Assembly (NCBI RefSeq): GCF_029688845.1
Contig: NZ_JARUKW010000011.1
Span: 1 to 64,000 of the forward strand
Direction: 5' to 3'
Source of the DNA: Natronococcus sp. A-GB1
Lineage (GTDB): Archaea; Halobacteriota; Halobacteria; Halobacteriales; Natrialbaceae
DNA length: 64,000 nt
A program made the position numbers and the translations under genes. Shown in pieces: positions 1 through 64,000 of this stretch (within the stretch, counting starts at the first letter, position 1; the number at the start of each line of letters is the position of its first letter). The notes beneath the pieces were generated by a model. It was not told the origin of the DNA and ran no database searches. It saw nothing but the letters and a program-made list of their open reading frames with translations.

Positions 1-16
1 CCGAAAACTATTGACA

Positions 17-217
17 ATGGCAACAACGGACCACTCCTTCGATGGGCTGACGGAGTACTGTGCGCAATGTGACCGTGAGACGCTCCACAGCGTGTCCATC
101 CAGATCCGCACTGAGAGCACAAAGCAGGAGAATACGGCGTTCTCTCGAGAACCGTACCGCGTCAGTGAGTGCCAGGAGTGTAACGCTCGAGAGAGCCAAC
201 GGATGAACAACGCCTGA
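17..217 (+). CDS. Small zinc beta-ribbon protein (DUF7835-like)
   Basis: A 66-residue protein with two Cys pairs, CAQC near residue 15 and CQEC near residue 53, spaced as in a zinc beta-ribbon. Its ending SQRMNNA and the central FSREPYR segment recall the haloarchaeal DUF7835 family. I chose the ATG at 17; a TTG at 11 would add only two residues. The function is unknown; such proteins are usually thought to bind nucleic acid or protein. The gene sits at the window edge, so its upstream context cannot be seen. Confidence 0.75.
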   Translation: MATTDHSFDGLTEYCAQCDRETLHSVSIQIRTESTKQENTAFSREPYRVSECQECNARESQRMNNA

Positions 218-337
218 TCGAGCCACTGATTTGCGCTGTTCGTGATCTGCCCCCTTCTAGCGAGGGCAGCCGTGAACTCTCTGGCCTTCGTCGGAGGAAC
301 ACCCCGTTCACGGGGAGTGCGTTCGACTAGTGGGTGG

Positions 338-1687
338 CTACGGGAGTGTCGAGAGCGTCCCGAGGATACGCGGCCAGTGGGCGTGTGCAGCCTCGGCGTT
401 GCCAGCGAGGGTGCCGCCGTACGCTGGCCCTGTTGTCCCTCGAAGAGGGAGGTAGGGCTGCAGGATCCGTCGGCCCGCGTCGGCGTACCGGAGGTGTTCG
501 AACGAGGGGTGGCCGCGTGCCTCGAGGCGCTCGGCTGCGAGGGCGTGAAGGCGCGCGCTGGGCCAGACCCCGTCGTCGTCGCCCGAGACGAGCAACACCG
601 GTCCATCGATTCGTTCGACGGGGATCGTTGCGGTCTCGGCCTCGAGCTCCCCGGCAGCCGCGAGGGCCTCGGCGTAACGCCTAGGGCGGTCCACACCCTC
701 TCCCGTCGCCACCGAAAGATACGACCGCGAGCTATCGTCGGCCGTCCAGGCGGCGGTTCCCGCCGGGGGACCACGCACTGCCCCACCCTCCCAGAGGACC
801 CCGCTGCCGCCGACCGAGACGACCGCCCCAACCCCATCGTACAGACTCCCCGCGAACAGTCCGAGCTCGCCACCCCGCCCGATCCCCCAGATCCCGATCC
901 GGTCGCCGGCGACCCGCTCGCGGTCGCGCAGCCAGTCGATCGCGGCCTTGACGTACGTCATCGGGACCTCGGCGACCGCCTCCGGGAGCCCCGGGCCGCC
1001 GACGTACTCGAGGGCGAACGCGGTAAACCCGTGTCGGGCCAGTAGTGCGGCGACGTGTTCCTGGGGTGTGCCGTCCGCGCCGTGGAGGACGAGCACACCC
1101 GGTCCGGGTCCACCGCTCGAGGGTTCGAAGACCCGGCCGACGAGGTCGCCGACCGGCTCAACGACGGGAGTAACGGGGTGCCACCGCTCGAGGGTCAACC
1201 CACCGATCGATCGGTCGTCGGCCACGACGTGGTAGGTCAGGCTGGTCTCGGGGGGCCACCGCTCCGGGTCGACAGTCTCGCCGGCGTACGCCGCCCACGG
1301 GATGTCGGCGAACTGGATCAGGGCCCCCGTGGTTGGAACGTCGAGCCCCGCGGGGACGTCGCCGCCGACGATCGGCGCCTCGTTCAGCGACAGCGTCGAC
1401 GTCTGGGCTTCGACGGTGACGGTGGCGCCGAACGTCTCGCCGGTCGTGTACTCGCCGTCGAGGACGACCTCAAGTTCCGATCCCACGGGGACGCCGTGGA
1501 ACGTCAGCTCAATCGGTTCGTCGACGCGGACCGGCGCCGGGTGATCGACCGCCAGCGACTCCTCGGGAGCCAGCGTCCCCCCGGTGAGCCCAACGCTGGC
1601 TGTCCCACCTAGCAGCGCCAGCACCTGGCGCCGCGAGCGCACACGCCGCGATTCCCTGCCGGTTGCCGGTGGGCCGTTGCTGGGCAT
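338..1687 (-). CDS. Exported BAAT/acyl-CoA thioesterase-type alpha/beta hydrolase, catalytic residues altered
   Basis: A 449-residue protein. A twin-arginine signal (SRRQVLALLGG) is followed by an N-terminal beta-sandwich like that of bile-acid-CoA:amino acid N-acyltransferases and acyl-CoA thioesterases, then an alpha/beta-hydrolase domain (VLVLHGADG around residue 195). Where the family has a nucleophile elbow G-x-S/C-x-G-G, this protein reads GIGRGG, so the Ser/Cys is Gly. Where the family has the catalytic His (AGHLI type), it reads AGRRI. The acid residue in SGDDDGVWPS is kept. The fold is therefore clear, but classical thioesterase or acyltransferase chemistry is doubtful. It follows the O-antigen-ligase gene on the same strand after about 110 bp. 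Confidence 0.8.
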   Translation of the reverse strand: MPSNGPPATGRESRRVRSRRQVLALLGGTASVGLTGGTLAPEESLAVDHPAPVRVDEPIELTFHGVPVGSELEVVLDGEYTTGETFGATVTVEAQTSTLSLNEAPIVGGDVPAGLDVPTTGALIQFADIPWAAYAGETVDPERWPPETSLTYHVVADDRSIGGLTLERWHPVTPVVEPVGDLVGRVFEPSSGGPGPGVLVLHGADGTPQEHVAALLARHGFTAFALEYVGGPGLPEAVAEVPMTYVKAAIDWLRDRERVAGDRIGIWGIGRGGELGLFAGSLYDGVGAVVSVGGSGVLWEGGAVRGPPAGTAAWTADDSSRSYLSVATGEGVDRPRRYAEALAAAGELEAETATIPVERIDGPVLLVSGDDDGVWPSARLHALAAERLEARGHPSFEHLRYADAGRRILQPYLPLRGTTGPAYGGTLAGNAEAAHAHWPRILGTLSTLP

Positions 1688-1796
1688 CGAATCACAGATC
1701 CTTCATCGACTCGTTCGTCCCGGCGACGGTATAAGGACTTTTTGAACCACTATCATACTCGAAAATAGACAGCATCTGCGGACTTGGAGAACTCGA

Positions 1797-3218
1797 CTAG
1801 CTCGCTCGCTCTCCGAACAGCAGGTACCCAACCGAGAGGGTAACCACCACCGAGCCCAGCGACCAGTGAAACATCGTGTACGACTCGAACAGCTGGTGGA
1901 TCGCCCAGCCGGTCACGAACGCGAGCATCGCGGCGTCGAGTTCGCCGGTGTCGACCATCCCGGCGACGATGCTGCCGCCGAGGAGGCCCACGTAGGCGAG
2001 CCCGCCGACGAGGCCGGTCTGGATCACGACCGACAGATAGGAGTTGTGCGGCGACGGCGCCGTCTCGGTTGCGAGATAGGGCTCGATCACAACGCTGGCT
2101 GGGCCACCGCCGTGGCCGACCAGCAACGGCCCGTCACGGATCGCCTGCAGGCTCGCCGACCAAAGCTCGAACCGGTTCGCCGAGGAGATATCGATGAGGC
2201 CGACGGCCATCCCCGCAAGCACGGCGACCACGCCGAAGACGGTCGAGGCGAGCGTAAGCGCCCCGAGACGGCGTCCACCGAGGACGTATCCCGCATAGAC
2301 CACGACGACGACCATCGCGGCAAGTATCGAAGCCCGGGCGTTCGAGAGCAAGACACCGAGTCCACAGAGGCTGCCGGCGACGATCGCCAGTCCCGCTCCC
2401 AGAGGTCGCCGGGCGACAAGGGACCGGTGGAACTCGACGACTGCTGCGACGAACCCGGCAAACGACAACAGCCCGAAGCCGTTCGGATTCGGGAACACCG
2501 ACTGGAGCGTCGTGTCGACACCGGGAACCGGCGGCGTGCTCGACCACTGACGGACCTCAAAGATCCAGATAGCGTACTCCCCGACACCGTAGGTGGCCAG
2601 CCCGAGGAGGACGGCGAGCGACCCCAGAGAGGACAGCAGCCAGAAGAACACCCGATCGGGAACGAGCCGTGGGACGACCAGCAGATTCGTCCCCATGACG
2701 AACAGAGCCCAGATCGGCCAGCGAGACTGCGAGCTCGAGGGGTCGAACGCGAGCGTATGGACGAGATAAAGCATCGAAAGCGTCATAAAACAGCCGATAG
2801 CGGCCCACTGGACCGGCGTGTACCGGCGGGGGCCAGTTACAGCCAACAGGAACGACAGAAACAGCACGAAGACGACGGTGAGTGCAAGCGGTCGACTTGG
2901 CCCGAGGCCGAGACCGGGTGAACTGCTCTGGTAGATCATGGCGAACACGGCCAAGGCAAAGCCGAGCACGGACAGGAGTGCGGCTTGGCGGTGCTCCGAG
3001 TCCCGATAGCGGTCGATAGCAAGACGAACGCCAAGTACCGCCGCCAGCAGGACGGCAACCGCTGCGAGCTGCCACGCGAACACCAGGTCGGTCGCGTACG
3101 CGACGGTTACGAGCCCCAGGTACAGCCCGAACAGCCCATAAATCACGCCGGCTACGAGCCGGCTTACGCTCCAGTGGCGTCCCTGTGACGTCCCTGGGCT
3201 TCGTGTGACAGTTCCCAT
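1797..3218 (-). CDS. O-antigen ligase/polymerase family membrane protein
   Basis: A 473-residue polytopic protein with about 10-12 hydrophobic segments. The family signature near the C-terminal third is the extracellular loop ending in PHNSYLSVVIQTGLVGG, preceded by FPNPNGFGLLSF and NARASILAA, all typical of Wzy_C/O-antigen ligase proteins. These enzymes polymerise or ligate lipid-linked glycans at the membrane; in haloarchaea the substrate is unknown and may be an S-layer glycan or exopolysaccharide. The gene lies downstream of a PQQ-propeller gene on the same strand (190-bp spacer). No dedicated glycosyltransferase cluster is nearby. Confidence 0.85.
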   Translation of the reverse strand: MGTVTRSPGTSQGRHWSVSRLVAGVIYGLFGLYLGLVTVAYATDLVFAWQLAAVAVLLAAVLGVRLAIDRYRDSEHRQAALLSVLGFALAVFAMIYQSSSPGLGLGPSRPLALTVVFVLFLSFLLAVTGPRRYTPVQWAAIGCFMTLSMLYLVHTLAFDPSSSQSRWPIWALFVMGTNLLVVPRLVPDRVFFWLLSSLGSLAVLLGLATYGVGEYAIWIFEVRQWSSTPPVPGVDTTLQSVFPNPNGFGLLSFAGFVAAVVEFHRSLVARRPLGAGLAIVAGSLCGLGVLLSNARASILAAMVVVVVYAGYVLGGRRLGALTLASTVFGVVAVLAGMAVGLIDISSANRFELWSASLQAIRDGPLLVGHGGGPASVVIEPYLATETAPSPHNSYLSVVIQTGLVGGLAYVGLLGGSIVAGMVDTGELDAAMLAFVTGWAIHQLFESYTMFHWSLGSVVVTLSVGYLLFGERAS

Positions 3219-3408
3219 GAGTGTACTGATCAGAAGTCTCGGGTAAAGGTTTCCGTTGGTCAGTGACCGAGCGACTGGGAGTCACCGCTTCCATCCCAGA
3301 CACGAGCCGGGCAGCGTCGACGGAGACCGGACGCCACAGCGCTGTTGGCCGTACACGCTACCGGGGTCCGGTGTAGCCCGGCCTCGCTGGCGGTGTCAGC
3401 AGACTGCC

Positions 3409-4638
3409 CTACTGGGAGCGCTTGCCACGCGGGCAAAGCGCCGTCAGCCCTCCGTTACGGTCGACGTAGACCGCGTCCTCAGTGACGAGACACTCCTCGT
3501 TGAACCCGTCGTTCCACTCGGTTTCGTCGAAGGTGTAACACCACTCCTCGTGGCCGTCCTCGAGACAGTAGCCGACGACCTCGTCGGGGCTCGACGAGCC
3601 AGGGTTGCTGTGGGCGACGACGACCGTGTCGTCGATGATCGCCGGCGGACCGTACGCGTGCGAGCCGTTCTTACACCACTCCGACTCGGGACCCGTCATC
3701 TTGAGTTCGTACCGGCCACGGGTGACGGTCCGGTCGCCGACGGCTGCGGTCGTCAGCGCATCGGAGATAAATCCCTCGCGCTCTTTCGTGTCCTCAAGGC
3801 TTGTAACTCCTTCCTCCCCGCTGTTCTCGATAAACAGCGCCTCGTCGGTCGCCGCAAGCCCGTTTCCGAAGTCGCCGGCTTGAAGCTGAGCCGAACGCTG
3901 GGTCGTCCCCGACAGCGGGTCGAACGCCGCGACAGCGTCAGCGTCGATCGAACGCTCGCTCCGGCGGCCGTCGAGCAGTGCAATCACCGAGCCGTCGATC
4001 GCGGCGATCGTGGAGGGCTGCGTGCTGAACACGTAGCTGACGGCATCTGAGTCGTCGGTATGTTCCGGCGTGACCCGGACGGTCTCGCACGTCCACCGAA
4101 GTGAGCCATCGTCCGCTGCGAATGCACAAAGCGTGCCGTCGACGGTGAGATAGGCCGAATCAAACGCAGCGACCGGCGCCGACGTCGCAACCTCGTCGCC
4201 GAGTTGTTTGCTCCACTTGACGTCGCCGCTGTCGGCGTCGATCGCGGTGAGCTGGGAGCCGGCAACGAACACGGTCCCGTCGGCGACCGCCGGCGTTCCT
4301 GCCGCCTCGATCCGCTCACAGGTCCACAGACACTCCCCGGTTGTCGCATCAAGCCCGTGGACGCCCGTTCCCGTTCGCAGATAGACCATCTCGTTGGTTG
4401 CGACTGCGTCCCCGGTTTCGCCGTACTGCCAGTCGATGAGATCCGGTTCCTCGAACCCGTCGTTCGCGGCGACAAACCGGGTGTTTCCCGTGTTCCCGGC
4501 GTAGGATGACCACCCCTCGGGCTCTGCGAGCGGCGTTTTCTCCGTTGAGTCTGTCCCGCTCCCGAGCGAGGCAAGAAGCCCGCCAGCCGTAAGCGTTGCA
4601 CCTGTCGCCAGTACCGATCGACGTTGCCAGTCTGCCAT
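3409..4638 (-). CDS. Exported PQQ-type beta-propeller protein (paralogue 1, no C-terminal anchor)
   Basis: A 409-residue protein starting MADWQRRSVLATG, a twin-arginine signal. Then come repeated blades of the PQQ/YVTN type, visible as recurring 'LDATTGECLWTC', 'IDADSGDVKWSK' and 'FAADDGSLRWTC' units, which fold into a beta-propeller. Such proteins may bind a quinone cofactor or act as scaffolds; no catalytic dehydrogenase residues are evident. It is one of four paralogues here (others start near 43308, 49049 and 58408). Unlike them it stops right after the last blade (GLTALCPRGKRSQ) with no acidic stalk or PGF-CTERM segment, so it is probably soluble outside the cell or held by a partner. 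Confidence 0.85.
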   Translation of the reverse strand: MADWQRRSVLATGATLTAGGLLASLGSGTDSTEKTPLAEPEGWSSYAGNTGNTRFVAANDGFEEPDLIDWQYGETGDAVATNEMVYLRTGTGVHGLDATTGECLWTCERIEAAGTPAVADGTVFVAGSQLTAIDADSGDVKWSKQLGDEVATSAPVAAFDSAYLTVDGTLCAFAADDGSLRWTCETVRVTPEHTDDSDAVSYVFSTQPSTIAAIDGSVIALLDGRRSERSIDADAVAAFDPLSGTTQRSAQLQAGDFGNGLAATDEALFIENSGEEGVTSLEDTKEREGFISDALTTAAVGDRTVTRGRYELKMTGPESEWCKNGSHAYGPPAIIDDTVVVAHSNPGSSSPDEVVGYCLEDGHEEWCYTFDETEWNDGFNEECLVTEDAVYVDRNGGLTALCPRGKRSQ

Positions 4639-4675
4639 CTCCTGTTTGACACCTACTGAGTATCTGTTTCTCTAA

Positions 4676-4690
4676 CAATTATATAATACT
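4676..4690 (-). promoter_or_regulatory. TATA-like promoter element of the first PQQ-propeller gene
   Basis: An AT-rich tract reading TATTATATAAT on the minus strand lies 40-50 nt upstream of the ATG at 4638, in otherwise GC-rich DNA. This fits an archaeal TATA box with a short leader. No transcript data are available. Confidence 0.35.
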
Positions 4691-5165
4691 TGTGTCTAGT
4701 CGTCGGCTAAAACTGATTCTAAGAAGAAGTCGGTATTTAGAACGGTCCACGCTGAACGGAACCAGCCGTGGCACGGCTGTGCCCAGAGCGGCCTCAGGTA
4801 GATGGAGGAGTCTCCAGCGTGGGATTTCGGGGTGGCTAGACGAACCGTTCTGCACGCGGGACACCGCAGCGGACAGAAAGGCCGGAGGTGGTCAGCTCGT
4901 TGGGGGGTGAACGGGTGTGCCGGGAAGAGGGCACGCTGTGTCCTCCAGCCGTATGAGGTATTCTCGTAGAAGTATTAATATTTTCCCATTGATAGTATAG
5001 CTTAGAGCAGATTCGTTCTGGAAAGAGGGTTTTACCCACGCGGGTCGTCCGGGCGACCGTCGACCGGTTCCCGAGGCGTGTGCCGAAGATTGTTGGGAGA
5101 CAGCGCCGGAACGGGTCCTCCATGACTATCGTCAGACTGTAATTTGTAGCTTATATCTAAGAAGA
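4691..5165. other. Intergenic region, no gene recognised
   Basis: About 475 bp with no convincing coding sequence. The short open frames across it have non-haloarchaeal composition (Arg/Ser-rich). The minus-strand frame around 4690-4860 contains ALGTAVPRLVPF, which might be the tail of a decayed transposase-like gene, but I cannot support this. Confidence 0.3.
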
Positions 5166-5178
5166 AAAATATATACTG
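5166..5178 (+). promoter_or_regulatory. TATA box upstream of the TackOD1 gene
   Basis: The tract AAATATATAC is centred about 30 nt upstream of the ATG at 5204. That spacing suits a leaderless or nearly leaderless haloarchaeal transcript. Confidence 0.5.
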
Positions 5179-5203
5179 GTTCAGTAGAGAGTTACCTCAA
5201 CCG

Positions 5204-6187
5204 ATGGCTTCACCAGGAGAACTTCGTCTGATCGAACGACTGACCAGCACTGAGGCGTTCGAACCGGAGATCGCCGACGACGGCGCCGTGAGCTACACCG
5301 ACGCAGCCCAGTGTCTCGATGCGACCGACAGCGAACCGGTAACCGTCCTCGAGCGGTTTACCGCCCGTGGCGTGCTGGCAGACGAGTTCATCACGAAGGT
5401 GTACGTCTGTCCGGACTGTGCGACCGAGGGGCTCCAGTATACGACTGCCTGTCCGGCCTGCAAGGATCCCCACGCGGTCCAGACCACGCTGGTCGAACAC
5501 AGCTGTGGACATACGGGGCAGGAGTCGGAGTTCGAGACCGGCGACGGCTACCGGTGTCCCGAGTGTGAACAGGACCTCAAATCAGTTGATATCGAGAAGA
5601 AACACCAATACGTCTGTAAGGCGTGTTCCGAGCGGTTCCAAACGCCCGATAACCGACTGCGGTGCCGGGAGTGTACGAACCATCTCCCGCCGCTGGAGGC
5701 GATCGAGCGCGTACTGTACCGTTACAGCCTCACCGATAGCGGCAGACAGTGGCTCGACCGGCAGAAACGGGCCCGACAGACCGCCAGGGAGACACTCGAG
5801 GAACGACGGTTTACGACGGAGGTCGACACGACGGTGACTGATGGGGGAACGTCCCAACCGGTCCACCTTCTGGCTCGAGACGAGTTGATGGGCGAACAAC
5901 GAGTCGTCTCGATCCACGAGACGCCGGCGATCGACGACGTCGACAGGTTCTGTGCGTTCGCAAACGAGTCGCTCGGTGCCCTCCCGGTCGTGATTACGAC
6001 GTCGGGAGCCGTCGAAACCGACGTCGCGACGCGGGCCGAAGAGACCGAGCTGACGGTGCTCGCGTTCGATGGGGACGACGAGGGGACGCTCGAGGCGGAG
6101 TACGAGACCGTCGAGAACGCGCGTGCCCACGAAAGCGGTCTCTTCCAACGCCTGAGTGCGGTGCTCGAGATTCCCGGTCGCCCATAG
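5204..6187 (+). CDS. TackOD1-domain metal-binding protein
   Basis: A 327-residue acidic protein. The N-terminal ~60 residues look like a winged-helix-type segment. Residues 68-160 carry a dense series of Cys/His pairs: CPDC, CPAC, the EHSCGHTG knuckle, CPEC, CKAC and CREC. This is the pattern of the TackOD1 zinc-ribbon output domain described in archaeal signalling proteins. The C-terminal ~100 residues resemble a receiver-like alpha/beta fold without obvious phospho-acceptor residues. The role is probably intracellular signalling or regulation; partners are not apparent. It is a single-gene unit with its own promoter. Confidence 0.7.
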   Translation: MASPGELRLIERLTSTEAFEPEIADDGAVSYTDAAQCLDATDSEPVTVLERFTARGVLADEFITKVYVCPDCATEGLQYTTACPACKDPHAVQTTLVEHSCGHTGQESEFETGDGYRCPECEQDLKSVDIEKKHQYVCKACSERFQTPDNRLRCRECTNHLPPLEAIERVLYRYSLTDSGRQWLDRQKRARQTARETLEERRFTTEVDTTVTDGGTSQPVHLLARDELMGEQRVVSIHETPAIDDVDRFCAFANESLGALPVVITTSGAVETDVATRAEETELTVLAFDGDDEGTLEAEYETVENARAHESGLFQRLSAVLEIPGRP

Positions 6188-6444
6188 CTCAGATTTCGAC
6201 AGCCTTCTCTATCCACAGCCCTGAACCGAAGGAACTCTCCGTCACCCACAGCCGTCGGCCGACGACGTCCGAGCCAGTTCCCCAGTCTATCGCCACCGAG
6301 AACGGGGAAGAGAGCCATCGATATGCTCGAGGAGAGTCACGGTCAGATGGCTTCCGAGGAGTCTCTGACTCACCGCCACCGGGGTCAACCGATGTACGGG
6401 AGTCCTGGTCAGCTCCGGCCATCTCGGGGCAAGCATCGTCCGAT

Positions 6445-6498
6445 GAGTGTCGTGCTCCAGCCGAGATACGAGAGTGTCGTGCTCCAGCCGAGATACGA
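6445..6498. repeat. Two tandem copies of a 27-bp repeat
   Basis: The unit beginning GAGTGTCGTGCTCCAGCCGA occurs twice in direct succession without a mismatch, followed by a short partial copy. It lies in the 560-bp region between the TackOD1 gene and a degenerate gene cluster. No credible open frame crosses it, so it does not look like a protein repeat. Confidence 0.8.
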
Positions 6499-6624
6499 GT
6501 GTGTATTACGGTCTGTAACCATGGAGAGGAGAGAATGGCTGTATCAGAGAGGGATCCTGATGTCGGTTTCCACCCGAAAGGAGGAGATCGGGCCGAACGA
6601 ACGCGGACTACTGTGACGGCAGCC

Positions 6625-6753
6625 TACTGACCAACCACCACGGGTGGGAGTGGAAGGCGCTTCGCGCCTTTCGAACGACAGCGAGTCGCAACCAGCAAGA
6701 GCGCCAGGGGCCTTCCGAGTGCTCGCATTTACAAGCATCCCTCTCGAGGACGA
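6625..6753. repeat. Dispersed CCACC(A/G)CGGG(T/C)GGGA element, copy 1
   Basis: It begins TACTGACCAACCACCACGGG and continues through a small hairpin (GAAGGCGC-TTC-GCGCCTTTC) to AGCGCCAGGGGCCTTCCGAG. Related copies start near 15715 and 17055. Each copy ends just beyond the stop codon of a minus-strand reading frame. Seen in sequence only; I do not know a name for the family. Confidence 0.65.
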
Positions 6754-7067
6754 TTACTCTCGCTCGAGATCGTCCGAACGAAGCTCGCCATCGCACGCCA
6801 AGCACCGTCTCAGCAAACCGCTCGCAGGCGTGAGATTGCGTACCACAGCTCGCCGAACAACACGCGAATCTCCGTGGCCCGCTCGGCGGCCGCCTCGAGG
6901 GGCTCGTCGAAGGGCACCGCGTCGCTGTGGAGTTCGAGGACCCACCGCGTGTCCTGAGACTGACGGCCCAGCCCGACCGACAGCAAGGTCGCTTGCAGGC
7001 CGTCCAGCGCATGATGGCAGCACAGCAGCGCGACCCGCCCGTGCTCGGTGTACGCATGGTCGGGCAT
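6754..7067 (-). pseudogene. Decayed small protein gene with a C-terminal Cys motif
   Basis: From an ATG at 7067 the frame reads MPDHAYTEHGRVALLCCHHAL and continues for 85 residues with haloarchaeal composition, stopping at 6810 after SRLRAVC. In another frame the next bases encode RRCLACDGELRSDDLERE, which would complete a CxxC-type ending. The likely history is one gene split by an indel near 6820. The family is not recognised. Confidence 0.4.
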
Positions 7068-7076
7068 CTGATATGA

Positions 7077-7275
7077 TCCGCTTGCGGCGGCCGTCACGGC
7101 CCCCGGACTCCATCGCTGTCTCGACCAGTCCCATCGTCTCGAGGGTGTGGACGACCTCGCGGATCGCCCGCCGCCCCAGCCGGTAGCGGTCGCTGACCCC
7201 CTCGCTGTGGAGCACCTCGTGGATCCGCTCGGTCGTCACCGGCTGGTCGACCGCGCCGGTGTGGCGGTTGCGCCG
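7077..7275 (-). pseudogene. Fragment of a Cdc6/Orc1 replication initiator (C-terminal winged helix)
   Basis: The frame encodes PVTTERIHEVLHSEG, RYRLGRRAIREVVHTLETMG and ESGGRDGRRKRI. This matches the usual pattern of the winged-helix DNA-binding domain at the end of haloarchaeal Orc1/Cdc6 proteins. The AAA+ ATPase part is absent: upstream the DNA joins another decayed frame, and downstream the reading frame degenerates. It is therefore a remnant, perhaps from a lost plasmid or integrated element. Confidence 0.5.
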
Positions 7276-7291
7276 GGAGATCTTCGATCAC

Positions 7292-7483
7292 TCACCCCTC
7301 GAGGACCGCCTCGGCTGGCCCCGCCTCGCGGTGGACGACGAGCAGACCGGGGCGCTGGGAGGCCCAGAGATAGACGGCGAGGGCAGCTATTACTGGCGCA
7401 GCTTTCTTCGCACTGACATCTGGTTCAAAACATTTTGCCACTAGTATTAGTACATAATTACATTTATACCTCAACTCATTCAA
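7292..7483 (-). pseudogene. Small membrane-protein fragment of a dispersed decayed family
   Basis: A 63-residue frame with one hydrophobic segment (APVIAALAVYLWAS) followed by GLLVVHREAGPAEAVLEG, then a stop. The same VHREAGPAEAVLE-type string is encoded in minus-strand frames near 8620 and, more distantly, near 13430 (LHRNGEPAEATLE). An AT-rich tract at 7440-7560 precedes it. It may be a short real gene or a remnant. Nothing else was recognised between it and the gene at 7665. Confidence 0.3.
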
Positions 7484-7664
7484 AACTATTAGAAACTCTA
7501 ATATCCTCTGTGGTTGAAATACTCGAGCATGTAGTAAGTTAACTTATAACGTATAAACTGCAATCAGAAAACCGAGAAGCCGATTGGAGGGCGACACAGA
7601 GGAGAGCGACGGGGAAATGGGAACTCAAGCGTGACGCTCCGGTACGAAAGCGCGGAATGACACG

Positions 7665-8444
7665 ATGATGCGCAACACACGGCGATTTGGCCGACGTACA
7701 GTATTAACAATGGGGGGAGCGGTCCTTGCGGGGAGTGCGTACACGGGAACGGTAGCGGCCGACAGCCACCTGATCGAGGTTTCACCGGCTTCCCTTGAAT
7801 TAGAGCCAGAGGAAACCGGGACTGTCGACGTCGAGATCCAGGGACCGCCGTTCGGTCGGACGGATGTTGAGGTGTCGGGTGTCGCTGCCGACCCGGACAC
7901 GTTCCAACTGTCGGGCCGGGGAGCCACCCAAACGGTTTCGGTAGGCCCTGTTACGGAGGACACGGGAGCCACGTTCGACGCCTCGACTCCGGCTGGCGAG
8001 ACCCAGGTCGTCACCGTCGATGTCGACTTCGACGAACCCGACCCGCTCCTCGGTGGGACGGCTGCAGATACGGAGATTCCCGTCGTGATATTCGAGGCAG
8101 ACCACTCCGAAGACCAGTTCAACGCGCTGGAGGCGATCGATCTCACGGATCCGTTCACGCTGGCCGTCGAGGCACCCGCGTTGGCCACCGACGAGTCAAC
8201 GGAGTACGCGGTGACCGCGTACTACGAGGAATTCGGGGAGTCGCCAAACGACCGACTTGCTGGTCCGTCGGTGCCGCTCTCGTTTGACGAGCAGGGCATC
8301 GCCTCGGTAACGATCGGCGCTGCTGGAACGGATGCCGATGTCTCGACCGGGCTCGCCCCCGGACCGATCAGCGGCGACGCGACGTTGGTCAACCAGATCG
8401 AGGTTCCCGCGCGCGCGGAGCGAGTGGCTGTCGAAACCCAGTAG
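7665..8444 (+). CDS. Exported hypothetical protein with twin-arginine signal
   Basis: A 259-residue protein starting MMRNTRRFGRRTVLTMGG, a Tat signal with a cleavage-like TVAAD around residue 32. The mature part is acidic, rich in beta-prone stretches and resembles two immunoglobulin-like or cell-wall domains (VEIQGPPFGRTDVEVSG; FTLAVEAPALATDES). No Cys, lipobox or C-terminal anchor is visible. The family was not recognised; a role in the envelope is inferred only from the signal. An ATG at 7668 is an equally good start. Confidence 0.65.
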   Translation: MMRNTRRFGRRTVLTMGGAVLAGSAYTGTVAADSHLIEVSPASLELEPEETGTVDVEIQGPPFGRTDVEVSGVAADPDTFQLSGRGATQTVSVGPVTEDTGATFDASTPAGETQVVTVDVDFDEPDPLLGGTAADTEIPVVIFEADHSEDQFNALEAIDLTDPFTLAVEAPALATDESTEYAVTAYYEEFGESPNDRLAGPSVPLSFDEQGIASVTIGAAGTDADVSTGLAPGPISGDATLVNQIEVPARAERVAVETQ

Positions 8445-8929
8445 ACGAGGACGCAGGGCTCCCGACCGGGCGATAGTTTCACAGTCGGACACGCCTCCCG
8501 GAGCAACTCCGAGCAGCGTGCCGAGACCAGGGGAGCCAACCCGGAACCAGCGGCGGTGGCGGCCGACGCCGCGGACGACTCCACCGTGTCGGGTCGGCTC
8601 GAGGACCGCCTCGGCTGGCCCCGCCTCGCGGTGGGCCTCGAGCCACTCCCGATCGGCGGTACTCTCCAGGACCAGCTCGAGGCTTTGCCCGACGAGCGCC
8701 TCGAGTATCGGACTGGGGGGCCTCGTCGTACGTGCTCATCTTTCAGCGGAACTACGTGGATCTGTCTGCCAACACCACGGAGTGTAACGGTTCGGAGCCA
8801 TACCGCCGATCGCTCGAGAGCGGAATCGAGTGGGTCGGCGATCGACGCGCCGGCAGTTCCCTGGAGCAACGCACCACGATGTCGGACACTCCGGAACGGT
8901 TAAGCGATCCGTCCGACAGTGACGAGTGA
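8445..8929. repeat. Gene-free spacer with decayed dispersed-repeat sequences
   Basis: The segment around 8595-8635 (CTCGAGGACCGCCTCGGCTG and flanks) is nearly identical to 7300-7340. The segment at 8727-8768 (CGTACGTGCTCATCTTTCAG onward) is closely similar to 15341-15380 and partly to 19574-19600. On the minus strand these encode HREAGPAEAVLE and QIHVVPLKDEHVRR. The second string faintly resembles the N-terminus of DUF6293-type regulators, but that is a guess. No intact gene is seen. Confidence 0.5.
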
Positions 8930-9562
8930 ATGCGTCTCGGCGACCACTGGAAGCGGCTGCTCGCCCTCGGCCTGCTCGTGGGCGCCCTCGGTGGACTGTT
9001 CGTCTGGTACGGGACGGTCACGTACGATCCAGCGCTAAACGACTACCCGGACGAAGCGGACATCGCCCCGACTCCCGAGGCGTACGTCGACGAACGGGTG
9101 ACCCTCAGCGGCGAGATCGTCGCGACCGATCCTGTCGTCGCCGAGGTCGAGGCCGAGGACCGAACGTGGCTCGTTGCCCTCGAGGGCGCCGACGGGGCGC
9201 TCGTGCGCGACGGCGAGTCGGCCCCGGGAAAGGAGATCAGGGCCCACGGGACGCTGACCGCGCCGGAGACGCTCGCGACCGACCGCGCGGTCGTCCGCGA
9301 GCCCTGGGAACTGACCTACATGTACGCGATCTCGCTCGTCGGCGCGGTGTGGGTGCTCGGTCGGGCGGCTACCGGCTGGCGGGTCGACCCCGACCAGCTC
9401 GCGGTCGTCCCCCGCGAGCACCGACTGCCGCTGGACACGGTGTTTGCCTCGCCGTCGGTGCTGGTCTCGCCCGCCGGGACCGACTCGGCAGGGGAGACGG
9501 ATGGCGAGGAGCCGGCAGAGCCGGCCGACGCCGCGACGAGCGGGGGTGAGCGCGATGGCTGA
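8930..9562 (+). CDS. Membrane protein with an extracytoplasmic OB-like domain
   Basis: A 210-residue protein with a transmembrane helix at residues 10-28 and a second near residues 127-145. Between them is a ~95-residue domain (VTLSGEIVATDPVVAEVEAEDRT..) that resembles a small OB-fold, as in NfeD- or CcmE-like proteins. The tail is Glu/Ala-rich. Its last codons overlap the start of the next gene (ATG at 9555), which implies translational coupling. The function is unknown; coupling to a YdjM-type hydrolase suggests a membrane-associated role. Confidence 0.65.
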   Translation: MRLGDHWKRLLALGLLVGALGGLFVWYGTVTYDPALNDYPDEADIAPTPEAYVDERVTLSGEIVATDPVVAEVEAEDRTWLVALEGADGALVRDGESAPGKEIRAHGTLTAPETLATDRAVVREPWELTYMYAISLVGAVWVLGRAATGWRVDPDQLAVVPREHRLPLDTVFASPSVLVSPAGTDSAGETDGEEPAEPADAATSGGERDG

Positions 9563-10037
9563 ACTGGTAACCCATATCCTCGCCGCGTACATCCTCGCGA
9601 CGCTGCTGTCGTGGCGCTACGAGTGGCTGACGCCGCGGTTCGTCACGGTCGCGATGGCCGGTGCGATGATCCCCGATCTCAGCCGGCTGGAGCTCCTCCT
9701 CCCGGACGACCTCATCACGGCCGTGCTCGGGGTCCCTTTCGACTGGGGCGCGTTTCACGTCCTGGGTGGCTCGCTGGTGGCCGTAGCGATCGGGACGCTG
9801 CTGGTCCCACCAGCGTACCGCCGGCGCGTCGGCGCCCTCCTCCTGTTGGGCATGGCGTCACACCACGCGCTCGATCTGCTCTTGCTCAACCCCTCGGGGT
9901 ACTCCTACGCGGTCCTCTGGCCGATCACGGGCTATCACCCGCCGTCGCCGGACCTCTACCTGAGCACCGACCGCTGGCCGGCACTGTGCAGCGCCGTCCT
10001 CGCCGCTGGTGTCTGGTACGCACGCTATCAACGGTGA
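9555..10037 (+). CDS. YdjM/DUF457-type membrane-bound metal-dependent hydrolase
   Basis: A 160-residue protein with 4-5 hydrophobic segments and the family's His/Asp residues: an early THILAAY (H6), PDLSRLE, FHVLGGS and SHHALDLLL. This arrangement is typical of 'inner membrane protein YdjM / metal-dependent hydrolase' members, whose substrates are unknown. The start ATG overlaps the stop of the preceding gene by 8 nt. The downstream 490 bp holds only decayed sequence. Confidence 0.75.
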   Translation: MAELVTHILAAYILATLLSWRYEWLTPRFVTVAMAGAMIPDLSRLELLLPDDLITAVLGVPFDWGAFHVLGGSLVAVAIGTLLVPPAYRRRVGALLLLGMASHHALDLLLLNPSGYSYAVLWPITGYHPPSPDLYLSTDRWPALCSAVLAAGVWYARYQR

Positions 10038-10071
10038 CACCGGCAGGACGCCGTTCCGGACGGCAGTCCGT

Positions 10072-10275
10072 TCGACAGCACGATCGTTCGTCGTCTGCGC
10101 GGCTTGCCATTTGGTGAGCCACTCGCCCCCCAGTCACCCCACAGGCAACGACAGCACCGTTCGGGTGCCGATGCTGTCCCCCGACGACCACGATCGCGGG
10201 GAGGGGTGGGCGGCCCGTGTCACCTGCGGGTGCTGCGAGGACGCCGTCGAGTGGGTCCGACCGGACCGACCGTCA
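10072..10275 (+). pseudogene. Decayed CPxCG-type zinc-ribbon gene
   Basis: The frame encodes VVCAACHLVSH and then VPMLSPDDHDRGEGW and VTCGCCEDAVEWV. It closely parallels the intact small zinc-ribbon protein at 20114 (VPPADHDRGQEWVVHATCEHC). No start codon is suitably placed after the previous stop, and the first half has poor composition, so it is probably a remnant. Confidence 0.4.
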
Positions 10276-10289
10276 CGACGCCCTCGGCC

Positions 10290-10425
10290 GACTGGGACGG
10301 CCTCTCGAGGCCCGCCGCGGGCTCACCGCCAGCCAGTGTGGCGGTTCCGCCGGGCCGCCAGCGCGACACGGACGCCGCTCTGGAGGGCGGGCAACCGGCG
10401 TCCCGTCTCGAGTTCGGTCTCGCCA
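10290..10425. repeat. Dispersed repeat shared with 13290-13400
   Basis: The plus strand shares long near-identical stretches with 13290-13400, including GCGGTTCCGCCGGGCCGCCA and GGACGCCGCTCTGGAGGGCG. Read on the minus strand both encode ALQSGVRVALAARRNR, so they are copies of one decayed coding segment of an unrecognised protein family. Confidence 0.65.
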
Positions 10426-10524
10426 TACGGCGGTTCCCAGCCGGCCTCGCCGCCCATCGCGCTCCGGATCCGGCTATCGAGTCGGAGGTCCCACTGGCGC
10501 TCCGCGGTGCAGAGCCGGCGAGTG

Positions 10525-11061
10525 CTACTGTGGCGGCTCGCTCGGCTCCGCGAGCGCATCGGTCTCGTGATACTGGAGGGACAGACCGCGGTCCGACACC
10601 GGCGTGATGACGCCGCCCTCGAGCGCCGCGAGACAGTCCTCGACGGTATAGGTCCGGTCGTCGTCCACACAGGGCGCCACCCAGCGCAGCTCCCCGCCCT
10701 CGTAGACGGCCAGCGACGCCACCGGCACCCGTAGCTCCGTGCTCGAGCCGGAGTGGAGCAGCGAGCGCGTCTCACACCGGGTGAACGCCGGCGCCAGCGA
10801 GTACCCCGCGCGGTCGGCCCACGCCTGGAACGCCGCAACCGTCGCCGACACTGACGACGCGGAATCGCTGAGCGCTTCCAGCGCGGGCCGCACCGTCGTC
10901 CACGTTTTGACCTCCACCTCGGCGACCACGTCCCGGTCCTCCAGCCGGCGCGCTCGAGCCACGAGCTCGCCGAGCCGCTCGACGGTGTCAGTCGCGGGGT
11001 CCGCACGAACGAAGAGGGCGACTCGAACCGGCCCCAACGGCGGGAGAGTGGACGGACTCAT
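10525..11061 (-). CDS. Conserved haloarchaeal HTH-domain-type protein
   Basis: A 178-residue acidic protein starting MSPSTLPPLGPVRVALFVR; the in-frame ATG further upstream is less likely because it would include the palindrome at 11070. It has an N-terminal ferredoxin-like strand-helix pattern, a middle AFQAWADRAGYSLAPAFTRCE, and an ending ELRWVAPCVDDDRTYTVEDC. This matches a common haloarchaeal family annotated as HTH-domain protein of unknown function. It is a monocistronic gene whose start region carries a palindrome also found before the gene at 62689. A role in regulation is inferred only. Confidence 0.6.
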   Translation of the reverse strand: MSPSTLPPLGPVRVALFVRADPATDTVERLGELVARARRLEDRDVVAEVEVKTWTTVRPALEALSDSASSVSATVAAFQAWADRAGYSLAPAFTRCETRSLLHSGSSTELRVPVASLAVYEGGELRWVAPCVDDDRTYTVEDCLAALEGGVITPVSDRGLSLQYHETDALAEPSEPPQ

Positions 11062-11069
11062 GAGTACTC

Positions 11070-11086
11070 TGTGGAGTGTTACCACA
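11070..11086. promoter_or_regulatory. 17-bp palindrome TGTGGAGTGTTACCACA before the gene at 11061
   Basis: Inverted repeat TGTGG-n7-CCACA, 9 nt upstream of the start codon on the minus strand. The same sequence with one change (TGTGGTGTGTTACCACA) stands at 62700-62716, 11 nt before the gene starting at 62689. Position and symmetry fit a transcription-factor operator; the factor is unknown. Confidence 0.55.
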
Positions 11087-11370
11087 TCACCGGCCATAAG
11101 TGTGATGAGATACATGTAAACTGGACAGTCAGGCCTAAAACGGTAGTTTTCACTCCCCTCTTCTCGAGCAGCTGTGGCGCTGGTCCGGAGTCGGGATGGA
11201 GCGGCAACCGGGTGGGAGACTGCCGGAAAGCGCCTTTGGTGTCAGCGCTGGCTGGTTCGAACCGAAGTGTCAGCAAGCGTGCGCGATGAGCGCGTCTGCC
11301 GTCCCCGATAGCGTTCGCGCGAGTCCCTCGAACGAGTGCCACCGCCGACCGAGCTGTTTCTGGTGACGTC

Positions 11371-11400
11371 CTCCCACGACTGAAGTCGTGAGCTTCCGCT
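11371..11400. mobile_element. IS200/IS605-like terminal hairpin, solitary
   Basis: CTCCCACGAC-TGAA-GTCGTG is a 6-bp stem with a TGAA loop, followed by AGCTTCC. This is the usual look of haloarchaeal IS200/IS605 (TnpB-type) element ends. No tnpA or tnpB frame is nearby, so only an end remains. Hairpins with the same TGAA loop occur at 18597 and 18916. The 280 bp on its 5' side up to 11087 holds nothing else recognisable. Confidence 0.45.
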
Positions 11401-11458
11401 CTGTTTGTGTCACGCCGAGCCGGAGTGCTTTTTGTGCGTGACTGTCTCTACCGAAGGA

Positions 11459-11593
11459 GGGTATGTAGTTCAGTTCGGGAGAACGGCTGTACCGGTCCGG
11501 CGTTGGCCGAGTGCGAGTCCGCGCGGCGCACTCGACTCGCGGTGAGCGGAGCTGTCGGGCAGCAGGCTCGGGGTTCGAATCCTCGCGTACCCA
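11459..11593 (+). tRNA. tRNA-like cloverleaf with a 68-nt anticodon-loop insertion (isotype unassigned)
   Basis: The 5' GGGTATG (11459-11465) pairs with CGTACCC (11586-11592) as a 7-bp acceptor stem with one G-U pair. GTTC/GAAC forms the D stem. GCTGT (11486-11490) pairs with GCAGC (11559-11563) as an anticodon stem. CGGGG-TTCGAAT-CCTCG forms a canonical T arm. The loop between the anticodon-stem halves is 68 nt and itself contains a GAGTGCG...CGCACTC hairpin, suggesting an intron. However, no U33 or clear anticodon is in the expected place. It is either a decayed tRNA or an intron-containing one whose anticodon I cannot place. Confidence 0.35.
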
Positions 11594-11701
11594 TCGTGTG
11601 CCACCCGCACCCGGTTCGGCAGCGCCCGCGGTGAGAGACGGGAGGAACGGGCTCGTTCGAGGTGGGGGTTTATGGCTGAACGCCGTGAACGACAGTGAGT
11701 T

Positions 11702-13048
11702 ATGGCAACGACACACACGGAGATCCACCAGTGGATCGATGACCACGAGACGGAGATGGTCGAGTTCCTCGAGGCGTACATCCGGTACCGATCGCCGACG
11801 GAGGAGGAAGCCGCGGTACAGCGGGAGTTCATCGAGCCGTTCTTCAGAGACGAAATGCAGTGGGACGCCGTCGACGTCGTGGACGTCTCGGCGGAGGGGG
11901 ATCGACCCAACATCAACGCCCGGCTCGTCGGTGACGGCGAGGAGGGGGAGACGCTGCTGTTCAACGGCCATTCGGATATCGTCGACGTCTCCGAGGCGGC
12001 CGAGGCGGCGTGGACGACCGATCCCTGGGAGCCGGTCATCGAGGACGGGCGACTCTATGGCCGGGGCGCCAACGATATGAAGGGGCCAAACACGGCGATG
12101 ATCTGGGCGGCAAACGCCGTCATGGAAGCCGACGTCGACCTCGGCGGCGACCTGCTGATGAGTATCGTCGTTGGCGAGGAGCTGGCCCAGCAGGAGTACG
12201 GTTCGATCGCCGCCACCGAGGCGTTTCTCGAGGACGGGATCGAGATCCCGATCTGTCTCAACACGGAGCCGACGAACAACGAAATTCATACGAAAAGCGC
12301 TGCGACGTTCGATTTCGAGATCACGATCCAGGGCAAGGACGTCCACACCTCCCAGCGCAACCTCACCCGGTATCCACAGCGCCACGACATCCCGGTCGGA
12401 CACGACGTCGGCGTCGACGCTGGGCTGCTCATGGCCGACCTTCTCCAGGCGTTTGCGGAGCTCGAACACCAGTGGAACATGCGCTACCGCGACGAGATCT
12501 ACGGCGGTGGGGGAACACCGGCACCCGACAGCCAGGGCGTCGGCCCGATCGGGATCAACTGTACCATCCTCGAAGCCGGCGACTACATCGCGTCCATCCC
12601 GGGCCAGGCGACGATCGAGGGCCACGTCTTCTACCCGCCGTTCGTCGACGACGAGGAGCTCTGGGAGGAGATGCAAGCCGTCGTCGACTCGCTGGCGGTC
12701 ACCCACGACTGGCTGGCCGACCACCCCCCGGAGATGCGGTGGAAAACCGTCTTCGACTGGCCCGCCTTCGAGGTCCCGCTCGAGCATCCGGCTTGCCAGA
12801 CGCTGGGGACGGTCGTCGAGTCGGTCACCGAGACCCAACCCGTGTATTCGGGCTTCAAAGCCGTCGCCGACAACTCGTACATCCAACGCGAGTGTGGTGT
12901 CGAGACGATCAGCCTCGGCCCCGGCGATCTCCTGATGGGGGCACATGGCCCCGATGAGTGTCTGCCACTCGAGCAGTTCATGGTCGCGACCAAGGTGTAC
13001 GCTGAGATGATCTGTGCGTGGTGTGGCGGCGACCGACGCATCGAGTAG
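11702..13048 (+). CDS. M20-family metallopeptidase (ArgE/DapE-like deacylase)
   Basis: A 448-residue cytoplasmic protein. M20 metal-site motifs are present in order: GHSDIVD (His/Asp, ~residue 87), GRGANDMKG (bridging Asp, ~125), GEELAQQEYG (catalytic/metal Glu pair, ~160), NTEPTN (~193) and AHGPDECLPLEQF (distal His, ~425). A dimerisation/lid domain lies between residues ~215 and ~330. The family removes acyl groups or cleaves dipeptides with two zinc ions; the substrate here cannot be told from sequence. It stands alone, just downstream of the tRNA-like sequence. Confidence 0.85.
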   Translation: MATTHTEIHQWIDDHETEMVEFLEAYIRYRSPTEEEAAVQREFIEPFFRDEMQWDAVDVVDVSAEGDRPNINARLVGDGEEGETLLFNGHSDIVDVSEAAEAAWTTDPWEPVIEDGRLYGRGANDMKGPNTAMIWAANAVMEADVDLGGDLLMSIVVGEELAQQEYGSIAATEAFLEDGIEIPICLNTEPTNNEIHTKSAATFDFEITIQGKDVHTSQRNLTRYPQRHDIPVGHDVGVDAGLLMADLLQAFAELEHQWNMRYRDEIYGGGGTPAPDSQGVGPIGINCTILEAGDYIASIPGQATIEGHVFYPPFVDDEELWEEMQAVVDSLAVTHDWLADHPPEMRWKTVFDWPAFEVPLEHPACQTLGTVVESVTETQPVYSGFKAVADNSYIQRECGVETISLGPGDLLMGAHGPDECLPLEQFMVATKVYAEMICAWCGGDRRIE

Positions 13049-13740
13049 CCGACGGTCGATGCCGCCCGACTGCTGCGTCGGGTGTCGCCGCCCGCGGTCG
13101 CGCTGTCAGGGTGCAACGCCGGACCCATCGGTTCGGAGCCCGCGGGTCGTCGGACCCAACACTGTGGCGACGTCTCAGCCGTGCGTTCGGTTCGGAGTTG
13201 CAGCCACAGCAGCCACGACCGGTACCCGAACCGCGCACCGATAGAACCAGGTCCCGTCAGCCCCGCGTTCGACCGCCCGGGACGGCCCCTCGAGGCCCGC
13301 CGCGGGCCCACGTCCCCGTGGCAGTGTAGCGGTTCCGCCGGGCCGCCAGCGCAACGCGGACGCCGCTCTGGAGGGCGAGCAGCCCGCGCGCCGTCTCGAG
13401 CAACGCCACCGTGTCAGTCGCCTCGAGGGTCGCCTCGGCTGGCTCCCCGTTGCGGTGAAGATCGCTCTCTGAAACACTGGAACTGCCGGCAAGGCGGCGG
13501 CATCAGCGACGCCTACGCTACACCGCTCGTCTCGCGAACGAGCGACGCGCTGCTCGAGTTCCCCGGCCCGGTGTGGTCGCGACCGTGTTCGCACACGGGA
13601 ACGGCAGCCGTCTCGCCCGGTCCGCCCGGAGCGCTGCCGCGTCCAGCCGTCGTCGCAGCGAACGGCGCCCGTCGAGCGATCGGGCCTGCCGTCGGGGCGT
13701 GTCGGTGAGCTTTATTCGGACCGCCGGCGGAGTATGTGGT
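13049..13740. repeat. Gene-free region with a dispersed decayed coding segment
   Basis: The minus strand from about 13480 to 13265 encodes DLHRNGEPAEATLEATD, ALLETARGLLALQSGVRVAL and AARRNRYT without an ATG start, and a stop lies in frame just upstream. The core matches 10290-10425, and the LHRNGEPAEA string matches the 7292 and 8620 copies. It looks like a remnant of one membrane-associated protein family spread through this zone. No intact gene is seen before the UspA gene. Confidence 0.5.
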
Positions 13741-14205
13741 ATGCCAACACGCGTACTCGTCCCGATCGACGGCGGCGAACAGGCGAGGGCGGCCCTCGAG
13801 TTCGCGCTCGAGGAGTTCCCCGACGCGGAGTTCGTCGCGATCCACGTGACCGATCCCGGCGTGATCTACAGGGCGACCGGGCTCGAGACCGGGGCGAAGA
13901 CCGACCTCGAGACCGGGACAGGAGTGAGAGACGACTACGAACGGATCCGCACCCAACGGGAGGCCGAGGTGGAGCGCCTCCTCGCGGATGCGCGGCGCCA
14001 GGCCGAGGCTGCCGGCGTCGCCCTCGAGACCGAGGCCCTCGTTGGTGACGTCCCGAAGCGGATCATCGCCTACGCCGAGGACAACGACGTCGATCGGCTC
14101 GTCGTCGGCAGTCACGGGCGGACCGGGGCGAGTCGCCTCCTCCTCGGGAGCGTGGCCGAAACGGTCGCCCGGCGGTCGCCGGTGCCGGTGACGATCGTCC
14201 GGTAG
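13741..14205 (+). CDS. Universal stress protein (UspA family)
   Basis: A 154-residue single-domain UspA protein. MPTRVLVPIDGG opens the Rossmann-like fold, and the ATP-binding motif G-x2-G-x9-G-S/T appears as GSHGRTGASRLLLGSVAE near residue 122, ending RRSPVPVTIVR. This is the ATP-binding type. It is close to a second UspA gene at 58701-59135, with the same GSHGRTGASR and RSPVPVTIVR strings. Uncharacterised haloarchaeal UspA proteins are assumed to serve stress or signalling roles. The ATG at 13741 matches the paralogue's start. Confidence 0.92.
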   Translation: MPTRVLVPIDGGEQARAALEFALEEFPDAEFVAIHVTDPGVIYRATGLETGAKTDLETGTGVRDDYERIRTQREAEVERLLADARRQAEAAGVALETEALVGDVPKRIIAYAEDNDVDRLVVGSHGRTGASRLLLGSVAETVARRSPVPVTIVR

Positions 14206-14510
14206 TCGGAGTCCGACGACTGCCCCGGTCAGCGCTCGCCGAGCTCACGGTGGCGGTCCCGCTCTTGGACGGACTCGATCGATCCCGGCCCCCTGGACGA
14301 CCGACAGTCCTCGCCACGTCGCCGCCCACCTACTGGCCGCCACGGTGTGTGAGCCCCCCGGGGCCGGACACGTGGCTCCCGCCCCCGGACCGGGGCGGTT
14401 GCCGACGAGGGTGTCCGGTGTTTCGCCGCAACGCCGGCGCCCCCGCGATCGTGACCCGCCCGCGAGAGCGATGGATAGCTGGCAATGGCCTGCACGACCG
14501 CTCTCCAAAC
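14206..14510. other. Intergenic region without a recognised gene
   Basis: About 300 bp of high-GC sequence. Frames on both strands are Arg/Pro-rich shadows. Nothing is recognised. Confidence 0.4.
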
Positions 14511-14786
14511 CTACTGCACAGCGGCGAGGATCGCGTCCAGCTCGTCTTTCCGGAACGACGACGGTGCGTTCTCCGGGTTGGGCGCGTCTACGATACCGAT
14601 CGTCCACAGGATGCCCGCCCGCATGTCTGCTTTCGGAGGCAGACGCCCGCTCGTCTCGATCTCATACCCCACCGCATCGCACACTGCGGCGAGGTCCTCC
14701 TTCGTGAACGCCGGCGATCCCTCCCGTTCAAACCGACCGACCGCTTCCCTGATTGCAGTTCGAAGCTCGTCGACGGTGTGTGCCAT
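14511..14786 (-). CDS. Conserved hypothetical acidic protein, 91 aa
   Basis: MAHTVDELRTAIREAVGRF starts at 14786. The protein is acidic and soluble, with predicted helices throughout and two related-looking segments (SPAFTKEDLAAVCDAVG and SSFRKDELDAILAAVQ) that could be helical repeats. A longer upstream frame exists but has poor composition. The family was not recognised; DNA binding is possible but unproven. Confidence 0.6.
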   Translation of the reverse strand: MAHTVDELRTAIREAVGRFEREGSPAFTKEDLAAVCDAVGYEIETSGRLPPKADMRAGILWTIGIVDAPNPENAPSSFRKDELDAILAAVQ

Positions 14787-15787
14787 ACTCGCTACGACGC
14801 AGACCTCCGCCGTCTTTGTTCCGGTCGGAATCTCGCTGCTGGCCTGGCCCTCGAGGGCCGCCGACCGGGACTCGACGCGGTCTCCGTTCGCTGTGGTTGC
14901 TTCTCGGGGCCAGTCACCGGCTCCCGGACGGTCCGAGGTCGCGTCGATGCGGTCGGCGTCGCGGTCGAAGCGCGTGCCGTCGGTCGTCCCCTCGAGGCGG
15001 ACTGCTGCTGAGGCGTCGTCGGGTGGTGGGCCGCCGGATCGCCGGTCGCCCGGCGGAGCTCGAACAGCTGTCACTGCGTGCGGGACGGCGCCTCACTCGT
15101 GGTCGAGTCCCGACGGAGCCGTCGGCATCGGTGGCGGGAAACGCTGCAAGTGCGTGCGCGCTATCGGAGTCGGGGCTTGGCCCGAGGCGGTTCAGTTCAG
15201 TCTCGCCGAGGCGATACGGCCGCCCAGCCGGGAACCGCGGTGTGATCAGGACCTCGAGGACGGCCCGGAGCGCCTCGAACACCCCATCCCCCGGAGGCGG
15301 CCTCCTTCTCGCCGCACGTGGTGGATCTCGGTGGCAGCCGTCGTACGTGCTCGTGGTCCAGCGGAACTACGTGTGTCTGTGCGCCGACGACGTGGATGCC
15401 GGTTCGGGAGCCCGAGGCGGTCGATCCACGGCTCGAGTGCGGGGGAGTCGATGCCGTCCTCGAGTCTCGAGCAAGCGGGTCTCTGTTGGTCTCGAGGCGG
15501 TCAAACGGGGACGCGACGAGAACGACCCCTGGGGGCGCGTGAACCCTCGCTACGTGATCGACGAGACGGGACTCGAGACGCACACCGTCGAGGACGTCCT
15601 GCGACGATTCCACGAGGCGGGCTGGAGCCGGAAGGCGAGTCGCGGACGCTACGAGTCCGTCGCGGAGCCGCGGGAACCGTCGCTCGAGGACTCCGTCCCA
15701 CCGCCTGGACCACCCCATCACCCGACCACCGCGGGTGGGACCGAACGGGACCAGGGGCGTTCGAACCCACAATTCCCTCGAGGACGA
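14787..15787. repeat. 1-kb mosaic of decayed repeats
   Basis: No intact gene in a kilobase. Contents: CTCGAGGGCCGCCGACC-type sequence near 14850; the CGTACGTGCTCG..CAGCGGAACTACGTG motif at 15341-15380, shared with 8727-8768; an HTH remnant around 15490-15690; and copy 2 of the CCACCGCGGGTGGGA element at 15715-15787, which ends just past the stop of the DUF7344 gene. It probably accumulated by repeated insertion and decay. Confidence 0.5.
15490..15690 (+). pseudogene. Winged-helix (HTH) regulator remnant
   Basis: The frame encodes GRVNPRYVIDETGLETHTVE, DVLRRFHEAGW and RGRYESVAEPRE, the typical helix-turn-helix-wing pattern of short haloarchaeal regulators ('VIDETGL..' recognition region). There is no usable start codon upstream; the frame runs back into repeat sequence. 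It is best read as the C-terminal part of a lost regulator. Confidence 0.45.
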
Positions 15788-16117
15788 CTACTCCTCCTCC
15801 GAATACTCCGACTCGAGCTCGAGATACGGCCGCAACTGCGCAGCGCGCTCGGTAAGGACGAGTCGATCGCGCCCGCGATCGTAGTCGACGACGTCGTGGG
15901 CCGCCAGTTTCGGGATGTGCAGGTGATGAAGCTCGATCGCGGTCCGCTCGACGGCGTCCTCGGCCTCCGTGAGTGCCGTTGCAGCCCCAGTCACCGTGAC
16001 CGGGTCGTCGACTGAGAGATACCGAACGAGCTCGCGCCGGCGGTGATGGGCGAGCACGGCACAGATCGCATCGACTGTCAAACGGGCATCGTTCGTCTCC
16101 GACGGCTCGTCGGTCAT
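15788..16117 (-). CDS. DUF7344 winged-helix regulator
   Basis: A 109-residue protein starting MTDEPSETNDARLTVDAICA. It shows the DUF7344 signature: AVLAHHRRRELVRYLSVDD, then ERTAIELHHLHIPKLAAHDVVDYDR. In this family a winged helix with the 'LHHxHLPKL' motif contacts DNA. It is a presumed transcriptional regulator of unknown target. Other DUF7344 domains here are at 19044, 30678 (two copies) and 52757. Its 3' end abuts a dispersed repeat. Confidence 0.8.
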   Translation of the reverse strand: MTDEPSETNDARLTVDAICAVLAHHRRRELVRYLSVDDPVTVTGAATALTEAEDAVERTAIELHHLHIPKLAAHDVVDYDRGRDRLVLTERAAQLRPYLELESEYSEEE

Positions 16118-16194
16118 TGCCACAGAGATGGTCGGAGACGCGGATGAACTACGGTCACGCGTGAGCAACCTATTATGTCAGCAACGAACGATTC

Positions 16195-16842
16195 CTACTC
16201 GGGGAGCGTCGCGGCGATGAGGTTCTCCGTCCCCCGCCGAAGCAGTTCGGAGACCGCCTGGTGGGAGATGCCGAGCTCCTCGCCGAGCTCGGCCGTCGAG
16301 ACCTCGCGCGGAACCCGATAGTACCCCCGTTCTGCCGCCGTCAGCAGCGCCTCGTGCTGGCTGGTCGTCAGCGTTCCGAACGTGTGGTGCGCGGTCTCGG
16401 GCTCGGCGAGATCGTGAAGCCGGAAGGAGACCTCCCGTTCGGCGAAGTGCTCGCGAAACGCCTCTAACTGGTCGCGCGAGACGAACCGGACGCGTATTCG
16501 CCAGCGCCCCTCGGTCACCGTCGCGGCCAGAATCGAGCCCTCGTGGTCGACCATGTCGCGGATCCGGGCTTTCACCGCGTCGCTCCACTCGAGGTGGCAA
16601 AACAGCGCCTCGGGAAACTGCTCGGTTTCGACGACCTGCGCCACGGTCGGATCGCGCTCCAGGGCCGCGATGAGCTCGTCGCCCGATCCAGTCGCGATCC
16701 AGACGCAGGACATCACCCAGTCGGGACCGCGTGCGGCAACCTGCTCGACCTCGAGGGACAGCTCCGGGACGGCTGTGACCGTCCGCTCGAGCGCGAACGC
16801 CTCCGGCGGGACGGAAAACGTTGCAACTAGCATGGTAGTCAT
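16195..16842 (-). CDS. Bacterio-opsin-activator-like HTH regulator (HTH_10)
   Basis: About 215 residues, starting MTTMLVATFSVPPEAFALER. The N-terminal ~150 residues form the Bat-type sensor-like domain. The C-terminal HTH_10 domain is clear: LTTSQHEALLTAAERGYY, VPREVSTAELGEELGISHQ and AVSELLRRG. Members act as transcription regulators in haloarchaea (the founding member activates bop). A related gene lies at 45158-45832. An ATG nine bases downstream is an alternative start. Confidence 0.85.
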   Translation of the reverse strand: MTTMLVATFSVPPEAFALERTVTAVPELSLEVEQVAARGPDWVMSCVWIATGSGDELIAALERDPTVAQVVETEQFPEALFCHLEWSDAVKARIRDMVDHEGSILAATVTEGRWRIRVRFVSRDQLEAFREHFAEREVSFRLHDLAEPETAHHTFGTLTTSQHEALLTAAERGYYRVPREVSTAELGEELGISHQAVSELLRRGTENLIAATLPE

Positions 16843-17054
16843 ACGCTCGCAAGCGATATGAACCGACTGGCGGGGAACGAAAGGAGACGTCCAAGATCTC
16901 CGGACTCGGCAGTCGAACGACTGATACGAGAACGACGAGCCGTCCGCCCGGTCCCGGCCTCGAGGACAGTACGAGTCGTCGAGGATCCTCGAGAACCGTC
17001 GCTCGACTCCAACTCCCTCCGTCTGAACCACCCGATCACCCACCGATCACAGCC

Positions 17055-17366
17055 CACTGACCAACCACCGCGGGCGGGACTGAAAGGGGCTGGCGGTGTC
17101 GGCGAAGCACGACGAAATCCTCGCGAACGAAGTGAGCGAGGGCAAGCGAGACGTAGTCTCGCGGAGTAAGCACCGCAGCGAAGCGAGGAGCGTGGTTCGA
17201 AAGGCGCGTTGCGCCTTTCGTCATACTGCAAGACCTCCGGTCTTGCATAGCTCGCAAACGCGAAGCGTTTGCTCACTCACGAGAGAGCGAAGCTCTCTCG
17301 AACGACAGCGAGGCGCGCGAGCCGAGAGCGCCAGGGGCTTTCGGAGTGTTGCCCCTCGAGTCCCCC
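17055..17366. repeat. Dispersed CCACCGCGGGCGGGACTGAA element, copy 3, with a hairpin array
   Basis: The element starts ACTGACCAACCACCGCGGGC. Between its left and right parts lie, in succession: GCGAGAC-GTA-GTCTCGC; GAAAGGCGC-GTT-GCGCCTTTC; GCAAGACC-TCC-GGTCTTGC; GCAAACGC-GAA-GCGTTTGC; and CGAGAGAGC-GAA-GCTCTCTCG. Each stem is 7-9 bp, perfect, with a 3-nt loop. The right part AGCGCCAGGGGCTTTCGGAG abuts the stop of the gene at 17367. Copy 1 (6625) carries only one such hairpin. Confidence 0.8.
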
Positions 17367-17666
17367 CTACTCCTCTAGCTCACGCAACTCCAATTCCTCG
17401 GCCAGATACGCCTCACCCTTCGCACTGACCTGGTAGTACCCCGCCTCATCAACGCGCTCGAGCAGGTCGTGCGATTCCAGCTCCCGCAGTCGCTGTCGAA
17501 CGGTGGAGTAGCCGATCTCGTGGCCGTGACGATTCAGGTTCCGATACAGTGGTTTTGCGGGCAACTCGAGATCGTGCTCCGCGAGGAACTCGAGGATAAA
17601 CCCGTCGTGAATTCCGAGCTGTCGACGTAGACGTGCTACACAGCTGGCGGTTCTCGGTCCGTGCAC
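17367..17666 (-). CDS. PhiH1-repressor-like winged-helix protein
   Basis: A 99-residue protein. From residue ~20 it shows DGFILEFLAEHDLELPAKPL, YRNLNRHGHEIGYSTVRQRL and ESHDLLERVDEAGYYQVSAKGEAYL. This is the pattern of the haloarchaeal PhiH1 repressor / MarR-like family with a C-terminal wing. The first ~20 residues (MHGPRTASCVARLRRQ) do not fit the family, where one expects a short acidic lead. The N-terminus may therefore be damaged or the true start different. It probably regulates nearby or mobile genes. Confidence 0.7.
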   Translation of the reverse strand: MHGPRTASCVARLRRQLGIHDGFILEFLAEHDLELPAKPLYRNLNRHGHEIGYSTVRQRLRELESHDLLERVDEAGYYQVSAKGEAYLAEELELRELEE

Positions 17667-18086
17667 GGATCATGAACACGCCGGTCGCCGTTTCGGAAGC
17701 ATCGATGGGAGAGTGGATTTCGTGTGCTTTCAATTCGGATATCGGGTGAACAGCGGTCAGCTCGAGGAAAATCGTCGGGACATGTGAGGTCGAGAAAGCA
17801 GACGAAACAGACGAACGCCGGTTTGAAAGAAGACGGATGACTGCATGACAACACTCTGGCCGAGTCGCCAAAGCACACGAAATCCACTCTTCCGCGAGTG
17901 ACAACCGGATCGCCGACCGGGTGTTCCTCGAGGACGCCCCGCGCCCTCGAGACGCCCCGATCGACGAACCTGGCCTCGAGGAACTCCTCGCGAGCCACGC
18001 CGGCGACCGACTCGAGGCGACGTTGTCTCGCCGACGCAGTAGCGCCTCGAGCGCCGAGTCCGTCAGCGGATCGAGGTGCTGGCGTG
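17667..18086. other. Decayed coding region, not identified
   Basis: Minus-strand frames contain plausible protein pieces in two phases (HLDPLTDSALEALLRRRD around 18060, then REEFLEARFVDRGVSRARGV around 17985) that would join if frameshifts were repaired. No intact gene results. The family is unknown. Confidence 0.35.
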
Positions 18087-18536
18087 TCACAATCGACGCC
18101 GACGAACGGCGTGTGCGGTCCGATAGGCGACGGCGTAGCCGACGATCATCAAGGCAACCGCAAGGATGACGTTCCCGACGAGCAACCGCACGAGCACGTC
18201 CGCGCCGGCATCGAGTCCGATATCGACGTTGGAGGAACCTGAAATCGGCCCGAGCAGCTGGATCCCGATGAGCAAGCTCCCGGCGTAGACGCCGCTTTTC
18301 ACCAGCGGGTTCAGGACCGCAACGGCAGCGACGAACGCAACCTTGTTGGCCCAGACGAACCGATGGCTGGCCCACGCGAGCACCGGCAGCCCGGCGCCGA
18401 GGGTCGGCAGCGCCGTGACGAAGATCCCGAGCGCGAAGCTACTCGCGATCCACTGCGGTGGGTGATCCTCGGTGAACGCCACCCGGAACGCGCTCCGGAC
18501 GCGGAGTACCGGGCGCGTGACCCAGCTGGAATTCAT
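18087..18536 (-). CDS. DUF2062-domain membrane protein
   Basis: A 149-residue protein with three to four hydrophobic segments. The DUF2062 pattern is visible: a short amphipathic lead (RVAFTEDHPPQWIASSFALG), TALPTLGAGLPVLAWASHRF, and VAVLNPLVKSGVYAGSLLIG containing the conserved Asn-Pro. The function of the family is unknown; some bacterial members are linked to glycosyltransferases. Its upstream side is an IS200/IS605-like remnant. Confidence 0.8.
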   Translation of the reverse strand: MNSSWVTRPVLRVRSAFRVAFTEDHPPQWIASSFALGIFVTALPTLGAGLPVLAWASHRFVWANKVAFVAAVAVLNPLVKSGVYAGSLLIGIQLLGPISGSSNVDIGLDAGADVLVRLLVGNVILAVALMIVGYAVAYRTAHAVRRRRL

Positions 18537-18587
18537 TACGGTGGTCGTCCGAACGACGCTGAGCTACAAAGCCCTGTGCACCGTTGA

Positions 18588-18941
18588 CATCCTCTCCGCC
18601 CTGAAGGGCGAAGATTCCCACGGCACCGCACCGCTGAGCTGGGATGTTTAAGGTTTGTAGCGGCCCTGATGACGGCTACTGGCTGTGCCAACCAGCCGTT
18701 ACTCCTATCCCGGCATGAGAGTCGGAGGTACTTCTTGCTGCACCCCGAGTCCACAACACAAAGAGGTTCTTTCTGCGTGAAATCGGGGAATCCCGATATT
18801 GTCCGATTAGTGGGGCGGGTAGACCGCCTCGGTCACATGATAATACGCAATCATATGAGTTAACACATTCGTGTAGCACGTCAAACGTGGTTCACGAAGA
18901 TTTTGTCGGATTCATCCCCGCCGTGAACGGCGGGGCTTTCT
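18588..18941. mobile_element. Possible non-autonomous IS200/IS605-type element (~350 bp)
   Basis: The left side has a hairpin CGCCC-TGAA-GGGCG within CATCCTCTCCGCCC (18590-18613). The right side has a perfect 8-bp hairpin CCCCGCCG-TGAA-CGGCGGGG (18916-18935) followed by CTTTCTCC. Both match the style of haloarchaeal IS200/IS605 ends. The ~300 bp between has no transposase or TnpB frame. Either a deletion derivative mobilised in trans or decayed ends are possible; the exact boundaries are not determined. Confidence 0.45.
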
Positions 18942-19043
18942 CCTCGAACTTCCGTAAAGCCGGACGCGACGTGGTGGCTCGAGGAGGAGCCCAGCCCCTC
19001 GCGACCCCCAGCACATCTCGATCGCCGCACCCGAACTCGTCGC

Positions 19044-19364
19044 CTACGAATCGAGCGGGATCGTCCGCTTTCGCGTCGGATCGGTCAGATACGGCTCGAG
19101 GTCGGAGACCTCCTTCAGGACGACCTCGCCGCTCGCGCGGTCGTACGCGAGCACGCCGTGGTCGGCCAGTCGCGGGAGGTGGTTGTGGAGCAGCCGAAGC
19201 TCGGCGCGCTCGCGCTCGAGTTCGTCGGCACGGTTTTGCCGGCGAGCGGCGAGCTGGTCGGCCAGGATGCCCACCGTGGAGCGGCCATCGTTCTCGAGCA
19301 GCTCCGTGAGGATATGCTGGCGGTCCGTGTCAGCCAGGATGGCGAACGCCTCGTGGGTGTCCAT
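19044..19364 (-). CDS. DUF7344 winged-helix regulator
   Basis: A 106-residue protein starting MDTHEAFAILADTDRQHILT. The core ELRLLHNHLPRLADHGVLAY and the following DRASGEVVLKEVSDLEPYL are the DUF7344 hallmark. The MDTHEAF start is preferred over an upstream ATG because it begins the conserved helix. The target is unknown. It is a paralogue of the gene at 15788. Confidence 0.82.
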   Translation of the reverse strand: MDTHEAFAILADTDRQHILTELLENDGRSTVGILADQLAARRQNRADELERERAELRLLHNHLPRLADHGVLAYDRASGEVVLKEVSDLEPYLTDPTRKRTIPLDS

Positions 19365-19783
19365 ACCTGTCCTGGGGACAACGCGGGCAAAAGGTCCGCT
19401 CCAAAACACATGGGACCCGTCAGCGAGACGATTCACCTCGCGATCAGGTTCGCCACCGCAGCGCCGACCGGCTCACCCGATGGGTCGGTCGTGGCGGTCC
19501 GCCTCGGAGGGAGCGGTGTCGGCAAACAGACGCTCGAGAGGGCGGTGGCGCCGGCGAACACACCGTTTCCGGTCGTCTTCAGCGGAACTACCGCTGTCTG
19601 ACCACGAGGAGTCCAGCGGTTCGTGAAACGGACCGATCCGCAGCTTCGTCGGACTCCCGGTCCGGATCGACGAGCCGAACCGTTCTGGAGGTTCGGGTGG
19701 CACCGAACCGGACTCCTCGAGGGACTTCGCGACACCCGTGTGTCGACACCTGCTGCAGCGTGCGGCGGGCGAGTCGTGATGAG
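19365..19783. repeat. Gene-free region with a partial dispersed-repeat copy
   Basis: 19574-19600 (GTCTTCAGCGGAACTACCGC) resembles the CAGCGGAACTACGTG motif at 8745 and 15360; on the minus strand it reads TAVVPLKTT. Nothing else is recognised. Confidence 0.35.
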
Positions 19784-19960
19784 GTGACCGTATCCACCAG
19801 ATCTACACATGTCGCTGCCTGTCATGAGCCACAGTATGACACCCCTTCCGTCCACACCGACGAATCGGCGTTCGACCGCGTCCGAGAGGCGATCCGCAAC
19901 CGCGAGGATCCAACCGAGAACGACGCGCCGACGGGACCCGGCTTCCCCACACCCGGCTGA
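19784..19960 (+). CDS. Small acidic protein, uncertain
   Basis: From a GTG at 19784 the frame encodes 58 residues. The latter part has haloarchaeal composition: HTDESAFDRVREAIRNRED, then PTENDAPTGPGFPTPG and a stop. The overlapping frame starting at the nearby ATG is basic and unlikely. There is no family match; the start is weak, so treat this as a candidate only. Confidence 0.3.
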   Translation: MTVSTRSTHVAACHEPQYDTPSVHTDESAFDRVREAIRNREDPTENDAPTGPGFPTPG

Positions 19961-20113
19961 GCGGGACCCGAATCGAGACCCGACGGCTCGGTTTTACACT
20001 CCCATTTTCCGGACGGATTCCGACTCGAGCGCTCGATACCGACCCCTCGCTCGTTCTCATCGCCTGGAATCATGCCATGCTGTTACAACGGTCCCCGAGA
20101 AACGAACGACGGA

Positions 20114-20266
20114 ATGAACGAGGCGATCCCTGCCCAGTGTCCCGACTGTGGCACGACGGAGCTGAACCTCGCTCGCGTCCCGCCGGCCGACCACGACCGC
20201 GGCCAGGAGTGGGTGGTCCACGCGACGTGCGAGCACTGTGACGAGTACACCCAGTGGTTCGAGTGA
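20114..20266 (+). CDS. Small CPxCG-type zinc-ribbon protein
   Basis: A 50-residue protein with CPDCG near the N-terminus and CEHC near the C-terminus, separated by 'RVPPADHDRGQEWVVHAT'. This is the layout of the widespread haloarchaeal small zinc-finger proteins, some of which affect motility, biofilm or stress responses in Haloferax. The start at 20114 gives the usual length. A decayed relative lies near 10072-10275. Confidence 0.75.
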   Translation: MNEAIPAQCPDCGTTELNLARVPPADHDRGQEWVVHATCEHCDEYTQWFE

Positions 20267-20705
20267 GTCTCGGCCACTTCGACGACGCCGGTCCGATCTC
20301 CGTTCCGCGTTCGACCGTCGACAGCTCGTCGTTCGCCTCGATCGCCGAGCGACGGCTCGAGACGGTTGCCACTCGCCTGTTTTCGATACCGATCCCGAAC
20401 CCCCACGCACGATGACCCTCTCATAACAGGCAACCCAGAAACGACAGCGAAACGGACAGTCGGAGACGGCGATCTATGACACGTGTCCAAACGACCGCTT
20501 CTGCCTGCCGAAGCCAGGTCGCCCGGTCGTACCGTCTCGAGGCGTACACTAAAGCCTACATGTTTCGTCAACGGTTGTGAGAGTCGAGGACGCGGACCGA
20601 GAGACGGCTTCGTCCACGAACTCTCTCGAGCCCGTCACCCGAACTCGTCGACCGCGACCGGCTCGGCGTCGAGTCCTTTATCCGCTCCAGCACCGACGAC
20701 TACCC
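20267..20705. other. Intergenic region, no gene recognised
   Basis: 440 bp with only Arg/Ser-rich shadow frames on either strand. No repeat or clear promoter stands out apart from CACTAAAGCC near 20550. Confidence 0.35.
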
Positions 20706-21182
20706 ATGTCGATCGAAACCGGCGACTCGGTCACCATCGAGTACACGGCCCGGTTCGCCGACGGCCCCGTGTTCGATACGACGGACGAACAGGTCGCCGA
20801 GGAGACGGGACTGGTCGAGCACCTCCCCGACCGCGAGTTCGAGCCGCTGACCTTCGAGGTCGGCGATAGCGAGCTCATCGAGGGGGTCACCGACGCGCTC
20901 GTCGGGATGGACGAGGGCGAGGAAAAGACGGTTACGGTCCCACCGGAGAAGGCCTACGGCGAGCGACGCGACGACCGAGTCATCGAACACAACACCGTCG
21001 AGTTCGACCAGATGCTCGAGTCGGAGGGGCGCTCCCTCGAGATGGGGACCCGGATCGAGACCAAAGACGGCAGCGTCGGCGAGGTCACACACATCGATCC
21101 GGAGATCGTCCGCATCGACTTCAACCACGAACTGGCGGGCGAGACCCTCGAGTTCGATCTCGAGATCCTCGAGATCCACTGA
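20706..21182 (+). CDS. FKBP-type peptidyl-prolyl cis-trans isomerase, SlyD-like
   Basis: A 158-residue protein. The FKBP core is MSIETGDSVTIEYTARFADG, VFDTTDEQ..., FEVGDSELIEGVTDALVGM and TVTVPPEKAYGER. The IF (insert-in-flap) chaperone domain follows (RVIEHNTVEFDQM...), with a C-terminal HIDPEIVRIDFNHELAGETL block typical of SlyD-type archaeal FKBPs. It catalyses prolyl isomerisation and has chaperone activity in the cytoplasm. It is a stand-alone gene. Confidence 0.92.
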   Translation: MSIETGDSVTIEYTARFADGPVFDTTDEQVAEETGLVEHLPDREFEPLTFEVGDSELIEGVTDALVGMDEGEEKTVTVPPEKAYGERRDDRVIEHNTVEFDQMLESEGRSLEMGTRIETKDGSVGEVTHIDPEIVRIDFNHELAGETLEFDLEILEIH

Positions 21183-21277
21183 GCCGCTCGAGGGCACATC
21201 CGGAGCAGAACGGCGAGCGAACCGGAACGGCGAGTCCGGGATCTCGACGAGCCCGACCGAACCGAGAAACGGACGTG

Positions 21278-22426
21278 CTACTCGCTCGAGGACACCGACC
21301 GGGTGAGCCAGCCGACGACCGCTACGACACTCAGCAGCGCCGCGCCGAGCGTTCCGTAGAACAGCCCTGGTCGGCGCTCGGGCATCGATCTGGCCAGAAA
21401 CAGCGCAACGCTGAGGCCGTGGTGGACCGGGTTCAGCGTCTGGCCGTCGACGTCCTCGTACCGGACGTCGATCGGACGCTCGGTGATCTCGAGTTCGGCG
21501 TCCTGGGCGTCCATGATGAGCTCGCTCTCGACGCCCATCCCGGTCGTCTCGATCGAGAGCGTCTCGACGGCGTTCCGGGAGAACGCGCGAAAGCCGCTCT
21601 GGGTGTCCGAGAGCTTCGTCCCGCTCGAGCCGAACGTCAGGTAGTCGAGCACCTGCTGGCCGACGCGTCGGTACCCCGGCGTCTCGTCCTCGTCGGTCTC
21701 GAGGTACCGGCTGCCGATGACCATGTCGGCGTCGGCCGCCTCGACGGGTTCGACGACCGTCGGGATCTCCTCCGGGAGGTGTTGCCCGTCGCCGTCGAGG
21801 ATCACGAGCGAGTCGTAGTCGGTCGTTCGGACGTACTCGAACAGCGTCCGCAACGCCGTCCCCTTCCCCTGGTTGTGCTCGTGCTCGAGCAGCGTCGCGT
21901 CGGTTTCGTTGACGACCTCGACGGTGTCGTCGCTGCTCCCGTCGTCGACGACGACGACCTCGGCGGCGAACTCGGCTGCCTGCTCGACGATAGCCTCGAT
22001 ACTGGCCCCTTCGTTGTACGCCGGAATTCCGATCAGACGGCCGGGGTCGGCCGATGACGGCGTGGTGACGGCTTCGGTGCTGAACGACGACGACGCGATG
22101 CTCCGACGGCGGCTCGCGTCGAGGTCGACCCGGTCGCCGCTTCCCGTGACGACGAGTCCGTCACAGCCGTCGGCCTCGGCGGCCGAAACCAGCTTCGACC
22201 GTCGACTCTCGGCGTCGGCGGGCGGCTCGAGCACGGTGGCCCCCAGCTCCTCGAGTGAGGAAACGGCGTCGCCCTCGAGGCCCGTGTCGAGGACGAAGAC
22301 GGCGGAGTTGCTGGCGCGTGCTCGGGAGACGGTCCGGAGCGAGACCCGACCGTCGTCGGGAATCAGCCCGAGACCGAGCTGTGCTTCTGTAGACGCTATC
22401 GGTGAGTGTTGTTGTGAGGTGATCAT
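21278..22426 (-). CDS. Family 2 glycosyltransferase with C-terminal membrane helix
   Basis: A 382-residue protein. An N-terminal ~125-residue extension (LGLGLIPDDGRVSL...) contains a Rossmann-like half domain. The GT-A catalytic domain starts at GIPAYNEGASIEAIVEQAAE, with VVDDGSSDDTVEVV, the DGDGQHLPEE metal/donor motif and SGFRAFSRNAVETL. The C-terminus has one transmembrane helix (ALLSVVAVVGWL). It resembles dolichyl-phosphate sugar synthases of the Dpm1/AglJ type, which charge the lipid carrier for N-glycosylation. Donor and acceptor cannot be read from sequence. It is monocistronic. Confidence 0.85.
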   Translation of the reverse strand: MITSQQHSPIASTEAQLGLGLIPDDGRVSLRTVSRARASNSAVFVLDTGLEGDAVSSLEELGATVLEPPADAESRRSKLVSAAEADGCDGLVVTGSGDRVDLDASRRRSIASSSFSTEAVTTPSSADPGRLIGIPAYNEGASIEAIVEQAAEFAAEVVVVDDGSSDDTVEVVNETDATLLEHEHNQGKGTALRTLFEYVRTTDYDSLVILDGDGQHLPEEIPTVVEPVEAADADMVIGSRYLETDEDETPGYRRVGQQVLDYLTFGSSGTKLSDTQSGFRAFSRNAVETLSIETTGMGVESELIMDAQDAELEITERPIDVRYEDVDGQTLNPVHHGLSVALFLARSMPERRPGLFYGTLGAALLSVVAVVGWLTRSVSSSE

Positions 22427-23009
22427 TGGGTAAACGGGATGTGCTCTGCGTCGGCTGCCCGGTGTCGGAACGATCGCTTCGAGACAGTCGGCTGGCCGTA
22501 CCGCGGTTTCGTGAGACTTTTGACGGCGGTAAAGCGGCTCCCGACCCCGAGACCCGATCGGAACGCGAGCAGGATGCGTGGGGGTCGGTTCTGTATGCCG
22601 CTGTACACTTTCTCTCGGAACTCATTTTCTGCACGGCCGGTAAATAATTACTGCTTTAATTGACCAGTGCTGCATCATAGCTGTATTTCGACTATAGATA
22701 TGTTGGTACACTTCAGAAATAACTGGATAAGATATATTTCAATATAATTTATCATTTGTGATGCCCGACACTCGAGTGAGTCGTCCCCTCGAGACGGTCG
22801 CCGGTCCCGCTCCTTCCGTCGCAGGGGGCGGGCCCGGACACCACGCTTCCGGAGCGCCGCGTAGACGGGCCGGACGAAAGTCTCGACGGACTCGGCTACG
22901 GATCGGGAGCGGCGACGAAGCTGTGGGGTGGAAGCCGTCCGCGATGTGGACGTCGAATCGCGCTCCTCGAGGCCGGAGCGACTCGAGACCCGCGCGGCCG
23001 TCGTCGGTC
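22427..23009. other. Intergenic region with an AT-rich stretch
   Basis: About 580 bp. 22640-22755 is strikingly AT-rich (AATATAATTTATCATTTGTG and similar) and may hold promoters for a divergent or lost gene. The remainder is GC-rich with no convincing frame. Confidence 0.4.
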
Positions 23010-24074
23010 CTACCTGTCTCGGCGAAAGTCCTGATCGTGGACGCGGTAGCCGTCGAACTCGCCAGATTCGATCTCTCGCGTGATCACGTCGTGGGTCTCG
23101 CGATCGATCTCGACGATGTGACAGAGCGGGTGTCCCGGAAGCGCGACCGGGTTCTCCCTGAAGCCGACGAGCAGTCCCGTGAAGGGCGCGGGAACGGTCC
23201 GCTGCTCGAGTTCGAAGTGGTCGGTGATCGTACAGATCGGGTCCCCCTCATGGACGAGCGGGTACGGCCCCCACTGCATCTCGACGAGTCCGCCCACGTC
23301 GGCGCGCAACCACCGCTTTGCGGTCTCCGAGTCCCCGGTAACGTACCAGCTCGGGTGGGTGGGCTCCCGTTCCGGGAGGAGGTCAAACTCGGAGAGCACG
23401 TTCGCGACGCCCCGAACGGCGCGCTCGATGAGGTGGGGTTGGAACTGCTGGGCGCGGCCCATCTCGACCGTGATCGTCGGGACGCCGTCGTTCGTCGCCG
23501 TCGTCCGGATCGACCCCGTCGCGCCCTCGCCGTACAGCACCACGTTCGCACCGAACGCTTCCGCGAGGCGGTCGACCGTCGGATCCTTCAGATCGGCGCG
23601 GACGTGGTACATCGTCGTCCGGTTTCGCGTGGAGGTGTGGAAGTCGATACCGAGATCGCAGGGTTCGATGAACCGATCGTAGATCTGCGTGGCCATCCGG
23701 CTGGCCGTGTTTCCGTTCGCGAGACCGGGAAACGAGCGGTTGAGGTCGAGATCGTAGATCGGGACGTACCGCGTTTGTGCCTTGTATCCCGGAACGTTCA
23801 CGACGTGTACGCACACGAGCGTCCCGCGGAGCTCGGCCGGGTCGTACTGCGTGGCGACCTTCTGAATCACCTTCACCCCGTTGAGTTCGTCGCCGTGGAC
23901 CGCCGCCGTGAGGAAGAGCCGCGGCCCCTTCTGTTCGCCGTTGATAACCGTGACCGGGACGGCGACCGAATCGCCGAGGTACGTTTCGCCGACCTCGTAT
24001 CGGAAGTGGGCTTTCTCGCCGGGCTCGACACAGCCGTCGCCGTAGTCGAACGGGACACCGTTTGAGTCTGCCAT
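23010..24074 (-). CDS. Succinylglutamate desuccinylase/aspartoacylase-family (AstE/AspA) deacylase
   Basis: A 354-residue protein. The carboxypeptidase-A-like zinc site is AAVHGDELNGVKV (His/Glu) and GIDFHTST (third His), with DLDLNRSFPG supplying the substrate-binding Arg region and TITVEMGRAQQF the catalytic Glu. The C-terminal beta-barrel ends at ~residue 350. The family releases acyl groups from N-acyl amino acids or related amides; the exact substrate is unknown. MADSNGVPFDYGDG at 24074 is the best start. Confidence 0.85.
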   Translation of the reverse strand: MADSNGVPFDYGDGCVEPGEKAHFRYEVGETYLGDSVAVPVTVINGEQKGPRLFLTAAVHGDELNGVKVIQKVATQYDPAELRGTLVCVHVVNVPGYKAQTRYVPIYDLDLNRSFPGLANGNTASRMATQIYDRFIEPCDLGIDFHTSTRNRTTMYHVRADLKDPTVDRLAEAFGANVVLYGEGATGSIRTTATNDGVPTITVEMGRAQQFQPHLIERAVRGVANVLSEFDLLPEREPTHPSWYVTGDSETAKRWLRADVGGLVEMQWGPYPLVHEGDPICTITDHFELEQRTVPAPFTGLLVGFRENPVALPGHPLCHIVEIDRETHDVITREIESGEFDGYRVHDQDFRRDR

Positions 24075-24273
24075 GGGAGAAACTCGATGTCTGACACGAA
24101 AGCCACACCGGTCGGGGAGGGGACGACCGTACACACCTCGAACTCGGCCAACTGCATCTCGCCGGGAACGAACGGGACTCGAAGCGACCGCATCCGGTGC
24201 CGAAAGGGCGGGCATCGACCTCTCACTGTACTGGCTGTGCCCTCAACCGCCCTCGGCTGCTCGTTTCGGTCGG

Positions 24274-24533
24274 ATGACCCTTCGAAGCGAAACGGCCGAC
24301 GCCGACGACGATGTCGCAGAAACGCTCGAGAAAACGCCGCCGTCGTCCGGAGATCCGGTGACGGTCGCGGCCGCGCTGTCGGTCGTGTACTCATGGTCCC
24401 TGTTCTACCTGAAAGAGGACAAGCGGGGGGCCTGTTCGTCGGCCTGTGGGCGCCGACGCTGCTCGGTGCCGCGGCGTACTTCCAGCAGAAGGGGCTGTAC
24501 GCGACACTCGAGGACGGACTCACGTTTACCTAA
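24274..24533 (+). pseudogene. Small membrane protein gene split by a frameshift in a G run
   Basis: The frame from ATG 24274 reads MTLRSETADADDDVAETLEK through SVVYSWSLFYLKEDKRG and then becomes nonsense. The adjacent frame immediately continues GLFVGLWAPTLLGAAAYFQQ, KGLYATLEDGLTFT and a stop at 24533. The switch falls at a six-G run (24425-24430). One extra G would give a continuous 88-residue protein with one or two membrane helices. It is either a genuine mutation or a homopolymer sequencing error. The family is not recognised. Confidence 0.6.
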
Positions 24534-24644
24534 AGCGGCTCCGCGGCATCGATTCCCCCTCTACTACCTTTTTCGAGCGGTGAGCGCCGAGTCGGCAAAA
24601 CGGATAGTACAAGTGTCAGCCACGAACTGGTCGGAGTAGATCCG

Positions 24645-25859
24645 ATGGACGCCTCCGGGATCCGTCCCAAAACGCGGTTCGCCGAGTGCTGGAGCGAGCA
24701 GTACACCCTGCTGTCGATGTGTATTGGGTCCTACTTTGCGGTTCGATTCGCACAGGTTAGCATCAGCCCCGTCGTTCCGCTTCTGCTCGAGTCGTTTACC
24801 GTCTCTCGGGGGACGATCGGCCTCGCGCTGACCGGGATGTGGGTCGGGTACGCCCTCGCACAGCTGCCGAGTGGTGTCCTCGCCGACAGGTTCGGCGAAC
24901 GACGGCTGATCCTCGCTGCGCTGGTGATCACGGTCGGTGCGACGCTCGGGCTGGCGGCTTCGCCGGGCGTTCTCCTCTTCGGCGCGGCGGCGGCTGCGCT
25001 TGGTGTCGGTGCCGGGACGTACTACAACCCGGCGACGGCGCTGTTGACCCGGGAGTTCGACGGGATCGGGGGCGTGATCGGGACGCATCGAATCGGCGGA
25101 CAGCTCGCCGGCGTGATCGCGCCCGTCGTCACCGCAGCCGTCGCCGTCCGGTACGGCTGGCGACCGGCGCTCGGGCTGGGGGCCTCCCTCTCCGTCGTCG
25201 CCGCAGTTTTCCTCTGGAGACGACCCTCGACTGCGCCGAGTCGCCCCGACGCGTCCCTCCGCGAGCTGTTCGCCTCGAAGACGCTCCTCGAGCTACTGGC
25301 GCGGTCGCACGTCCGGAACACGACGGTCATGATGGCACTCGTCGAGTTCGTCGGCCTGGCGGCGATGTCGTTTCTCCCGGTGTTGCTCGTCGAGCACTTC
25401 GAGCTGTCGCTCGGACGCGCGAACCTGCTTTTCGCCGTGTTCTTCGCGGTCTCCGCGATCAGTCAACCGCTCGGCGGACGGCTGTCCGATCGGATCGGCC
25501 GCGACACGACGATCGGGATTCTGATGACGGCTGGTGTGCTCGGCTACGGCGCCCTCGCCACCGGCGGGACACTGGCCGTCGCGGCTCCGGCCGTCGTCCT
25601 CGCTGGAGTGGCGACGAGTGCCACGACGGTGGTCCAGTCCAGGATCCTCGACGAACTGAGCGAGACGAACCGCGGGACCGGGTTCGGACTGTTCCGAACG
25701 ACGTACCTGCTGATCGGTGCGGCGGGGACGACGGTAGTTGGAATCACGGCGGATACGGCCGGATGGGCGGCGGCGGCCGGTCTGCTCGCAGCGCTTCTCG
25801 CCGCGGTCCTCGGTTTCGTCCTCTTCGCTCGATACGTCGGGGCCGCCGCTCATCGGTGA
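24645..25859 (+). CDS. Major facilitator superfamily transporter
   Basis: A 404-residue protein with 12 predicted membrane helices. The MFS motif-A-like loop is GVLADRFGERR between helices 2 and 3, with its second-half counterpart GGRLSDRIGRD. Helix 5 carries GTHRIGGQLAGVIAPV. No substrate-specific motif is apparent; drug, metabolite or anion transport are all possible. It follows the broken small membrane gene and a T-rich CTACCTTTTTC tract. It is distinct from the MFS gene at the right edge of the window. Confidence 0.9.
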   Translation: MDASGIRPKTRFAECWSEQYTLLSMCIGSYFAVRFAQVSISPVVPLLLESFTVSRGTIGLALTGMWVGYALAQLPSGVLADRFGERRLILAALVITVGATLGLAASPGVLLFGAAAAALGVGAGTYYNPATALLTREFDGIGGVIGTHRIGGQLAGVIAPVVTAAVAVRYGWRPALGLGASLSVVAAVFLWRRPSTAPSRPDASLRELFASKTLLELLARSHVRNTTVMMALVEFVGLAAMSFLPVLLVEHFELSLGRANLLFAVFFAVSAISQPLGGRLSDRIGRDTTIGILMTAGVLGYGALATGGTLAVAAPAVVLAGVATSATTVVQSRILDELSETNRGTGFGLFRTTYLLIGAAGTTVVGITADTAGWAAAAGLLAALLAAVLGFVLFARYVGAAAHR

Positions 25860-26165
25860 CTCAGTCTCGTCCGAACCGCGAGGAGTGCTTTCCCACCAAA
25901 GCGGTGTACAGGACGTCGACACGTACTGTCGTTCGCACTGCCAAAAACCTCGTGACGGACCTCGGTGACAGCTCGCTCTCGAGCGTCTCCGGCTGTACGG
26001 TTCGTTCACGAACCCCCGCTCGAGCCCGTCACTGGGGGTCGATCACGCCGTGGGCCTCGAAACGCGCTCGTTTCGAACCGGCGTCGAACCACGGGATTCG
26101 GCGAGAACTGGCCGCTCGAGCACGGGAGACCCTCGACGCCGATCATGCCCCCGACTCGTAGGCGT
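25860..26165. other. Intergenic region, nothing recognised
   Basis: About 300 bp between convergent genes. Only basic shadow frames are present. Confidence 0.35.
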
Positions 26166-26417
26166 TCAGCGACGAGTATCGTTCGAGTGGTCCTCGAATC
26201 TGAGCCCGATCTGTCCCGGATGGAACTCGATGGTCGCGCCCTCGGGAACCTGTTCGGTGATGACGTCGTCATCCTGGAGGAGGCGGACGACGTCGTTGTC
26301 GGTCTGGTAGAAGGCGATCGTCTCCTCGGCGATCCCCGCCGCTTTCCGCAGTACCGTGATCGTCGTGTTCTCCCCCACCAGAATCTCCTCCCCGTTGACG
26401 ATGACGGTCTGGGGCAT
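26166..26417 (-). CDS. Small beta-grasp-like protein, 83 aa
   Basis: It starts MPQTVIVNGEEILVGENTTI. The strand-turn-strand, a helix (TVLRKAAGIAEETIAF), short strands (DVVRLLQDDDVITEQV) and PEGATIEFHP follow the layout of a ubiquitin-like beta-grasp fold, as in multi-ubiquitin or ThiS/MoaD-like proteins. There is no C-terminal Gly-Gly, so conjugation or sulfur carriage of the SAMP type is unlikely. The fold is inferred by eye only and the function is unknown. No partner gene is adjacent. Confidence 0.55.
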   Translation of the reverse strand: MPQTVIVNGEEILVGENTTITVLRKAAGIAEETIAFYQTDNDVVRLLQDDDVITEQVPEGATIEFHPGQIGLRFEDHSNDTRR

Positions 26418-26539
26418 ATGACGTGTGAGTGCGCTGTCAAGTAAAACGTTTCTATTGCGTGTCACTACTCGAGAGTGGCCGAAGCTGCTGTGTTGAAGAG
26501 CGATCTTAGTGGGTGATGTTGTCGGTTTAGCACGGTGAA

Positions 26540-26950
26540 TCCGAGGAAATCTGAGGTGGAATGGAAATCGGTACCCTCGAGTTCATCGAGCACTGTCGTG
26601 ACCTGGCTAAACAAGCGTTGGGAAAGCACGCGGACGAGCCCGTCAGCGGTGGGTTCGCCCGCTGGGTGTCACTTTCTTTTGTACTGCTTTCGGCTCCAAG
26701 AAGGCACAGCTACTGGAAAATGTGGAATCCGCTGAAGTACATGGTTGCAGTTCGTGGCGTTCCCAATCTTGATCGGGGTGATCTACCCGTTCACGCGACG
26801 ATTTACAAGTCGTTTGATTGGTTGAAAATGTGGGTATGGCGGGCACTGCTGCGCGTTTCACCGCAGCGGCCGAAGTCCGGTCCACGCCGCTCTCGACAGC
26901 ACATTCTTCGACAGACGGCGCATCCTCGTATTTCCGAGAACGGATCATAA
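26540..26950 (+). pseudogene. Degenerate IS5-family (ISH1-type) transposase fragment
   Basis: Pieces of an ISH1-like transposase are readable across frames: FIEHCRDLAKQAL and GGFARWVS in one frame, LLYCFRLQEG in another, then LPVHATIYKSFDWLKMWVWR and ALLRVS back in the first, and HAALDSTFFDRRR in a third. At least two indels and 5'/3' truncation make it non-functional. No inverted repeats were found at its ends. Confidence 0.75.
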
Positions 26951-26952
26951 CT

Positions 26953-27768
26953 CTACGAGTCAGTTATCGTCTCTGAGACGTCCAGAATTCGACGAGCGTT
27001 CCCTTCGAGGATCAGCTCCCGGTCGGCTTCGCTGATATCTGCCTTCCGTACCTGAAAGAGATCGGCCGAGTGCCGGTACTGGAGCGGTCGCGTGTACAGC
27101 CCGGAGCCAAAGACGAGCCGTCGGGCACCGAGCTCCTCGACGAGGGATTCGATCATCAACCCGAGCGAGTTCACCATCGTCGTATCGAAGTAGAGGTGCT
27201 CGAACCGCGCTCCGAGTTCGGCGATTCGCCGCTCCTGACCGAACCGTGAGAGGGCATCGAGGACGACGACGGGCTGGGAGAGGTGGTCGGCGACGGACGC
27301 CAACCGGTCAAGATGCTCGAACTCCCAGTCAGGGCTGAAGCAGTGGATAAACGGGACGAGGCCAGCTTTCTCCGCCCGTTCGAGAACTGCTATCGTCGGT
27401 GCTGCATCGAGCGGAATCCGCTGATGTGCGTTATGGACCGTGACGCCGGTAAAGCCCTCTGCTGCGAGACGGTCGATCTCATCGAGCGCCGCGTGGCCGT
27501 GGGCGGGTTCGACCACGCCGACGGGACAGATCAACCGGTCGTACGCCTCCGCGGTTCGTCGCAGACTCTCATTCAGAGCCCGCGTCGCCTCGGCTCCGGC
27601 GGTCGTGTCGTACTCAAACGAGGGGAGGATCACGGCCCTGTCAATACGATTCCGATCCATGATCCGTTCCCGGAGGTCGTAGTCGACCGCCAGTGACCGG
27701 GGATCAAACAGGGTACCGCTCTCAGAATCCGACGGCCCTCCGACATGCGTGTGAATATCAATCACCAT
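26953..27768 (-). CDS. Amidohydrolase-2-family metal-dependent hydrolase
   Basis: A 271-residue TIM-barrel protein. MVIDIHTHVGG carries the H-x-H metal motif; GVTVHNAHQRIPLD and VPFIHCFSPDWEFE carry further His residues. The C-terminal GSG-LYTRPL occurs where many members have GSD, so the usual catalytic Asp is replaced by Gly, as seen in part of this family. The family hydrolyses or decarboxylates cyclic or aromatic substrates; the specific reaction is unknown. The start at 27768 places the metal motif at the N-terminus as usual. Confidence 0.8.
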   Translation of the reverse strand: MVIDIHTHVGGPSDSESGTLFDPRSLAVDYDLRERIMDRNRIDRAVILPSFEYDTTAGAEATRALNESLRRTAEAYDRLICPVGVVEPAHGHAALDEIDRLAAEGFTGVTVHNAHQRIPLDAAPTIAVLERAEKAGLVPFIHCFSPDWEFEHLDRLASVADHLSQPVVVLDALSRFGQERRIAELGARFEHLYFDTTMVNSLGLMIESLVEELGARRLVFGSGLYTRPLQYRHSADLFQVRKADISEADRELILEGNARRILDVSETITDS

Positions 27769-28235
27769 CTTATGCAGTGGGGGGCCGGACCCCTGAAAAG
27801 GTGGTGTTGTTTCCACTGCTACGGTCGCTGCAACTGTCTGCTCGTCCGTTCACTCGCTCCCTTCGAGCATCCGCTGCTGGGAGTAGAATGATATCGTTGT
27901 GATTCCGGAACAACCACTGGCGTGGGTGTTCTGACAGAGATCTGGTTCGGCAACTACTGCTCACGGCGAGGAGGGGTGACCGCCAACATAGAACGTCTCT
28001 GTGAATTGCTCTAACTATGACTCAGTAGCTATTCAACACAGCAGCCGAAACAGGATCGAAGTCCGTGATAGCGGGTGCCGGAAGAGAAGTAGGAGGTGAG
28101 AGCGACGAGAACGGTATCGGGAGAAGCGGTCGGACCGTGCGAACGAGGAGACACCAGCTCGAGTGTCGAGGTTCACCGGCCGGGCAGTTCGTCGGGCCGA
28201 CACCGCCTCCCACCGGCCCAGCGGCGTCTGCCGTC
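27769..28235. other. Intergenic region, no gene recognised
   Basis: About 470 bp. The minus-strand frame near 27860-27960 contains HPRQWLFRNHNDIILL, which has a natural look but no start, length or family. Otherwise only shadows. Confidence 0.3.
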
Positions 28236-28637
28236 TCACTCGCCGCGGGCCCGATTCGGGGTCGCCCCCTCGACGATCAGATCCAGCAGCATCGCCTTCG
28301 GACTCGAGGGCGGGTACCGCGTATCGATCAACTCACGCGCCGTCTCAAGTTCGCCCCGGACCGCACACTGTCGGACGCGACCAGCCGTTCGCAGGAAATC
28401 CGACGAATCGGCCTCGTCGATGTACTCGGTCGCCTCGGGGACGGTCGGACCGAGCGCCTCCCCCCTGATCTCGTCGAACTCCTCCAGGAGTGGCTCGTAC
28501 TCGTCTTCGAGCTGGGTCAGCAGGAACTCCACGGCGAAGCGCTGGAACTCCGATTTGTTCGCGAACGCCCCCTCGTCGATGTGCTGCTGGACGATCTCGA
28601 GGACCTCCTCGGGGAACCGGACCGTCGATTTGACCAT
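28236..28637 (-). CDS. Ribbon-helix-helix domain regulator
   Basis: A 133-residue protein. MVKSTVRFPEEVLEIVQQHI, DEGAFANKSEFQRFAVEFLL is a typical CopG/MetJ-type ribbon-helix-helix DNA-binding module. The remaining ~90 residues are acidic and helical (EYEPLLEEFDEIRGEALG...) and probably serve effector or dimer functions. It is a presumed transcriptional regulator; the target is unknown. The start was chosen at the conserved MVKSTVRF. Confidence 0.85.
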   Translation of the reverse strand: MVKSTVRFPEEVLEIVQQHIDEGAFANKSEFQRFAVEFLLTQLEDEYEPLLEEFDEIRGEALGPTVPEATEYIDEADSSDFLRTAGRVRQCAVRGELETARELIDTRYPPSSPKAMLLDLIVEGATPNRARGE

Positions 28638-28882
28638 AGTGTCACACGTCGCGAACGAGTGGTATAGCTTTGGGGGCGACGCGCCGGACGCGACCGTTGC
28701 CTCGAGCGCTCGAGGGCACTCGTCCCGGTTGCCGCGAGGGAGCGCCACGACGCGTCACACGGGCGTCTGACTGAGATTGATGAGCGTCGCGCGTGATGGG
28801 TACGCTATGGCCCTCTCCATGCACGCCTCCAAACCGACCAGCCGCGATCGCCCGCGACCCGGTCCGCGGAGGCGGTGACCCG

Positions 28883-29260
28883 ATGCTGTCGACGCGACCC
28901 CGGACGCTGCTGTCGCGGGGAACGGCCGTCGTGACCCGAAACCGAACCTGGCCGGCGTACGTACTCGCCGTCGTGATGCCCGGTGCGGGACACGTCTACG
29001 CTGGCCACTGGCGGCGCGGACTCGTCTGGGCCGCACTGTGTGTCGCCGCCCTCGCGTTCCTCAGCACGGGCGCGATACTCGTCGAGCGCACGGCCGCGGA
29101 GCCGTTCCTCCTTACCGCGCTTCGCCTCGAGCACGTCGGCTTCGCGGATGTCGCGTTCCCGCTGGCGGTCCTCGTCCTTAGCGTCGTCGACCTGTACGGG
29201 CTCGGCGGGCTCGAGGACGCCGCGGTCGACGCCCCGCTCGCGAACCGAACGCAGCCGTAA
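28883..29260 (+). CDS. Small membrane protein (GxGHxY type)
   Basis: A 125-residue protein with two to three hydrophobic segments. YVLAVVMPGAGHVYAGHWRR resembles the ALVTGLGHLYLWRLRRA motif of the protein at 33123, so the two are distant relatives. The end is short, acidic and without a zinc ribbon. The function is unknown. A start at 28883 gives a short N-terminal cytoplasmic tail. Confidence 0.65.
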   Translation: MLSTRPRTLLSRGTAVVTRNRTWPAYVLAVVMPGAGHVYAGHWRRGLVWAALCVAALAFLSTGAILVERTAAEPFLLTALRLEHVGFADVAFPLAVLVLSVVDLYGLGGLEDAAVDAPLANRTQP

Positions 29261-29367
29261 CCGGGGTAAGCATGGCGGCGAGCCCACAACGTCGAATACG
29301 ACCGTCCCGTTCTCACCGCGAGCATGTCTGACTGAAGTTCAAGTGTTCGGTCGGGGTGGGAGCGAGT

Positions 29368-29652
29368 ATGGCCCCTGCAGAACTCGGCGTCGAGATCGCG
29401 CGACGGATCGCCGCCCGCGAGGGTGTCGATGCGAGTGCCCTGGATCCGCCGTTGCACGCGGTGATCGACGTCGACGCCCTCGAGTCCCTGGTTTACCCGC
29501 GACCGGACGAGCGCACCGACTTCACCGGCGTCGTCTCGTTCGCCTACGGCGATCACACGGTCACCGTCGACGGGACGGGGACCGTCTCGATCACCCCGGC
29601 GGAGGACGCGGATCCGAACCCCGACCGACAGTTCGAGTACAATCCGCAGTAG
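29368..29652 (+). CDS. HalOD1 output-domain protein
   Basis: A 94-residue single-domain protein. VEIARRIAAREGVDASALDP, PLHAVIDVDALESLV and GVVSFAYGDHTVTVDGTGTV show the HalOD1 pattern (helix, 'DPPLxxVID.DAL', then beta strands ending with the 'F.Y.gy.VTV' motif). HalOD1 is a haloarchaeal output domain found alone or fused to signalling modules; its biochemical role is not known. Three further copies are in this window (30398, 53204, 53610). Confidence 0.82.
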   Translation: MAPAELGVEIARRIAAREGVDASALDPPLHAVIDVDALESLVYPRPDERTDFTGVVSFAYGDHTVTVDGTGTVSITPAEDADPNPDRQFEYNPQ

Positions 29653-29865
29653 GACACACGGTCGTCTGACCGCCGTTCTCGCGGCTCGTTCCTCCAGCCA
29701 CTACCGAGCGATATCGTCCGCCCTCGAGACCGATCGGCCCTCGAGGACCAGTTGTCGCCCTCGGTATGCACTACCCCGATATACTTTCACAATAACGATT
29801 GTTTGTTTCGATTTCCACCAACTATTATTGCGAATATGTAAATAGCCCCGGATCCAAACGAGTGT

Positions 29866-30003
29866 ATGAACGATGCTGACCCCCGAGACGCCATGACGGA
29901 CGTGCCGGTCGACACCGCCGAACCCCCGCTCCACCTCCCCGGAACGCCGACGACCTCGTTCGCGAGGACGCTCGAGCGCCTGTACAGCCGCTTCCTCCGC
30001 TGA
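29866..30003 (+). CDS. Short acidic protein, 45 aa (candidate)
   Basis: ATG 29866 opens MNDADPRDAMTDVPVDTAEP, PLHLPGTPTTSFARTLERLY, SRFLR and a stop. The composition is acidic and clearly haloarchaeal. An AT-rich promoter-like tract (ATATACTTTCACAATAACGA and TATTATTGCGAATATG) lies 30-90 bp upstream. No family is known. The pattern 'acidic lead then basic amphipathic end' suggests a small regulatory or membrane-interacting peptide; this is inference. Confidence 0.5.
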   Translation: MNDADPRDAMTDVPVDTAEPPLHLPGTPTTSFARTLERLYSRFLR

Positions 30004-30162
30004 GCTGAACGCGACGCAGCCGATACCGACGCGGAGTCACGTCACTCGACTCCCATCGCATCGACGAAACGACAGCCACGCGGGCTCTTCCTGGCCGACA
30101 AACGGGAACGACGAGCGGTGCCGGTCGCGGACGACCGTGTGCTGTCGGTTCTCGAGTACCCG

Positions 30163-30214
30163 ACGCCGTGAGCGGACCTTCCGGGGCAACGCCGTGAGCG
30201 GACCTTCCGGGGCG
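30163..30214. repeat. Two tandem copies of a 26-bp repeat
   Basis: ACGCCGTGAGCGGACCTTCC plus GGGGCA/G occurs twice back to back, followed by a partial third (ACGCCA). A shorter repeat, ATCGACCAGTC(C/T)CT, follows at 30220 and 30246. No protein frame is convincing; the rest of 30004-30397 appears empty. Confidence 0.75.
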
Positions 30215-30397
30215 ACGCCATCGACCAGTCCCTTACCTCTGCTATCGACCAGTCTCTCACCCACTCCTCCGTAGCTCGAGCGACCGCCGGGCGGAACGGT
30301 CGCCGTCGCTCGTTTCCGAGTGACCCGCCGTCGCGGTCGAGACGAAGGTGGCCCCCGAGCCTCCTCACCCCGACGAGCGAACTCGATCCGCCGACCG

Positions 30398-30678
30398 TCA
30401 CCCGGCGTCGCACTCGAGCGCGCAGACCCGAACGGCGTCGCTCGTTACCGTGATCGTGTAGCCGGCGTACTCGAAGGAGACGTGGTCGGTCGCAGTCTTG
30501 CCGGTGAACGCGGCGTCTAAGGCCTCCGGGTCGATCGTTTCCGCAAGCGACGGGAACTCCGGCGGCGGGCAGTCCTCCAGTACGGCGACGACCGACCAGA
30601 CCCCGCGGCTCGGAGATTCGTCAGGGCCAACTGGTACTCGTGTGTCGCCGCCGAGGGGGACCGATCGGTGTCGCTCAT
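30398..30678 (-). pseudogene. HalOD1 gene disrupted by a small deletion
   Basis: The ATG at 30678 overlaps the stop of the preceding regulator and gives MSDTDRSPSAATHEYQLALT, then goes out of frame. The next frame continues at once with DESPSRGVWSVVAVLEDCPP, the HalOD1 core (ETIDPEALDAAF..) and VSFEYAGYTITVTSDAVRVC. A four-base loss in CTGACGAATCT (expected CTGACCGACGAATCT, a deletion between short GAC repeats) explains the break. The remaining coding sequence looks well preserved, so the lesion is recent or a sequence error. Confidence 0.7.
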
Positions 30679-31844
30679 CAGAAGGGGATCTCCTCGAGGA
30701 AGTCCGCGCTCTGTTCGTCGAGGTGATCCAGGCGCGAACCCAGCAGCTCGCGGACCAGCATGACGAGGGCGTTGTCCTCGCCGGCACCCGTGATCGCGGT
30801 CTCGTTCTGAATCCCGTGGTCGTTGTGTTTGCTGAGCGTGCCGAGCATGATCGCTTCCCGGTCGGCGAAGAGCAGTCGGCCGACCTTCTCGCGCTCGGGC
30901 GAGATGTTCATCCAGTCGCGCTGGGGTTCCCACAGCGTGACGCCGGGTACCTGCTCGCGGACCCGATCCCGGATCGCCTGGGTCTGCGTGCCGACGTAGA
31001 CGTCGACGCCGCGGTCGACGGCGTCCTGCAGACACTGGAGACACGCCGCCTCGATGAGGTCCTCGTCGGTGTACAGCAGGAACAGCTCGTCGTCGGCGTA
31101 CTCACAGAGCGCGCGACAATGCTCGATCACGTTCGCGCGCCCGTCGAGGCGCCAGATGTCGTGTGAGGGCTCGGCGACCGAGAGGACCGCTCGCGGCGTC
31201 TCGGGGAGGTGCAGATCGAACCACTCGGCGTCCTCGATGAGGGGATGGCCGCAGTAGCTGACGGCGCCGCTTCGAGCGTCGTACGAGGCGAGGCCGGCCG
31301 CCGCGAGCTTCGGAAGGTGGACGTGATGGAGGGCCGCACAGCAGTCCTCGACCGGATCGGCGTCGGCGGTTTCGACCGATTCGGTACCGGGTTCCCGCTC
31401 GACGACCGCGCGAGCGAGGGCAACCCGGGACAGCGCCGTGTCGTAGTCGGCGAGCACCGACAGAGCGATGCGCCGTCTGCGGTGAACGAGTGTCCCGAGG
31501 ATCTCGTCCCAGTCGACTCCGTCCGTCTCGAGGAGGCGCTCGAGCGTCGGGTTCTGCAGCGCCGGGTGCGTCGAGACCGCGACGGCGTTCGTCTCGGCGT
31601 CCCAGTCGATCAGTCCCGCTTCCTCGAGTACCGGAAGGTGAGTCTGCTGGAGGGAGACGCGCCACTCCGCCAGTTCATCCTCGGTCACGTCGAGCAGTCG
31701 CTTCTCCGCGTCCGCGGCGGCGAGTTGAACGGCTACCTCCTCGTCGGAGATCGGCTCGGTTCGGTTTCGGAGGAGCTGCAGGACGGCCCGACGCCGTCCG
31801 TCGCGTAACGCGTGTAGCACATCGTTCGTTTGCTCGCCTCGCAT
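30678..31844 (-). CDS. Two-DUF7344 regulator with a TrmB-like C-terminal domain
   Basis: A 388-residue protein. DUF7344 copy 1 is at residues ~5-105 (LHALRDGRRRAVLQLLRNR; SLQQTHLPVLEEAGLIDWD), copy 2 at ~110-215 (LVHRRRRIALSVLADYD; ALHHVHLPKLAAAGLASYD). The C-terminal ~150 residues (ELFLLYTDEDLIEAACLQCL, VDVYVGTQTQAIRDRV, MNISPEREKVGRLLFADREA) resemble the ligand-binding/PLD-like C-domain of TrmB-type regulators. It is probably a sugar- or metabolite-responsive DNA-binding protein. Its stop overlaps the start of a HalOD1 gene (TGATG), an arrangement repeated at 52757/53204. Confidence 0.8.
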   Translation of the reverse strand: MRGEQTNDVLHALRDGRRRAVLQLLRNRTEPISDEEVAVQLAAADAEKRLLDVTEDELAEWRVSLQQTHLPVLEEAGLIDWDAETNAVAVSTHPALQNPTLERLLETDGVDWDEILGTLVHRRRRIALSVLADYDTALSRVALARAVVEREPGTESVETADADPVEDCCAALHHVHLPKLAAAGLASYDARSGAVSYCGHPLIEDAEWFDLHLPETPRAVLSVAEPSHDIWRLDGRANVIEHCRALCEYADDELFLLYTDEDLIEAACLQCLQDAVDRGVDVYVGTQTQAIRDRVREQVPGVTLWEPQRDWMNISPEREKVGRLLFADREAIMLGTLSKHNDHGIQNETAITGAGEDNALVMLVRELLGSRLDHLDEQSADFLEEIPF

Positions 31845-32065
31845 TCTTGTTGATAGCTTGTCGGGTCAGGAGCTGATAAAACTCCCGGTAATAGCCATCT
31901 GCTGGCGATATCGGAACGGATTTGTTCCTGATACGCTCACGGCCCGACGACGAGCGCGGAATCGATCGACGGGGACGGCGACACGCGCCCTCACGCGAGC
32001 AACGCCTCTCGGCTTCGGCGCCGTACCGTTCTACCGCGACGGGCACTCGCGGTTCACACGGGCGC

Positions 32066-32920
32066 TCAGCTGGGGGCGTCCCGGCGGAACCGAAGCCCGA
32101 TCCCGTCGGGATCCGTCATCCCGAACGCGCCGTCGTCCCGCGCGCTCGAGGTCGCGTGTCCCGCCTCCTCGAGCCGTGTTCGAAGCGCAGCGAGCCCGTT
32201 CTCGTCGGGAACGACGACCTCGACGCGCTCGAGCCCGCGTCCCTGTGGCGGTGCCGACCGACGCCGCCAGACGTTCAGCCCCAGGTGGTGGTGGTAGCCG
32301 CCGGCGGCGACGAACAGCGCACCGTCGACCCGCTGTTTGCACCCGAATCCGACGGTGTCGACGTAGAACTCCCGCGCGGCGGGGAGCGACGACACCTCGA
32401 GGTGGAGGTGTCCGACGGTCGTCCCGTCCGGAACCGCGTCCCGACCCCGTCCGGCGCTCCGCACGCCCTCGACGTCGAGCGGTTCCGTCCCGATGCCGAC
32501 CGTGCCGTCGTCGGCGACGGGCCACGCCTCGCGCGGCCGATCCCGGTAGACCTCGATCCCGTTTCCCTCCGGGTCGACGAGGTACAGCGCCTCGCTGACA
32601 ACGTGGTCGGCCGTCCCGTCGAGGCGCCAGCGCCGTTCGATCCGCTCGAGGGCGTCGCCCAGCGCCGCTCGCGACGGGACGAGCAACGCCGTGTGGAACA
32701 GCCCCGTCTCGTCGTCCCCGCGAGGCTCCAGTTCTGGCTCCGCCCGGAGCACGACGAGCGGGGTCTCGCCCGCGGCGAGCACCGCCCGGTCGTCGCCGAT
32801 CGCTCGGGCCTCGAGTCCGAGCACGTCCTCGTAGAACCGGACGACTCGCTCGAGATCGGTCACTCGGAGCGAGACGCGCCCCGGTCGGGTCGCAGCCGGC
32901 AACGTTCCCTCGGTAGTCAT
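32066..32920 (-). CDS. Two-domain VOC-family dioxygenase-like protein (catechol 2,3-dioxygenase type)
   Basis: A 284-residue protein made of two vicinal-oxygen-chelate modules. The first is RVSLRVTDLERVVRFYEDVL with LYLVDPEGNGIEVYRDRP; the second is GHLHLEVSSLPAAREFYVDT with GGYHHHLGLNVW and FGMTDPDGIGLRF. The second contains His and Glu/Asp candidates for an extradiol Fe(II) site. It resembles CatE-type ring-cleavage enzymes common in haloarchaea; the true substrate is unknown. The start at 32920 (MTTEGTLPAATR) matches the family. Confidence 0.85.
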   Translation of the reverse strand: MTTEGTLPAATRPGRVSLRVTDLERVVRFYEDVLGLEARAIGDDRAVLAAGETPLVVLRAEPELEPRGDDETGLFHTALLVPSRAALGDALERIERRWRLDGTADHVVSEALYLVDPEGNGIEVYRDRPREAWPVADDGTVGIGTEPLDVEGVRSAGRGRDAVPDGTTVGHLHLEVSSLPAAREFYVDTVGFGCKQRVDGALFVAAGGYHHHLGLNVWRRRSAPPQGRGLERVEVVVPDENGLAALRTRLEEAGHATSSARDDGAFGMTDPDGIGLRFRRDAPS

Positions 32921-33122
32921 GAGTGGACGTTGGCGATCGGTACGGGAGACGGTTCCGGCCTGACTGGAAGCGGCGCCGACAGCATCACTCCGGTCGTCCA
33001 CTCGACATCGGAGGGCGACGGCTTCGTCGGTCACACCGCTACGCGCCCGTCGCTCCGGGAGGCTCTCGGAGCGGGTCGACTCGAGGGAGAGCACTTATCC
33101 TTACTGACCGTCTAGTCAGGAT

Positions 33123-33596
33123 ATGTCCCAGTCGACGTCCCGGAAGCGACCGTGGCTCGCAGCGCTCCTCGCAGCACTCGTCACCGGGCTGGGCCACCTC
33201 TACCTCTGGCGGCTGCGTCGCGCCGTCGGCTGGCTCGCCGCGTCGGTGCTCGTCACGTTCCTGCTCGTCGACCAGGCGGCCTTCGAGACCCTCGCCGGCG
33301 GGAACCCGGACACCGACGCACTGCTCGCCGTGTGGCCGATGTACGCCATCGTCGCGCTCAGCGTGGTGGACGCGTACCTGATCGCTCGGCGGCCGGCCGC
33401 CGGGAGCGAGTCGTCCGCTCACGGCGAGCCGACCGCCTCGTCCGCCGATGAGGACGACGCCCCCTCCTGTCCACACTGCGGAAAGGATCTGGATCCCGAC
33501 CTCGAGTTCTGTTACTGGTGTACGACTCCGCTCGGCAGGGACGACGACGCAGAGGAGTCGACAGCCGACGCGTCGCCGAGCGACGGTCCTCGCTGA
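33123..33596 (+). CDS. Membrane protein with C-terminal zinc ribbon
   Basis: A 157-residue protein. Three hydrophobic segments (ALLAALVTGLGHLYLWRLRR; GWLAASVLVTFLLVDQAAF; MYAIVALSVVDAYLIA) are followed by an acidic linker and a zinc ribbon, CPHCGKDLDPDLEFCYWCTT. This matches haloarchaeal DUF7575-type membrane zinc-ribbon proteins. The role is unknown; the ribbon faces the cytoplasm if the usual topology holds. Confidence 0.75.
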   Translation: MSQSTSRKRPWLAALLAALVTGLGHLYLWRLRRAVGWLAASVLVTFLLVDQAAFETLAGGNPDTDALLAVWPMYAIVALSVVDAYLIARRPAAGSESSAHGEPTASSADEDDAPSCPHCGKDLDPDLEFCYWCTTPLGRDDDAEESTADASPSDGPR

Positions 33597-33713
33597 GGTC
33601 TGCCCTCGAGCGCCGAGCCGGAGCGGTCGTGACTCGGCCAGTGGCGTACAGAAGATCATAGTCCTGTCTCGGTGTGGCACAGAACTACGTCCGCCCGCCC
33701 GCAACGAGAGGGC

Positions 33714-34880
33714 GTGAACGCGTTCGAGACCACCATCGCCGACAGCGTGCTCAGCACCGAACACCGGATGCTCCGGGACGAGACCCGAACGTTCGTCGAA
33801 AACGAGGTCCGTCCCGAGGCCCGCGAGCGCGACCCCGACGGCGAACGCATGTCCGACGACCTCGTCCGCCAGCTCGGCGAGATGGGATTTTTTGGAATCC
33901 TCATCGACGAGGAGTACGACGGGCTCGGGCTGGACCTGAAGGCCTACGCCGTTCTCGCGGAGGAGCTGTCCCGCGGCTGGCTCAGCGTCGGGAGCATCAT
34001 CGCTCGCGGACAGAGCCTCGCCGGGGCGACCGAGGCCCAGAAACAACATTATCTCCCGAAGATGGCCCGCGGCGAGCTGCTCAAGAGCATCGCGATCTCC
34101 GAGGCGGAGGCCGGCTCCGACGTCGCGAACATGCGAACTCGCGCCGAGAGGGACGGCGACGAGTACGTCCTGAACGGCCAGAAGATGTGGACCACGTTTG
34201 CGAAAGGCTCCGATTTTATCCTCACCTACGCCGTCACCGACCCCGACGCCGAGCCGGCTCACGCCGGGATCTCCGGATTCATCGTCGAGAAACCCGCCGG
34301 CACCTTCGACCGCGACGGGCTTAGCGGACAGCCGATCGACAAGATCGGCTACCACGGCTGGGACACGTGGACCGTAAACTTCGACGACGTGCGAGTCGGC
34401 GAGGACAAACTCGTCGGCCGCGAGGAGGGTCAGGGCTTCTACCAGATCATGGAGTTCTTCGAGGAGGGCCGGGTCCACACCGCCGCGCGGGCCGTCGGCC
34501 TCGCTCGCGGCGCCCTCGAGGACGCCGTCTCCTACGCCAAAGAGCGCGAGCAGTTCGACCAGCCGATCGCGGAGTTTCAGGCGCTCCGATTCAAGCTCGC
34601 GGAGATGGCGACCCGAACCGAGGCCGCGAGGGCGCTGACGCTGCTCGTCGCGCAAGCGGTCGATCAGGGCGAGCGCGCCGACGCCCAGGCCGCGATGGCG
34701 AAGCTGTTCGCCACCGAGGTCGCCGAGGAGGTCACCAGCGACGGGATCCAGGTCCACGGCGGCTACGGCTACACGACGGAGTTCGACGTGGAGCGATACT
34801 GGCGGGACGCCCGCCTCACGAAGATCTTCGAGGGAACGAACGAGATCCAGAAACGCATTATTGCCGACCGATTGCTCTGA
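33714..34880 (+). CDS. Acyl-CoA dehydrogenase
   Basis: About 388 residues from a GTG at 33714 (NAFETTIADSVLSTEHRMLR); an ATG at 33672 adds 14 atypical residues. FAD-binding signatures are present (AISEAEAGSDVANMRTRAER; MWTTFAKGSDFILTYAVTDP). The C-terminal helical domain has GIQVHGGYGYTTEFDVERYW and KIFEGTNEIQKRII, which holds the catalytic Glu of the family. It oxidises acyl-CoA thioesters in fatty- or branched-chain acid breakdown, passing electrons to ETF. No other beta-oxidation genes are adjacent. Confidence 0.92.
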   Translation: MNAFETTIADSVLSTEHRMLRDETRTFVENEVRPEARERDPDGERMSDDLVRQLGEMGFFGILIDEEYDGLGLDLKAYAVLAEELSRGWLSVGSIIARGQSLAGATEAQKQHYLPKMARGELLKSIAISEAEAGSDVANMRTRAERDGDEYVLNGQKMWTTFAKGSDFILTYAVTDPDAEPAHAGISGFIVEKPAGTFDRDGLSGQPIDKIGYHGWDTWTVNFDDVRVGEDKLVGREEGQGFYQIMEFFEEGRVHTAARAVGLARGALEDAVSYAKEREQFDQPIAEFQALRFKLAEMATRTEAARALTLLVAQAVDQGERADAQAAMAKLFATEVAEEVTSDGIQVHGGYGYTTEFDVERYWRDARLTKIFEGTNEIQKRIIADRLL

Positions 34881-34985
34881 GCGCTCGTTCGGGGTGCCTC
34901 GATGTCGGCATCGCAAGTCAGCGAACGCGATCTAATTATTTGACTTCCAAGAAGCTTTATTGAGGTATCGATCGTAGGAGAGAGC

Positions 34986-35507
34986 ATGTCCGATCCGGGT
35001 CCCGGTATCGAAGCGTGGAAGAAGCACACGAGTGCGTTCGATCGCGTCCAATCGATCGCTAGCACAGTCTCGCAGCCCCGTTCGGCGTCGGTTATCGCAG
35101 ACGAGGCAGCAGTCGCGGAGAACACAGCTCGAGATCATCTCGAGCGACTCGTCGATCTGAACGTGCTACTGAAAAGCGAACGAGCGGGAACGACGCACTA
35201 TATGCCCGACCCGCTCCACACGCGGATGCAGACGCTCCGAGAGCTGCTGGACCGATACGATCACGACGAACTCGTACAGCTGAAAGCTGACCTCCAATCC
35301 GAGATCGAGGGGTGGCGCGAGGAGTACGGCGTCGACTCGCCTGTCGACCTCCGTGACCGCGCTGCGGACACGGAAACCGCCGAACAGACGCGGGAGATTC
35401 GGACGACTGCAAGCGACTGGGAACTCGTGGCATACCGGCTCACTATCGTCGAGGACGCGATCGAGAACTACCGGACGTACAGCCAAGACTTCCGCGCATC
35501 GGCGTAG
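34986..35507 (+). CDS. DUF7342-type winged-helix protein, probable antitoxin/regulator
   Basis: A 173-residue protein. The N-terminal winged helix (SASVIADEAAVAENTARDHL, ERLVDLNVLLKSERAGTTHY) is followed by a long amphipathic/coiled-coil region (ELVQLKADLQSEIEGWREEY) and a C-terminal helical block (WELVAYRLTIVEDAIENYRT). The family is haloarchaeal DUF7342. A GGAG Shine-Dalgarno precedes the ATG, and an AT-rich TAATTATTT lies ~50 nt upstream. The next gene starts 2 nt after its stop. This tight pairing with a TumE-like protein suggests an antitoxin-like role. Confidence 0.75.
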   Translation: MSDPGPGIEAWKKHTSAFDRVQSIASTVSQPRSASVIADEAAVAENTARDHLERLVDLNVLLKSERAGTTHYMPDPLHTRMQTLRELLDRYDHDELVQLKADLQSEIEGWREEYGVDSPVDLRDRAADTETAEQTREIRTTASDWELVAYRLTIVEDAIENYRTYSQDFRASA

Positions 35508-35509
35508 AG

Positions 35510-35941
35510 ATGGGTGACACGTACGACTCGGCGGCGGCATCTCACCGGGCGCTTCGCGCCATCCAACAAGAGCTCGAGCGCCACCCGATAGTCACCGAGG
35601 TGCGGGGGTTTCCAGCGGGCGAGTTTATACGGGTTGTCGCACGGCTGGAAACGGAACGATGGGGGCGCGACAGCGAAGACGCCACGTTCACCGTCCGCTG
35701 GTTTGCAGGGGAGACTGCCGACGCCACTCCCGAGTTCTCGTTCCACTACAGCGACGCGACGGCCGATTTCGGATGGCACCACGAACCGAACCCGCACGTC
35801 GACGGATGGGGTCATTTCCAGGAACGAAACGCTGCCGGAACGGCGTATTCGTACGAACCACATTCCTTCGGCTCGCTCACCCCTGCACGCCTCGTCTGGG
35901 AGGTCATATCTCTCACTTCGTCGAGGCTGAAAACGACCTGA
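35510..35941 (+). CDS. TumE-like (DUF6516-type) protein, putative toxin
   Basis: A 143-residue protein. An N-terminal helix (ALRAIQQELERHPIVTEVRG) is followed by beta strands containing EFSFHYSDATADFGWHHEPN, PHVDGWGHFQE and a C-terminal SFGSLTPARLVWEVIS. The 'F.FHYSD..W..D..PH....HFH/Q' layout recalls the TumE family of toxin-antitoxin systems, whose members are small nucleases or translation inhibitors. It follows the DUF7342 HTH gene by 2 nt. Toxin activity is inference from family resemblance and pairing. Confidence 0.6.
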   Translation: MGDTYDSAAASHRALRAIQQELERHPIVTEVRGFPAGEFIRVVARLETERWGRDSEDATFTVRWFAGETADATPEFSFHYSDATADFGWHHEPNPHVDGWGHFQERNAAGTAYSYEPHSFGSLTPARLVWEVISLTSSRLKTT

Positions 35942-35954
35942 CTCCGAATCGGGT

Positions 35955-36506
35955 TCAGAACTCGTCGTCGAACTCGTCGCGCTCCTCGAGGTCGCTCAAC
36001 TTCTCGACCACCGTCATCGCGACGGTGTCGTCCGTTTCGGCGGGGCCGAAAAACACGATCACGTGCTCGTCGGCTGGCTCGGCGACCTCGACCGAGTCCT
36101 CGAGTACCCGGTCGTCGAGCGTCTCCTCGTCCCCATTATCGCCGAGTGCGTCCCCGTCGCCGTCATCGAGTTCGAGCGTCACGGCGTACTCGCCCGAGTC
36201 GGTCAACACGTCGTCGTACGTAGCCTGTGCGTCCTCGCCGGCGTCGTCGCCGCCCGGAGCGAGATCGAACCGATCCTCGAGGACGAGCGAGCCGTCGGGA
36301 CCTGCCACCTCGACCGAGCCGGCGAGACTCTGCTCCCCGCCGTTCAACACGTTGACGTCCTCGAGAACTAGCCCCGCGAGGAAGTCCACGGCGGTCGAAC
36401 ACCCGGCAACAGCTGCCGTTCCGACGGTAGCGCCGACGGTGAGATACCGACGGCGGCTCACGGGGAGTGTCACGGGAGTACCCGTTCCCGTGCGATTGGA
36501 CGTCAT
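35955..36506 (-). CDS. Exported acidic lipoprotein
   Basis: A 183-residue protein. A Tat signal (SRRRYLTVGATVGTAAVAGC) ends in a lipobox-like VAGC near residue 36, so it is probably lipid-anchored outside the membrane. The mature part is very acidic, with beta-sandwich-like strands (LAGSVEVAGPDGSLVLEDRF; SGEYAVTLELDD). Its convergent neighbour is the TumE-like gene. The function is unknown; it is only loosely similar to the other acidic lipoproteins at 38766, 50920 and 55523. Confidence 0.65.
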   Translation of the reverse strand: MTSNRTGTGTPVTLPVSRRRYLTVGATVGTAAVAGCSTAVDFLAGLVLEDVNVLNGGEQSLAGSVEVAGPDGSLVLEDRFDLAPGGDDAGEDAQATYDDVLTDSGEYAVTLELDDGDGDALGDNGDEETLDDRVLEDSVEVAEPADEHVIVFFGPAETDDTVAMTVVEKLSDLEERDEFDDEF

Positions 36507-36864
36507 CGTACGCAGCCACTCGAGTCAGCAGACAAATACTTTGTGCGGTGCAAACAGGTCGTTCAGACGTCGAACCGGCGAACGCAGTCGACGGCGGACC
36601 GGCGAGTTCCGGAGCGCAGCTGGTCCTCTCAGGGAGTGAGTGCAGACGATAGTTTCAACGCCCCGTCTGAAATAGGTAGGGCCGAGGGAATCTCGACGCG
36701 CGGTGGCACAGACGGGGTGTGTCAAAAACCGTCGCGTTCCCGCGCGAGGACCCTCGGTCCCTATTAATAGTTATCGTTCAGTCGGCATAAGTTTCTTGAT
36801 CGACTCGAGGGACCAGCGCAGGCGAACCGACCATCCACGTCGAACGCCCAGCATATCCGAGAAC
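36507..36864. other. Intergenic region, no gene recognised
   Basis: 358 bp. An AT-rich patch (TATTAATAGTTATCG near 36762) lies in the middle. It is placed downstream of the kinase gene rather than at its promoter. No frame has haloarchaeal coding character. Confidence 0.35.
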
Positions 36865-38646
36865 TCAGTTTCGGACGGAGTGGACGCTGTCGACGTCACA
36901 CAGAATATCGAATCGAGCGCCGCCCGAACCGTCGCCGAGCCGTACATCCCAGCCGTGGGCGTCGGCGATCCGCTCGACGATCCGCAGCCCGAACCCGGTT
37001 CCGCCGTCGCTCGTCGAGTAGCCGCCGGCGAACACGTCCTCGCGCCGGTTCTCGGGTATCCCCGGGCCGTCGTCCTCGAGGTAGAATCCCCGATCGGTCG
37101 TCCCGACGGTGACGGTCACGTCCTCGCCGCCGTGGTCGATGGCGTTCCGGAGCAGGTTCTCGAGGAGCTGCTGGAGGCGGTCGTCGTCGGCCTCGATCGT
37201 GGTCGACGCGAGCTCGTCATCGCCGTAGCGAAGCTCCGCTCTGTCGGCTCCGTCGGCGACGAGCTCCCAGGCGGCGTCGACGGCGTCGCGGAGCAGAACG
37301 GCGTCCCGAGAGCCGATATCTCGTCCCTCGCGTGCCAGCCAGAGCACGTCCTCGGTGATCCGATCGATCCGATCGAGAGCGGTCTCGATCCCGTCGAGGT
37401 GCTCGCTGTCGCACTCCTCCCGGACGAGCTCGAGCCGTCCCGTCGCGACGTTTAGCGGGTTTCGGAGATCGTGGCTCACGACGCCGGCGAACTCGTCGAG
37501 TCGGTCGCGCTGTCGTTGCAGCGCCCGCTCTCGCTCGGTCAGCTCGGTGATGTCCCGGCCCTCGGGGATGAGAAGCGTCACGGTCCCCCGTTCGTCGGTC
37601 AGCGGTCGCACGGAGAAGTCGATAATCGCCTCGCGATCGGCACCCTGAACCGGAAGTTTGTGCCGAACGAACTCGCCGTTTGCCGCCCGCTCGACGGCGT
37701 CCCGCGCTCGTTCCCGAGTATCATCGGAGTGCTGGAACCACGCCGTTTCCCATATCTTCTTTCCGACGACGTCGTCTCGCTCCAGCCCGCCGAACTCGAG
37801 TGCGGTCTCGTTTGCCTCGACGAGCGTGCCGTCCGGTTCTAACAACCCGGTGAACTGGTAGGTGTTCTCGAACACCGCGCGGTAGCGTCGCTCCCGTCGC
37901 TTCTGTTCGGTAATATCGTGAAAGAGAACGGAGAGTCCGTTCTCCGACGGGTAGATGTGTTCTCTGTACCACCGGTCCCACGGCTGGAAGTACTCCTCGA
38001 TCGTTCGGGCCTCGTTGCTAACTTTCGCCTCCTGGTAGTGATCGTAAAACGGGGTGTCCGTCGCCTCGTCGAAGGTTTCCCACAGCGAGTTGCCGAGCAG
38101 CTCCTCCTCGGACGTTCCGAAGACGGCTTTCGCCCGTTCGTTGACGTACACGACCCGCCAGTCGTCGTCGAGCGCGAGGAACGCGTCGTCGATCCGCTCG
38201 AGGATCGCCAGCGGATCGTGGCTCGTAACCCGTTTGAACCGTCTCGCTGTCGACGCCGTCACCGTCTCCTCGATCCGGTTTGCCAGCGTGACGTACTGAC
38301 TCGCTCCGCCGTCCTTCCTGACGTACTCGGTCACACCGGCCGAAATCGCCTCGCTGGCGATCGCCTCGTTACCATCTCCGGTGAACAGCACGAACGGGAG
38401 CGCCGGATACTCCTCGCGAACCGCGTTCAGCAACTCGAGTCCGGTTCCGTCGACCAGTTCGTACTCCGAGACGACGCAGTCGACGGTCGCAGTCGAAAGC
38501 CGCGCTATCGCCGCCGCAATGCTCGGCGCCGTCTCGACCGCGAGCCCGTCGGCGGTTTCCTCGAGCGTGCTCGCGACCGTTTCCGTGGCGTCCGCCGCTC
38601 CATCGACGTACAGCACGTCGACCGTGTCGGAAAGACTTCCTATCAC
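36865..38646 (-). CDS. Hybrid sensor histidine kinase: pseudo-receiver, two PAS, HisKA, HATPase
   Basis: A 593-residue soluble protein. Residues 1-130 form a receiver domain, but the phospho-acceptor position reads VVSEYELVDG, so the Asp is Glu61. PAS 1 is at ~150-260 (AILERIDDAFLALDDDWRVV), PAS 2 at ~265-385 (RYRAVFENTYQFTGLLEPDG). The HisKA box is GVVSHDLRNPLNVATGRLEL and the ATPase domain has LLENLLRNAIDHGG (N box), DDGPGIPENRREDVFAGGYS (G1/F) and GFGLRIVERI (G2). No membrane helices are present, so it senses a cytoplasmic cue. No cognate regulator gene is adjacent. Confidence 0.9.
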   Translation of the reverse strand: MIGSLSDTVDVLYVDGAADATETVASTLEETADGLAVETAPSIAAAIARLSTATVDCVVSEYELVDGTGLELLNAVREEYPALPFVLFTGDGNEAIASEAISAGVTEYVRKDGGASQYVTLANRIEETVTASTARRFKRVTSHDPLAILERIDDAFLALDDDWRVVYVNERAKAVFGTSEEELLGNSLWETFDEATDTPFYDHYQEAKVSNEARTIEEYFQPWDRWYREHIYPSENGLSVLFHDITEQKRRERRYRAVFENTYQFTGLLEPDGTLVEANETALEFGGLERDDVVGKKIWETAWFQHSDDTRERARDAVERAANGEFVRHKLPVQGADREAIIDFSVRPLTDERGTVTLLIPEGRDITELTERERALQRQRDRLDEFAGVVSHDLRNPLNVATGRLELVREECDSEHLDGIETALDRIDRITEDVLWLAREGRDIGSRDAVLLRDAVDAAWELVADGADRAELRYGDDELASTTIEADDDRLQQLLENLLRNAIDHGGEDVTVTVGTTDRGFYLEDDGPGIPENRREDVFAGGYSTSDGGTGFGLRIVERIADAHGWDVRLGDGSGGARFDILCDVDSVHSVRN

Positions 38647-38765
38647 GGCTGATACTATCCAGTAGTTCGAATCTGTGAATATAAATTCCTTGCCTCACAG
38701 ACACCGTCAGGACTCACGGTCTCGAACACCGTACGCGCTCGAACGGCCCCGTCACACGAACCCGA

Positions 38766-39395
38766 TTAGGGGTGCTTGATCTCGATCCGTCCACGCTTTT
38801 CCCACCCGGCGTGGATCTCGCAGACGTACTCGGCCATCTCCGCGGACGCCTCGAACTCGAGCGACTGGGTCGCCCCCTCTGTCTCCATCAGCTCGGTCCC
38901 GTAGTTATCGACGCGCTCGCCGCTCTCGTCCCAGATCTCGATGTTGTGGGGCTGGCCGTCCTCGTTCTCCCAACTGAGGACGTACTCCCGTCCCGCCTCG
39001 AGCACGATGGCCGGGTTCTTCTCGTCCTCGATCGGCTCCGGTTTGACACCCTTCCATCCGGCGGTCGTGGCGCTCAGTACGATCTCGTCGGTGTCGGCCC
39101 ACGCGTCGCGTCGGTCGCGGGAACCATCGTCTTCGTCCTCGTCGTCGGGGTTCGGCTCCGACGTCTCGGCATCGTCGTCGTTGCCTCCGTCTATCGGGTC
39201 CTCGCCGTCGTCACTACCGCTATCGGGCGCCTCGGTCCGGCTCTCGTTGCCGTCGTCGCCGGAGTCGTCGTCGACGTCCCCGTTTTCGTCGCTCGTTTCG
39301 CCCCCACCGAGACAGCCGGCGGCGAGAGCGGCCATCGCCGTTGCACCGGTGAGCCCCAGCGCCTGACGTCGGGAACAGTTTACTGGTTGTCTCAT
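38766..39395 (-). CDS. Cupredoxin-like lipoprotein (halocyanin/azurin family)
   Basis: About 209 residues. MRQPVNCSRRQALGLTGATA is a Tat signal with lipobox LAAGC. An ~85-residue Asp/Glu/Ser linker leads to a cupredoxin domain: EYVLSWENEDGQPHNIEIW supplies the first His, and MAEYVCEIHAGWEKRG the Cys and second His. The usual axial Met after the second His is absent (Lys or Glu occupies the place), so copper binding or redox potential may be altered. It would act at the outer face of the membrane as an electron carrier or metal binder. Confidence 0.75.
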   Translation of the reverse strand: MRQPVNCSRRQALGLTGATAMAALAAGCLGGGETSDENGDVDDDSGDDGNESRTEAPDSGSDDGEDPIDGGNDDDAETSEPNPDDEDEDDGSRDRRDAWADTDEIVLSATTAGWKGVKPEPIEDEKNPAIVLEAGREYVLSWENEDGQPHNIEIWDESGERVDNYGTELMETEGATQSLEFEASAEMAEYVCEIHAGWEKRGRIEIKHP

Positions 39396-39518
39396 AACGA
39401 GAGTTTCAGCTTTCGCTACTATAGATACCATGTAGATAACAGCCAGTTAACAAGTCACCAACTACAGCACGAACGCCCGAATCGGAACACCTTCCCTCGA
39501 GTCGCCGAACGATCGGGT

Positions 39519-40454
39519 ATGCACGCCGACCGGATCGATCCGCAGGCGAAGGCGGCGCTCGAGCGCCAGAACCGGTTTTCGCTACCGCACAGCCGTCGCG
39601 GCCTGAAGCTCCTCCGCTACGTTACCCGCGCGACGATGTGGGCCGAGAACCGAAACCCGCCGCAGGTGGGTCGAACGGTCGACCGGACGATTCCCGGACC
39701 CGCCGGCGATCTCGACGCTCGTCTCTACCTGCCCGAGGCGGACGGACCGTTCCCGACGATCGTGTTCTTCCACGGCGGCGGGTACGTGCTGGGGAGTATC
39801 GCCACACACGACTGGCTGTGTCGCCAGCTCACGCGCGAGAGCGGCTGTGCCGTGCTCTCGATCGACTACCGACTCGCCCCCGAACACCCGTTCCCCGCGG
39901 CGGTCGAGGACGCTTATGCCGCCGTCGAGTGGGCGGCCGCCAATCCGAGCGCGATCGCGGGTACCGGACGCCTCGCGGTCGCGGGCGACTCCGCCGGCGG
40001 AGCCCTCGCGGCCGTCGCCGCGCTCATGGCCGCCGAGCGCGACGGCCCCGATATCGACCACCAGGCGTTGCTCTATCCGAGCGTCGGGATCAAGCCCGAC
40101 CAGCCCTCGATGCGGAAACATGCGGGGATCGTCCTCGAGGCGGAGGACATGGAGTGGTTCCGAGAGTGTTACTACGAGAGCGACGTTCACGAACGAAACC
40201 CCTACGCCGACCCGACGAACGCCGGCGATGTCTCCGGTGTCGCGCCGGCAACTGTCGTCACCGCCGGGTTCGACCCCCTTCGTGACGGTGGGAAGGCGTA
40301 CGCCGAACAGCTCGTTCGCGACGGCGTCGCCACACGCTACGAGAACTACGAGGCGATGGTCCACGGGTTCATGACAATGCGCGACGTCGACCGTACCCAC
40401 GACGCCATCGCGGCCGTCGCCGCGGATCTCGCCGACTCGCTCGGTGGTGCCTGA
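39519..40454 (+). CDS. HSL-family alpha/beta hydrolase (esterase/lipase)
   Basis: A 311-residue protein. IVFFHGGGYVLGS is the HGGG oxyanion motif, VAGDSAGGALAAVAA the nucleophile elbow (Ser), VTAGFDPLRDGG the Asp and YEAMVHGFMTM the His. The complete triad in this spacing defines the hormone-sensitive-lipase family of short-chain carboxylesterases. There is no signal peptide, so it is cytoplasmic. The start MHADRIDPQAKAALE gives the usual N-terminal cap. It is divergent from the cupredoxin gene. Confidence 0.9.
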   Translation: MHADRIDPQAKAALERQNRFSLPHSRRGLKLLRYVTRATMWAENRNPPQVGRTVDRTIPGPAGDLDARLYLPEADGPFPTIVFFHGGGYVLGSIATHDWLCRQLTRESGCAVLSIDYRLAPEHPFPAAVEDAYAAVEWAAANPSAIAGTGRLAVAGDSAGGALAAVAALMAAERDGPDIDHQALLYPSVGIKPDQPSMRKHAGIVLEAEDMEWFRECYYESDVHERNPYADPTNAGDVSGVAPATVVTAGFDPLRDGGKAYAEQLVRDGVATRYENYEAMVHGFMTMRDVDRTHDAIAAVAADLADSLGGA

Positions 40455-40495
40455 ACGCGGCGAGAGGCGGCTGCCGTGGCGAGTCTCAGTTCCGG

Positions 40496-42109
40496 TCAGC
40501 AGGCCACCGTTCCCGTCGGCACGACGATCGTCACCGGATCGCTCCCGGTCGTCGCGTAGACCGCGTGTCCGCCGTCGATCGCCGCGTCGTACGCCGGCTG
40601 CGAGATCGTAACCGGCGGCTCCGGATACTGCTGGGCGCCGACGGTTTGCCAGGACGACTGCAGTGCCGTCGGGCAGTGCAACTCGCCGCCACCCTCCCGC
40701 AGCCAGTCCGCAGCCGGCTGGGACGATCCGCCGGCCTCGTAGTAGTTGCCGGCGATCCGGGTGAGGTGATCGTCGCTCGTCCACTCGGCCCCCAGCGTCG
40801 ACGTCGCGAACGTCGCGGCCGCGAACTCCTCGCCGGTCGTCGTTCCCTGGTAGGACACCGCTTCGAGCCCGACGAACGCGATCGGAAGCGAGGCCACCGC
40901 GCAGAGACAGAGGACGACCGCGAGCGAGACGGCGACCGTTCGCCGCGAGCGAGGCGTCGTGCGGCCGGCGAGGTCGACGATCGCGACGCCGGCGCTGACG
41001 ACGACGGCGAGGTGGGCGAACGTCTGCCCGCGCTGGACGAAGATCTCGATGGCCGGGTCGACACCCCGCGTGAGCGAGAACCCTACCCAGACGAGCGGAG
41101 CGAGCAACAGCGCTAACACGACCGCTCGAGAGCCGTGTGGCCCGGTCGCGCTCGGAACGCCCCAGCTTCCGAGCGCGGCGAGCACGACCAGCGGCGCGAG
41201 GAGAACGAGCAACAGCGACGGCGGTGCCATCGTCCCCGGGAACACGCCCCAGACGGCGTCCGCGACCACGACCGCGAACCCGAACAGCAACCCCCCGCCG
41301 ATCGTCCCGCGAACGACGGCCGGAGCCGCGGTCGACAGCCAGTACGCGAGGGCACACAACAGCACGATCCAGGCGACGAACAGCCCGTACTGCTCGACGG
41401 GTTCGCCCGTATACGCCGGGTCGACGATCCAGTAGTACGCGCCGACGTAGGCCCACACGACGACGAGAAGCACCACGCTGAGCACCCGGCGCCGCCAGGT
41501 TCCCAGCCCGGCCAGCACGCAGACGGCCGTCAACGTCAGCGCGGCCATGATCGCGCTCAGGTGGTGCGTGATCGGGAGCACGAGCAGGAACGTACCCGTT
41601 ACGAGCCCCCAGCGCCGCCGCTCCGTTCGGAAGAAGCGGTACGCCGCGATCGCGACCAGTGGAACGAACAGGATGCCCAGCACCTCGTAGCTCACGGCGA
41701 CCGTGCGCCGGAGGAACACGCCCTCGAGCGCGAGAGTCGTCCCGGCTGCCAGCGACGCGACGGCGGTCACCGAGGGTGCGGTCCCGCGTTGGTCGGCAAT
41801 CTGCCAGGTCAGTGCCGCCGCGATCACCGACGGGATGGCGCCGACGAACGCGATGATCGGCTGTGCGATCCACAGCGGTGCGACCGCAGTGACGAGCGCG
41901 ACGATCGAGAGCAGCGTCGGGAACGTGTAGCCGTAGGGCTCGACGGTCTCGACGAGCGAGCCGGCTGCGATACTGTCGCGGGCCTGGGCGGCGAACACGA
42001 ACCCGTCCGGATTGAACGGATACGGCGTCCACAGCGTCGGCGCCATCCGGACTGCGAACGCGACCGCGAAAACGGTGAGGGCCACGACCGCGAGTCGCCG
42101 ACGGACCAT
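40496..42109 (-). CDS. Polytopic membrane protein, possibly a GT-C-type glycosyltransferase
   Basis: A 537-residue protein with about 12 hydrophobic helices and a C-terminal ~130-residue extracytoplasmic domain. The first loop after helix 1 contains NPDGFVFAAQARD with acidic residues, and further loops have LRRTVAVSYE and PITHHLSAIMAALT. This is reminiscent of GT-C/ArnT-PMT-like enzymes, where the first loop carries the catalytic Asp. The similarity is weak and a transporter cannot be excluded. Its only neighbours are an esterase and a CPBP protease. Confidence 0.5.
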   Translation of the reverse strand: MVRRRLAVVALTVFAVAFAVRMAPTLWTPYPFNPDGFVFAAQARDSIAAGSLVETVEPYGYTFPTLLSIVALVTAVAPLWIAQPIIAFVGAIPSVIAAALTWQIADQRGTAPSVTAVASLAAGTTLALEGVFLRRTVAVSYEVLGILFVPLVAIAAYRFFRTERRRWGLVTGTFLLVLPITHHLSAIMAALTLTAVCVLAGLGTWRRRVLSVVLLVVVWAYVGAYYWIVDPAYTGEPVEQYGLFVAWIVLLCALAYWLSTAAPAVVRGTIGGGLLFGFAVVVADAVWGVFPGTMAPPSLLLVLLAPLVVLAALGSWGVPSATGPHGSRAVVLALLLAPLVWVGFSLTRGVDPAIEIFVQRGQTFAHLAVVVSAGVAIVDLAGRTTPRSRRTVAVSLAVVLCLCAVASLPIAFVGLEAVSYQGTTTGEEFAAATFATSTLGAEWTSDDHLTRIAGNYYEAGGSSQPAADWLREGGGELHCPTALQSSWQTVGAQQYPEPPVTISQPAYDAAIDGGHAVYATTGSDPVTIVVPTGTVAC

Positions 42110-42246
42110 CCGACTGTACGCGGTCGCGGTACCGAGTTAACGATTCCGACTCCGGCTCCCATCCGTCTCCGAACGGTCGATAGCCGTATCCAGCTCTCAG
42201 CCGGCGCGGATCTAACCACTTTGCCGTTCGAACGCATACTGGGCGT

Positions 42247-43017
42247 ATGGGTACCGGAACCCGCTCGAGTACCGATCGACGGCCGACTCGAGAGAAGCTG
42301 GCTCGTCGACGGCATCGCCTCGAGGAGACGGTCGCACCGCTGGCAGGCTGCTCGCTTCTCCACACGATCCTCCTCCCGTTGGTACCGATCCTGACTGTCG
42401 TGCTCGTGCTGACCGTCGGGATCGCCGCTCACCAGGGTTCGGATCCGGGCTGGCCGGACTGGGTGTTGCTGGTGCCACTCGGCGCCGCGTACGTCGCCGT
42501 CGTCACCGGACTGTACTGGCGGTGGGACCGGTCGACCTGGCGGGCGGCTGCGGTCGTCCGTTCCCCGGCACCGCGGGAACTTGGCGTCGCGGTAGTGGCT
42601 ACCGCCGTCGGGATCGCGATCGTCATCGTCGGGAACGTCGCCGCGACGACGGTCGGCCTCGACCCGCACGCTCGCGCTCCGGTGAGGAGCACCGCCGGGA
42701 TCGCGGCACTGGTTCTGACATCGATCGTGATCGCCCCAGTTGCCGAAGAGATCCTGTTCCGCGGGCTGGTTCTTGGCCACTTCCTCGCACGCGGGTACGG
42801 CGTTGTGACCGCGAGCCTCCTGTCGATCGCGCTGTTCGCGTTCGTCCACGTCTTCATGGCTGGCGCGGTCAGCATCGCCGTCACTGGGGCGCTCGGCGTC
42901 GTACTGACGGCGCTTCGGTTGTGGTACGACAGCCTCGTCGCCCCGTGGATGATGCATCTACTCGTCAACGCCTGGGGACTCACGCTGACGATCGGGCTGA
43001 TGCCGATTCCGTGGTGA
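42247..43017 (+). CDS. CPBP-family intramembrane glutamic endopeptidase
   Basis: A 256-residue protein with about seven hydrophobic segments. The Abi/CPBP motifs are clear: VAEEILFRGLVLG (motif 1, EExxxR), FAFVHVFMAG (motif 2, FxxxH) and MHLLVNAWG (motif 3, HxxxN). Members are related to eukaryotic Rce1 and cleave membrane proteins; in archaea the substrates are unknown. The first ~35 residues form a basic cytoplasmic tail. It is divergent from the membrane protein at 40496-42109. Confidence 0.9.
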   Translation: MGTGTRSSTDRRPTREKLARRRHRLEETVAPLAGCSLLHTILLPLVPILTVVLVLTVGIAAHQGSDPGWPDWVLLVPLGAAYVAVVTGLYWRWDRSTWRAAAVVRSPAPRELGVAVVATAVGIAIVIVGNVAATTVGLDPHARAPVRSTAGIAALVLTSIVIAPVAEEILFRGLVLGHFLARGYGVVTASLLSIALFAFVHVFMAGAVSIAVTGALGVVLTALRLWYDSLVAPWMMHLLVNAWGLTLTIGLMPIPW

Positions 43018-43307
43018 GAGCTTACCCGTTAGTTAACGCCGGAGACGTCGCTCGAGCGCGCACGACCCAGGATCGACCGTTCGCCCTGACGACAGGTCAC
43101 CCCTCAGTTGAGATCGCGTCCGCCCGTCGATCGATCGGCGTGACGGAGTGATCGACCTCTCACGGGAGCTGACGGCGCCTACGGGCCTGCCCTCGAGATC
43201 GCGGCCGTACGCGAGCGACGATGAGGGTATTGTTAAGACTGTTGTAGAGTAAGGGAATTTTACATACTCGGTCGATAGTAATGCGTCTGCTCCGGATCGA
43301 AGCGAGT

Positions 43308-44861
43308 ATGGAAAACTGGAACCGGCGATCTGTGCTCGCGACCGGCGCGATCATCGCGGTCGGAACGGGTCTCGCGACGGCGAAGCCCAAACGCACCGAC
43401 GACCTACCGACGATGGGGGAAAGCGACGGCTGGTCGTCGGTCGATGGCGGTCCCGGGAACGCCCGTCGCGCGGACGCGAACGCACTCGAGACCCCCGACA
43501 CCGTCGCCTGGCGGGACGAGGGAGGCGGCGAACCCACCGTCGTCGATGGAACCGTCTACCTCGCCAGCGACGAGGTCCGCGCGCTCGATGCGGCCGACGG
43601 CTCGCTCGAGTGGGAGACGACGATCGACGGGCAGAGTCCGACCGTGACCGTCGCGGACGACACCGTCTACGTTGGCGGCGAGGAACTGGTCGCACTTGAG
43701 GCGGCGACGGGGAGCGAGGAGTGGTCGACGACCGTCGGCGACGAGGGCTCGGTGTCGGCACCCCTCGTCGCGTTCGGGACCGCGTACATCCTTTCGGAGG
43801 GGGCGTTGTACGCGTTCGATGCAACCGACGGCTCGCTTCTCTGGGAGCGCGAGTCCGTCGACGTCGACGGCTACGGCGGCGGACCGATGGCGTTCCAGAC
43901 CCGCCAGAGCCAGGTCGTCGCAACTGACAACGCGATCTGGGCGGTCCTCGAGGGAGCCGGGCAGGACGGGCTGGTCGAACTCGAGCCCGCGACGGGCGAG
44001 ACGCGATGGAGCGGCCCCGTCGACGCCGGCACGGGTAGTCTCGCCGCTGCGGACGGAACGCTTCTCGTTCAGAACAACAGCCTCGAGAGCGTCTACACGT
44101 TCGACGCGGAGCGCCGAGAGACCGAGGAGAAGCTCAGCGACGCCTACGTGCTGTCGATCGACGACGGCGTGGCGGTCACGCAGGGGCGGTACGATCTCCA
44201 GGCCGTCGCGCTCGACGACTCCGGGCGGACGACCGGGTGGACCCACAGCGGGTCGTACACGTACGGGCTCCCGGTGATCGTCGGCAACACCGTCGTCGTC
44301 ACACACTCGAGTCCGGATCCCGAAGCCGACGACGACGCAATCCTCGGCCTCGACCTCGAGGACGGCAGCGAGAGCTGGGCGTACGAGTTCGACGACGACG
44401 AGCGCTGGACCGACGGCGCCGACGCCGGGTTCCTCGCGGTCGAGAACGGGACGGTCTACGCACAGCGGGGGCAGGATCTGGTTGCGATCCGACCGACCGA
44501 CTGGGAGGAGAGCGGCGACGAGGACGAGAGCGACGAAACTGACGACGGGGACGACACGAACGGCGACGATGAGGAGTACGAACCGGACGAGGATGACGGC
44601 AACGACTCCGAGGGGAACGAAAGCGCCGGCAACGAGTCCGACAGTAATCAGTCGGATGGCGACGAGAACGGCGGGCCCGAGGACGACGATGGTACTGACG
44701 ATGGCAACGGCGACGATGCGAGCAACGAACCGAGCGAGGACGACAGCGACGACGCCGACGGGATGCCCGGATTCACGGCCGGTGCCGGGATCGCGGGCGG
44801 CGCGCTCGGCCTCGAGTGGCTGCGCCGACGCGCGGGTACCGAGACCGAGCTCGAGGACTGA
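43308..44861 (+). CDS. Surface-anchored PQQ-type beta-propeller protein (paralogue 2)
   Basis: A 517-residue protein. MENWNRRSVLATGAIIAVG is a Tat signal. Propeller blades at residues ~35-405 show repeats such as VRALDAADGSLEWETTI, LVALEAATGSEEWSTTV and LYAFDATDGSLLWERES. A ~75-residue Asp/Glu/Asn/Ser stalk is followed by MPGFTAGAGIAGGALGLEWL, RRR, a PGF-CTERM-like anchor cut by archaeosortase. The predicted product is a lipid-attached propeller standing off the cell surface. An earlier ATG at 43281 would disrupt the signal. It is followed by a T5 tract. Confidence 0.88.
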   Translation: MENWNRRSVLATGAIIAVGTGLATAKPKRTDDLPTMGESDGWSSVDGGPGNARRADANALETPDTVAWRDEGGGEPTVVDGTVYLASDEVRALDAADGSLEWETTIDGQSPTVTVADDTVYVGGEELVALEAATGSEEWSTTVGDEGSVSAPLVAFGTAYILSEGALYAFDATDGSLLWERESVDVDGYGGGPMAFQTRQSQVVATDNAIWAVLEGAGQDGLVELEPATGETRWSGPVDAGTGSLAAADGTLLVQNNSLESVYTFDAERRETEEKLSDAYVLSIDDGVAVTQGRYDLQAVALDDSGRTTGWTHSGSYTYGLPVIVGNTVVVTHSSPDPEADDDAILGLDLEDGSESWAYEFDDDERWTDGADAGFLAVENGTVYAQRGQDLVAIRPTDWEESGDEDESDETDDGDDTNGDDEEYEPDEDDGNDSEGNESAGNESDSNQSDGDENGGPEDDDGTDDGNGDDASNEPSEDDSDDADGMPGFTAGAGIAGGALGLEWLRRRAGTETELED

Positions 44862-44875
44862 TTTCGGCGTATCAG

Positions 44876-44880
44876 TTTTT
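44876..44880 (+). terminator. Oligo-T termination tract after the second propeller gene
   Basis: TTTTT lies 15 nt after the stop codon in GC-rich sequence, as expected for archaeal T-run termination. No stem is needed or seen. Confidence 0.4.
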
Positions 44881-44891
44881 GGCTGTGGCGG

Positions 44892-45062
44892 CTAATCGGA
44901 CGGGATCAGCTCGGCCGGCCGAAACGTGTTCGGCTCGGAGAGCGTCACGATCGTGTGTCCCGTCTCGGTGAAGTGATCGATCGTTTCGCGCGTTCGCTCC
45001 TCTTTCGGCTGTCTCTCTGCGCTGCGAATCTCCCAGTTACAGTTTAGACACCGCTTTTGCAT
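44892..45062 (-). CDS. Small C2H2-like zinc-binding protein, 56 aa
   Basis: ATG at 45062 gives MQKRCLNCNWEIRSAERQPK, EERTRETIDHFTETGHTIVT and LSEPNTFRPAELIPSD. The CLNC and H-x5-H (HFTETGH) pairs form a plausible zinc finger, and the composition is haloarchaeal. It is convergent with the propeller gene. The family has no name that I can give; a nucleic-acid-binding role is a guess. Confidence 0.6.
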   Translation of the reverse strand: MQKRCLNCNWEIRSAERQPKEERTRETIDHFTETGHTIVTLSEPNTFRPAELIPSD

Positions 45063-45157
45063 TATCCGCGGTAAGCGGGGCTATCGAAATCAGTTCTCGG
45101 GTTCCATTTGCAGGGTTGCCGACTCCGAGTGAACGGGGAACCTCGATTCGTCGGCGG

Positions 45158-45832
45158 TTAGTCCGAGAGCGTCGAAGAGGGCGTGGGCTCTGCTTCCTCC
45201 GTCGTGACGTCGAGCTCCGAGGTGACCAGCGACCGGTACGCGCGGCGGAGTCGCTCGGAGAGCGCCTGGTGGGAGACCTCGAGCTCCTCGGAGAGCTCTT
45301 GCATCGAAACCTCCCGTGGGATCTCGAAGTAGCCGTGGTTCGCGGCCGCGACCAGGGTCTCGTACTGTCGCTCCGTGAGCCCCGCCTGCGAGCGGTTGCC
45401 GCTGTCCGTTTCGTAGAGACGGATGATCGTCGGCTCGAGCTGGCGATCCTCCAGCTCGTCGTAGATCGAACTCGCGTCGCTTCGATCCTGGACTCGAATG
45501 TTGAGGACCCACGAGCCGTCCACGGCCGAGGCGTCGAGGATGGTGCCGTCCTCCTCGAGAACCAGCTCGAAGAGATCGGTAGTCTGTGAACTGAACCGAA
45601 CGTTGTACAGCCACTCCTCCTCGCTACCGTTGATCAGTCCGTACTCCTCGATCGGCGAGGCCGCCTCGAGGCCCGCCTCGAGCTCCGATCGCGATGCTCC
45701 GGAAAGCCACAGGTCGTATCCGTTCGAGACGATAGCGGCCTCCGCTTCGCAGGTGAGCGACGGGACGGCGTCGAACAGTTCCGCCAGTCCGGTCCCGTCG
45801 CCCGAAATCTCGAGATTGACGATCGAGGTCAT
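45158..45832 (-). CDS. Bacterio-opsin-activator-like HTH regulator (HTH_10)
   Basis: A 224-residue protein. The N-terminal ~150 residues are the Bat-type alpha/beta sensor domain (MTSIVNLEISGDGTGLAELF...). The C-terminal HTH_10 reads LTERQYETLVAAANHGYFEI, PREVSMQELSEELEVSHQAL and SERLRRAYRSLV. The last ~20 residues are an acidic tail. It is probably a transcription regulator and a paralogue of the gene at 16195. Its location between propeller genes makes envelope targets conceivable but unproven. Confidence 0.88.
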   Translation of the reverse strand: MTSIVNLEISGDGTGLAELFDAVPSLTCEAEAAIVSNGYDLWLSGASRSELEAGLEAASPIEEYGLINGSEEEWLYNVRFSSQTTDLFELVLEEDGTILDASAVDGSWVLNIRVQDRSDASSIYDELEDRQLEPTIIRLYETDSGNRSQAGLTERQYETLVAAANHGYFEIPREVSMQELSEELEVSHQALSERLRRAYRSLVTSELDVTTEEAEPTPSSTLSD

Positions 45833-46724
45833 GAGTTGCTTCTATCAAGACCGGGAACCGGCATAGTCCCGTTTCCAAACTGATTGGGAGCCATAGTAGA
45901 GAATGTATTATTATAGTATGAGTACAGTGCTGAGTATTTGAGGAACCCGTCGCCGAATTCGGCTCGAGTCCACGCTCGGGGCTGCAAGGGTAGCGTCTCG
46001 GGCCGTCTTGCCTTTGATCTCGAGTGTGCCGTATGCTGTGGAGCGACATATTCTGCACAAATTATGTCACTAAGGGCTGCGGCGGACACTGATGGCTGGG
46101 ATTCGAGCGGGACTGGGATGACTGTGGTCGGCCGAACGAGTGTTCCCACGGCGGGGTGTCGTCGAACCGCGTCCGCGACTCGAGGGCCGAGCCCGAGGTC
46201 TCCCGTTCGGTAGCGTGAGCCTGATGCACTCTGTTACCGCTGCTCCGTGCGGTCGTTCCGACGGTCGGATTGCCACCTGCTGATGGCCCAGTTCGGCAGG
46301 AAGAAGACGATTATCGCTGCCACGAGCAGGAAACCTGTCGCGAGGACTGCGAGCATGTTCCATCGGACAATATGTCCGGAAACCAATACGTCTTTCGCTC
46401 GGACGGACCGACGAACGCAGTATCGACCGATCGGGAGTCCGTCGCGGATGATTCGGTACGAGACGGGTACAGGCGATACTGTTTAGCTCGACTGCGTACT
46501 CGGTTCCATCGAATGCGACAACCAACTGGGATGCCGTTCGTACGAAACGGGGGGCCGTCCACCGTCAGACACGATCACGGGCCCGATGCGTTCGACGACG
46601 CTCTGCAGCGGCCGGATCCGCGAACGGCCCACGAGAGGGCGGCTCGCGACGCCACAGTCCGTGTGGCACTTCCAGACACGGATACCCCGATTCGGGGATG
46701 GGGCATGCCGAGTGAGGTGCCGAC
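45833..46724. other. Long spacer before ptsH, no firm gene
   Basis: About 890 bp. 45840-46080 is relatively AT-rich and non-coding. From ~46510 the plus frame MPFVRNGGPSTVRHDHGPDA onward ends in a TGA that overlaps the ptsH start (ATGA), which is how a coupled upstream gene would look. However, its composition is unconvincing and no family fits. Otherwise empty. Confidence 0.35.
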
Positions 46725-47012
46725 ATGAGCAGCGAACGTACCGTGACGATCGTCCCTGAGGCGGGACTGCACGCCCGTCCGGCCGCGAAGTTCGTCCAGA
46801 CGGTCAACGAGCACGACTCGGACGTACAGCTCGTTTACGGCGACGACGACCCGATTTCCGCCGGCAGCATGATCGCGGTGACGAGCCTCGGCGCCGAATC
46901 CGGCGAGGACGTTGGGCTCATCGCCGACGGTCCCGACGAGGAGGCGGCGCTGGACGCCCTCGAGCGTGTCCTGACTACTCCCGAGGACGAACCCGCCGAC
47001 ACCGAGGAGTGA
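46725..47012 (+). CDS. ptsH: Phosphocarrier protein HPr
   Basis: A 95-residue protein. VTIVPEAGLHARPAAKFVQT contains the phospho-accepting His of the GLHARPA motif, and PISAGSMIAVTSLGA corresponds to the regulatory-loop region. A short acidic tail extends beyond the bacterial length. It accepts phosphate from enzyme I and passes it to EIIA-type domains. It is followed by ptsI with 2 nt between stop and start. No EII components are in the window; in haloarchaea EI/HPr can serve a fructose PTS or the DhaKLM dihydroxyacetone kinase. Confidence 0.92.
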   Translation: MSSERTVTIVPEAGLHARPAAKFVQTVNEHDSDVQLVYGDDDPISAGSMIAVTSLGAESGEDVGLIADGPDEEAALDALERVLTTPEDEPADTEE

Positions 47013-47014
47013 CG

Positions 47015-48715
47015 ATGACCGAACGCACGCTCACCGGCACCGGCGCGACACCGCGCTCCGGCGTCGGGACGGTCGTCTGGTACAGCGCGGACGCCGATCT
47101 TCCGGATCCCGAGGACGCAACCGTCGACCCCGAGGTCGAACGCAAGCGGTTCGAGGACGCACGCGAGACCGCTCGGACCGAGCTGGAGGCCGAACGCGAA
47201 CGCACCGCCGAGCGCGTCGGCGAGCAGGAAGCCGGGGTCTTCGATGCACACCGCCAGTTCCTCGCGGATCCACAGATCGAGGACGGCGTCGAGAGCGCCC
47301 TCGAGGCCGCACTCCCCGTCGAGCACGCCGTCCAGCGAGCCTTCGCCGATCCGATCGAGCAGTTCGAGGGGATGGGCGGACGCACGGCGGAGCGAGCCGA
47401 CGACCTTCGGGACGTCAGGGATCGACTCGTTCGGATCCTCGCCGGGGACGATCGGGTCGACCTCGACGAGCTACCCGAGGGGACGGTCGTCCTCGCCGAG
47501 CGACTCACGCCGAGCGACACCGCTCGGCTGGATCCCGATCGGGTCGCCGGCTTCGCCACCGTTACCGGGGGACGAACCTCTCACGCCGCGATCTTCGCCC
47601 GATCGCTGGCGCTTCCGGCCGTGGTCGGCGTCGGCGACGACCTGCACGACGTCACCGAGGGAGCAACGGTCGTCGTCGACGGCGACGCAGGCGAACTGGT
47701 CGTCGATCCGGGCGACGAGCGCCGCGAGGCCGCACGCGCCACCAACGACGTCGAGATCCGCGAGGAACCGGTGACGACCGCCGACGGCATCGGGATCGAA
47801 GTCGCCGCGAACGTCGGTCGGCCGACCGAACTCGAGGCGGCGAACGCCCGGGGCGCCGACGGCGTCGGACTCTACCGAACCGAGTTCCTCTTCCTCGATC
47901 GCGACGCGCCGCCCGACGAGGACGAGCAGTACGAGACGTACCGCGAGGCCCTCGAGACGTTCCCGGATGGCCGCGTCGTCGTTCGAACGCTCGATATCGG
48001 CGGCGACAAACCGATCCCCTACCTCGAGTTGCCCGACGAGGAGAACCCGTTTCTCGGAGAGCGCGGCATCCGACGCTCGCTCGGTCCGGACGCGGATCTC
48101 TTCGAGACGCAGCTCCGCGCGCTGCTCCGGGCGGCCGCAGACGGGGAGGGACGGCTGGCGGTCATGTTCCCGCTCGTCGCGACGCCCGAGGAGCTGACCG
48201 ACGCGCTCGAGACCGTGGGCGCGGTCGCAGACGCGCTCTGCGAGGAGGGCGTCGACTACGCGGTTCCCGAACTCGGCGTCATGATCGAGACCCCCGGTGC
48301 CGTCTTCACTGCACCCGAACTCGCCGCACGGGTCGACTTTCTCAGCATCGGAACGAACGACCTCACCCAGTACGTTATGGCTGCGGCGCGCGAGAACGAA
48401 CGCGTCGCCGGGCTCCGGGAGCCGCGCCACCCCGCAGTGTTGCGAGCCATCGCCCGAACCGTCGAGGCGGCCCACGAGCACGACGCCTGGATCGGTATGT
48501 GTGGAGAGATGGCCGGCGATCCCGAGCTGACCGAACTCCTCGTCGGGCTGGGCCTCGACGAGCTCAGCATGAGCGCGGTCACCGTCCCGGAGGTCAAAGC
48601 CGCGGTCCAGGGGGTCGACACCGAGGACGCAGCCGAGCACGCGTCGGACGCGCTCGAGGCGGCAACCAGCACAGAGGCTATCGCACACATCGAATCCGGC
48701 ACCACGGATCGGTGA
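47015..48715 (+). CDS. ptsI: Phosphoenolpyruvate-protein phosphotransferase (enzyme I)
   Basis: A 566-residue protein. The N-terminal HPr-binding domain is followed by the active-site His loop GGRTSHAAIFARSLALP. The PEP-binding barrel has VGLYRTEFLF, VVRTLDIGGDKPIPYLELP, GERGIRRSL, FLSIGTNDLTQYVMA and WIGMCGEMAGDP with the catalytic Cys. All key residues are kept. It transfers phosphate from PEP to HPr. GGAG at 47006 is well placed for the ATG at 47015; a GTG at 47009 is less likely. Coupled to ptsH. Confidence 0.95.
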   Translation: MTERTLTGTGATPRSGVGTVVWYSADADLPDPEDATVDPEVERKRFEDARETARTELEAERERTAERVGEQEAGVFDAHRQFLADPQIEDGVESALEAALPVEHAVQRAFADPIEQFEGMGGRTAERADDLRDVRDRLVRILAGDDRVDLDELPEGTVVLAERLTPSDTARLDPDRVAGFATVTGGRTSHAAIFARSLALPAVVGVGDDLHDVTEGATVVVDGDAGELVVDPGDERREAARATNDVEIREEPVTTADGIGIEVAANVGRPTELEAANARGADGVGLYRTEFLFLDRDAPPDEDEQYETYREALETFPDGRVVVRTLDIGGDKPIPYLELPDEENPFLGERGIRRSLGPDADLFETQLRALLRAAADGEGRLAVMFPLVATPEELTDALETVGAVADALCEEGVDYAVPELGVMIETPGAVFTAPELAARVDFLSIGTNDLTQYVMAAARENERVAGLREPRHPAVLRAIARTVEAAHEHDAWIGMCGEMAGDPELTELLVGLGLDELSMSAVTVPEVKAAVQGVDTEDAAEHASDALEAATSTEAIAHIESGTTDR

Positions 48716-49048
48716 CTCCTATCGCAGTCACATCCCGTCCGATCGGTATCGCACGTCCGCAGCGCTCCTTGGCCGCCGCGGATCGAATTCGGTGAGTCTT
48801 CACCAGCATACCCCGGCCCACTTTGGAAACGAGGATCGGATCAACGCCCTCGAGTCGAGCCTGCGGTAGCCCGTAGGCAGTGATCCGGACGGTTCGATCA
48901 CCGTCTCTCGTTTCCGTGGCCCCACCTTCAGTCCCGGAGGGCGACGGGTACCCCTTCGATCGCACGGATTTACCGCGCCGGCCGAGAACTCAGGCGATTG
49001 GTGAAAGGTGGCCTGAAAGTATTTGTGAGCTACATAATATGGGGGCGT
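48716..49048. other. Intergenic region between ptsI and a propeller gene
   Basis: About 330 bp with no recognised gene. The promoter of the propeller gene is expected here; the most AT-rich part is 49018-49040 (TATTTGTGAGCTACATAATA), close to the start codon. Confidence 0.4.
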
Positions 49049-50872
49049 ATGAGCGATTGGAGCCGACGATCGGTACTGACGACGGTTGCGGCGCTCTCGG
49101 CGGGGACGGTTGCGTCCGCGGAAGTCGCCGGCGTCGCCCGGGAGGACGAACTCCCAAATCCCGATCTCGAGGCGACCCCGAATCCGGACGCGGGCTGGCC
49201 GTCACACCGCGGTGGCGCCGGACACGCCAGATACGTCGCGGACGGCCCCGAGTTCGAGGACGGGACGCTCGAGGCGGAGTGGTCGATCGACCACCACGAC
49301 GAGATCGCCGTCGCCGACGGGACCGTGTACGCGACGATCGACGACGGCGTCGTCGCGCTCGACGCCGCGGACGGGGCACTGGTCTGGGAGAACCCCGACG
49401 TCGCGGCGACCGCCCCCTCGGTCGACGGCGAGCGGGTGTTTCTCACCGGAACGGAGGTCGTCGCGCTGGACCGATCGAACGGGCGCGTGCGCTGGCGTAC
49501 CGATTTCGGCACGAGCGAGGACGCGGCCTGGCAGACGGTCGCGTACGGCGGCGTCTACGTCGTCGTCAACGAAGTACTGTACGCGCTCGAGCCCGAGAAC
49601 GGTTCGGTTCGATGGGACGTCGCTTCGATCGACGAGGGCGGCGACGGGAGCGGGTTCATCGCCGGAACTGCGGCGGCGAACGGCGTCGTCTACGCCGCGA
49701 CCGAGAGGACGATGCTCGCGTACGACCCCGACACCGGCGAGGAGATCTGGCGCCGCGAGTCCGACGGCCTCGTTCGCGACTCGGCGATCCAGGCGAACGC
49801 GACGGCCGTCGTCTCCGCGACCGGTTCGGACGGCGATCGGCGACGGTACGACGCTCAGACGGGGTCGGTTCTCGGTACGAGGACACCCGAATCCGAGGAC
49901 GAGGTCGCGCTCGGCGAGTCAGTAGCCGTCACCTTGGCGGACAACGCGTACCGCGGCCGCTCGCTCGAGGACGACGGGATCGAGTGGACGCTCGAGGCCG
50001 ACGACACCTACGGCTCGGCCGCCATCGGTGGCGATACCGTGTATGTCGCCATCGCTTCGGACGGCGAGGAGGGACGACGGCGGCTCCTTGCGCTGGACTC
50101 GAGCGACGGCAGCCAACGATGGTCGGTCGCGGACGACGAGGTGCCGATCGGACCGATCCGGGCCCTCACCGAGGACGCGATCTACGTCGACAGCGACGGC
50201 GAACTCATCGCGCTCCGAGGGCGACCCGTGGCGGACGATGACGGTCGAGACGGCGACGACGATAGCGACAACGGCGACGACGACGAAAGTCGGGATCGCG
50301 ACGACAGCGACGATGGCCAGGACGACGCGGACTCCGGTGACCGGGACCGCGACGACGGTGGGAGCGAACGCCAGCCCGATGACAGTGAGGAGACGAACGG
50401 CGACTCCGGTGACGACGAGGAGACGGACGGCGAATCGGGCGACGAGGGGACGGCCGACGAAAACGCGAGCGACGGCGACACCGCCGGTGGCGACGGGGAA
50501 GGCGGCGATAGCGACGACGGGACGGCGATCGACGACAACGAGACCGACGGCGACGACGATCGGGACGACAGAGCGGAAGCGAGCGAAAGCGACGACGGGG
50601 CCGACGAGAGCGAGGACGACGGGAGCGAAGCCGAATCCGAGTCTACGGACGAAGGCGGGGACGACGGCGACGGTATCGCCGAGTCCGACGGGGATGACTC
50701 GGACGACACAGCCGAACCCGTATCCGACGGAGACGGCGCCGACGCTGACGACCTCGAGGACGACGCCGAGGGAATGCCGGGATTCACGGCAGGTGCCGGA
50801 ATCGCGGGCGGCGCGCTCGGCCTCGAGTGGCTTCGCCGTCGTGCGGGTGCTGACGACGAACTCGAGGGCTGA
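49049..50872 (+). CDS. Surface-anchored PQQ-type beta-propeller protein (paralogue 3)
   Basis: A 607-residue protein. MSDWSRRSVLTTVAALSAG is a Tat signal. Propeller blades span residues ~35-390 (VVALDAADGALVWENPD; LYALEPENGSVRWDVAS; LLALDSSDGSQRWSVAD). An extremely acidic ~190-residue Asp/Glu/Gly/Ser stalk then leads to MPGFTAGAGIAGGALGLEWL and RRR, identical to paralogue 2, i.e. a PGF-CTERM anchor. It has the longest stalk of the family. It is convergent with, and 47 bp from, an acidic lipoprotein gene. ATG 49049 is chosen because it starts the signal peptide. Confidence 0.88.
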   Translation: MSDWSRRSVLTTVAALSAGTVASAEVAGVAREDELPNPDLEATPNPDAGWPSHRGGAGHARYVADGPEFEDGTLEAEWSIDHHDEIAVADGTVYATIDDGVVALDAADGALVWENPDVAATAPSVDGERVFLTGTEVVALDRSNGRVRWRTDFGTSEDAAWQTVAYGGVYVVVNEVLYALEPENGSVRWDVASIDEGGDGSGFIAGTAAANGVVYAATERTMLAYDPDTGEEIWRRESDGLVRDSAIQANATAVVSATGSDGDRRRYDAQTGSVLGTRTPESEDEVALGESVAVTLADNAYRGRSLEDDGIEWTLEADDTYGSAAIGGDTVYVAIASDGEEGRRRLLALDSSDGSQRWSVADDEVPIGPIRALTEDAIYVDSDGELIALRGRPVADDDGRDGDDDSDNGDDDESRDRDDSDDGQDDADSGDRDRDDGGSERQPDDSEETNGDSGDDEETDGESGDEGTADENASDGDTAGGDGEGGDSDDGTAIDDNETDGDDDRDDRAEASESDDGADESEDDGSEAESESTDEGGDDGDGIAESDGDDSDDTAEPVSDGDGADADDLEDDAEGMPGFTAGAGIAGGALGLEWLRRRAGADDELEG

Positions 50873-50919
50873 CCGGCCGGGCTCGAGCGGATTCGACGCG
50901 AGACGCGGTAGGCGCCCCG

Positions 50920-52206
50920 CTACTCGACGTCGAGCCGCAGTTCGTACGATTCGAGTTCGGCACAGATGCGGCTCCCGGCGTTGAACGAGCGCTCCTCTCC
51001 CGGTTCGAGGTCGACGTCGAACGAGCTCGATTCCGTCTGTGCCCCGTCGACATCTGTTGCACCGGCGCCATACATCACGATCTCGATGACTCCCGTTATC
51101 TGTTCGTCGGAGTCGTTTGCGGTGTCGGCGCTGACGCGACACTCCGACTCGTCGAACTCGTGGTCCTCGACCACGAAGACTTCCTCCGCCTCCGGGGTCG
51201 TCGTGATCTCGCCGTCGACGGCGCCGTCCTCGTGGTCGACTTCCTGGGCGTTCCACAGTTCCAGCGTGATCCGTGTCGCCTCGGTGCACGGATCGAGATC
51301 CTCGAACCGCGCCGAAAGATCCCTGCTACTGTCCGCGTCGATGCTCTGTGGAGATGCGGTTTCGGCTACCACGTCGGCACCGTCGTAGGCGGTGAACCTG
51401 TAATCGAACTGTAGGTAGCCCTCGTCGGCGTCCTCGCGGGAGATCGGGACACTCACTCCACAGCCCCGAACGCCGTACCCGTCGTACGTCTCGAACTCCG
51501 ATACCTCGAGTGGCGTTTCGTTCACGATCTCGGTTTCGTACCCCTCGGCCTCGAGTTCGACCGTGAGTTCGGTCTCGCCGTCGTGGACGTGCTCGACCGT
51601 CGCCGAGTCGTAGTCGGGATGGTCGACCGTGATCGTGTACTCGTTTTCGTAGATCGGCGTCGAGGCGACGCCGTCCTCGTCGGTCTCCGTATCGAACTCG
51701 AGGGGAATGTCGGCCTCGTGTGGCTCGCCCTCGCCGTCGATCTCGGCCCCTGCAATCGGCTCGTCCGCCGTGTCGGTGACCCGAGCGGTGATCTCGGAGG
51801 TCGGCGGTTTCTCGCCGTCGCTGTCGTCCGTGTCTTCCTCGTCTCCGTCTTCGCTATCCGCCGCCTCGCCGTCCGCCTCCTCGCCGTCTCCGTCTTCGCT
51901 ATCCGCCGCCTCGCCGTCCGCCTCCTCGCCGTCTCCGTCTTCGCTATCCGCCGCCTCGCCGTCCCCGTCTTCATCATCTGACTCCTCATCGTTGTCAGTA
52001 TTACCGTCTGTCCCGTCGTCCGCCTCGCCCTCGCTCGGTTCGTTCCCGCCGTCCGCTGGCTCCTCGTCGGATTCCGACTCCCCACTGTCGGTGGTCCCGT
52101 CGGTCCCGTCCGCCGTACCGTCCTCGGACCCGTCGTCCTCCGTACACCCGGCGAGGACGGTCCCCGCACCGACGCTGACTCCGGAGATAAACGTTCGTCG
52201 CTCCAT
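50920..52206 (-). CDS. Exported acidic lipoprotein with repeat linker and carboxypeptidase-regulatory-like domain
   Basis: A 428-residue protein. MERRTFISGVSVGAGTVLAGC is a Tat/lipobox signal. Residues ~22-135 are an Asp/Glu/Gly/Ser linker containing a perfect 15-residue repeat (GDGEEADGEAADSED). Then come a carboxypeptidase-regulatory-like beta-sandwich (ITARVTDTADEPIAGAEIDG) and a C-terminal domain (ETPLEVSEFETYDGYGVRGC; FNAGSRICAELESYELRLDV) shared with the lipoprotein at 55523. It is probably membrane-anchored, displayed outside, and a possible partner of the adjacent propeller. Five conserved Cys may form disulfides. Confidence 0.8.
   Translation of the reverse strand: MERRTFISGVSVGAGTVLAGCTEDDGSEDGTADGTDGTTDSGESESDEEPADGGNEPSEGEADDGTDGNTDNDEESDDEDGDGEAADSEDGDGEEADGEAADSEDGDGEEADGEAADSEDGDEEDTDDSDGEKPPTSEITARVTDTADEPIAGAEIDGEGEPHEADIPLEFDTETDEDGVASTPIYENEYTITVDHPDYDSATVEHVHDGETELTVELEAEGYETEIVNETPLEVSEFETYDGYGVRGCGVSVPISREDADEGYLQFDYRFTAYDGADVVAETASPQSIDADSSRDLSARFEDLDPCTEATRITLELWNAQEVDHEDGAVDGEITTTPEAEEVFVVEDHEFDESECRVSADTANDSDEQITGVIEIVMYGAGATDVDGAQTESSSFDVDLEPGEERSFNAGSRICAELESYELRLDVE
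51841..51964. repeat. 45-bp perfect tandem repeat inside the lipoprotein gene
   Basis: Two full 45-bp units (51841-51885, 51886-51930) and most of a third (to 51964), identical at DNA level. It encodes the 15-residue acidic repeat of the linker. DNA-level identity points to recent slippage or recombination and probable length variation among strains. Confidence 0.9.
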
Positions 52207-52296
52207 ACCGGTTGTCGACGGACGCTTCCCTAAAGTCTACTCATTGATATGTCGGCTCAGTTGGACACAGTGTTCGACGAACGAAAACGAGACGGG

Positions 52297-52641
52297 TTAT
52301 CGAACACGCTGGCGAACGTCGCGCAACCGCCCGGTAGCCGATTTAGACCCGGCGTCCCGGCGCTCGTGGTCGCGCCAGATCTCGGTGATAATCGGGCCGT
52401 CGAATCCCTCGTACACCGGCACGAGTCGCTCGAAGTCGATTTCCCCGTCGCCGATCTGGAGCCCCTCGCCGTCGACGCCGGCCGCGTCGGCGACGTGCAG
52501 GTATGCCGTGTGGGCCCGGAGAGCCCGGGCGTGCTCGACCAGATCCACGCCGGCGTAGTTACACCACAGTTGCCTTCGCTGGCCAACCGCCTCGCCTCGA
52601 GCAGATCGGATCGGAGCTCCATCGACTCGGTGTTGTTTCAT
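52297..52641 (-). pseudogene. C-terminal fragment of a sugar-phosphate isomerase/epimerase-type TIM barrel
   Basis: The frame encodes LVEHARALRAHTAYLHVADA, AGVDGEGLQIGDGEIDFERL and VPVYEGFDGPIITEIWRDHE. This matches the last strands of xylose-isomerase-like TIM barrels (the 'LHVAD..G....GEGEIDF' metal-site end). The first three-quarters of such an enzyme is missing and the upstream region is unrelated, so it is a remnant. Confidence 0.6.
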
Positions 52642-52756
52642 ACGGTTATTTTCCTGGCGGTTTCAAGCTCGACGGGAGGAGCCGATAACCGATGTTGGGC
52701 CACCGGCTGCTGCTGGTAAAGGCTTAACACTCCGTACGGCGTCTCTCGTCGAAACC

Positions 52757-53210
52757 ATGGTTGATGATCCCACTCGGGACGACGACGTGCAATCCGGTTC
52801 GGAGAGCGTTGGAGCCGAGAGAGAGAGAGAGACCTTCCCTCGCGGGAGATCCTGGAGCTAGATCACGTCTACGAGGCACTTGGCCACTCCCGTCGCCGGT
52901 ACCTCTGCTATACGCTGCTGGAGCGGGCGGAGTGGTCGCTGACCGACCTGGCGACGAAGATCGCCGCCTGGGAGAACGGCGTCCCCGAGCACGCGGTCAC
53001 CGATCTCCAGCGCGAACGGGTGTACGTCGCGCTCTACCACACCCACGTTCCGAAACTGGCCGACGACGACGTCGTTACCCTCGACGAGTCGACCGAAACG
53101 ATCGCGGCCGCCGAGAACGCCACCCAGGTCCTGGCCGCGCTCGAGGGAATGGGAACGACGCTGGACTCGAACCAGGAAACACACGCTCGAGGAGAGATGG
53201 ACAATGACAA
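52757..53210 (+). pseudogene. DUF7344 regulator out of frame at a (GA)8 tract (possibly phase-variable)
   Basis: ATG 52757 opens MVDDPTRDDDVQSGSESVGA, enters (GA)8 and stops soon after at a TAG. Two bases away in phase, the sequence after the tract reads DLPSREILELDHVYEALGHS, RRRYLCYTLLERAEWSLTDL and VYVALYHTHVPKLADDDVVT, a full DUF7344 domain. Deleting one GA unit restores one frame. The restored frame has no stop before the HalOD1 gene (it runs on to 53664), so a second lesion near the 3' end is possible. It pairs with the HalOD1 gene at 53204. Confidence 0.65.
52817..52832 (+). repeat. (GA)8 dinucleotide tract
   Basis: Sixteen bases of uninterrupted GA within the 5' coding part of the DUF7344 gene, at codon 21 onward. 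It is the only such microsatellite I noticed in the window. Confidence 0.9.
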
Positions 53211-53560
53211 ACAACGACAACGAAACCGAGCGGAACGGTTCGGATCTTGGCCGAGACACTCGCCGGCGGCAGGTTACACAGCGACACTACGACCCCGCTC
53301 GAGACGGGGACCTCACGACCGCGATCGTGTTCGCCGTCGCGGAAGCCGAGGGCGTCTCCCCGAGCGAGGTGACGTCACCACCGCTGTACGACTCGGTCGA
53401 CGTAGCGGCCATCGAGGACGCGTTCTTCGGGTCCGAGTCGGAATCCGAACCCCGACGGGGAGCGGGAGTCGTCGAGTTTCGCTACGTGGACTACCTCCTC
53501 AAGGTCAGGAGCGACGGCTGGATCCTGGTGTGCGAGTCGACCGGAGTCGATCCCTCGTGA
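53204..53560 (+). CDS. HalOD1 output-domain protein
   Basis: A 118-residue protein. The lead TNNDNETERNGSDLGRDTRR is followed by HYDPARDGDLTTAIVFAVAE, VTSPPLYDSVDVAAIEDAFF and VVEFRYVDYLLKVRSDGWIL, a complete HalOD1 domain. It lies directly behind the DUF7344 frame, mirroring the 30678/30398 pair, and converges on another HalOD1 gene at 53610. It is probably a signalling output or partner protein; the mechanism is unknown. Confidence 0.78.
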   Translation: MTNNDNETERNGSDLGRDTRRRQVTQRHYDPARDGDLTTAIVFAVAEAEGVSPSEVTSPPLYDSVDVAAIEDAFFGSESESEPRRGAGVVEFRYVDYLLKVRSDGWILVCESTGVDPS

Positions 53561-53609
53561 ACGCACGATTGTCCCTCGTGTCAGGCGGGGTACGGGCAGA
53601 ACGACGGTC

Positions 53610-53882
53610 TCAAGCGGTCGAGGCCACGCTGATATCGCCGTCGCCGGTAACCGTGACGGTGTAGCCGCAGTACTGGAAGGAGATCGTCCGAAGCGCACCG
53701 TCGTGGCTTCCGGCGACGAGGTCGTTCAGCGCGTCGGTGTCGATCACGTCGTAAAGCGGTGGGAGGTCGACCGGATCCGTATTCGAGACGTCCGCGACCG
53801 TGTACACCACGTCCGTCGTGAGCTCTCGTTTCGTCGTGCGCTCGGCCGGGCTACACCGATCGAAACTTCGTGTCTCAGTCAT
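53610..53882 (-). CDS. HalOD1 output-domain protein
   Basis: A 90-residue protein starting MTETRSFDRCSPAERTTKRE. Then LTTDVVYTVADVSNTDPVDL, PPLYDVIDTDALNDLVAGS and ISFQYCGYTVTVTGDGDISV give the whole HalOD1 pattern. The start at 53882 matches family length. It is convergent with the HalOD1 gene at 53204 (50-bp gap). Confidence 0.8.
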   Translation of the reverse strand: MTETRSFDRCSPAERTTKRELTTDVVYTVADVSNTDPVDLPPLYDVIDTDALNDLVAGSHDGALRTISFQYCGYTVTVTGDGDISVASTA

Positions 53883-54343
53883 TGCACTCCCATCCACCGT
53901 CCTCTCTGATATTCCTTGACCATGATTCTGAACCGTCGACGACAGTAGTGGTTGCTTACTACTGGCCTCACGCCGGACTGTCGTGCTTTCGCCCACAGCG
54001 AGGGAACTGGAAGGAAATCCGACCGTTCCCAACACCGGTACTCAGTGGAATGGATCCCGTCAGCGAAGCGCTCGAAGGTCGGGATGCGCTCCGACGACGG
54101 CCTCACCACCGGCGACGCGATCCCGGAGGGCCATCCACTCGAGGTGTCGAGCCAGAACAGTACCGGAACATGGCTTGCGCCGAGCAACGAGGCGACGGCA
54201 AAGCGGTGTTTGCCACACACCAGGAGCGGTTCACCGTCCCGACCGACGTCGACGGCGAGTTTGAGGAGTAGCTCGCTTCTCGACTGGATCGCCCCACCGC
54301 CTTGAACGGCGATTCTCCGAGACCAATTGTTATCGACCGACAC
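53883..54343 (-). pseudogene. Decayed fragment with a ParB/sulfiredoxin-like segment
   Basis: The minus frame contains VDVGRDGEPLLVCGKHRFAV, ASLLGASHVPVLFW. This resembles the 'VGRDGE.L..DGKHRLA.AKLLG...IPV' strand-helix of ParB-like domains found in haloarchaeal glycan-cluster proteins. The rest of the frame does not support an intact protein. Evidence is limited to this segment. Confidence 0.35.
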
Positions 54344-54750
54344 TATGTCTGACGAAAGTATTTACGGTAGAGTGTCCGACTGTCAATTGGCAGATCGGTA
54401 CCACCGGTGGGATGCCTGTTGCTATCGCCGCGTCCCGGCACTCGAGAGTCGTGGTGGGCTTGCTCGAGGTCGGTTCGTACGTACCGGTCGAGGATTCCGA
54501 TCCCGGTCGGTTTCGCCACCCTCGCGTCTGTTCTCGAGCCGTGTGTTTACCTGAACTCCGAGGCGACGTTTCGAGACGAACTCGACGACGCACTAGCTGA
54601 CACTCGGCAACGGGGCCACCAGTTCTATTCACCCTATAGTCGCCGGAAAGTATTTATCGAACCGCTCCGGAGTGGATACTGGCCGACGGAATACGCTCGA
54701 CAGCCATAGTACGCGGACTCCGGTCCGGCCCTCAGCCCTTTTCGGTGACG
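54344..54750. other. Spacer with an uncertain frame
   Basis: The plus frame ending at 54709 contains YLNSEATFRDELDDALADTR, QRGHQFYSPYSRRKVFIEPL, which has protein-like character. However, the preceding sequence is poor and no start is convincing. Possibly the 3' end of a lost gene. Confidence 0.3.
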
Positions 54751-55056
54751 CTACATCTCGACACTCTCGAGCAGCGACTCGAGAGTCGCGGGTTCGTTCG
54801 TTCGATCCAGCCGATCGACGACGTCGTTGTCGCCGTCCCGACGTATCCGCCGAAGGAGAAGCTTCGACTCCCGAATTTCGACGACGTAACTCACTTCGGT
54901 AGTGCCCTCGAGAACGTCGAAAAGCGATTCGTGGTACACTACGGCATCGACCGTCCCCCACGTCCAGTCCGGATCGTATCGCCACCCCATCGGAAGCTCG
55001 GTCGCAGAGAGTCGCTCCCGGATCTCACCCCCCTGGTCGGAATCTGAGCCATCCAT
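54751..55056 (-). CDS. Conserved hypothetical acidic protein, 101 aa
   Basis: MDGSDSDQGGEIRERLSATE leads into LPMGWRYDPDWTWGTVDAVV, YHESLFDVLEGTTEVSYVVE and a C-terminal acidic helix. It is haloarchaeal in composition, soluble and Trp-rich in its first half. The family is unknown to me. AT-rich DNA (TTATTGATTATTGCATTC) lies just upstream as a probable promoter. Confidence 0.6.
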   Translation of the reverse strand: MDGSDSDQGGEIRERLSATELPMGWRYDPDWTWGTVDAVVYHESLFDVLEGTTEVSYVVEIRESKLLLRRIRRDGDNDVVDRLDRTNEPATLESLLESVEM

Positions 55057-55522
55057 TATTGATTATTGCATTCTACGACTACTACATAAATGGTTCAGAC
55101 TGAGACGGGGGTTCTTGGCACCAGTAGCGGAAGCGTCGGAGTTCACCCGTGTCGCGTTCGTTTCGAGGACGATAGGGACACTGAACCTGCCGCCACCACG
55201 TACTCACGGTAGAACGTATTTATCCCCCTCTCTGATAGAAATCAGCCGGAGGGTCCCGCCGCTGACGCTCTGTCGTTCGCATGCATCTCCGGCTACCCTA
55301 CTCCTCCAACCCAACTCTCGGATTTTCGAGTTCCGGTATTCGGGTGTGGTCCGGTCCACTCACACCGTACAGCAGCGGCACGACGCCACCGACGAATACG
55401 TTCGGCGACCGAAATCCGTCCGACCGTCGAATCTCGAGTCTCGTTCCGAAGCCGAGATACTCGCCTCGCATATTTGTAGTCCGGTGTGCATCGGGTCGAC
55501 GGGATTCCGTTCCGAGGAGCCC
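55057..55522. other. Intergenic region, nothing recognised
   Basis: About 465 bp with only shadow frames. Short AT-rich patch at 55070-55090, probably the promoter of the minus-strand gene before it. Confidence 0.35.
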
Positions 55523-56536
55523 TTACTGATCGAGGACGTCGCCGCGAAGCTCGTACGCACGAACCTCGCCGCAGTTCTGTGCGCCGAACGTGATCGTCTC
55601 GGTGTCGCCGGCCTCGAGATCGATCTCGGTGCTTTCGGTTTGCTCGTCACGGTCGCCTCGAAGACCGACCCAGACGAAGCCCGTGATCTCGTCGGCCGTC
55701 TCGTTGTACACGTCGACCTCGACCTGACAGTTCTGTCCGTCGAACGCGTGAGACTGGATCGAGAAGACGTTGTCCGTTCCACCCTCCATGCTGACGTATC
55801 CGTCGACGTCGTTGTCGGCGTCGTGGTCGATTGCCTCGTAGCCGTGAAGTTCGAACCCGTAGTGGGTCGCCTCGTCACACCCCTCCAGTACGGCAGTTAG
55901 CTCGTGACTCGAGTCGTCGCCGTCGAGTTCGTACTCGTTGTTCCGGGACTCCGAGAGGATCTCGTCACCGTAGTAGACGACGAAATCGTACTGAATTTCG
56001 GCGGTCTCGTCCTCGGGTCGGGTGATCCTTGCGGTCAGTTCACAGCCACCTTCGGCCCCGAACTCCGCAACCTCGAGCGGGCTGTCGTTGGCGATTTCGT
56101 CCTCGTAGTCGTCCGGATCGAGTTCCTCGGTTTCCTCGTCGTCGCTGTCGTCGTCATCCTCCTCGTCGTCGCCATCGCCGTCATCGTCATCATCGTCGTC
56201 ATCGCTGTCGTCCTCCTCCGAGTCGGTTTCTCCGTCCTCGTCGTCGGCCTCTTCGCCACCGAACTCGTCCTCGTCGTCGGCCTCTTCGCTATCGTACTCG
56301 TCGTCGGTCTCGTTGCCGTCGTCCTCCGTTTCGTTTCCGTCGTTCCCGTTCTCGTCGTCGGCATCGTCCGTCTCGTTGCCGACGTCGTCGCTTTCGTCGG
56401 TGTCCGTCGTGTCGTCTTCGTCCGCTGCGCCGTCGTCCTCGGGCGCGTCATCGTCGCCGTTCTCGTCGTTGTCGCTACAGCCGGCTACCACGGCTGCTGC
56501 ACCCGTTGCACCAATTAGGAACTTTCTCCGATCCAT
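55523..56536 (-). CDS. Exported acidic lipoprotein, paralogue of the 50920 product
   Basis: A 337-residue protein. MDRRKFLIGATGAAAVVAGC is a Tat/lipobox signal. Residues ~22-148 are a nearly pure Asp/Glu linker. The C-terminal ~185 residues (NDSPLEVAEFGAEGGCELTA; AFDGQNCQVEVDVYNETADE; ITFGAQNCGEVRAYELRGDV) align by eye with the last domain of the 50920-52206 product, including Cys positions and the 'CRVSADTAN/CQVEVDVYN' strand, and resemble FxLYD-like beta sandwiches. It sits directly downstream of a propeller gene on the same strand (~245-bp spacer). Confidence 0.8.
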   Translation of the reverse strand: MDRRKFLIGATGAAAVVAGCSDNDENGDDDAPEDDGAADEDDTTDTDESDDVGNETDDADDENGNDGNETEDDGNETDDEYDSEEADDEDEFGGEEADDEDGETDSEEDDSDDDDDDDDGDGDDEEDDDDSDDEETEELDPDDYEDEIANDSPLEVAEFGAEGGCELTARITRPEDETAEIQYDFVVYYGDEILSESRNNEYELDGDDSSHELTAVLEGCDEATHYGFELHGYEAIDHDADNDVDGYVSMEGGTDNVFSIQSHAFDGQNCQVEVDVYNETADEITGFVWVGLRGDRDEQTESTEIDLEAGDTETITFGAQNCGEVRAYELRGDVLDQ

Positions 56537-56782
56537 GAAAACAATGAGTTTTCATAGATAAAAAATATACCGGTGAGCTAGTGAATAAAGGGTACCGGTC
56601 AGCTACGTACGACCGTTCGCTGCTCGAGATACTCCTGGCTTAACAGCCGGTATGAAAGGAACCCACAGCGAAGAGAGCGACGATAACTGTGGTCCGGCGT
56701 CCTTGGAAGGCTGAAGCTGCGGCCTCGGCTCGGAGTTCTGTGACCAGCCAAACGGCCTGATCGAGGGGACCCCCCGTGGCCG

Positions 56783-58408
56783 TCAGTCTTGCCGTTCCTC
56801 GGGGTTCGAACGTCGGCGCAGCCACTCGAGGCCGAGCACGCCGCCGGCGATCCCGGCGCCAGTCGTGAAGCCGGGTGTGCCCTCGGCGTCGTCCTCGGCT
56901 TCGGGGTCGCCGTCGTCATCATCGTCGTCGTCGGCATCGTCGTCCCCCGTGCCATCGTCGCTCGTGTCGTCCTCCGTTCCCTCTCTCTCGGCTTCCTCCT
57001 CGTCTTCTTCCCCGTCGTCAGCCCCTTCCGATCCGTCGTCGTCGTCGGATTCGCCCTCCTCGACGCTTTCCGACTCATCGTCTTCGTCGGATTCATCGTC
57101 GGTTCCTTTCTCCTCCTCTTCCTCACCGTCTTCTGGCTCGTCCCCTTCGTCACCTTCTTCCTCGCCGTCTTCTGACTCGTCCTCTTCCTCGCCGTCTTCC
57201 GGATCGTCGTCCTCCTCACGCTCCTCGAGTTCGGCCTCCGAGCGGATCGCGAGCAGTCGGTCGCGGCTTCGTCCGTAGACGGTTCCCTCGACGAGGGTCG
57301 CGTCCAGTCGGGGTACCCCGTTCTCATCGTCCGGGACGACGGACCACTTCACGGCGCCGTCCTCGTCGAACACGAACAGGCCGTGCTCGTCCTCCTCGAA
57401 GTCCTCCTGACTACCGTCGATGCCGACGTAGATCCAGTCGTCCGCGACGACCGGCTGCTGGGCGTGTTTGATCGGCTGGTCGGGTTCCCACACCTGTTCG
57501 CCCGTTTCGCGATCGAAGCCGGCCGCGTCGTACGTCGGGTTGGTGTAGACGCGATCCTCGGTGATCGTCGCGGGAACGTTGCCCTCGTACCGCTCCCCTT
57601 CCTCGCCGGTTTCGGTATCGTACAGGACTACGTCACTGGGGTACGGCCCCTCGCCGTCGTCCATGGCGACGGCGACGTAGCCCTGGCCTGCGACGATCGG
57701 GTCGTGGCTGACGATCCCTACCATCTCGTCGGGAATCTCGGTCGTCCACCGTTCGGAGCCGTCCTCGAGTTCGCGCGCGAAGACGTACGACTCGCTGCAC
57801 GCGAACACCGCTCCGTCGGCGACGGGCGGGGCACCGTTCATGTAGAACTCCTCCTCGGCCTCGAAGCTCCAGCGCTCGGAGCCGTCCGAATCGAACGCGT
57901 ACAGCGCCGTCTCGGAGAGGGTGTACACGTCTCCGTCGGAGACGTTCGGCGGCGTGAGCTCCTCCCCGTCCTCGAGGTTGGCCTGCCAGCGAACGCTTCC
58001 GTCGTCGGTGTCCAGCGCGGTCAGCGAGTCGCCGCCGACGTAGAGGGTCTCGGCGTCGATCGCCGGGGTCCCGGAGGCATCGACAGCGTCGCTCTCCCAC
58101 AGTATCGACCCGTCTTCCGCGTCCAGGGCGTGAACCTCCTCGTCTGTCGTCTGGTACACCGTCCCGTTCCGAACCGCGATCGGACCGCCGTGGTCGCGTT
58201 CCCAGTCGACCGCGACGGGCGACTCGGGCCCGGACCGATCGGGGAAGTAGGCGTTGTTGTTCGGCGCTCCTCTGCTCGAGGGCCAGCCGTCTTCGGACTC
58301 GACGTCCGGTTCGTCGCTCTCGGCCGTTCCGACCGACCCGAGAATCCCGCTAACGGCGAGTGCTCCGCCGCTCGCCGCGAGTAGCTTTCGGCGCGTTGAC
58401 GACAACAT
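56783..58408 (-). CDS. Surface-anchored PQQ-type beta-propeller protein (paralogue 4)
   Basis: A 541-residue protein. MLSSTRRKLLAASGGALAVS is a Tat signal. Propeller blades span ~45-395 (VHALDAEDGSILWESDA; LTALDTDDGSVRWQANL; LYAFDSDGSERWSFEAE). The Glu/Asp stalk is ~125 residues, and TPGFTTGAGIAGGVLGLEWL with RRR forms the PGF-CTERM-like anchor. It is more diverged than paralogues 2 and 3. It is followed on the same strand by the acidic lipoprotein at 55523. The start at 58408 is set by the signal peptide; a long upstream frame is spurious. Confidence 0.88.
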   Translation of the reverse strand: MLSSTRRKLLAASGGALAVSGILGSVGTAESDEPDVESEDGWPSSRGAPNNNAYFPDRSGPESPVAVDWERDHGGPIAVRNGTVYQTTDEEVHALDAEDGSILWESDAVDASGTPAIDAETLYVGGDSLTALDTDDGSVRWQANLEDGEELTPPNVSDGDVYTLSETALYAFDSDGSERWSFEAEEEFYMNGAPPVADGAVFACSESYVFARELEDGSERWTTEIPDEMVGIVSHDPIVAGQGYVAVAMDDGEGPYPSDVVLYDTETGEEGERYEGNVPATITEDRVYTNPTYDAAGFDRETGEQVWEPDQPIKHAQQPVVADDWIYVGIDGSQEDFEEDEHGLFVFDEDGAVKWSVVPDDENGVPRLDATLVEGTVYGRSRDRLLAIRSEAELEEREEDDDPEDGEEEDESEDGEEEGDEGDEPEDGEEEEEKGTDDESDEDDESESVEEGESDDDDGSEGADDGEEDEEEAEREGTEDDTSDDGTGDDDADDDDDDDGDPEAEDDAEGTPGFTTGAGIAGGVLGLEWLRRRSNPEERQD

Positions 58409-58700
58409 ACGTTGGGCGTCTGGGAGAGCGATCATAATTACCGGTCGAATAGACTCTTTTCGACTCGAAACGATCGGGCCGGACAGCTGTGTCGCCATCT
58501 GAACAGGAGACGGTCGCCCGGTTGTGGCGACCCGGTCCATCGAGGCCGAACGAGTCGAGCAACGAGAGCACGCCTTTGTCGCTATCGGGGCGCTCGAGGA
58601 ACGGTACCCTGCGACGGACCGTCTCCGCGGATCGGCGAGACGTCGATCACCCTGTCGGCCGAACGGACGTGAAACAGTTGTCACCAGCCGAACCGTCCGC

Positions 58701-59135
58701 TCACCGAACGATCGTCACCGGTACCGGCGATCGTCGGGCGACCGACTCGGCGATACTGCCTAGCAGGATTCGACTCGCACCGGTTCGGCCGTGGCTGCCG
58801 AGTACGATATGATCCACGCCGTGGTCCTCGACGTAGTCGACGATCGTCTCGGAGATGTCGCCGATGACGTACTCGGTCTCGAGTTCGACGTTGGCGTCTG
58901 CGGCCCGTCTGCGTGCGGTTTCGAGCAGGTTATCCGCCTGCGTTTCGTGTTCGTCACGAATCCGTTCGTAGTTCGACAGCGATCCGGTCTCGAGCCCGGT
59001 CGCCGCGTAGATCTCGCTGGGATCGATCACGTGGAGGGCGGTGAACCGAGCCGACGGATACTCCTCGAGCGCGAACTCGAGGGCCTCGGTCGACCGATCG
59101 GAGTCGTCGATGGGAACCAGAACGTGGGCGGCCAT
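58701..59135 (-). CDS. Universal stress protein (UspA family)
   Basis: A 144-residue single UspA domain starting MAAHVLVPIDDSDRSTEALE. The ATP-binding loop GSHGRTGASRILLGSIAESV and the end RRSPVPVTIVR are nearly identical to those of the UspA at 13741. In-frame ATG at 59162 would add nine atypical residues. General stress or nucleotide-sensing role inferred from the family. Confidence 0.92.
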   Translation of the reverse strand: MAAHVLVPIDDSDRSTEALEFALEEYPSARFTALHVIDPSEIYAATGLETGSLSNYERIRDEHETQADNLLETARRRAADANVELETEYVIGDISETIVDYVEDHGVDHIVLGSHGRTGASRILLGSIAESVARRSPVPVTIVR

Positions 59136-59280
59136 GCCTCCTGGTTCAGTCGGTACCGTCATAAACCTCCGTCGTCGGCAGCGTCCGAAACGTCGGTCTC
59201 GGCTACGAAACGCTCATGGAGACAGTCACGCCCGACGCAAAATGTGCTAAATACTCTCACGGGGTGTATCCAAACATACC

Positions 59281-59586
59281 ATGGAAACCATCATCATTGC
59301 AGTGGTGGTCATCCTGCTCGGCGCGTGGTGGGCCAGGCTCCTGGTCCGCCAGCGCGACGCCGACAACGACGACACCGCTCCCGAATCCGGCGACGGCGAG
59401 GACTCCCTCGACGGGCTTGCGTCCGGCGGCTACCACCCCGCGGGCGTGGAGTACTGGGGCCAGGCCAACGAGCGAACGGTCGAGCCCCGACCGCCCGCAC
59501 CGGGAGTCTGCCCGACCTGCGAGACCGAGAACGACCCATCCTACACGTACTGTCGGAACTGCGTCGGGCGGCTTCGTCCGACGTAG
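59281..59586 (+). CDS. Small membrane protein with C-terminal zinc ribbon
   Basis: A 101-residue protein. METIIIAVVVILLGAWWARL is a single N-terminal membrane helix, followed by an acidic/Gly linker and a zinc ribbon CPTCETENDPSYTYCRNCVG at the C-terminus. This is like the haloarchaeal DUF7577-type family. A T6 tract follows the stop. The function is unknown. Confidence 0.75.
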   Translation: METIIIAVVVILLGAWWARLLVRQRDADNDDTAPESGDGEDSLDGLASGGYHPAGVEYWGQANERTVEPRPPAPGVCPTCETENDPSYTYCRNCVGRLRPT

Positions 59587-59592
59587 TCACTG

Positions 59593-59598
59593 TTTTTT
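59593..59598 (+). terminator. Oligo-T termination tract
   Basis: TTTTTT starts 6 nt after the stop of the zinc-ribbon membrane-protein gene and lies before the convergent RNase J gene. Confidence 0.5.
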
Positions 59599-59659
59599 GC
59601 AGGTCGATCGTCGTTTGGATCACATCCCGGATTGAGTCCTCCCGAGAACGAAACCGCGC

Positions 59660-61003
59660 CTACACCAACTCGATGATGTTCCCGTTACGGGTCACGTGCA
59701 GGTCGCGGCCCATTCTGTACCCCTCGCTCTCGCAGAGGTCGACGTAGCCGGAGAACCCTTTCAGGTCCTGGTGGGCAGGGATGATGTGCTGGGGCTGGAG
59801 CGCGTCGAGCATCTCGTAGTGACCTTCCTGGCAGAGGTGACCCGAGACGTGGACGTCGTCGTAGACACGGGCGCCCTGCATGCCGAGGAGTTTCTCGGCC
59901 TGGTAGCGCTGGCCCTCGTTGGTCGGCTCCGGAATCACGCGAGCGGAGAAGACGACCTTGTCACCCTCGTCCAGCTCGTAGGGGGTCTCGCCGCGGGCCA
60001 TCCGGGTGAGCAGCGCGCGAGGCTCGCCCTGGTGGCCCGTCACGACGGGCAGGAAGTTCCCTTTCCCGTCGTTCATGATTCGCTCTAAGGTCTGGTCGAT
60101 GGACCGGCGGTAGCCGACCATCTCGACGTCCGACGGGAAGTCGATACCGACCTGCGTCGCGGTGCTGGAGTACTGTTCCATCGATCGGCCGAGCAAGATT
60201 GGCTGCCGGCCGATCTCCCGCGCGAACTCGATGATGGATTTGACCCGCGCGATGTGACTCGAGAACGTCGAGGCGATGATCCCCCCGTTGTAGTCCTCTA
60301 CGCTATAGAGGACGTCCCGAAGGTGTTCCCGGGCGACCTTCTCACTCGGGGTCCGGCCCTTCTTGCTCGCGTTCGTACAGTCCTCGATGTAACACAACAC
60401 GCCGTTGCCCTCGCGACCGATCTCGCGGAACCGCTCCATGTCGATCGGGTCACCGATGACGGGCGTGTGGTCCATGCGCTTGTCCAGTCCGTAGACGATC
60501 GCCCCTTCGGGCGTGTGAAGCACCGGGTTGATCGCCTGGACGATCGAGTGGGTGACGTTGACGAACTCGAGTTCGCAGCCGTGGTCGCCGATCGACATCG
60601 TCCCGCCGGCGTCCATCTCGACGATGTCGTTGTCGAAGCCGAACTTCTGCTCGTCGTCGACCTCCTCCCGGACCAGTTCACAGGTAAACGGCGTCGCCAC
60701 GACCGGCGCATCGTACCGGTGGGCCAGCTTGGAGATGGCGCCGATGTGGTCTAAGTGGCCGTGGCTCGGGACGATCGCCTGAACGTCGCCCTCGAGGTCG
60801 CTCATGACTCGATCGTCGGGAATCGCACCCATGTCGATCAGATCCAGACTGTGCATCCCCTCGGTCCGGAGGTTGTCGTGAATGAGGACCTTCGACAGGT
60901 TCAGTCCCATATCGAAGATCACGATGTCGTCGCCGGCGCGAACCGCGGTCATCTGTCGGCCGACTTCCTCGTATCCGCCAATCGTTGCAATTTCGATTTC
61001 CAT
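59660..61003 (-). CDS. rnj: Ribonuclease J (archaeal beta-CASP metallo-beta-lactamase RNase)
   Basis: A 447-residue protein. The metallo-beta-lactamase motif [10 protein letters not shown] (H-x-H-x-D-H) is at ~80. The beta-CASP region has [20 protein letters not shown] and [20 protein letters not shown], then [20 protein letters not shown] and [10 protein letters not shown]. The protein has archaeal length and lacks the bacterial C-terminal domain. It is a 5'-3' exoribonuclease, possibly with endonuclease activity, that degrades 5'-monophosphorylated RNA in the cytoplasm. Single gene. Confidence 0.93.
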
Positions 61004-61216
61004 TGGTAGACCCGATCATAGCAGTCCCATCGAACAGTCCCGGAGCCCGAACGGCTGCGGTCGGAGGAACGAAACGGCCGGTGACGTGAGAATTCACGTC
61101 CTTGGCGTTACACTGTTCCCGACTGTGCCAAGGACAGCGCCTCTTTCGGTTACTCGGACGATGATGCCCCAGACGTAAGTACTCCGGGGTCCCGCCCCGG
61201 AACCAGTGTTGGCGGT

Positions 61217-62689
61217 TCACTCGAGCCAGTCGGCGAACGGCTCGCCGACCGTCGCCCGACGGACGTACGTCCGTTGCATTCCCGCGACGGCGCTCTCGAA
61301 CGTCTCCCCGTCATCGAGCCGGCGTCGAACCTCGCGGCGTTTCCACGCGCTCGGGGCCGTCCGGGCCTCCCACCGGGCCTCGATCGGCTCGAGCAGAGCG
61401 TCGACACGCGTGGACCCGAGGCCGCGGTCGTCGAGCCCGAGCCGGGCCAGTTCGAACAGCTCCTCGTAGATCTCGGCCGGGTCGTCGGTTCGGGCCCCGT
61501 CACGGGTGACCCACTCGAGGTCGCCCTCGAACCCGTCCTCGACGGCGGCGTAGAACGACTCGCGGGCGGCCGTCCAGGGGAGCGTCGCGACGGGGTGGTC
61601 GGTCGCGACGATTCCGTGGACGAGTCCGGTGACCAGCGCCTGGAGGCCGATCACGTCCGCAACGGTGGGTTGGGCCGCGAGCGATCGGTACTCGAGGCGA
61701 GGACCCTCGGGACCGAGGACCGGTCGGATCCACCGCCAGCAGGTGCCCTGCTTGTGCAACAGCTCCCAGTAGTCGTCGGCGAACCCCTCGCGGGGCTCCT
61801 CGAGGAACCACTCGCGCAGCGCGGGGACACACGGGCGGTCGGCGACGATCCGATCGATCGCGTCGGTGGGCGTCTCGAGGTCACGGGGGAACCGGACCTT
61901 CCCCGGATCGCGAACGTTCATCGACTCGAACACCGGGACGCGGAGTTCGACCGGTCCCTCGAGGGCGGCCTCGGGGTCGTCGTACAGCTCCGGCGGCAGG
62001 AACGGTGCGTTCGCCGCCAGGGCGAGTACGGGACCCGCCGTGCGCAACGCGACGTTGAAGCAGTCGGGAAAGCGCGGGGTCGGCATCTGGAGGTGAACCT
62101 GCATCGAGGCGGCAAGCGACTCGACGAGGATCGTCGGGAACGACCGCCGACAGCCCGCGACGTCGAGTTCGACCGGGCCGTGGGCGGTGATATCGGCGTC
62201 GAGCGCGTAGTAGCGTGGTTTGGGTGTGACGTTGGCCGGAACGCGGTTCCCGTCCGAATCCTCGGTGATCGCGCTCAGGTAGCGTCGAGCGCCCTCCGAC
62301 GGCGGAATCGTCCACATCCCGTCGGCGACGAACCGCAGGCCCTCGCGTTCGCACGCCCGCTCAACTGCGTCGACACGGTCGGCGAGTTCTTCCGCCTGCA
62401 CGTCGAATCCCGCCGAATCGAACGGCGAAGCGGGCGTGTTTACCTCGGCGTTGTGCCGGCCGAGCTCGCGCTCGCAAACGCCGTCGAACGCCGCCTCGGG
62501 GACGGCCGCGAGTCGCCCCTCGGCGTCGACGGCGTACCCCTCGAGCTCGAGACCGAGACGGTGTCCGCCCTCGAACGCGCCCGCTGCGAACGCCTCGCGA
62601 AGCGCCTCGGCCTGTGCGTCCACCCGTCGGGCGAACTCGGCGCGGGTGCGGTCCCGCCGCGTCGCGCGAACGAACTCTACGGGGTCCAT
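61217..62689 (-). CDS. Glutamate-cysteine-ligase-type carboxylate-amine ligase
   Basis: A 490-residue protein. [18 protein letters not shown] near residue 45 is the metal/ATP-binding strand of the GCS2 family ('GxExE'-like), [15 protein letters not shown] binds substrate, and [11 protein letters not shown] with [13 protein letters not shown] and [20 protein letters not shown] are further family blocks. Haloarchaea use gamma-glutamylcysteine as their main thiol, which such an enzyme would make; a different amine acceptor cannot be excluded. A 17-bp palindrome lies 11 nt before its start codon. Confidence 0.75.
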
Positions 62690-62699
62690 CCCTCGTACA

Positions 62700-62716
62700 T
62701 GTGGTGTGTTACCACA
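62700..62716. promoter_or_regulatory. 17-bp palindrome TGTGGTGTGTTACCACA before the gene at 62689
   Basis: Inverted repeat TGTGGT-n5-ACCACA directly upstream of the start codon on the minus strand; one base differs from the copy at 11070-11086. A likely operator or conserved cis element. Confidence 0.6.
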
Positions 62717-63203
62717 TTAACCTATTCGGTCGACGGAGTTCGCCAGGGCGGATCTCGAACGAACGAGCAACCGTATTCGTTGGGATAGGAGCCCGTTCAG
62801 ACACCTATTATAACTAACATGAGGGAGTTATTATCATCCAGTTATTGTTCTGCCTTCCTCCACGAGCTGAAACCGGATATCGAGATTTACCAGCCGTCGG
62901 TTCAGTTCAACGAGCTGAATAGATGGTCGACACACCACGACAAACGTTCGTACGATGGCTCGGCGCTGTCGGCCCGCGGCGAGGACTGTGGCGGTCCCAA
63001 CGGCCATTTCGATCTCGACGACGCGGAGTGACCGCTCGAGGCCGGTTTTCTGCGCGATCGCTCGAGGACCGAGGCGTCGCTACGGTACTCGAGAGCGAAC
63101 GACGACGTTCGGCCGAAGATGGGGCCGAACTCGCCGAAAGCGGTAGGAAAAAGCAGACAGAGGCGATCGTTGCCGTCCTCACTGCGTGACGGCCCGCAAC
63201 GTT
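62717..63203. other. Intergenic region with one weak small frame
   Basis: The plus frame from ATG 62819 to 63031 ends in DKRSYDGSALSARGEDCGGP, NGHFDLDDAE, which has acidic haloarchaeal character. The N-terminal half is ambiguous and no relatives are known. AT-rich sequence at 62800-62850 could be a promoter. Otherwise nothing is recognised. Confidence 0.3.
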
Positions 63204-63353
63204 TCAGTAGCCGAAGTAGACGTCGAGCGCGAGACCGGTCGTAACGAGGAGGGTAAACGCGATGACGAAGGCGAGCAGCGCGGTCTGACGCTGGAGAAGC
63301 GGTTCGTACGATTCAACATCAGGAGTGCCTGGAAGATAGGGCTTTGTCCTCAT
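63204..63353 (-). CDS. Small single-span membrane protein, 49 aa
   Basis: MRTKPYLPGTPDVESYEPLL, then QRQTALLAFVIAFTLLVTTG, LALDVYFGY. One C-terminal membrane helix, with a short cytoplasmic lead. The ATG at 63353 is preferred to one at 63413 because it begins the natural-looking sequence. It lies 110 bp after the MFS gene on the same strand and may belong to its transcript. Confidence 0.5.
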   Translation of the reverse strand: MRTKPYLPGTPDVESYEPLLQRQTALLAFVIAFTLLVTTGLALDVYFGY

Positions 63354-63464
63354 GTATGGATAAAGGAACTGCAGGCATAAAGTGTTATTTCGAGCTGCGT
63401 CACCACCACTCACTTGCGAAACCGTGTTTTGAGAGCCGTCAACACATCTCTGAGTGATCAGCGA

Positions 63465-64000
63465 TTAGTATTCGATCGAGACGAACACGACGAGGAAGAT
63501 CACACCGGCGAGGGCGCCGATACCCAGGAACGCCTCGTCGAAATAGCCGCGGTCGGCGATCGCACCGAAGACGACCGGACTCGCCGCGCCGATCGCGAGG
63601 TAGACGGTTCGAAGCGCGCCCAGATTCGTCCCCTGTGTTCCGTCGGGCAGGCGCTGCGTGAGATCGGAGATCACGACCGTCTCGAACCCAAGGAGGCTGC
63701 TCGCGAACACGGTCACGAGGACGAACGCCCAGAGGGTTCCGACGAACGGGAGTACGAGGAGGGCCAGCCCGGCTGAACTGACGACCACCAGCAGCGGGAC
63801 CCGGACGCCGAGACTGTCGTAGGCGCGGCCGGCGATCGGCTTCAACAGGATCCCGAGCGCGAAGAAAAAGCCGAACAGGGCGGCTGCCGTCTGCGCTGAG
63901 AACCCGCGCTCGTCGATCAGGTACGTCGGATAAAACCCCATGAACGCCTGGATGATCACTCCCCACAGCACGAGCAACAGGGTTCCGCGAAGCACCACCG
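63465..64000 (-). CDS. MFS transporter, partial (5' end beyond the window)
   Basis: The last ~178 residues of a major facilitator protein: about five to six helices, with GFYPTYLIDERGFSAQTAAA, LFGFFFALGILLKPIAGRAY, LLGFETVVISDLTQRLPDGT and LRTVYLAIGAASPVVFGAIA. The loop GRAYDSLGVRVP is the second-half MFS motif. The N-terminal half lies to the right of position 64000. The substrate is unknown. Confidence 0.85.
   Translation of the reverse strand, partial: VVLRGTLLLVLWGVIIQAFMGFYPTYLIDERGFSAQTAAALFGFFFALGILLKPIAGRAYDSLGVRVPLLVVVSSAGLALLVLPFVGTLWAFVLVTVFASSLLGFETVVISDLTQRLPDGTQGTNLGALRTVYLAIGAASPVVFGAIADRGYFDEAFLGIGALAGVIFLVVFVSIEY

Follow-up and report, generated by a model that had tools for sequence, protein, structure and literature searches.

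Probable recent loss of a DUF7344 gene by repeat slippage, with retention of its HalOD1 partner, in Natronococcus sp. A-GB1

Does a tract of eight GA units near the start of a predicted regulatory gene in Natronococcus sp. A-GB1 turn that gene on and off, or does it mark a gene that has been lost? The gene, a member of the DUF7344 family, lies on the forward strand of the window – the whole 64000-nucleotide stretch that was analysed, positions 1–64000 of one contig in a 4.5-Mb haloarchaeal draft genome of 57 contigs – and the tract sits at its codon 21, where the number of units sets the reading frame. A dinucleotide repeat near the beginning of a gene is a classical layout for a switch, and contingency loci of this kind, in which simple sequence repeats bring about phase variation, are best known in host-adapted bacteria. 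A preliminary description of the window put forward phase variation as a possibility. Our analysis points to a recently inactivated and dispensable member of a large, predicted winged-helix family, situated in a DUF7344–HalOD1 operon whose HalOD1 gene is intact; we place the probability of this reading at roughly 0.8.

What the preliminary description said of the reading frames is correct. The original start codon, ATG at 52757, is present and is followed by 20 sound codons; the (GA)8 tract occupies exactly 52817–52832; and the frameshifted tail beyond it ends at a TAG (52859–52861), leaving a residual open reading frame (52757–52861, forward strand) of 34 codons with the translation MVDDPTRDDDVQSGSESVGAERERETFPRGRSWS. 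The DUF7344 domain (PF24035; 52870–53103, forward strand) is out of frame with that start codon, as had been claimed, and matches its Pfam family with an E-value of 2.6e-25 and 89 bits against a gathering cut-off of 27.8; seven GA units would open its frame. Read in codons from 52831, the domain frame has stops upstream at 52762–52767 and offers no ATG, GTG or TTG until GTG 53020, and the idea that the domain starts from a codon behind the tract is therefore rejected: it has no usable start of its own. Nor does this frame close before the next gene begins at 53204, a caveat already raised in the preliminary description. It stays open on the forward strand from 52831 to 53664, out of frame through HalOD1, and reaches its first stop only at 53662–53664. 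The tract itself is not a chance run, because it is the only (GA)8 in the entire 4.5-Mb genome – the remaining GA runs reach at most five or six units – and 100 dinucleotide-preserving shuffles of the 64-kb window produced no such tract. A viral origin is not indicated, one scan of viral contigs having found no relative.

The gene was compared with its orthologue in Natronococcus amylolyticus DSM 10524, the closest relative (NZ_AOIB01000031; L009/L039), in which both operon and synteny are conserved. Here the comparison with an intact orthologue that had been proposed could be made: the N. amylolyticus gene carries (GA)4, is in frame, encodes a protein of 151 residues, MVDDPTRDDDVQSGSESVGAERDLPSREILELDHVYEALGH...HARGEMDNDKQR, and ends at a TAG. 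Across the tract region the two genes are identical apart from (GA)4 versus (GA)8, and the difference is a perfect tandem copy; the four extra units add 8 bp to the A-GB1 gene, and the frame is thus lost. The short, in-frame form of the sister would probably be ancestral, with the expansion having taken place on the A-GB1 lineage. Beyond the indels the domain has hardly changed: amino-acid identity with N. amylolyticus is 98%, and four substitutions in three codons – too few to estimate dN/dS on the broken branch – separate the two sequences. Both of the resulting amino-acid changes more likely fell on the branch of the sister.

A second lesion lies at the other end of the gene. Relative to N. 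amylolyticus, A-GB1 lacks 21 bp at about 53210, between two copies of the 11-bp direct repeat GACAAACAACG, which now form a single junction at 53206–53216 (forward strand). The missing segment carried the DUF7344 stop codon, a TAG that in the sister falls just inside the overlapping HalOD1 gene; for HalOD1 the deletion is in frame. The direction of the change is given by an outgroup, Natronococcus sp. A-GB7 (L053), whose copy has the same 3′ end, ...HARGEMNDDEQR, with its TAG. Since N. amylolyticus and the outgroup both retain this codon, the deletion is derived and belongs to the A-GB1 lineage. Its consequence is that no tract length can restore the ancestral protein, the stop codon being gone: the in-frame unit numbers (n = 1 mod 3: 4, 7 and 10) specify products of 299–303 residues, in which a domain part of pI 4.8 is followed by a tail of 146 residues, 35 of them arginine, with a pI of 12. 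Further lesions had been named in the preliminary description as grounds for preferring simple decay to phase variation, and the deletion that took the stop codon is precisely such a lesion.

We envisage two slips. In the first, (GA)4 would have become (GA)8 within the variable N-terminal linker, so that translation stops after 34 residues; in the second, 21 bp would have been lost between the 11-bp repeats where the gene overlaps HalOD1, removing the DUF7344 stop while keeping the HalOD1 frame. Slippage is the probable maker of both indels. The cell would then have lost one of its 47 DUF7344 matches and retained HalOD1, and the locus probably yields no functional DUF7344 protein. The lesions are recent, since the region from 51.0 to 54.5 kb mostly differs from N. 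amylolyticus by about 1% or less, against 4.8% (about 5%) across the aligned window. This patch (51000–54500) is a probable recent recombination tract, and its low divergence suggests exchange between the lineages. In sum, the A-GB1 and N. amylolyticus operons share locus and synteny, and about 99% nucleotide identity within the patch; the latter differs in its short, in-frame tract, in retaining the 21 bp with the TAG, and at two nonsynonymous positions.

Is such a loss unusual for the family? We compared about 20 distinct DUF7344 orthologues. All retain the domain sequence, or a remnant of it, behind an N-terminal linker that varies, they begin at ATG, and none has a GA tract save the short (GA)4 of N. 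amylolyticus; conservation of the tract across the family is thereby ruled out. The gene is broken in four further lineages, each time by a lesion that does not involve a GA tract: an N-terminal frameshift in the genome G052 (L012), a one-base frameshift in Saliphagus infecundisoli (L018/L052), a frameshift near the C-terminus of one copy in Halomicroarcula sp. SYNS111 (L051), and truncation to the last 24 codons in A-GB7. Sequencing error could account for some of the one-base changes. In A-GB7, around position 3001 of L053, unrelated DNA replaces the gene up to those 24 codons and an intact HalOD1 gene follows; in each of the four lineages HalOD1 can be recognised and its frame is open. Loss of one DUF7344 gene in A-GB1 is plausibly tolerated because the genome holds 47 DUF7344 matches, and redundancy within the family would account for it. 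With more than one disabling lesion (an 8-bp frameshift and a stop-codon deletion) and with intact, syntenic orthologues in N. amylolyticus and many other genomes, the locus has the marks of a pseudogene. It resembles slippage-made pseudogenes of large paralogue families – in its indels at repeats, its intact partner, its many paralogues and the losses in other lineages – and differs from them solely in how recent it is.

As to what was lost, we found no mention of DUF7344 in the literature searched. A confident AlphaFold2 model of the domain (pLDDT 88.5) is winged-helix-like; a Foldseek search with it gave a best E-value of 0.07, which is not significant, with none at or below 0.001, and many of the top matches were winged helices of the ArsR/MarR type at a query TM-score of about 0.3–0.5. 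The domain may bind DNA through a winged helix. The partner gene encodes HalOD1 (PF18545; 53204–53560, forward strand; E-value 2.5e-14), is intact at 118 residues, and aligns in frame with its counterpart in N. amylolyticus. HalOD1, a signalling output domain of haloarchaea, is frequently stand-alone and present in many copies (PMC5847659), and one HalOD1 protein, DdfA, influences cell shape in Haloferax volcanii (PMC10869688). HalOD1 accompanies DUF7344 in the orthologous operons, and it is natural to regard the two as a putative regulator pair.

The surroundings contain further features. A second HalOD1 gene (53610–53882, reverse strand; E-value 3.8e-24) converges on the first, and we noticed no adjoining DUF7344 partner. 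Directly upstream of the DUF7344 gene, the reverse strand at 52297–52641 holds what is left, at the C-terminal end, of a TIM-barrel gene resembling xylose isomerase (AP_endonuc_2, E-value 6.6e-6, below the cut-off), an older gene fragment that is also found in N. amylolyticus. Farther out, a predicted lipoprotein gene (50920–52206, reverse strand) contains a 45-bp tandem repeat at 51840–51964 – 2.8 copies, 100% identical – that encodes an acidic linker and has one copy fewer, in frame, in N. amylolyticus.

Where else, then, do such tracts occur? A survey of (GA)8 in 125 genomes of the taxonomic family found many long GA tracts in all five genomes of one genus (G018, G044, G111, G112 and G113) and none in most others. 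In that genus the tracts run from (GA)8 to (GA)26, with many per genome, and are mostly preceded by TC, often ATC, that is, ATC(GA)n. By a test of GC content by codon position, which is approximate, 28 of the 30 tracts sampled (L054–L083) lie outside predicted genes, as do 28 of 31 in a second sample; the notion that coding sequence is where GA tracts typically lie in the taxonomic family is accordingly rejected. Some occupy orthologous sites in different species with differing unit numbers (L063/L069, L059/L083). In the three single-contig genomes that were searched for Orc1/Cdc6 (G018, G112 and G113), the strand of the tract follows the direction of the replichore for 39 of 39 listed tracts, flipping once at the Orc1/Cdc6 gene with the best score and a second time in the interval holding the opposite point of the chromosome. 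These oriented tracts could be a replication-oriented element or the product of strand-biased expansion; a literature search, of few queries and narrow in scope, found no description of them.

Phase variation would have GA units gained and lost at a high rate, with DUF7344 ON at n = 4, 7 or 10 and OFF otherwise, and with the assembly having captured the OFF state. Much about the tract is congenial to this: it lies close to the 5′ end of the gene, it is the sole (GA)8 of the genome, and its unit number (8 versus 4) differs between close relatives with opposite outcomes for the frame. As in contingency loci, the frame depends on a short dinucleotide repeat inside the 5′ part of the coding sequence, n = 1 mod 3 opening that of the domain; here, though, the gene encodes a predicted regulator and not a surface or restriction-modification protein. 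The domain, moreover, shows little decay apart from the two indels, a counterpoint to the pseudogene reading, since a phase-variable gene that had recently been switched off would look equally undecayed. Yet every ON length now also reads the 146 out-of-frame, arginine-rich residues, so that no intact ON form is left, and the tract is neither maintained nor variable among orthologues other than N. amylolyticus. Losses of DUF7344 in other lineages came about without GA repeats, and 56 of the 61 other tracts of at least eight units sampled in the taxonomic family fall outside predicted genes. Polyploidy and copy-equalising gene conversion, as described in an account of Haloferax volcanii (PMC11276520), would by analogy oppose slips in single copies. 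We therefore judge phase variation very unlikely, and reversible switching likewise. A more elaborate version, in which (GA)7 and (GA)8 toggle between the 34-residue stub and a DUF7344 protein of 301 residues, newly extended by a basic tail that is read from HalOD1 in another frame – perhaps with an effect on HalOD1 output through translational coupling – we consider highly improbable. Of the original proposal, then, one part survives: slippage of GA units did break the frame, as the otherwise identical sister sequence attests; the reversible switch is not supported, given the deleted stop, the absence of the tract from the other orthologues compared and the losses without GA.

Two other accounts were weighed. 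The true tract might be in frame, or the 21-bp deletion mis-assembled: the genome is a draft in 57 contigs, and direct repeats are places where assemblies err. But reads of any kind are long relative to a dinucleotide run of 16 bp or to an 11-bp repeat with a period of 21 bp, and an artefact would require two separate errors in one gene, which makes it very unlikely. Rescue at the level of expression might come from a slip of one GA unit during transcription or translation – both RNA polymerase and the ribosome could slip on such a repeat – or from initiation at a non-standard codon, for instance CTG 52852. The rescued frame would still have no stop before 53662, however, and the orthologues, beginning as they do at ATG, need no rescue; we hold this to be exceedingly unlikely. 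Recent inactivation remains our preferred reading, and because the second change also removed the end signal of the gene, the locus has the appearance of ordinary gene loss and not of an on/off switch.

Were the tract a true switch, the gene would be a rare archaeal example of phase variation through simple repeats. As we read it, the locus provides a clear case of the recent loss, by repeat slippage, of one of many DUF7344 genes while the HalOD1 partner stayed in place. The case shows the two to be separable in evolution, and it serves as a warning that a 5′ repeat in a broken gene need not mean a contingency locus.
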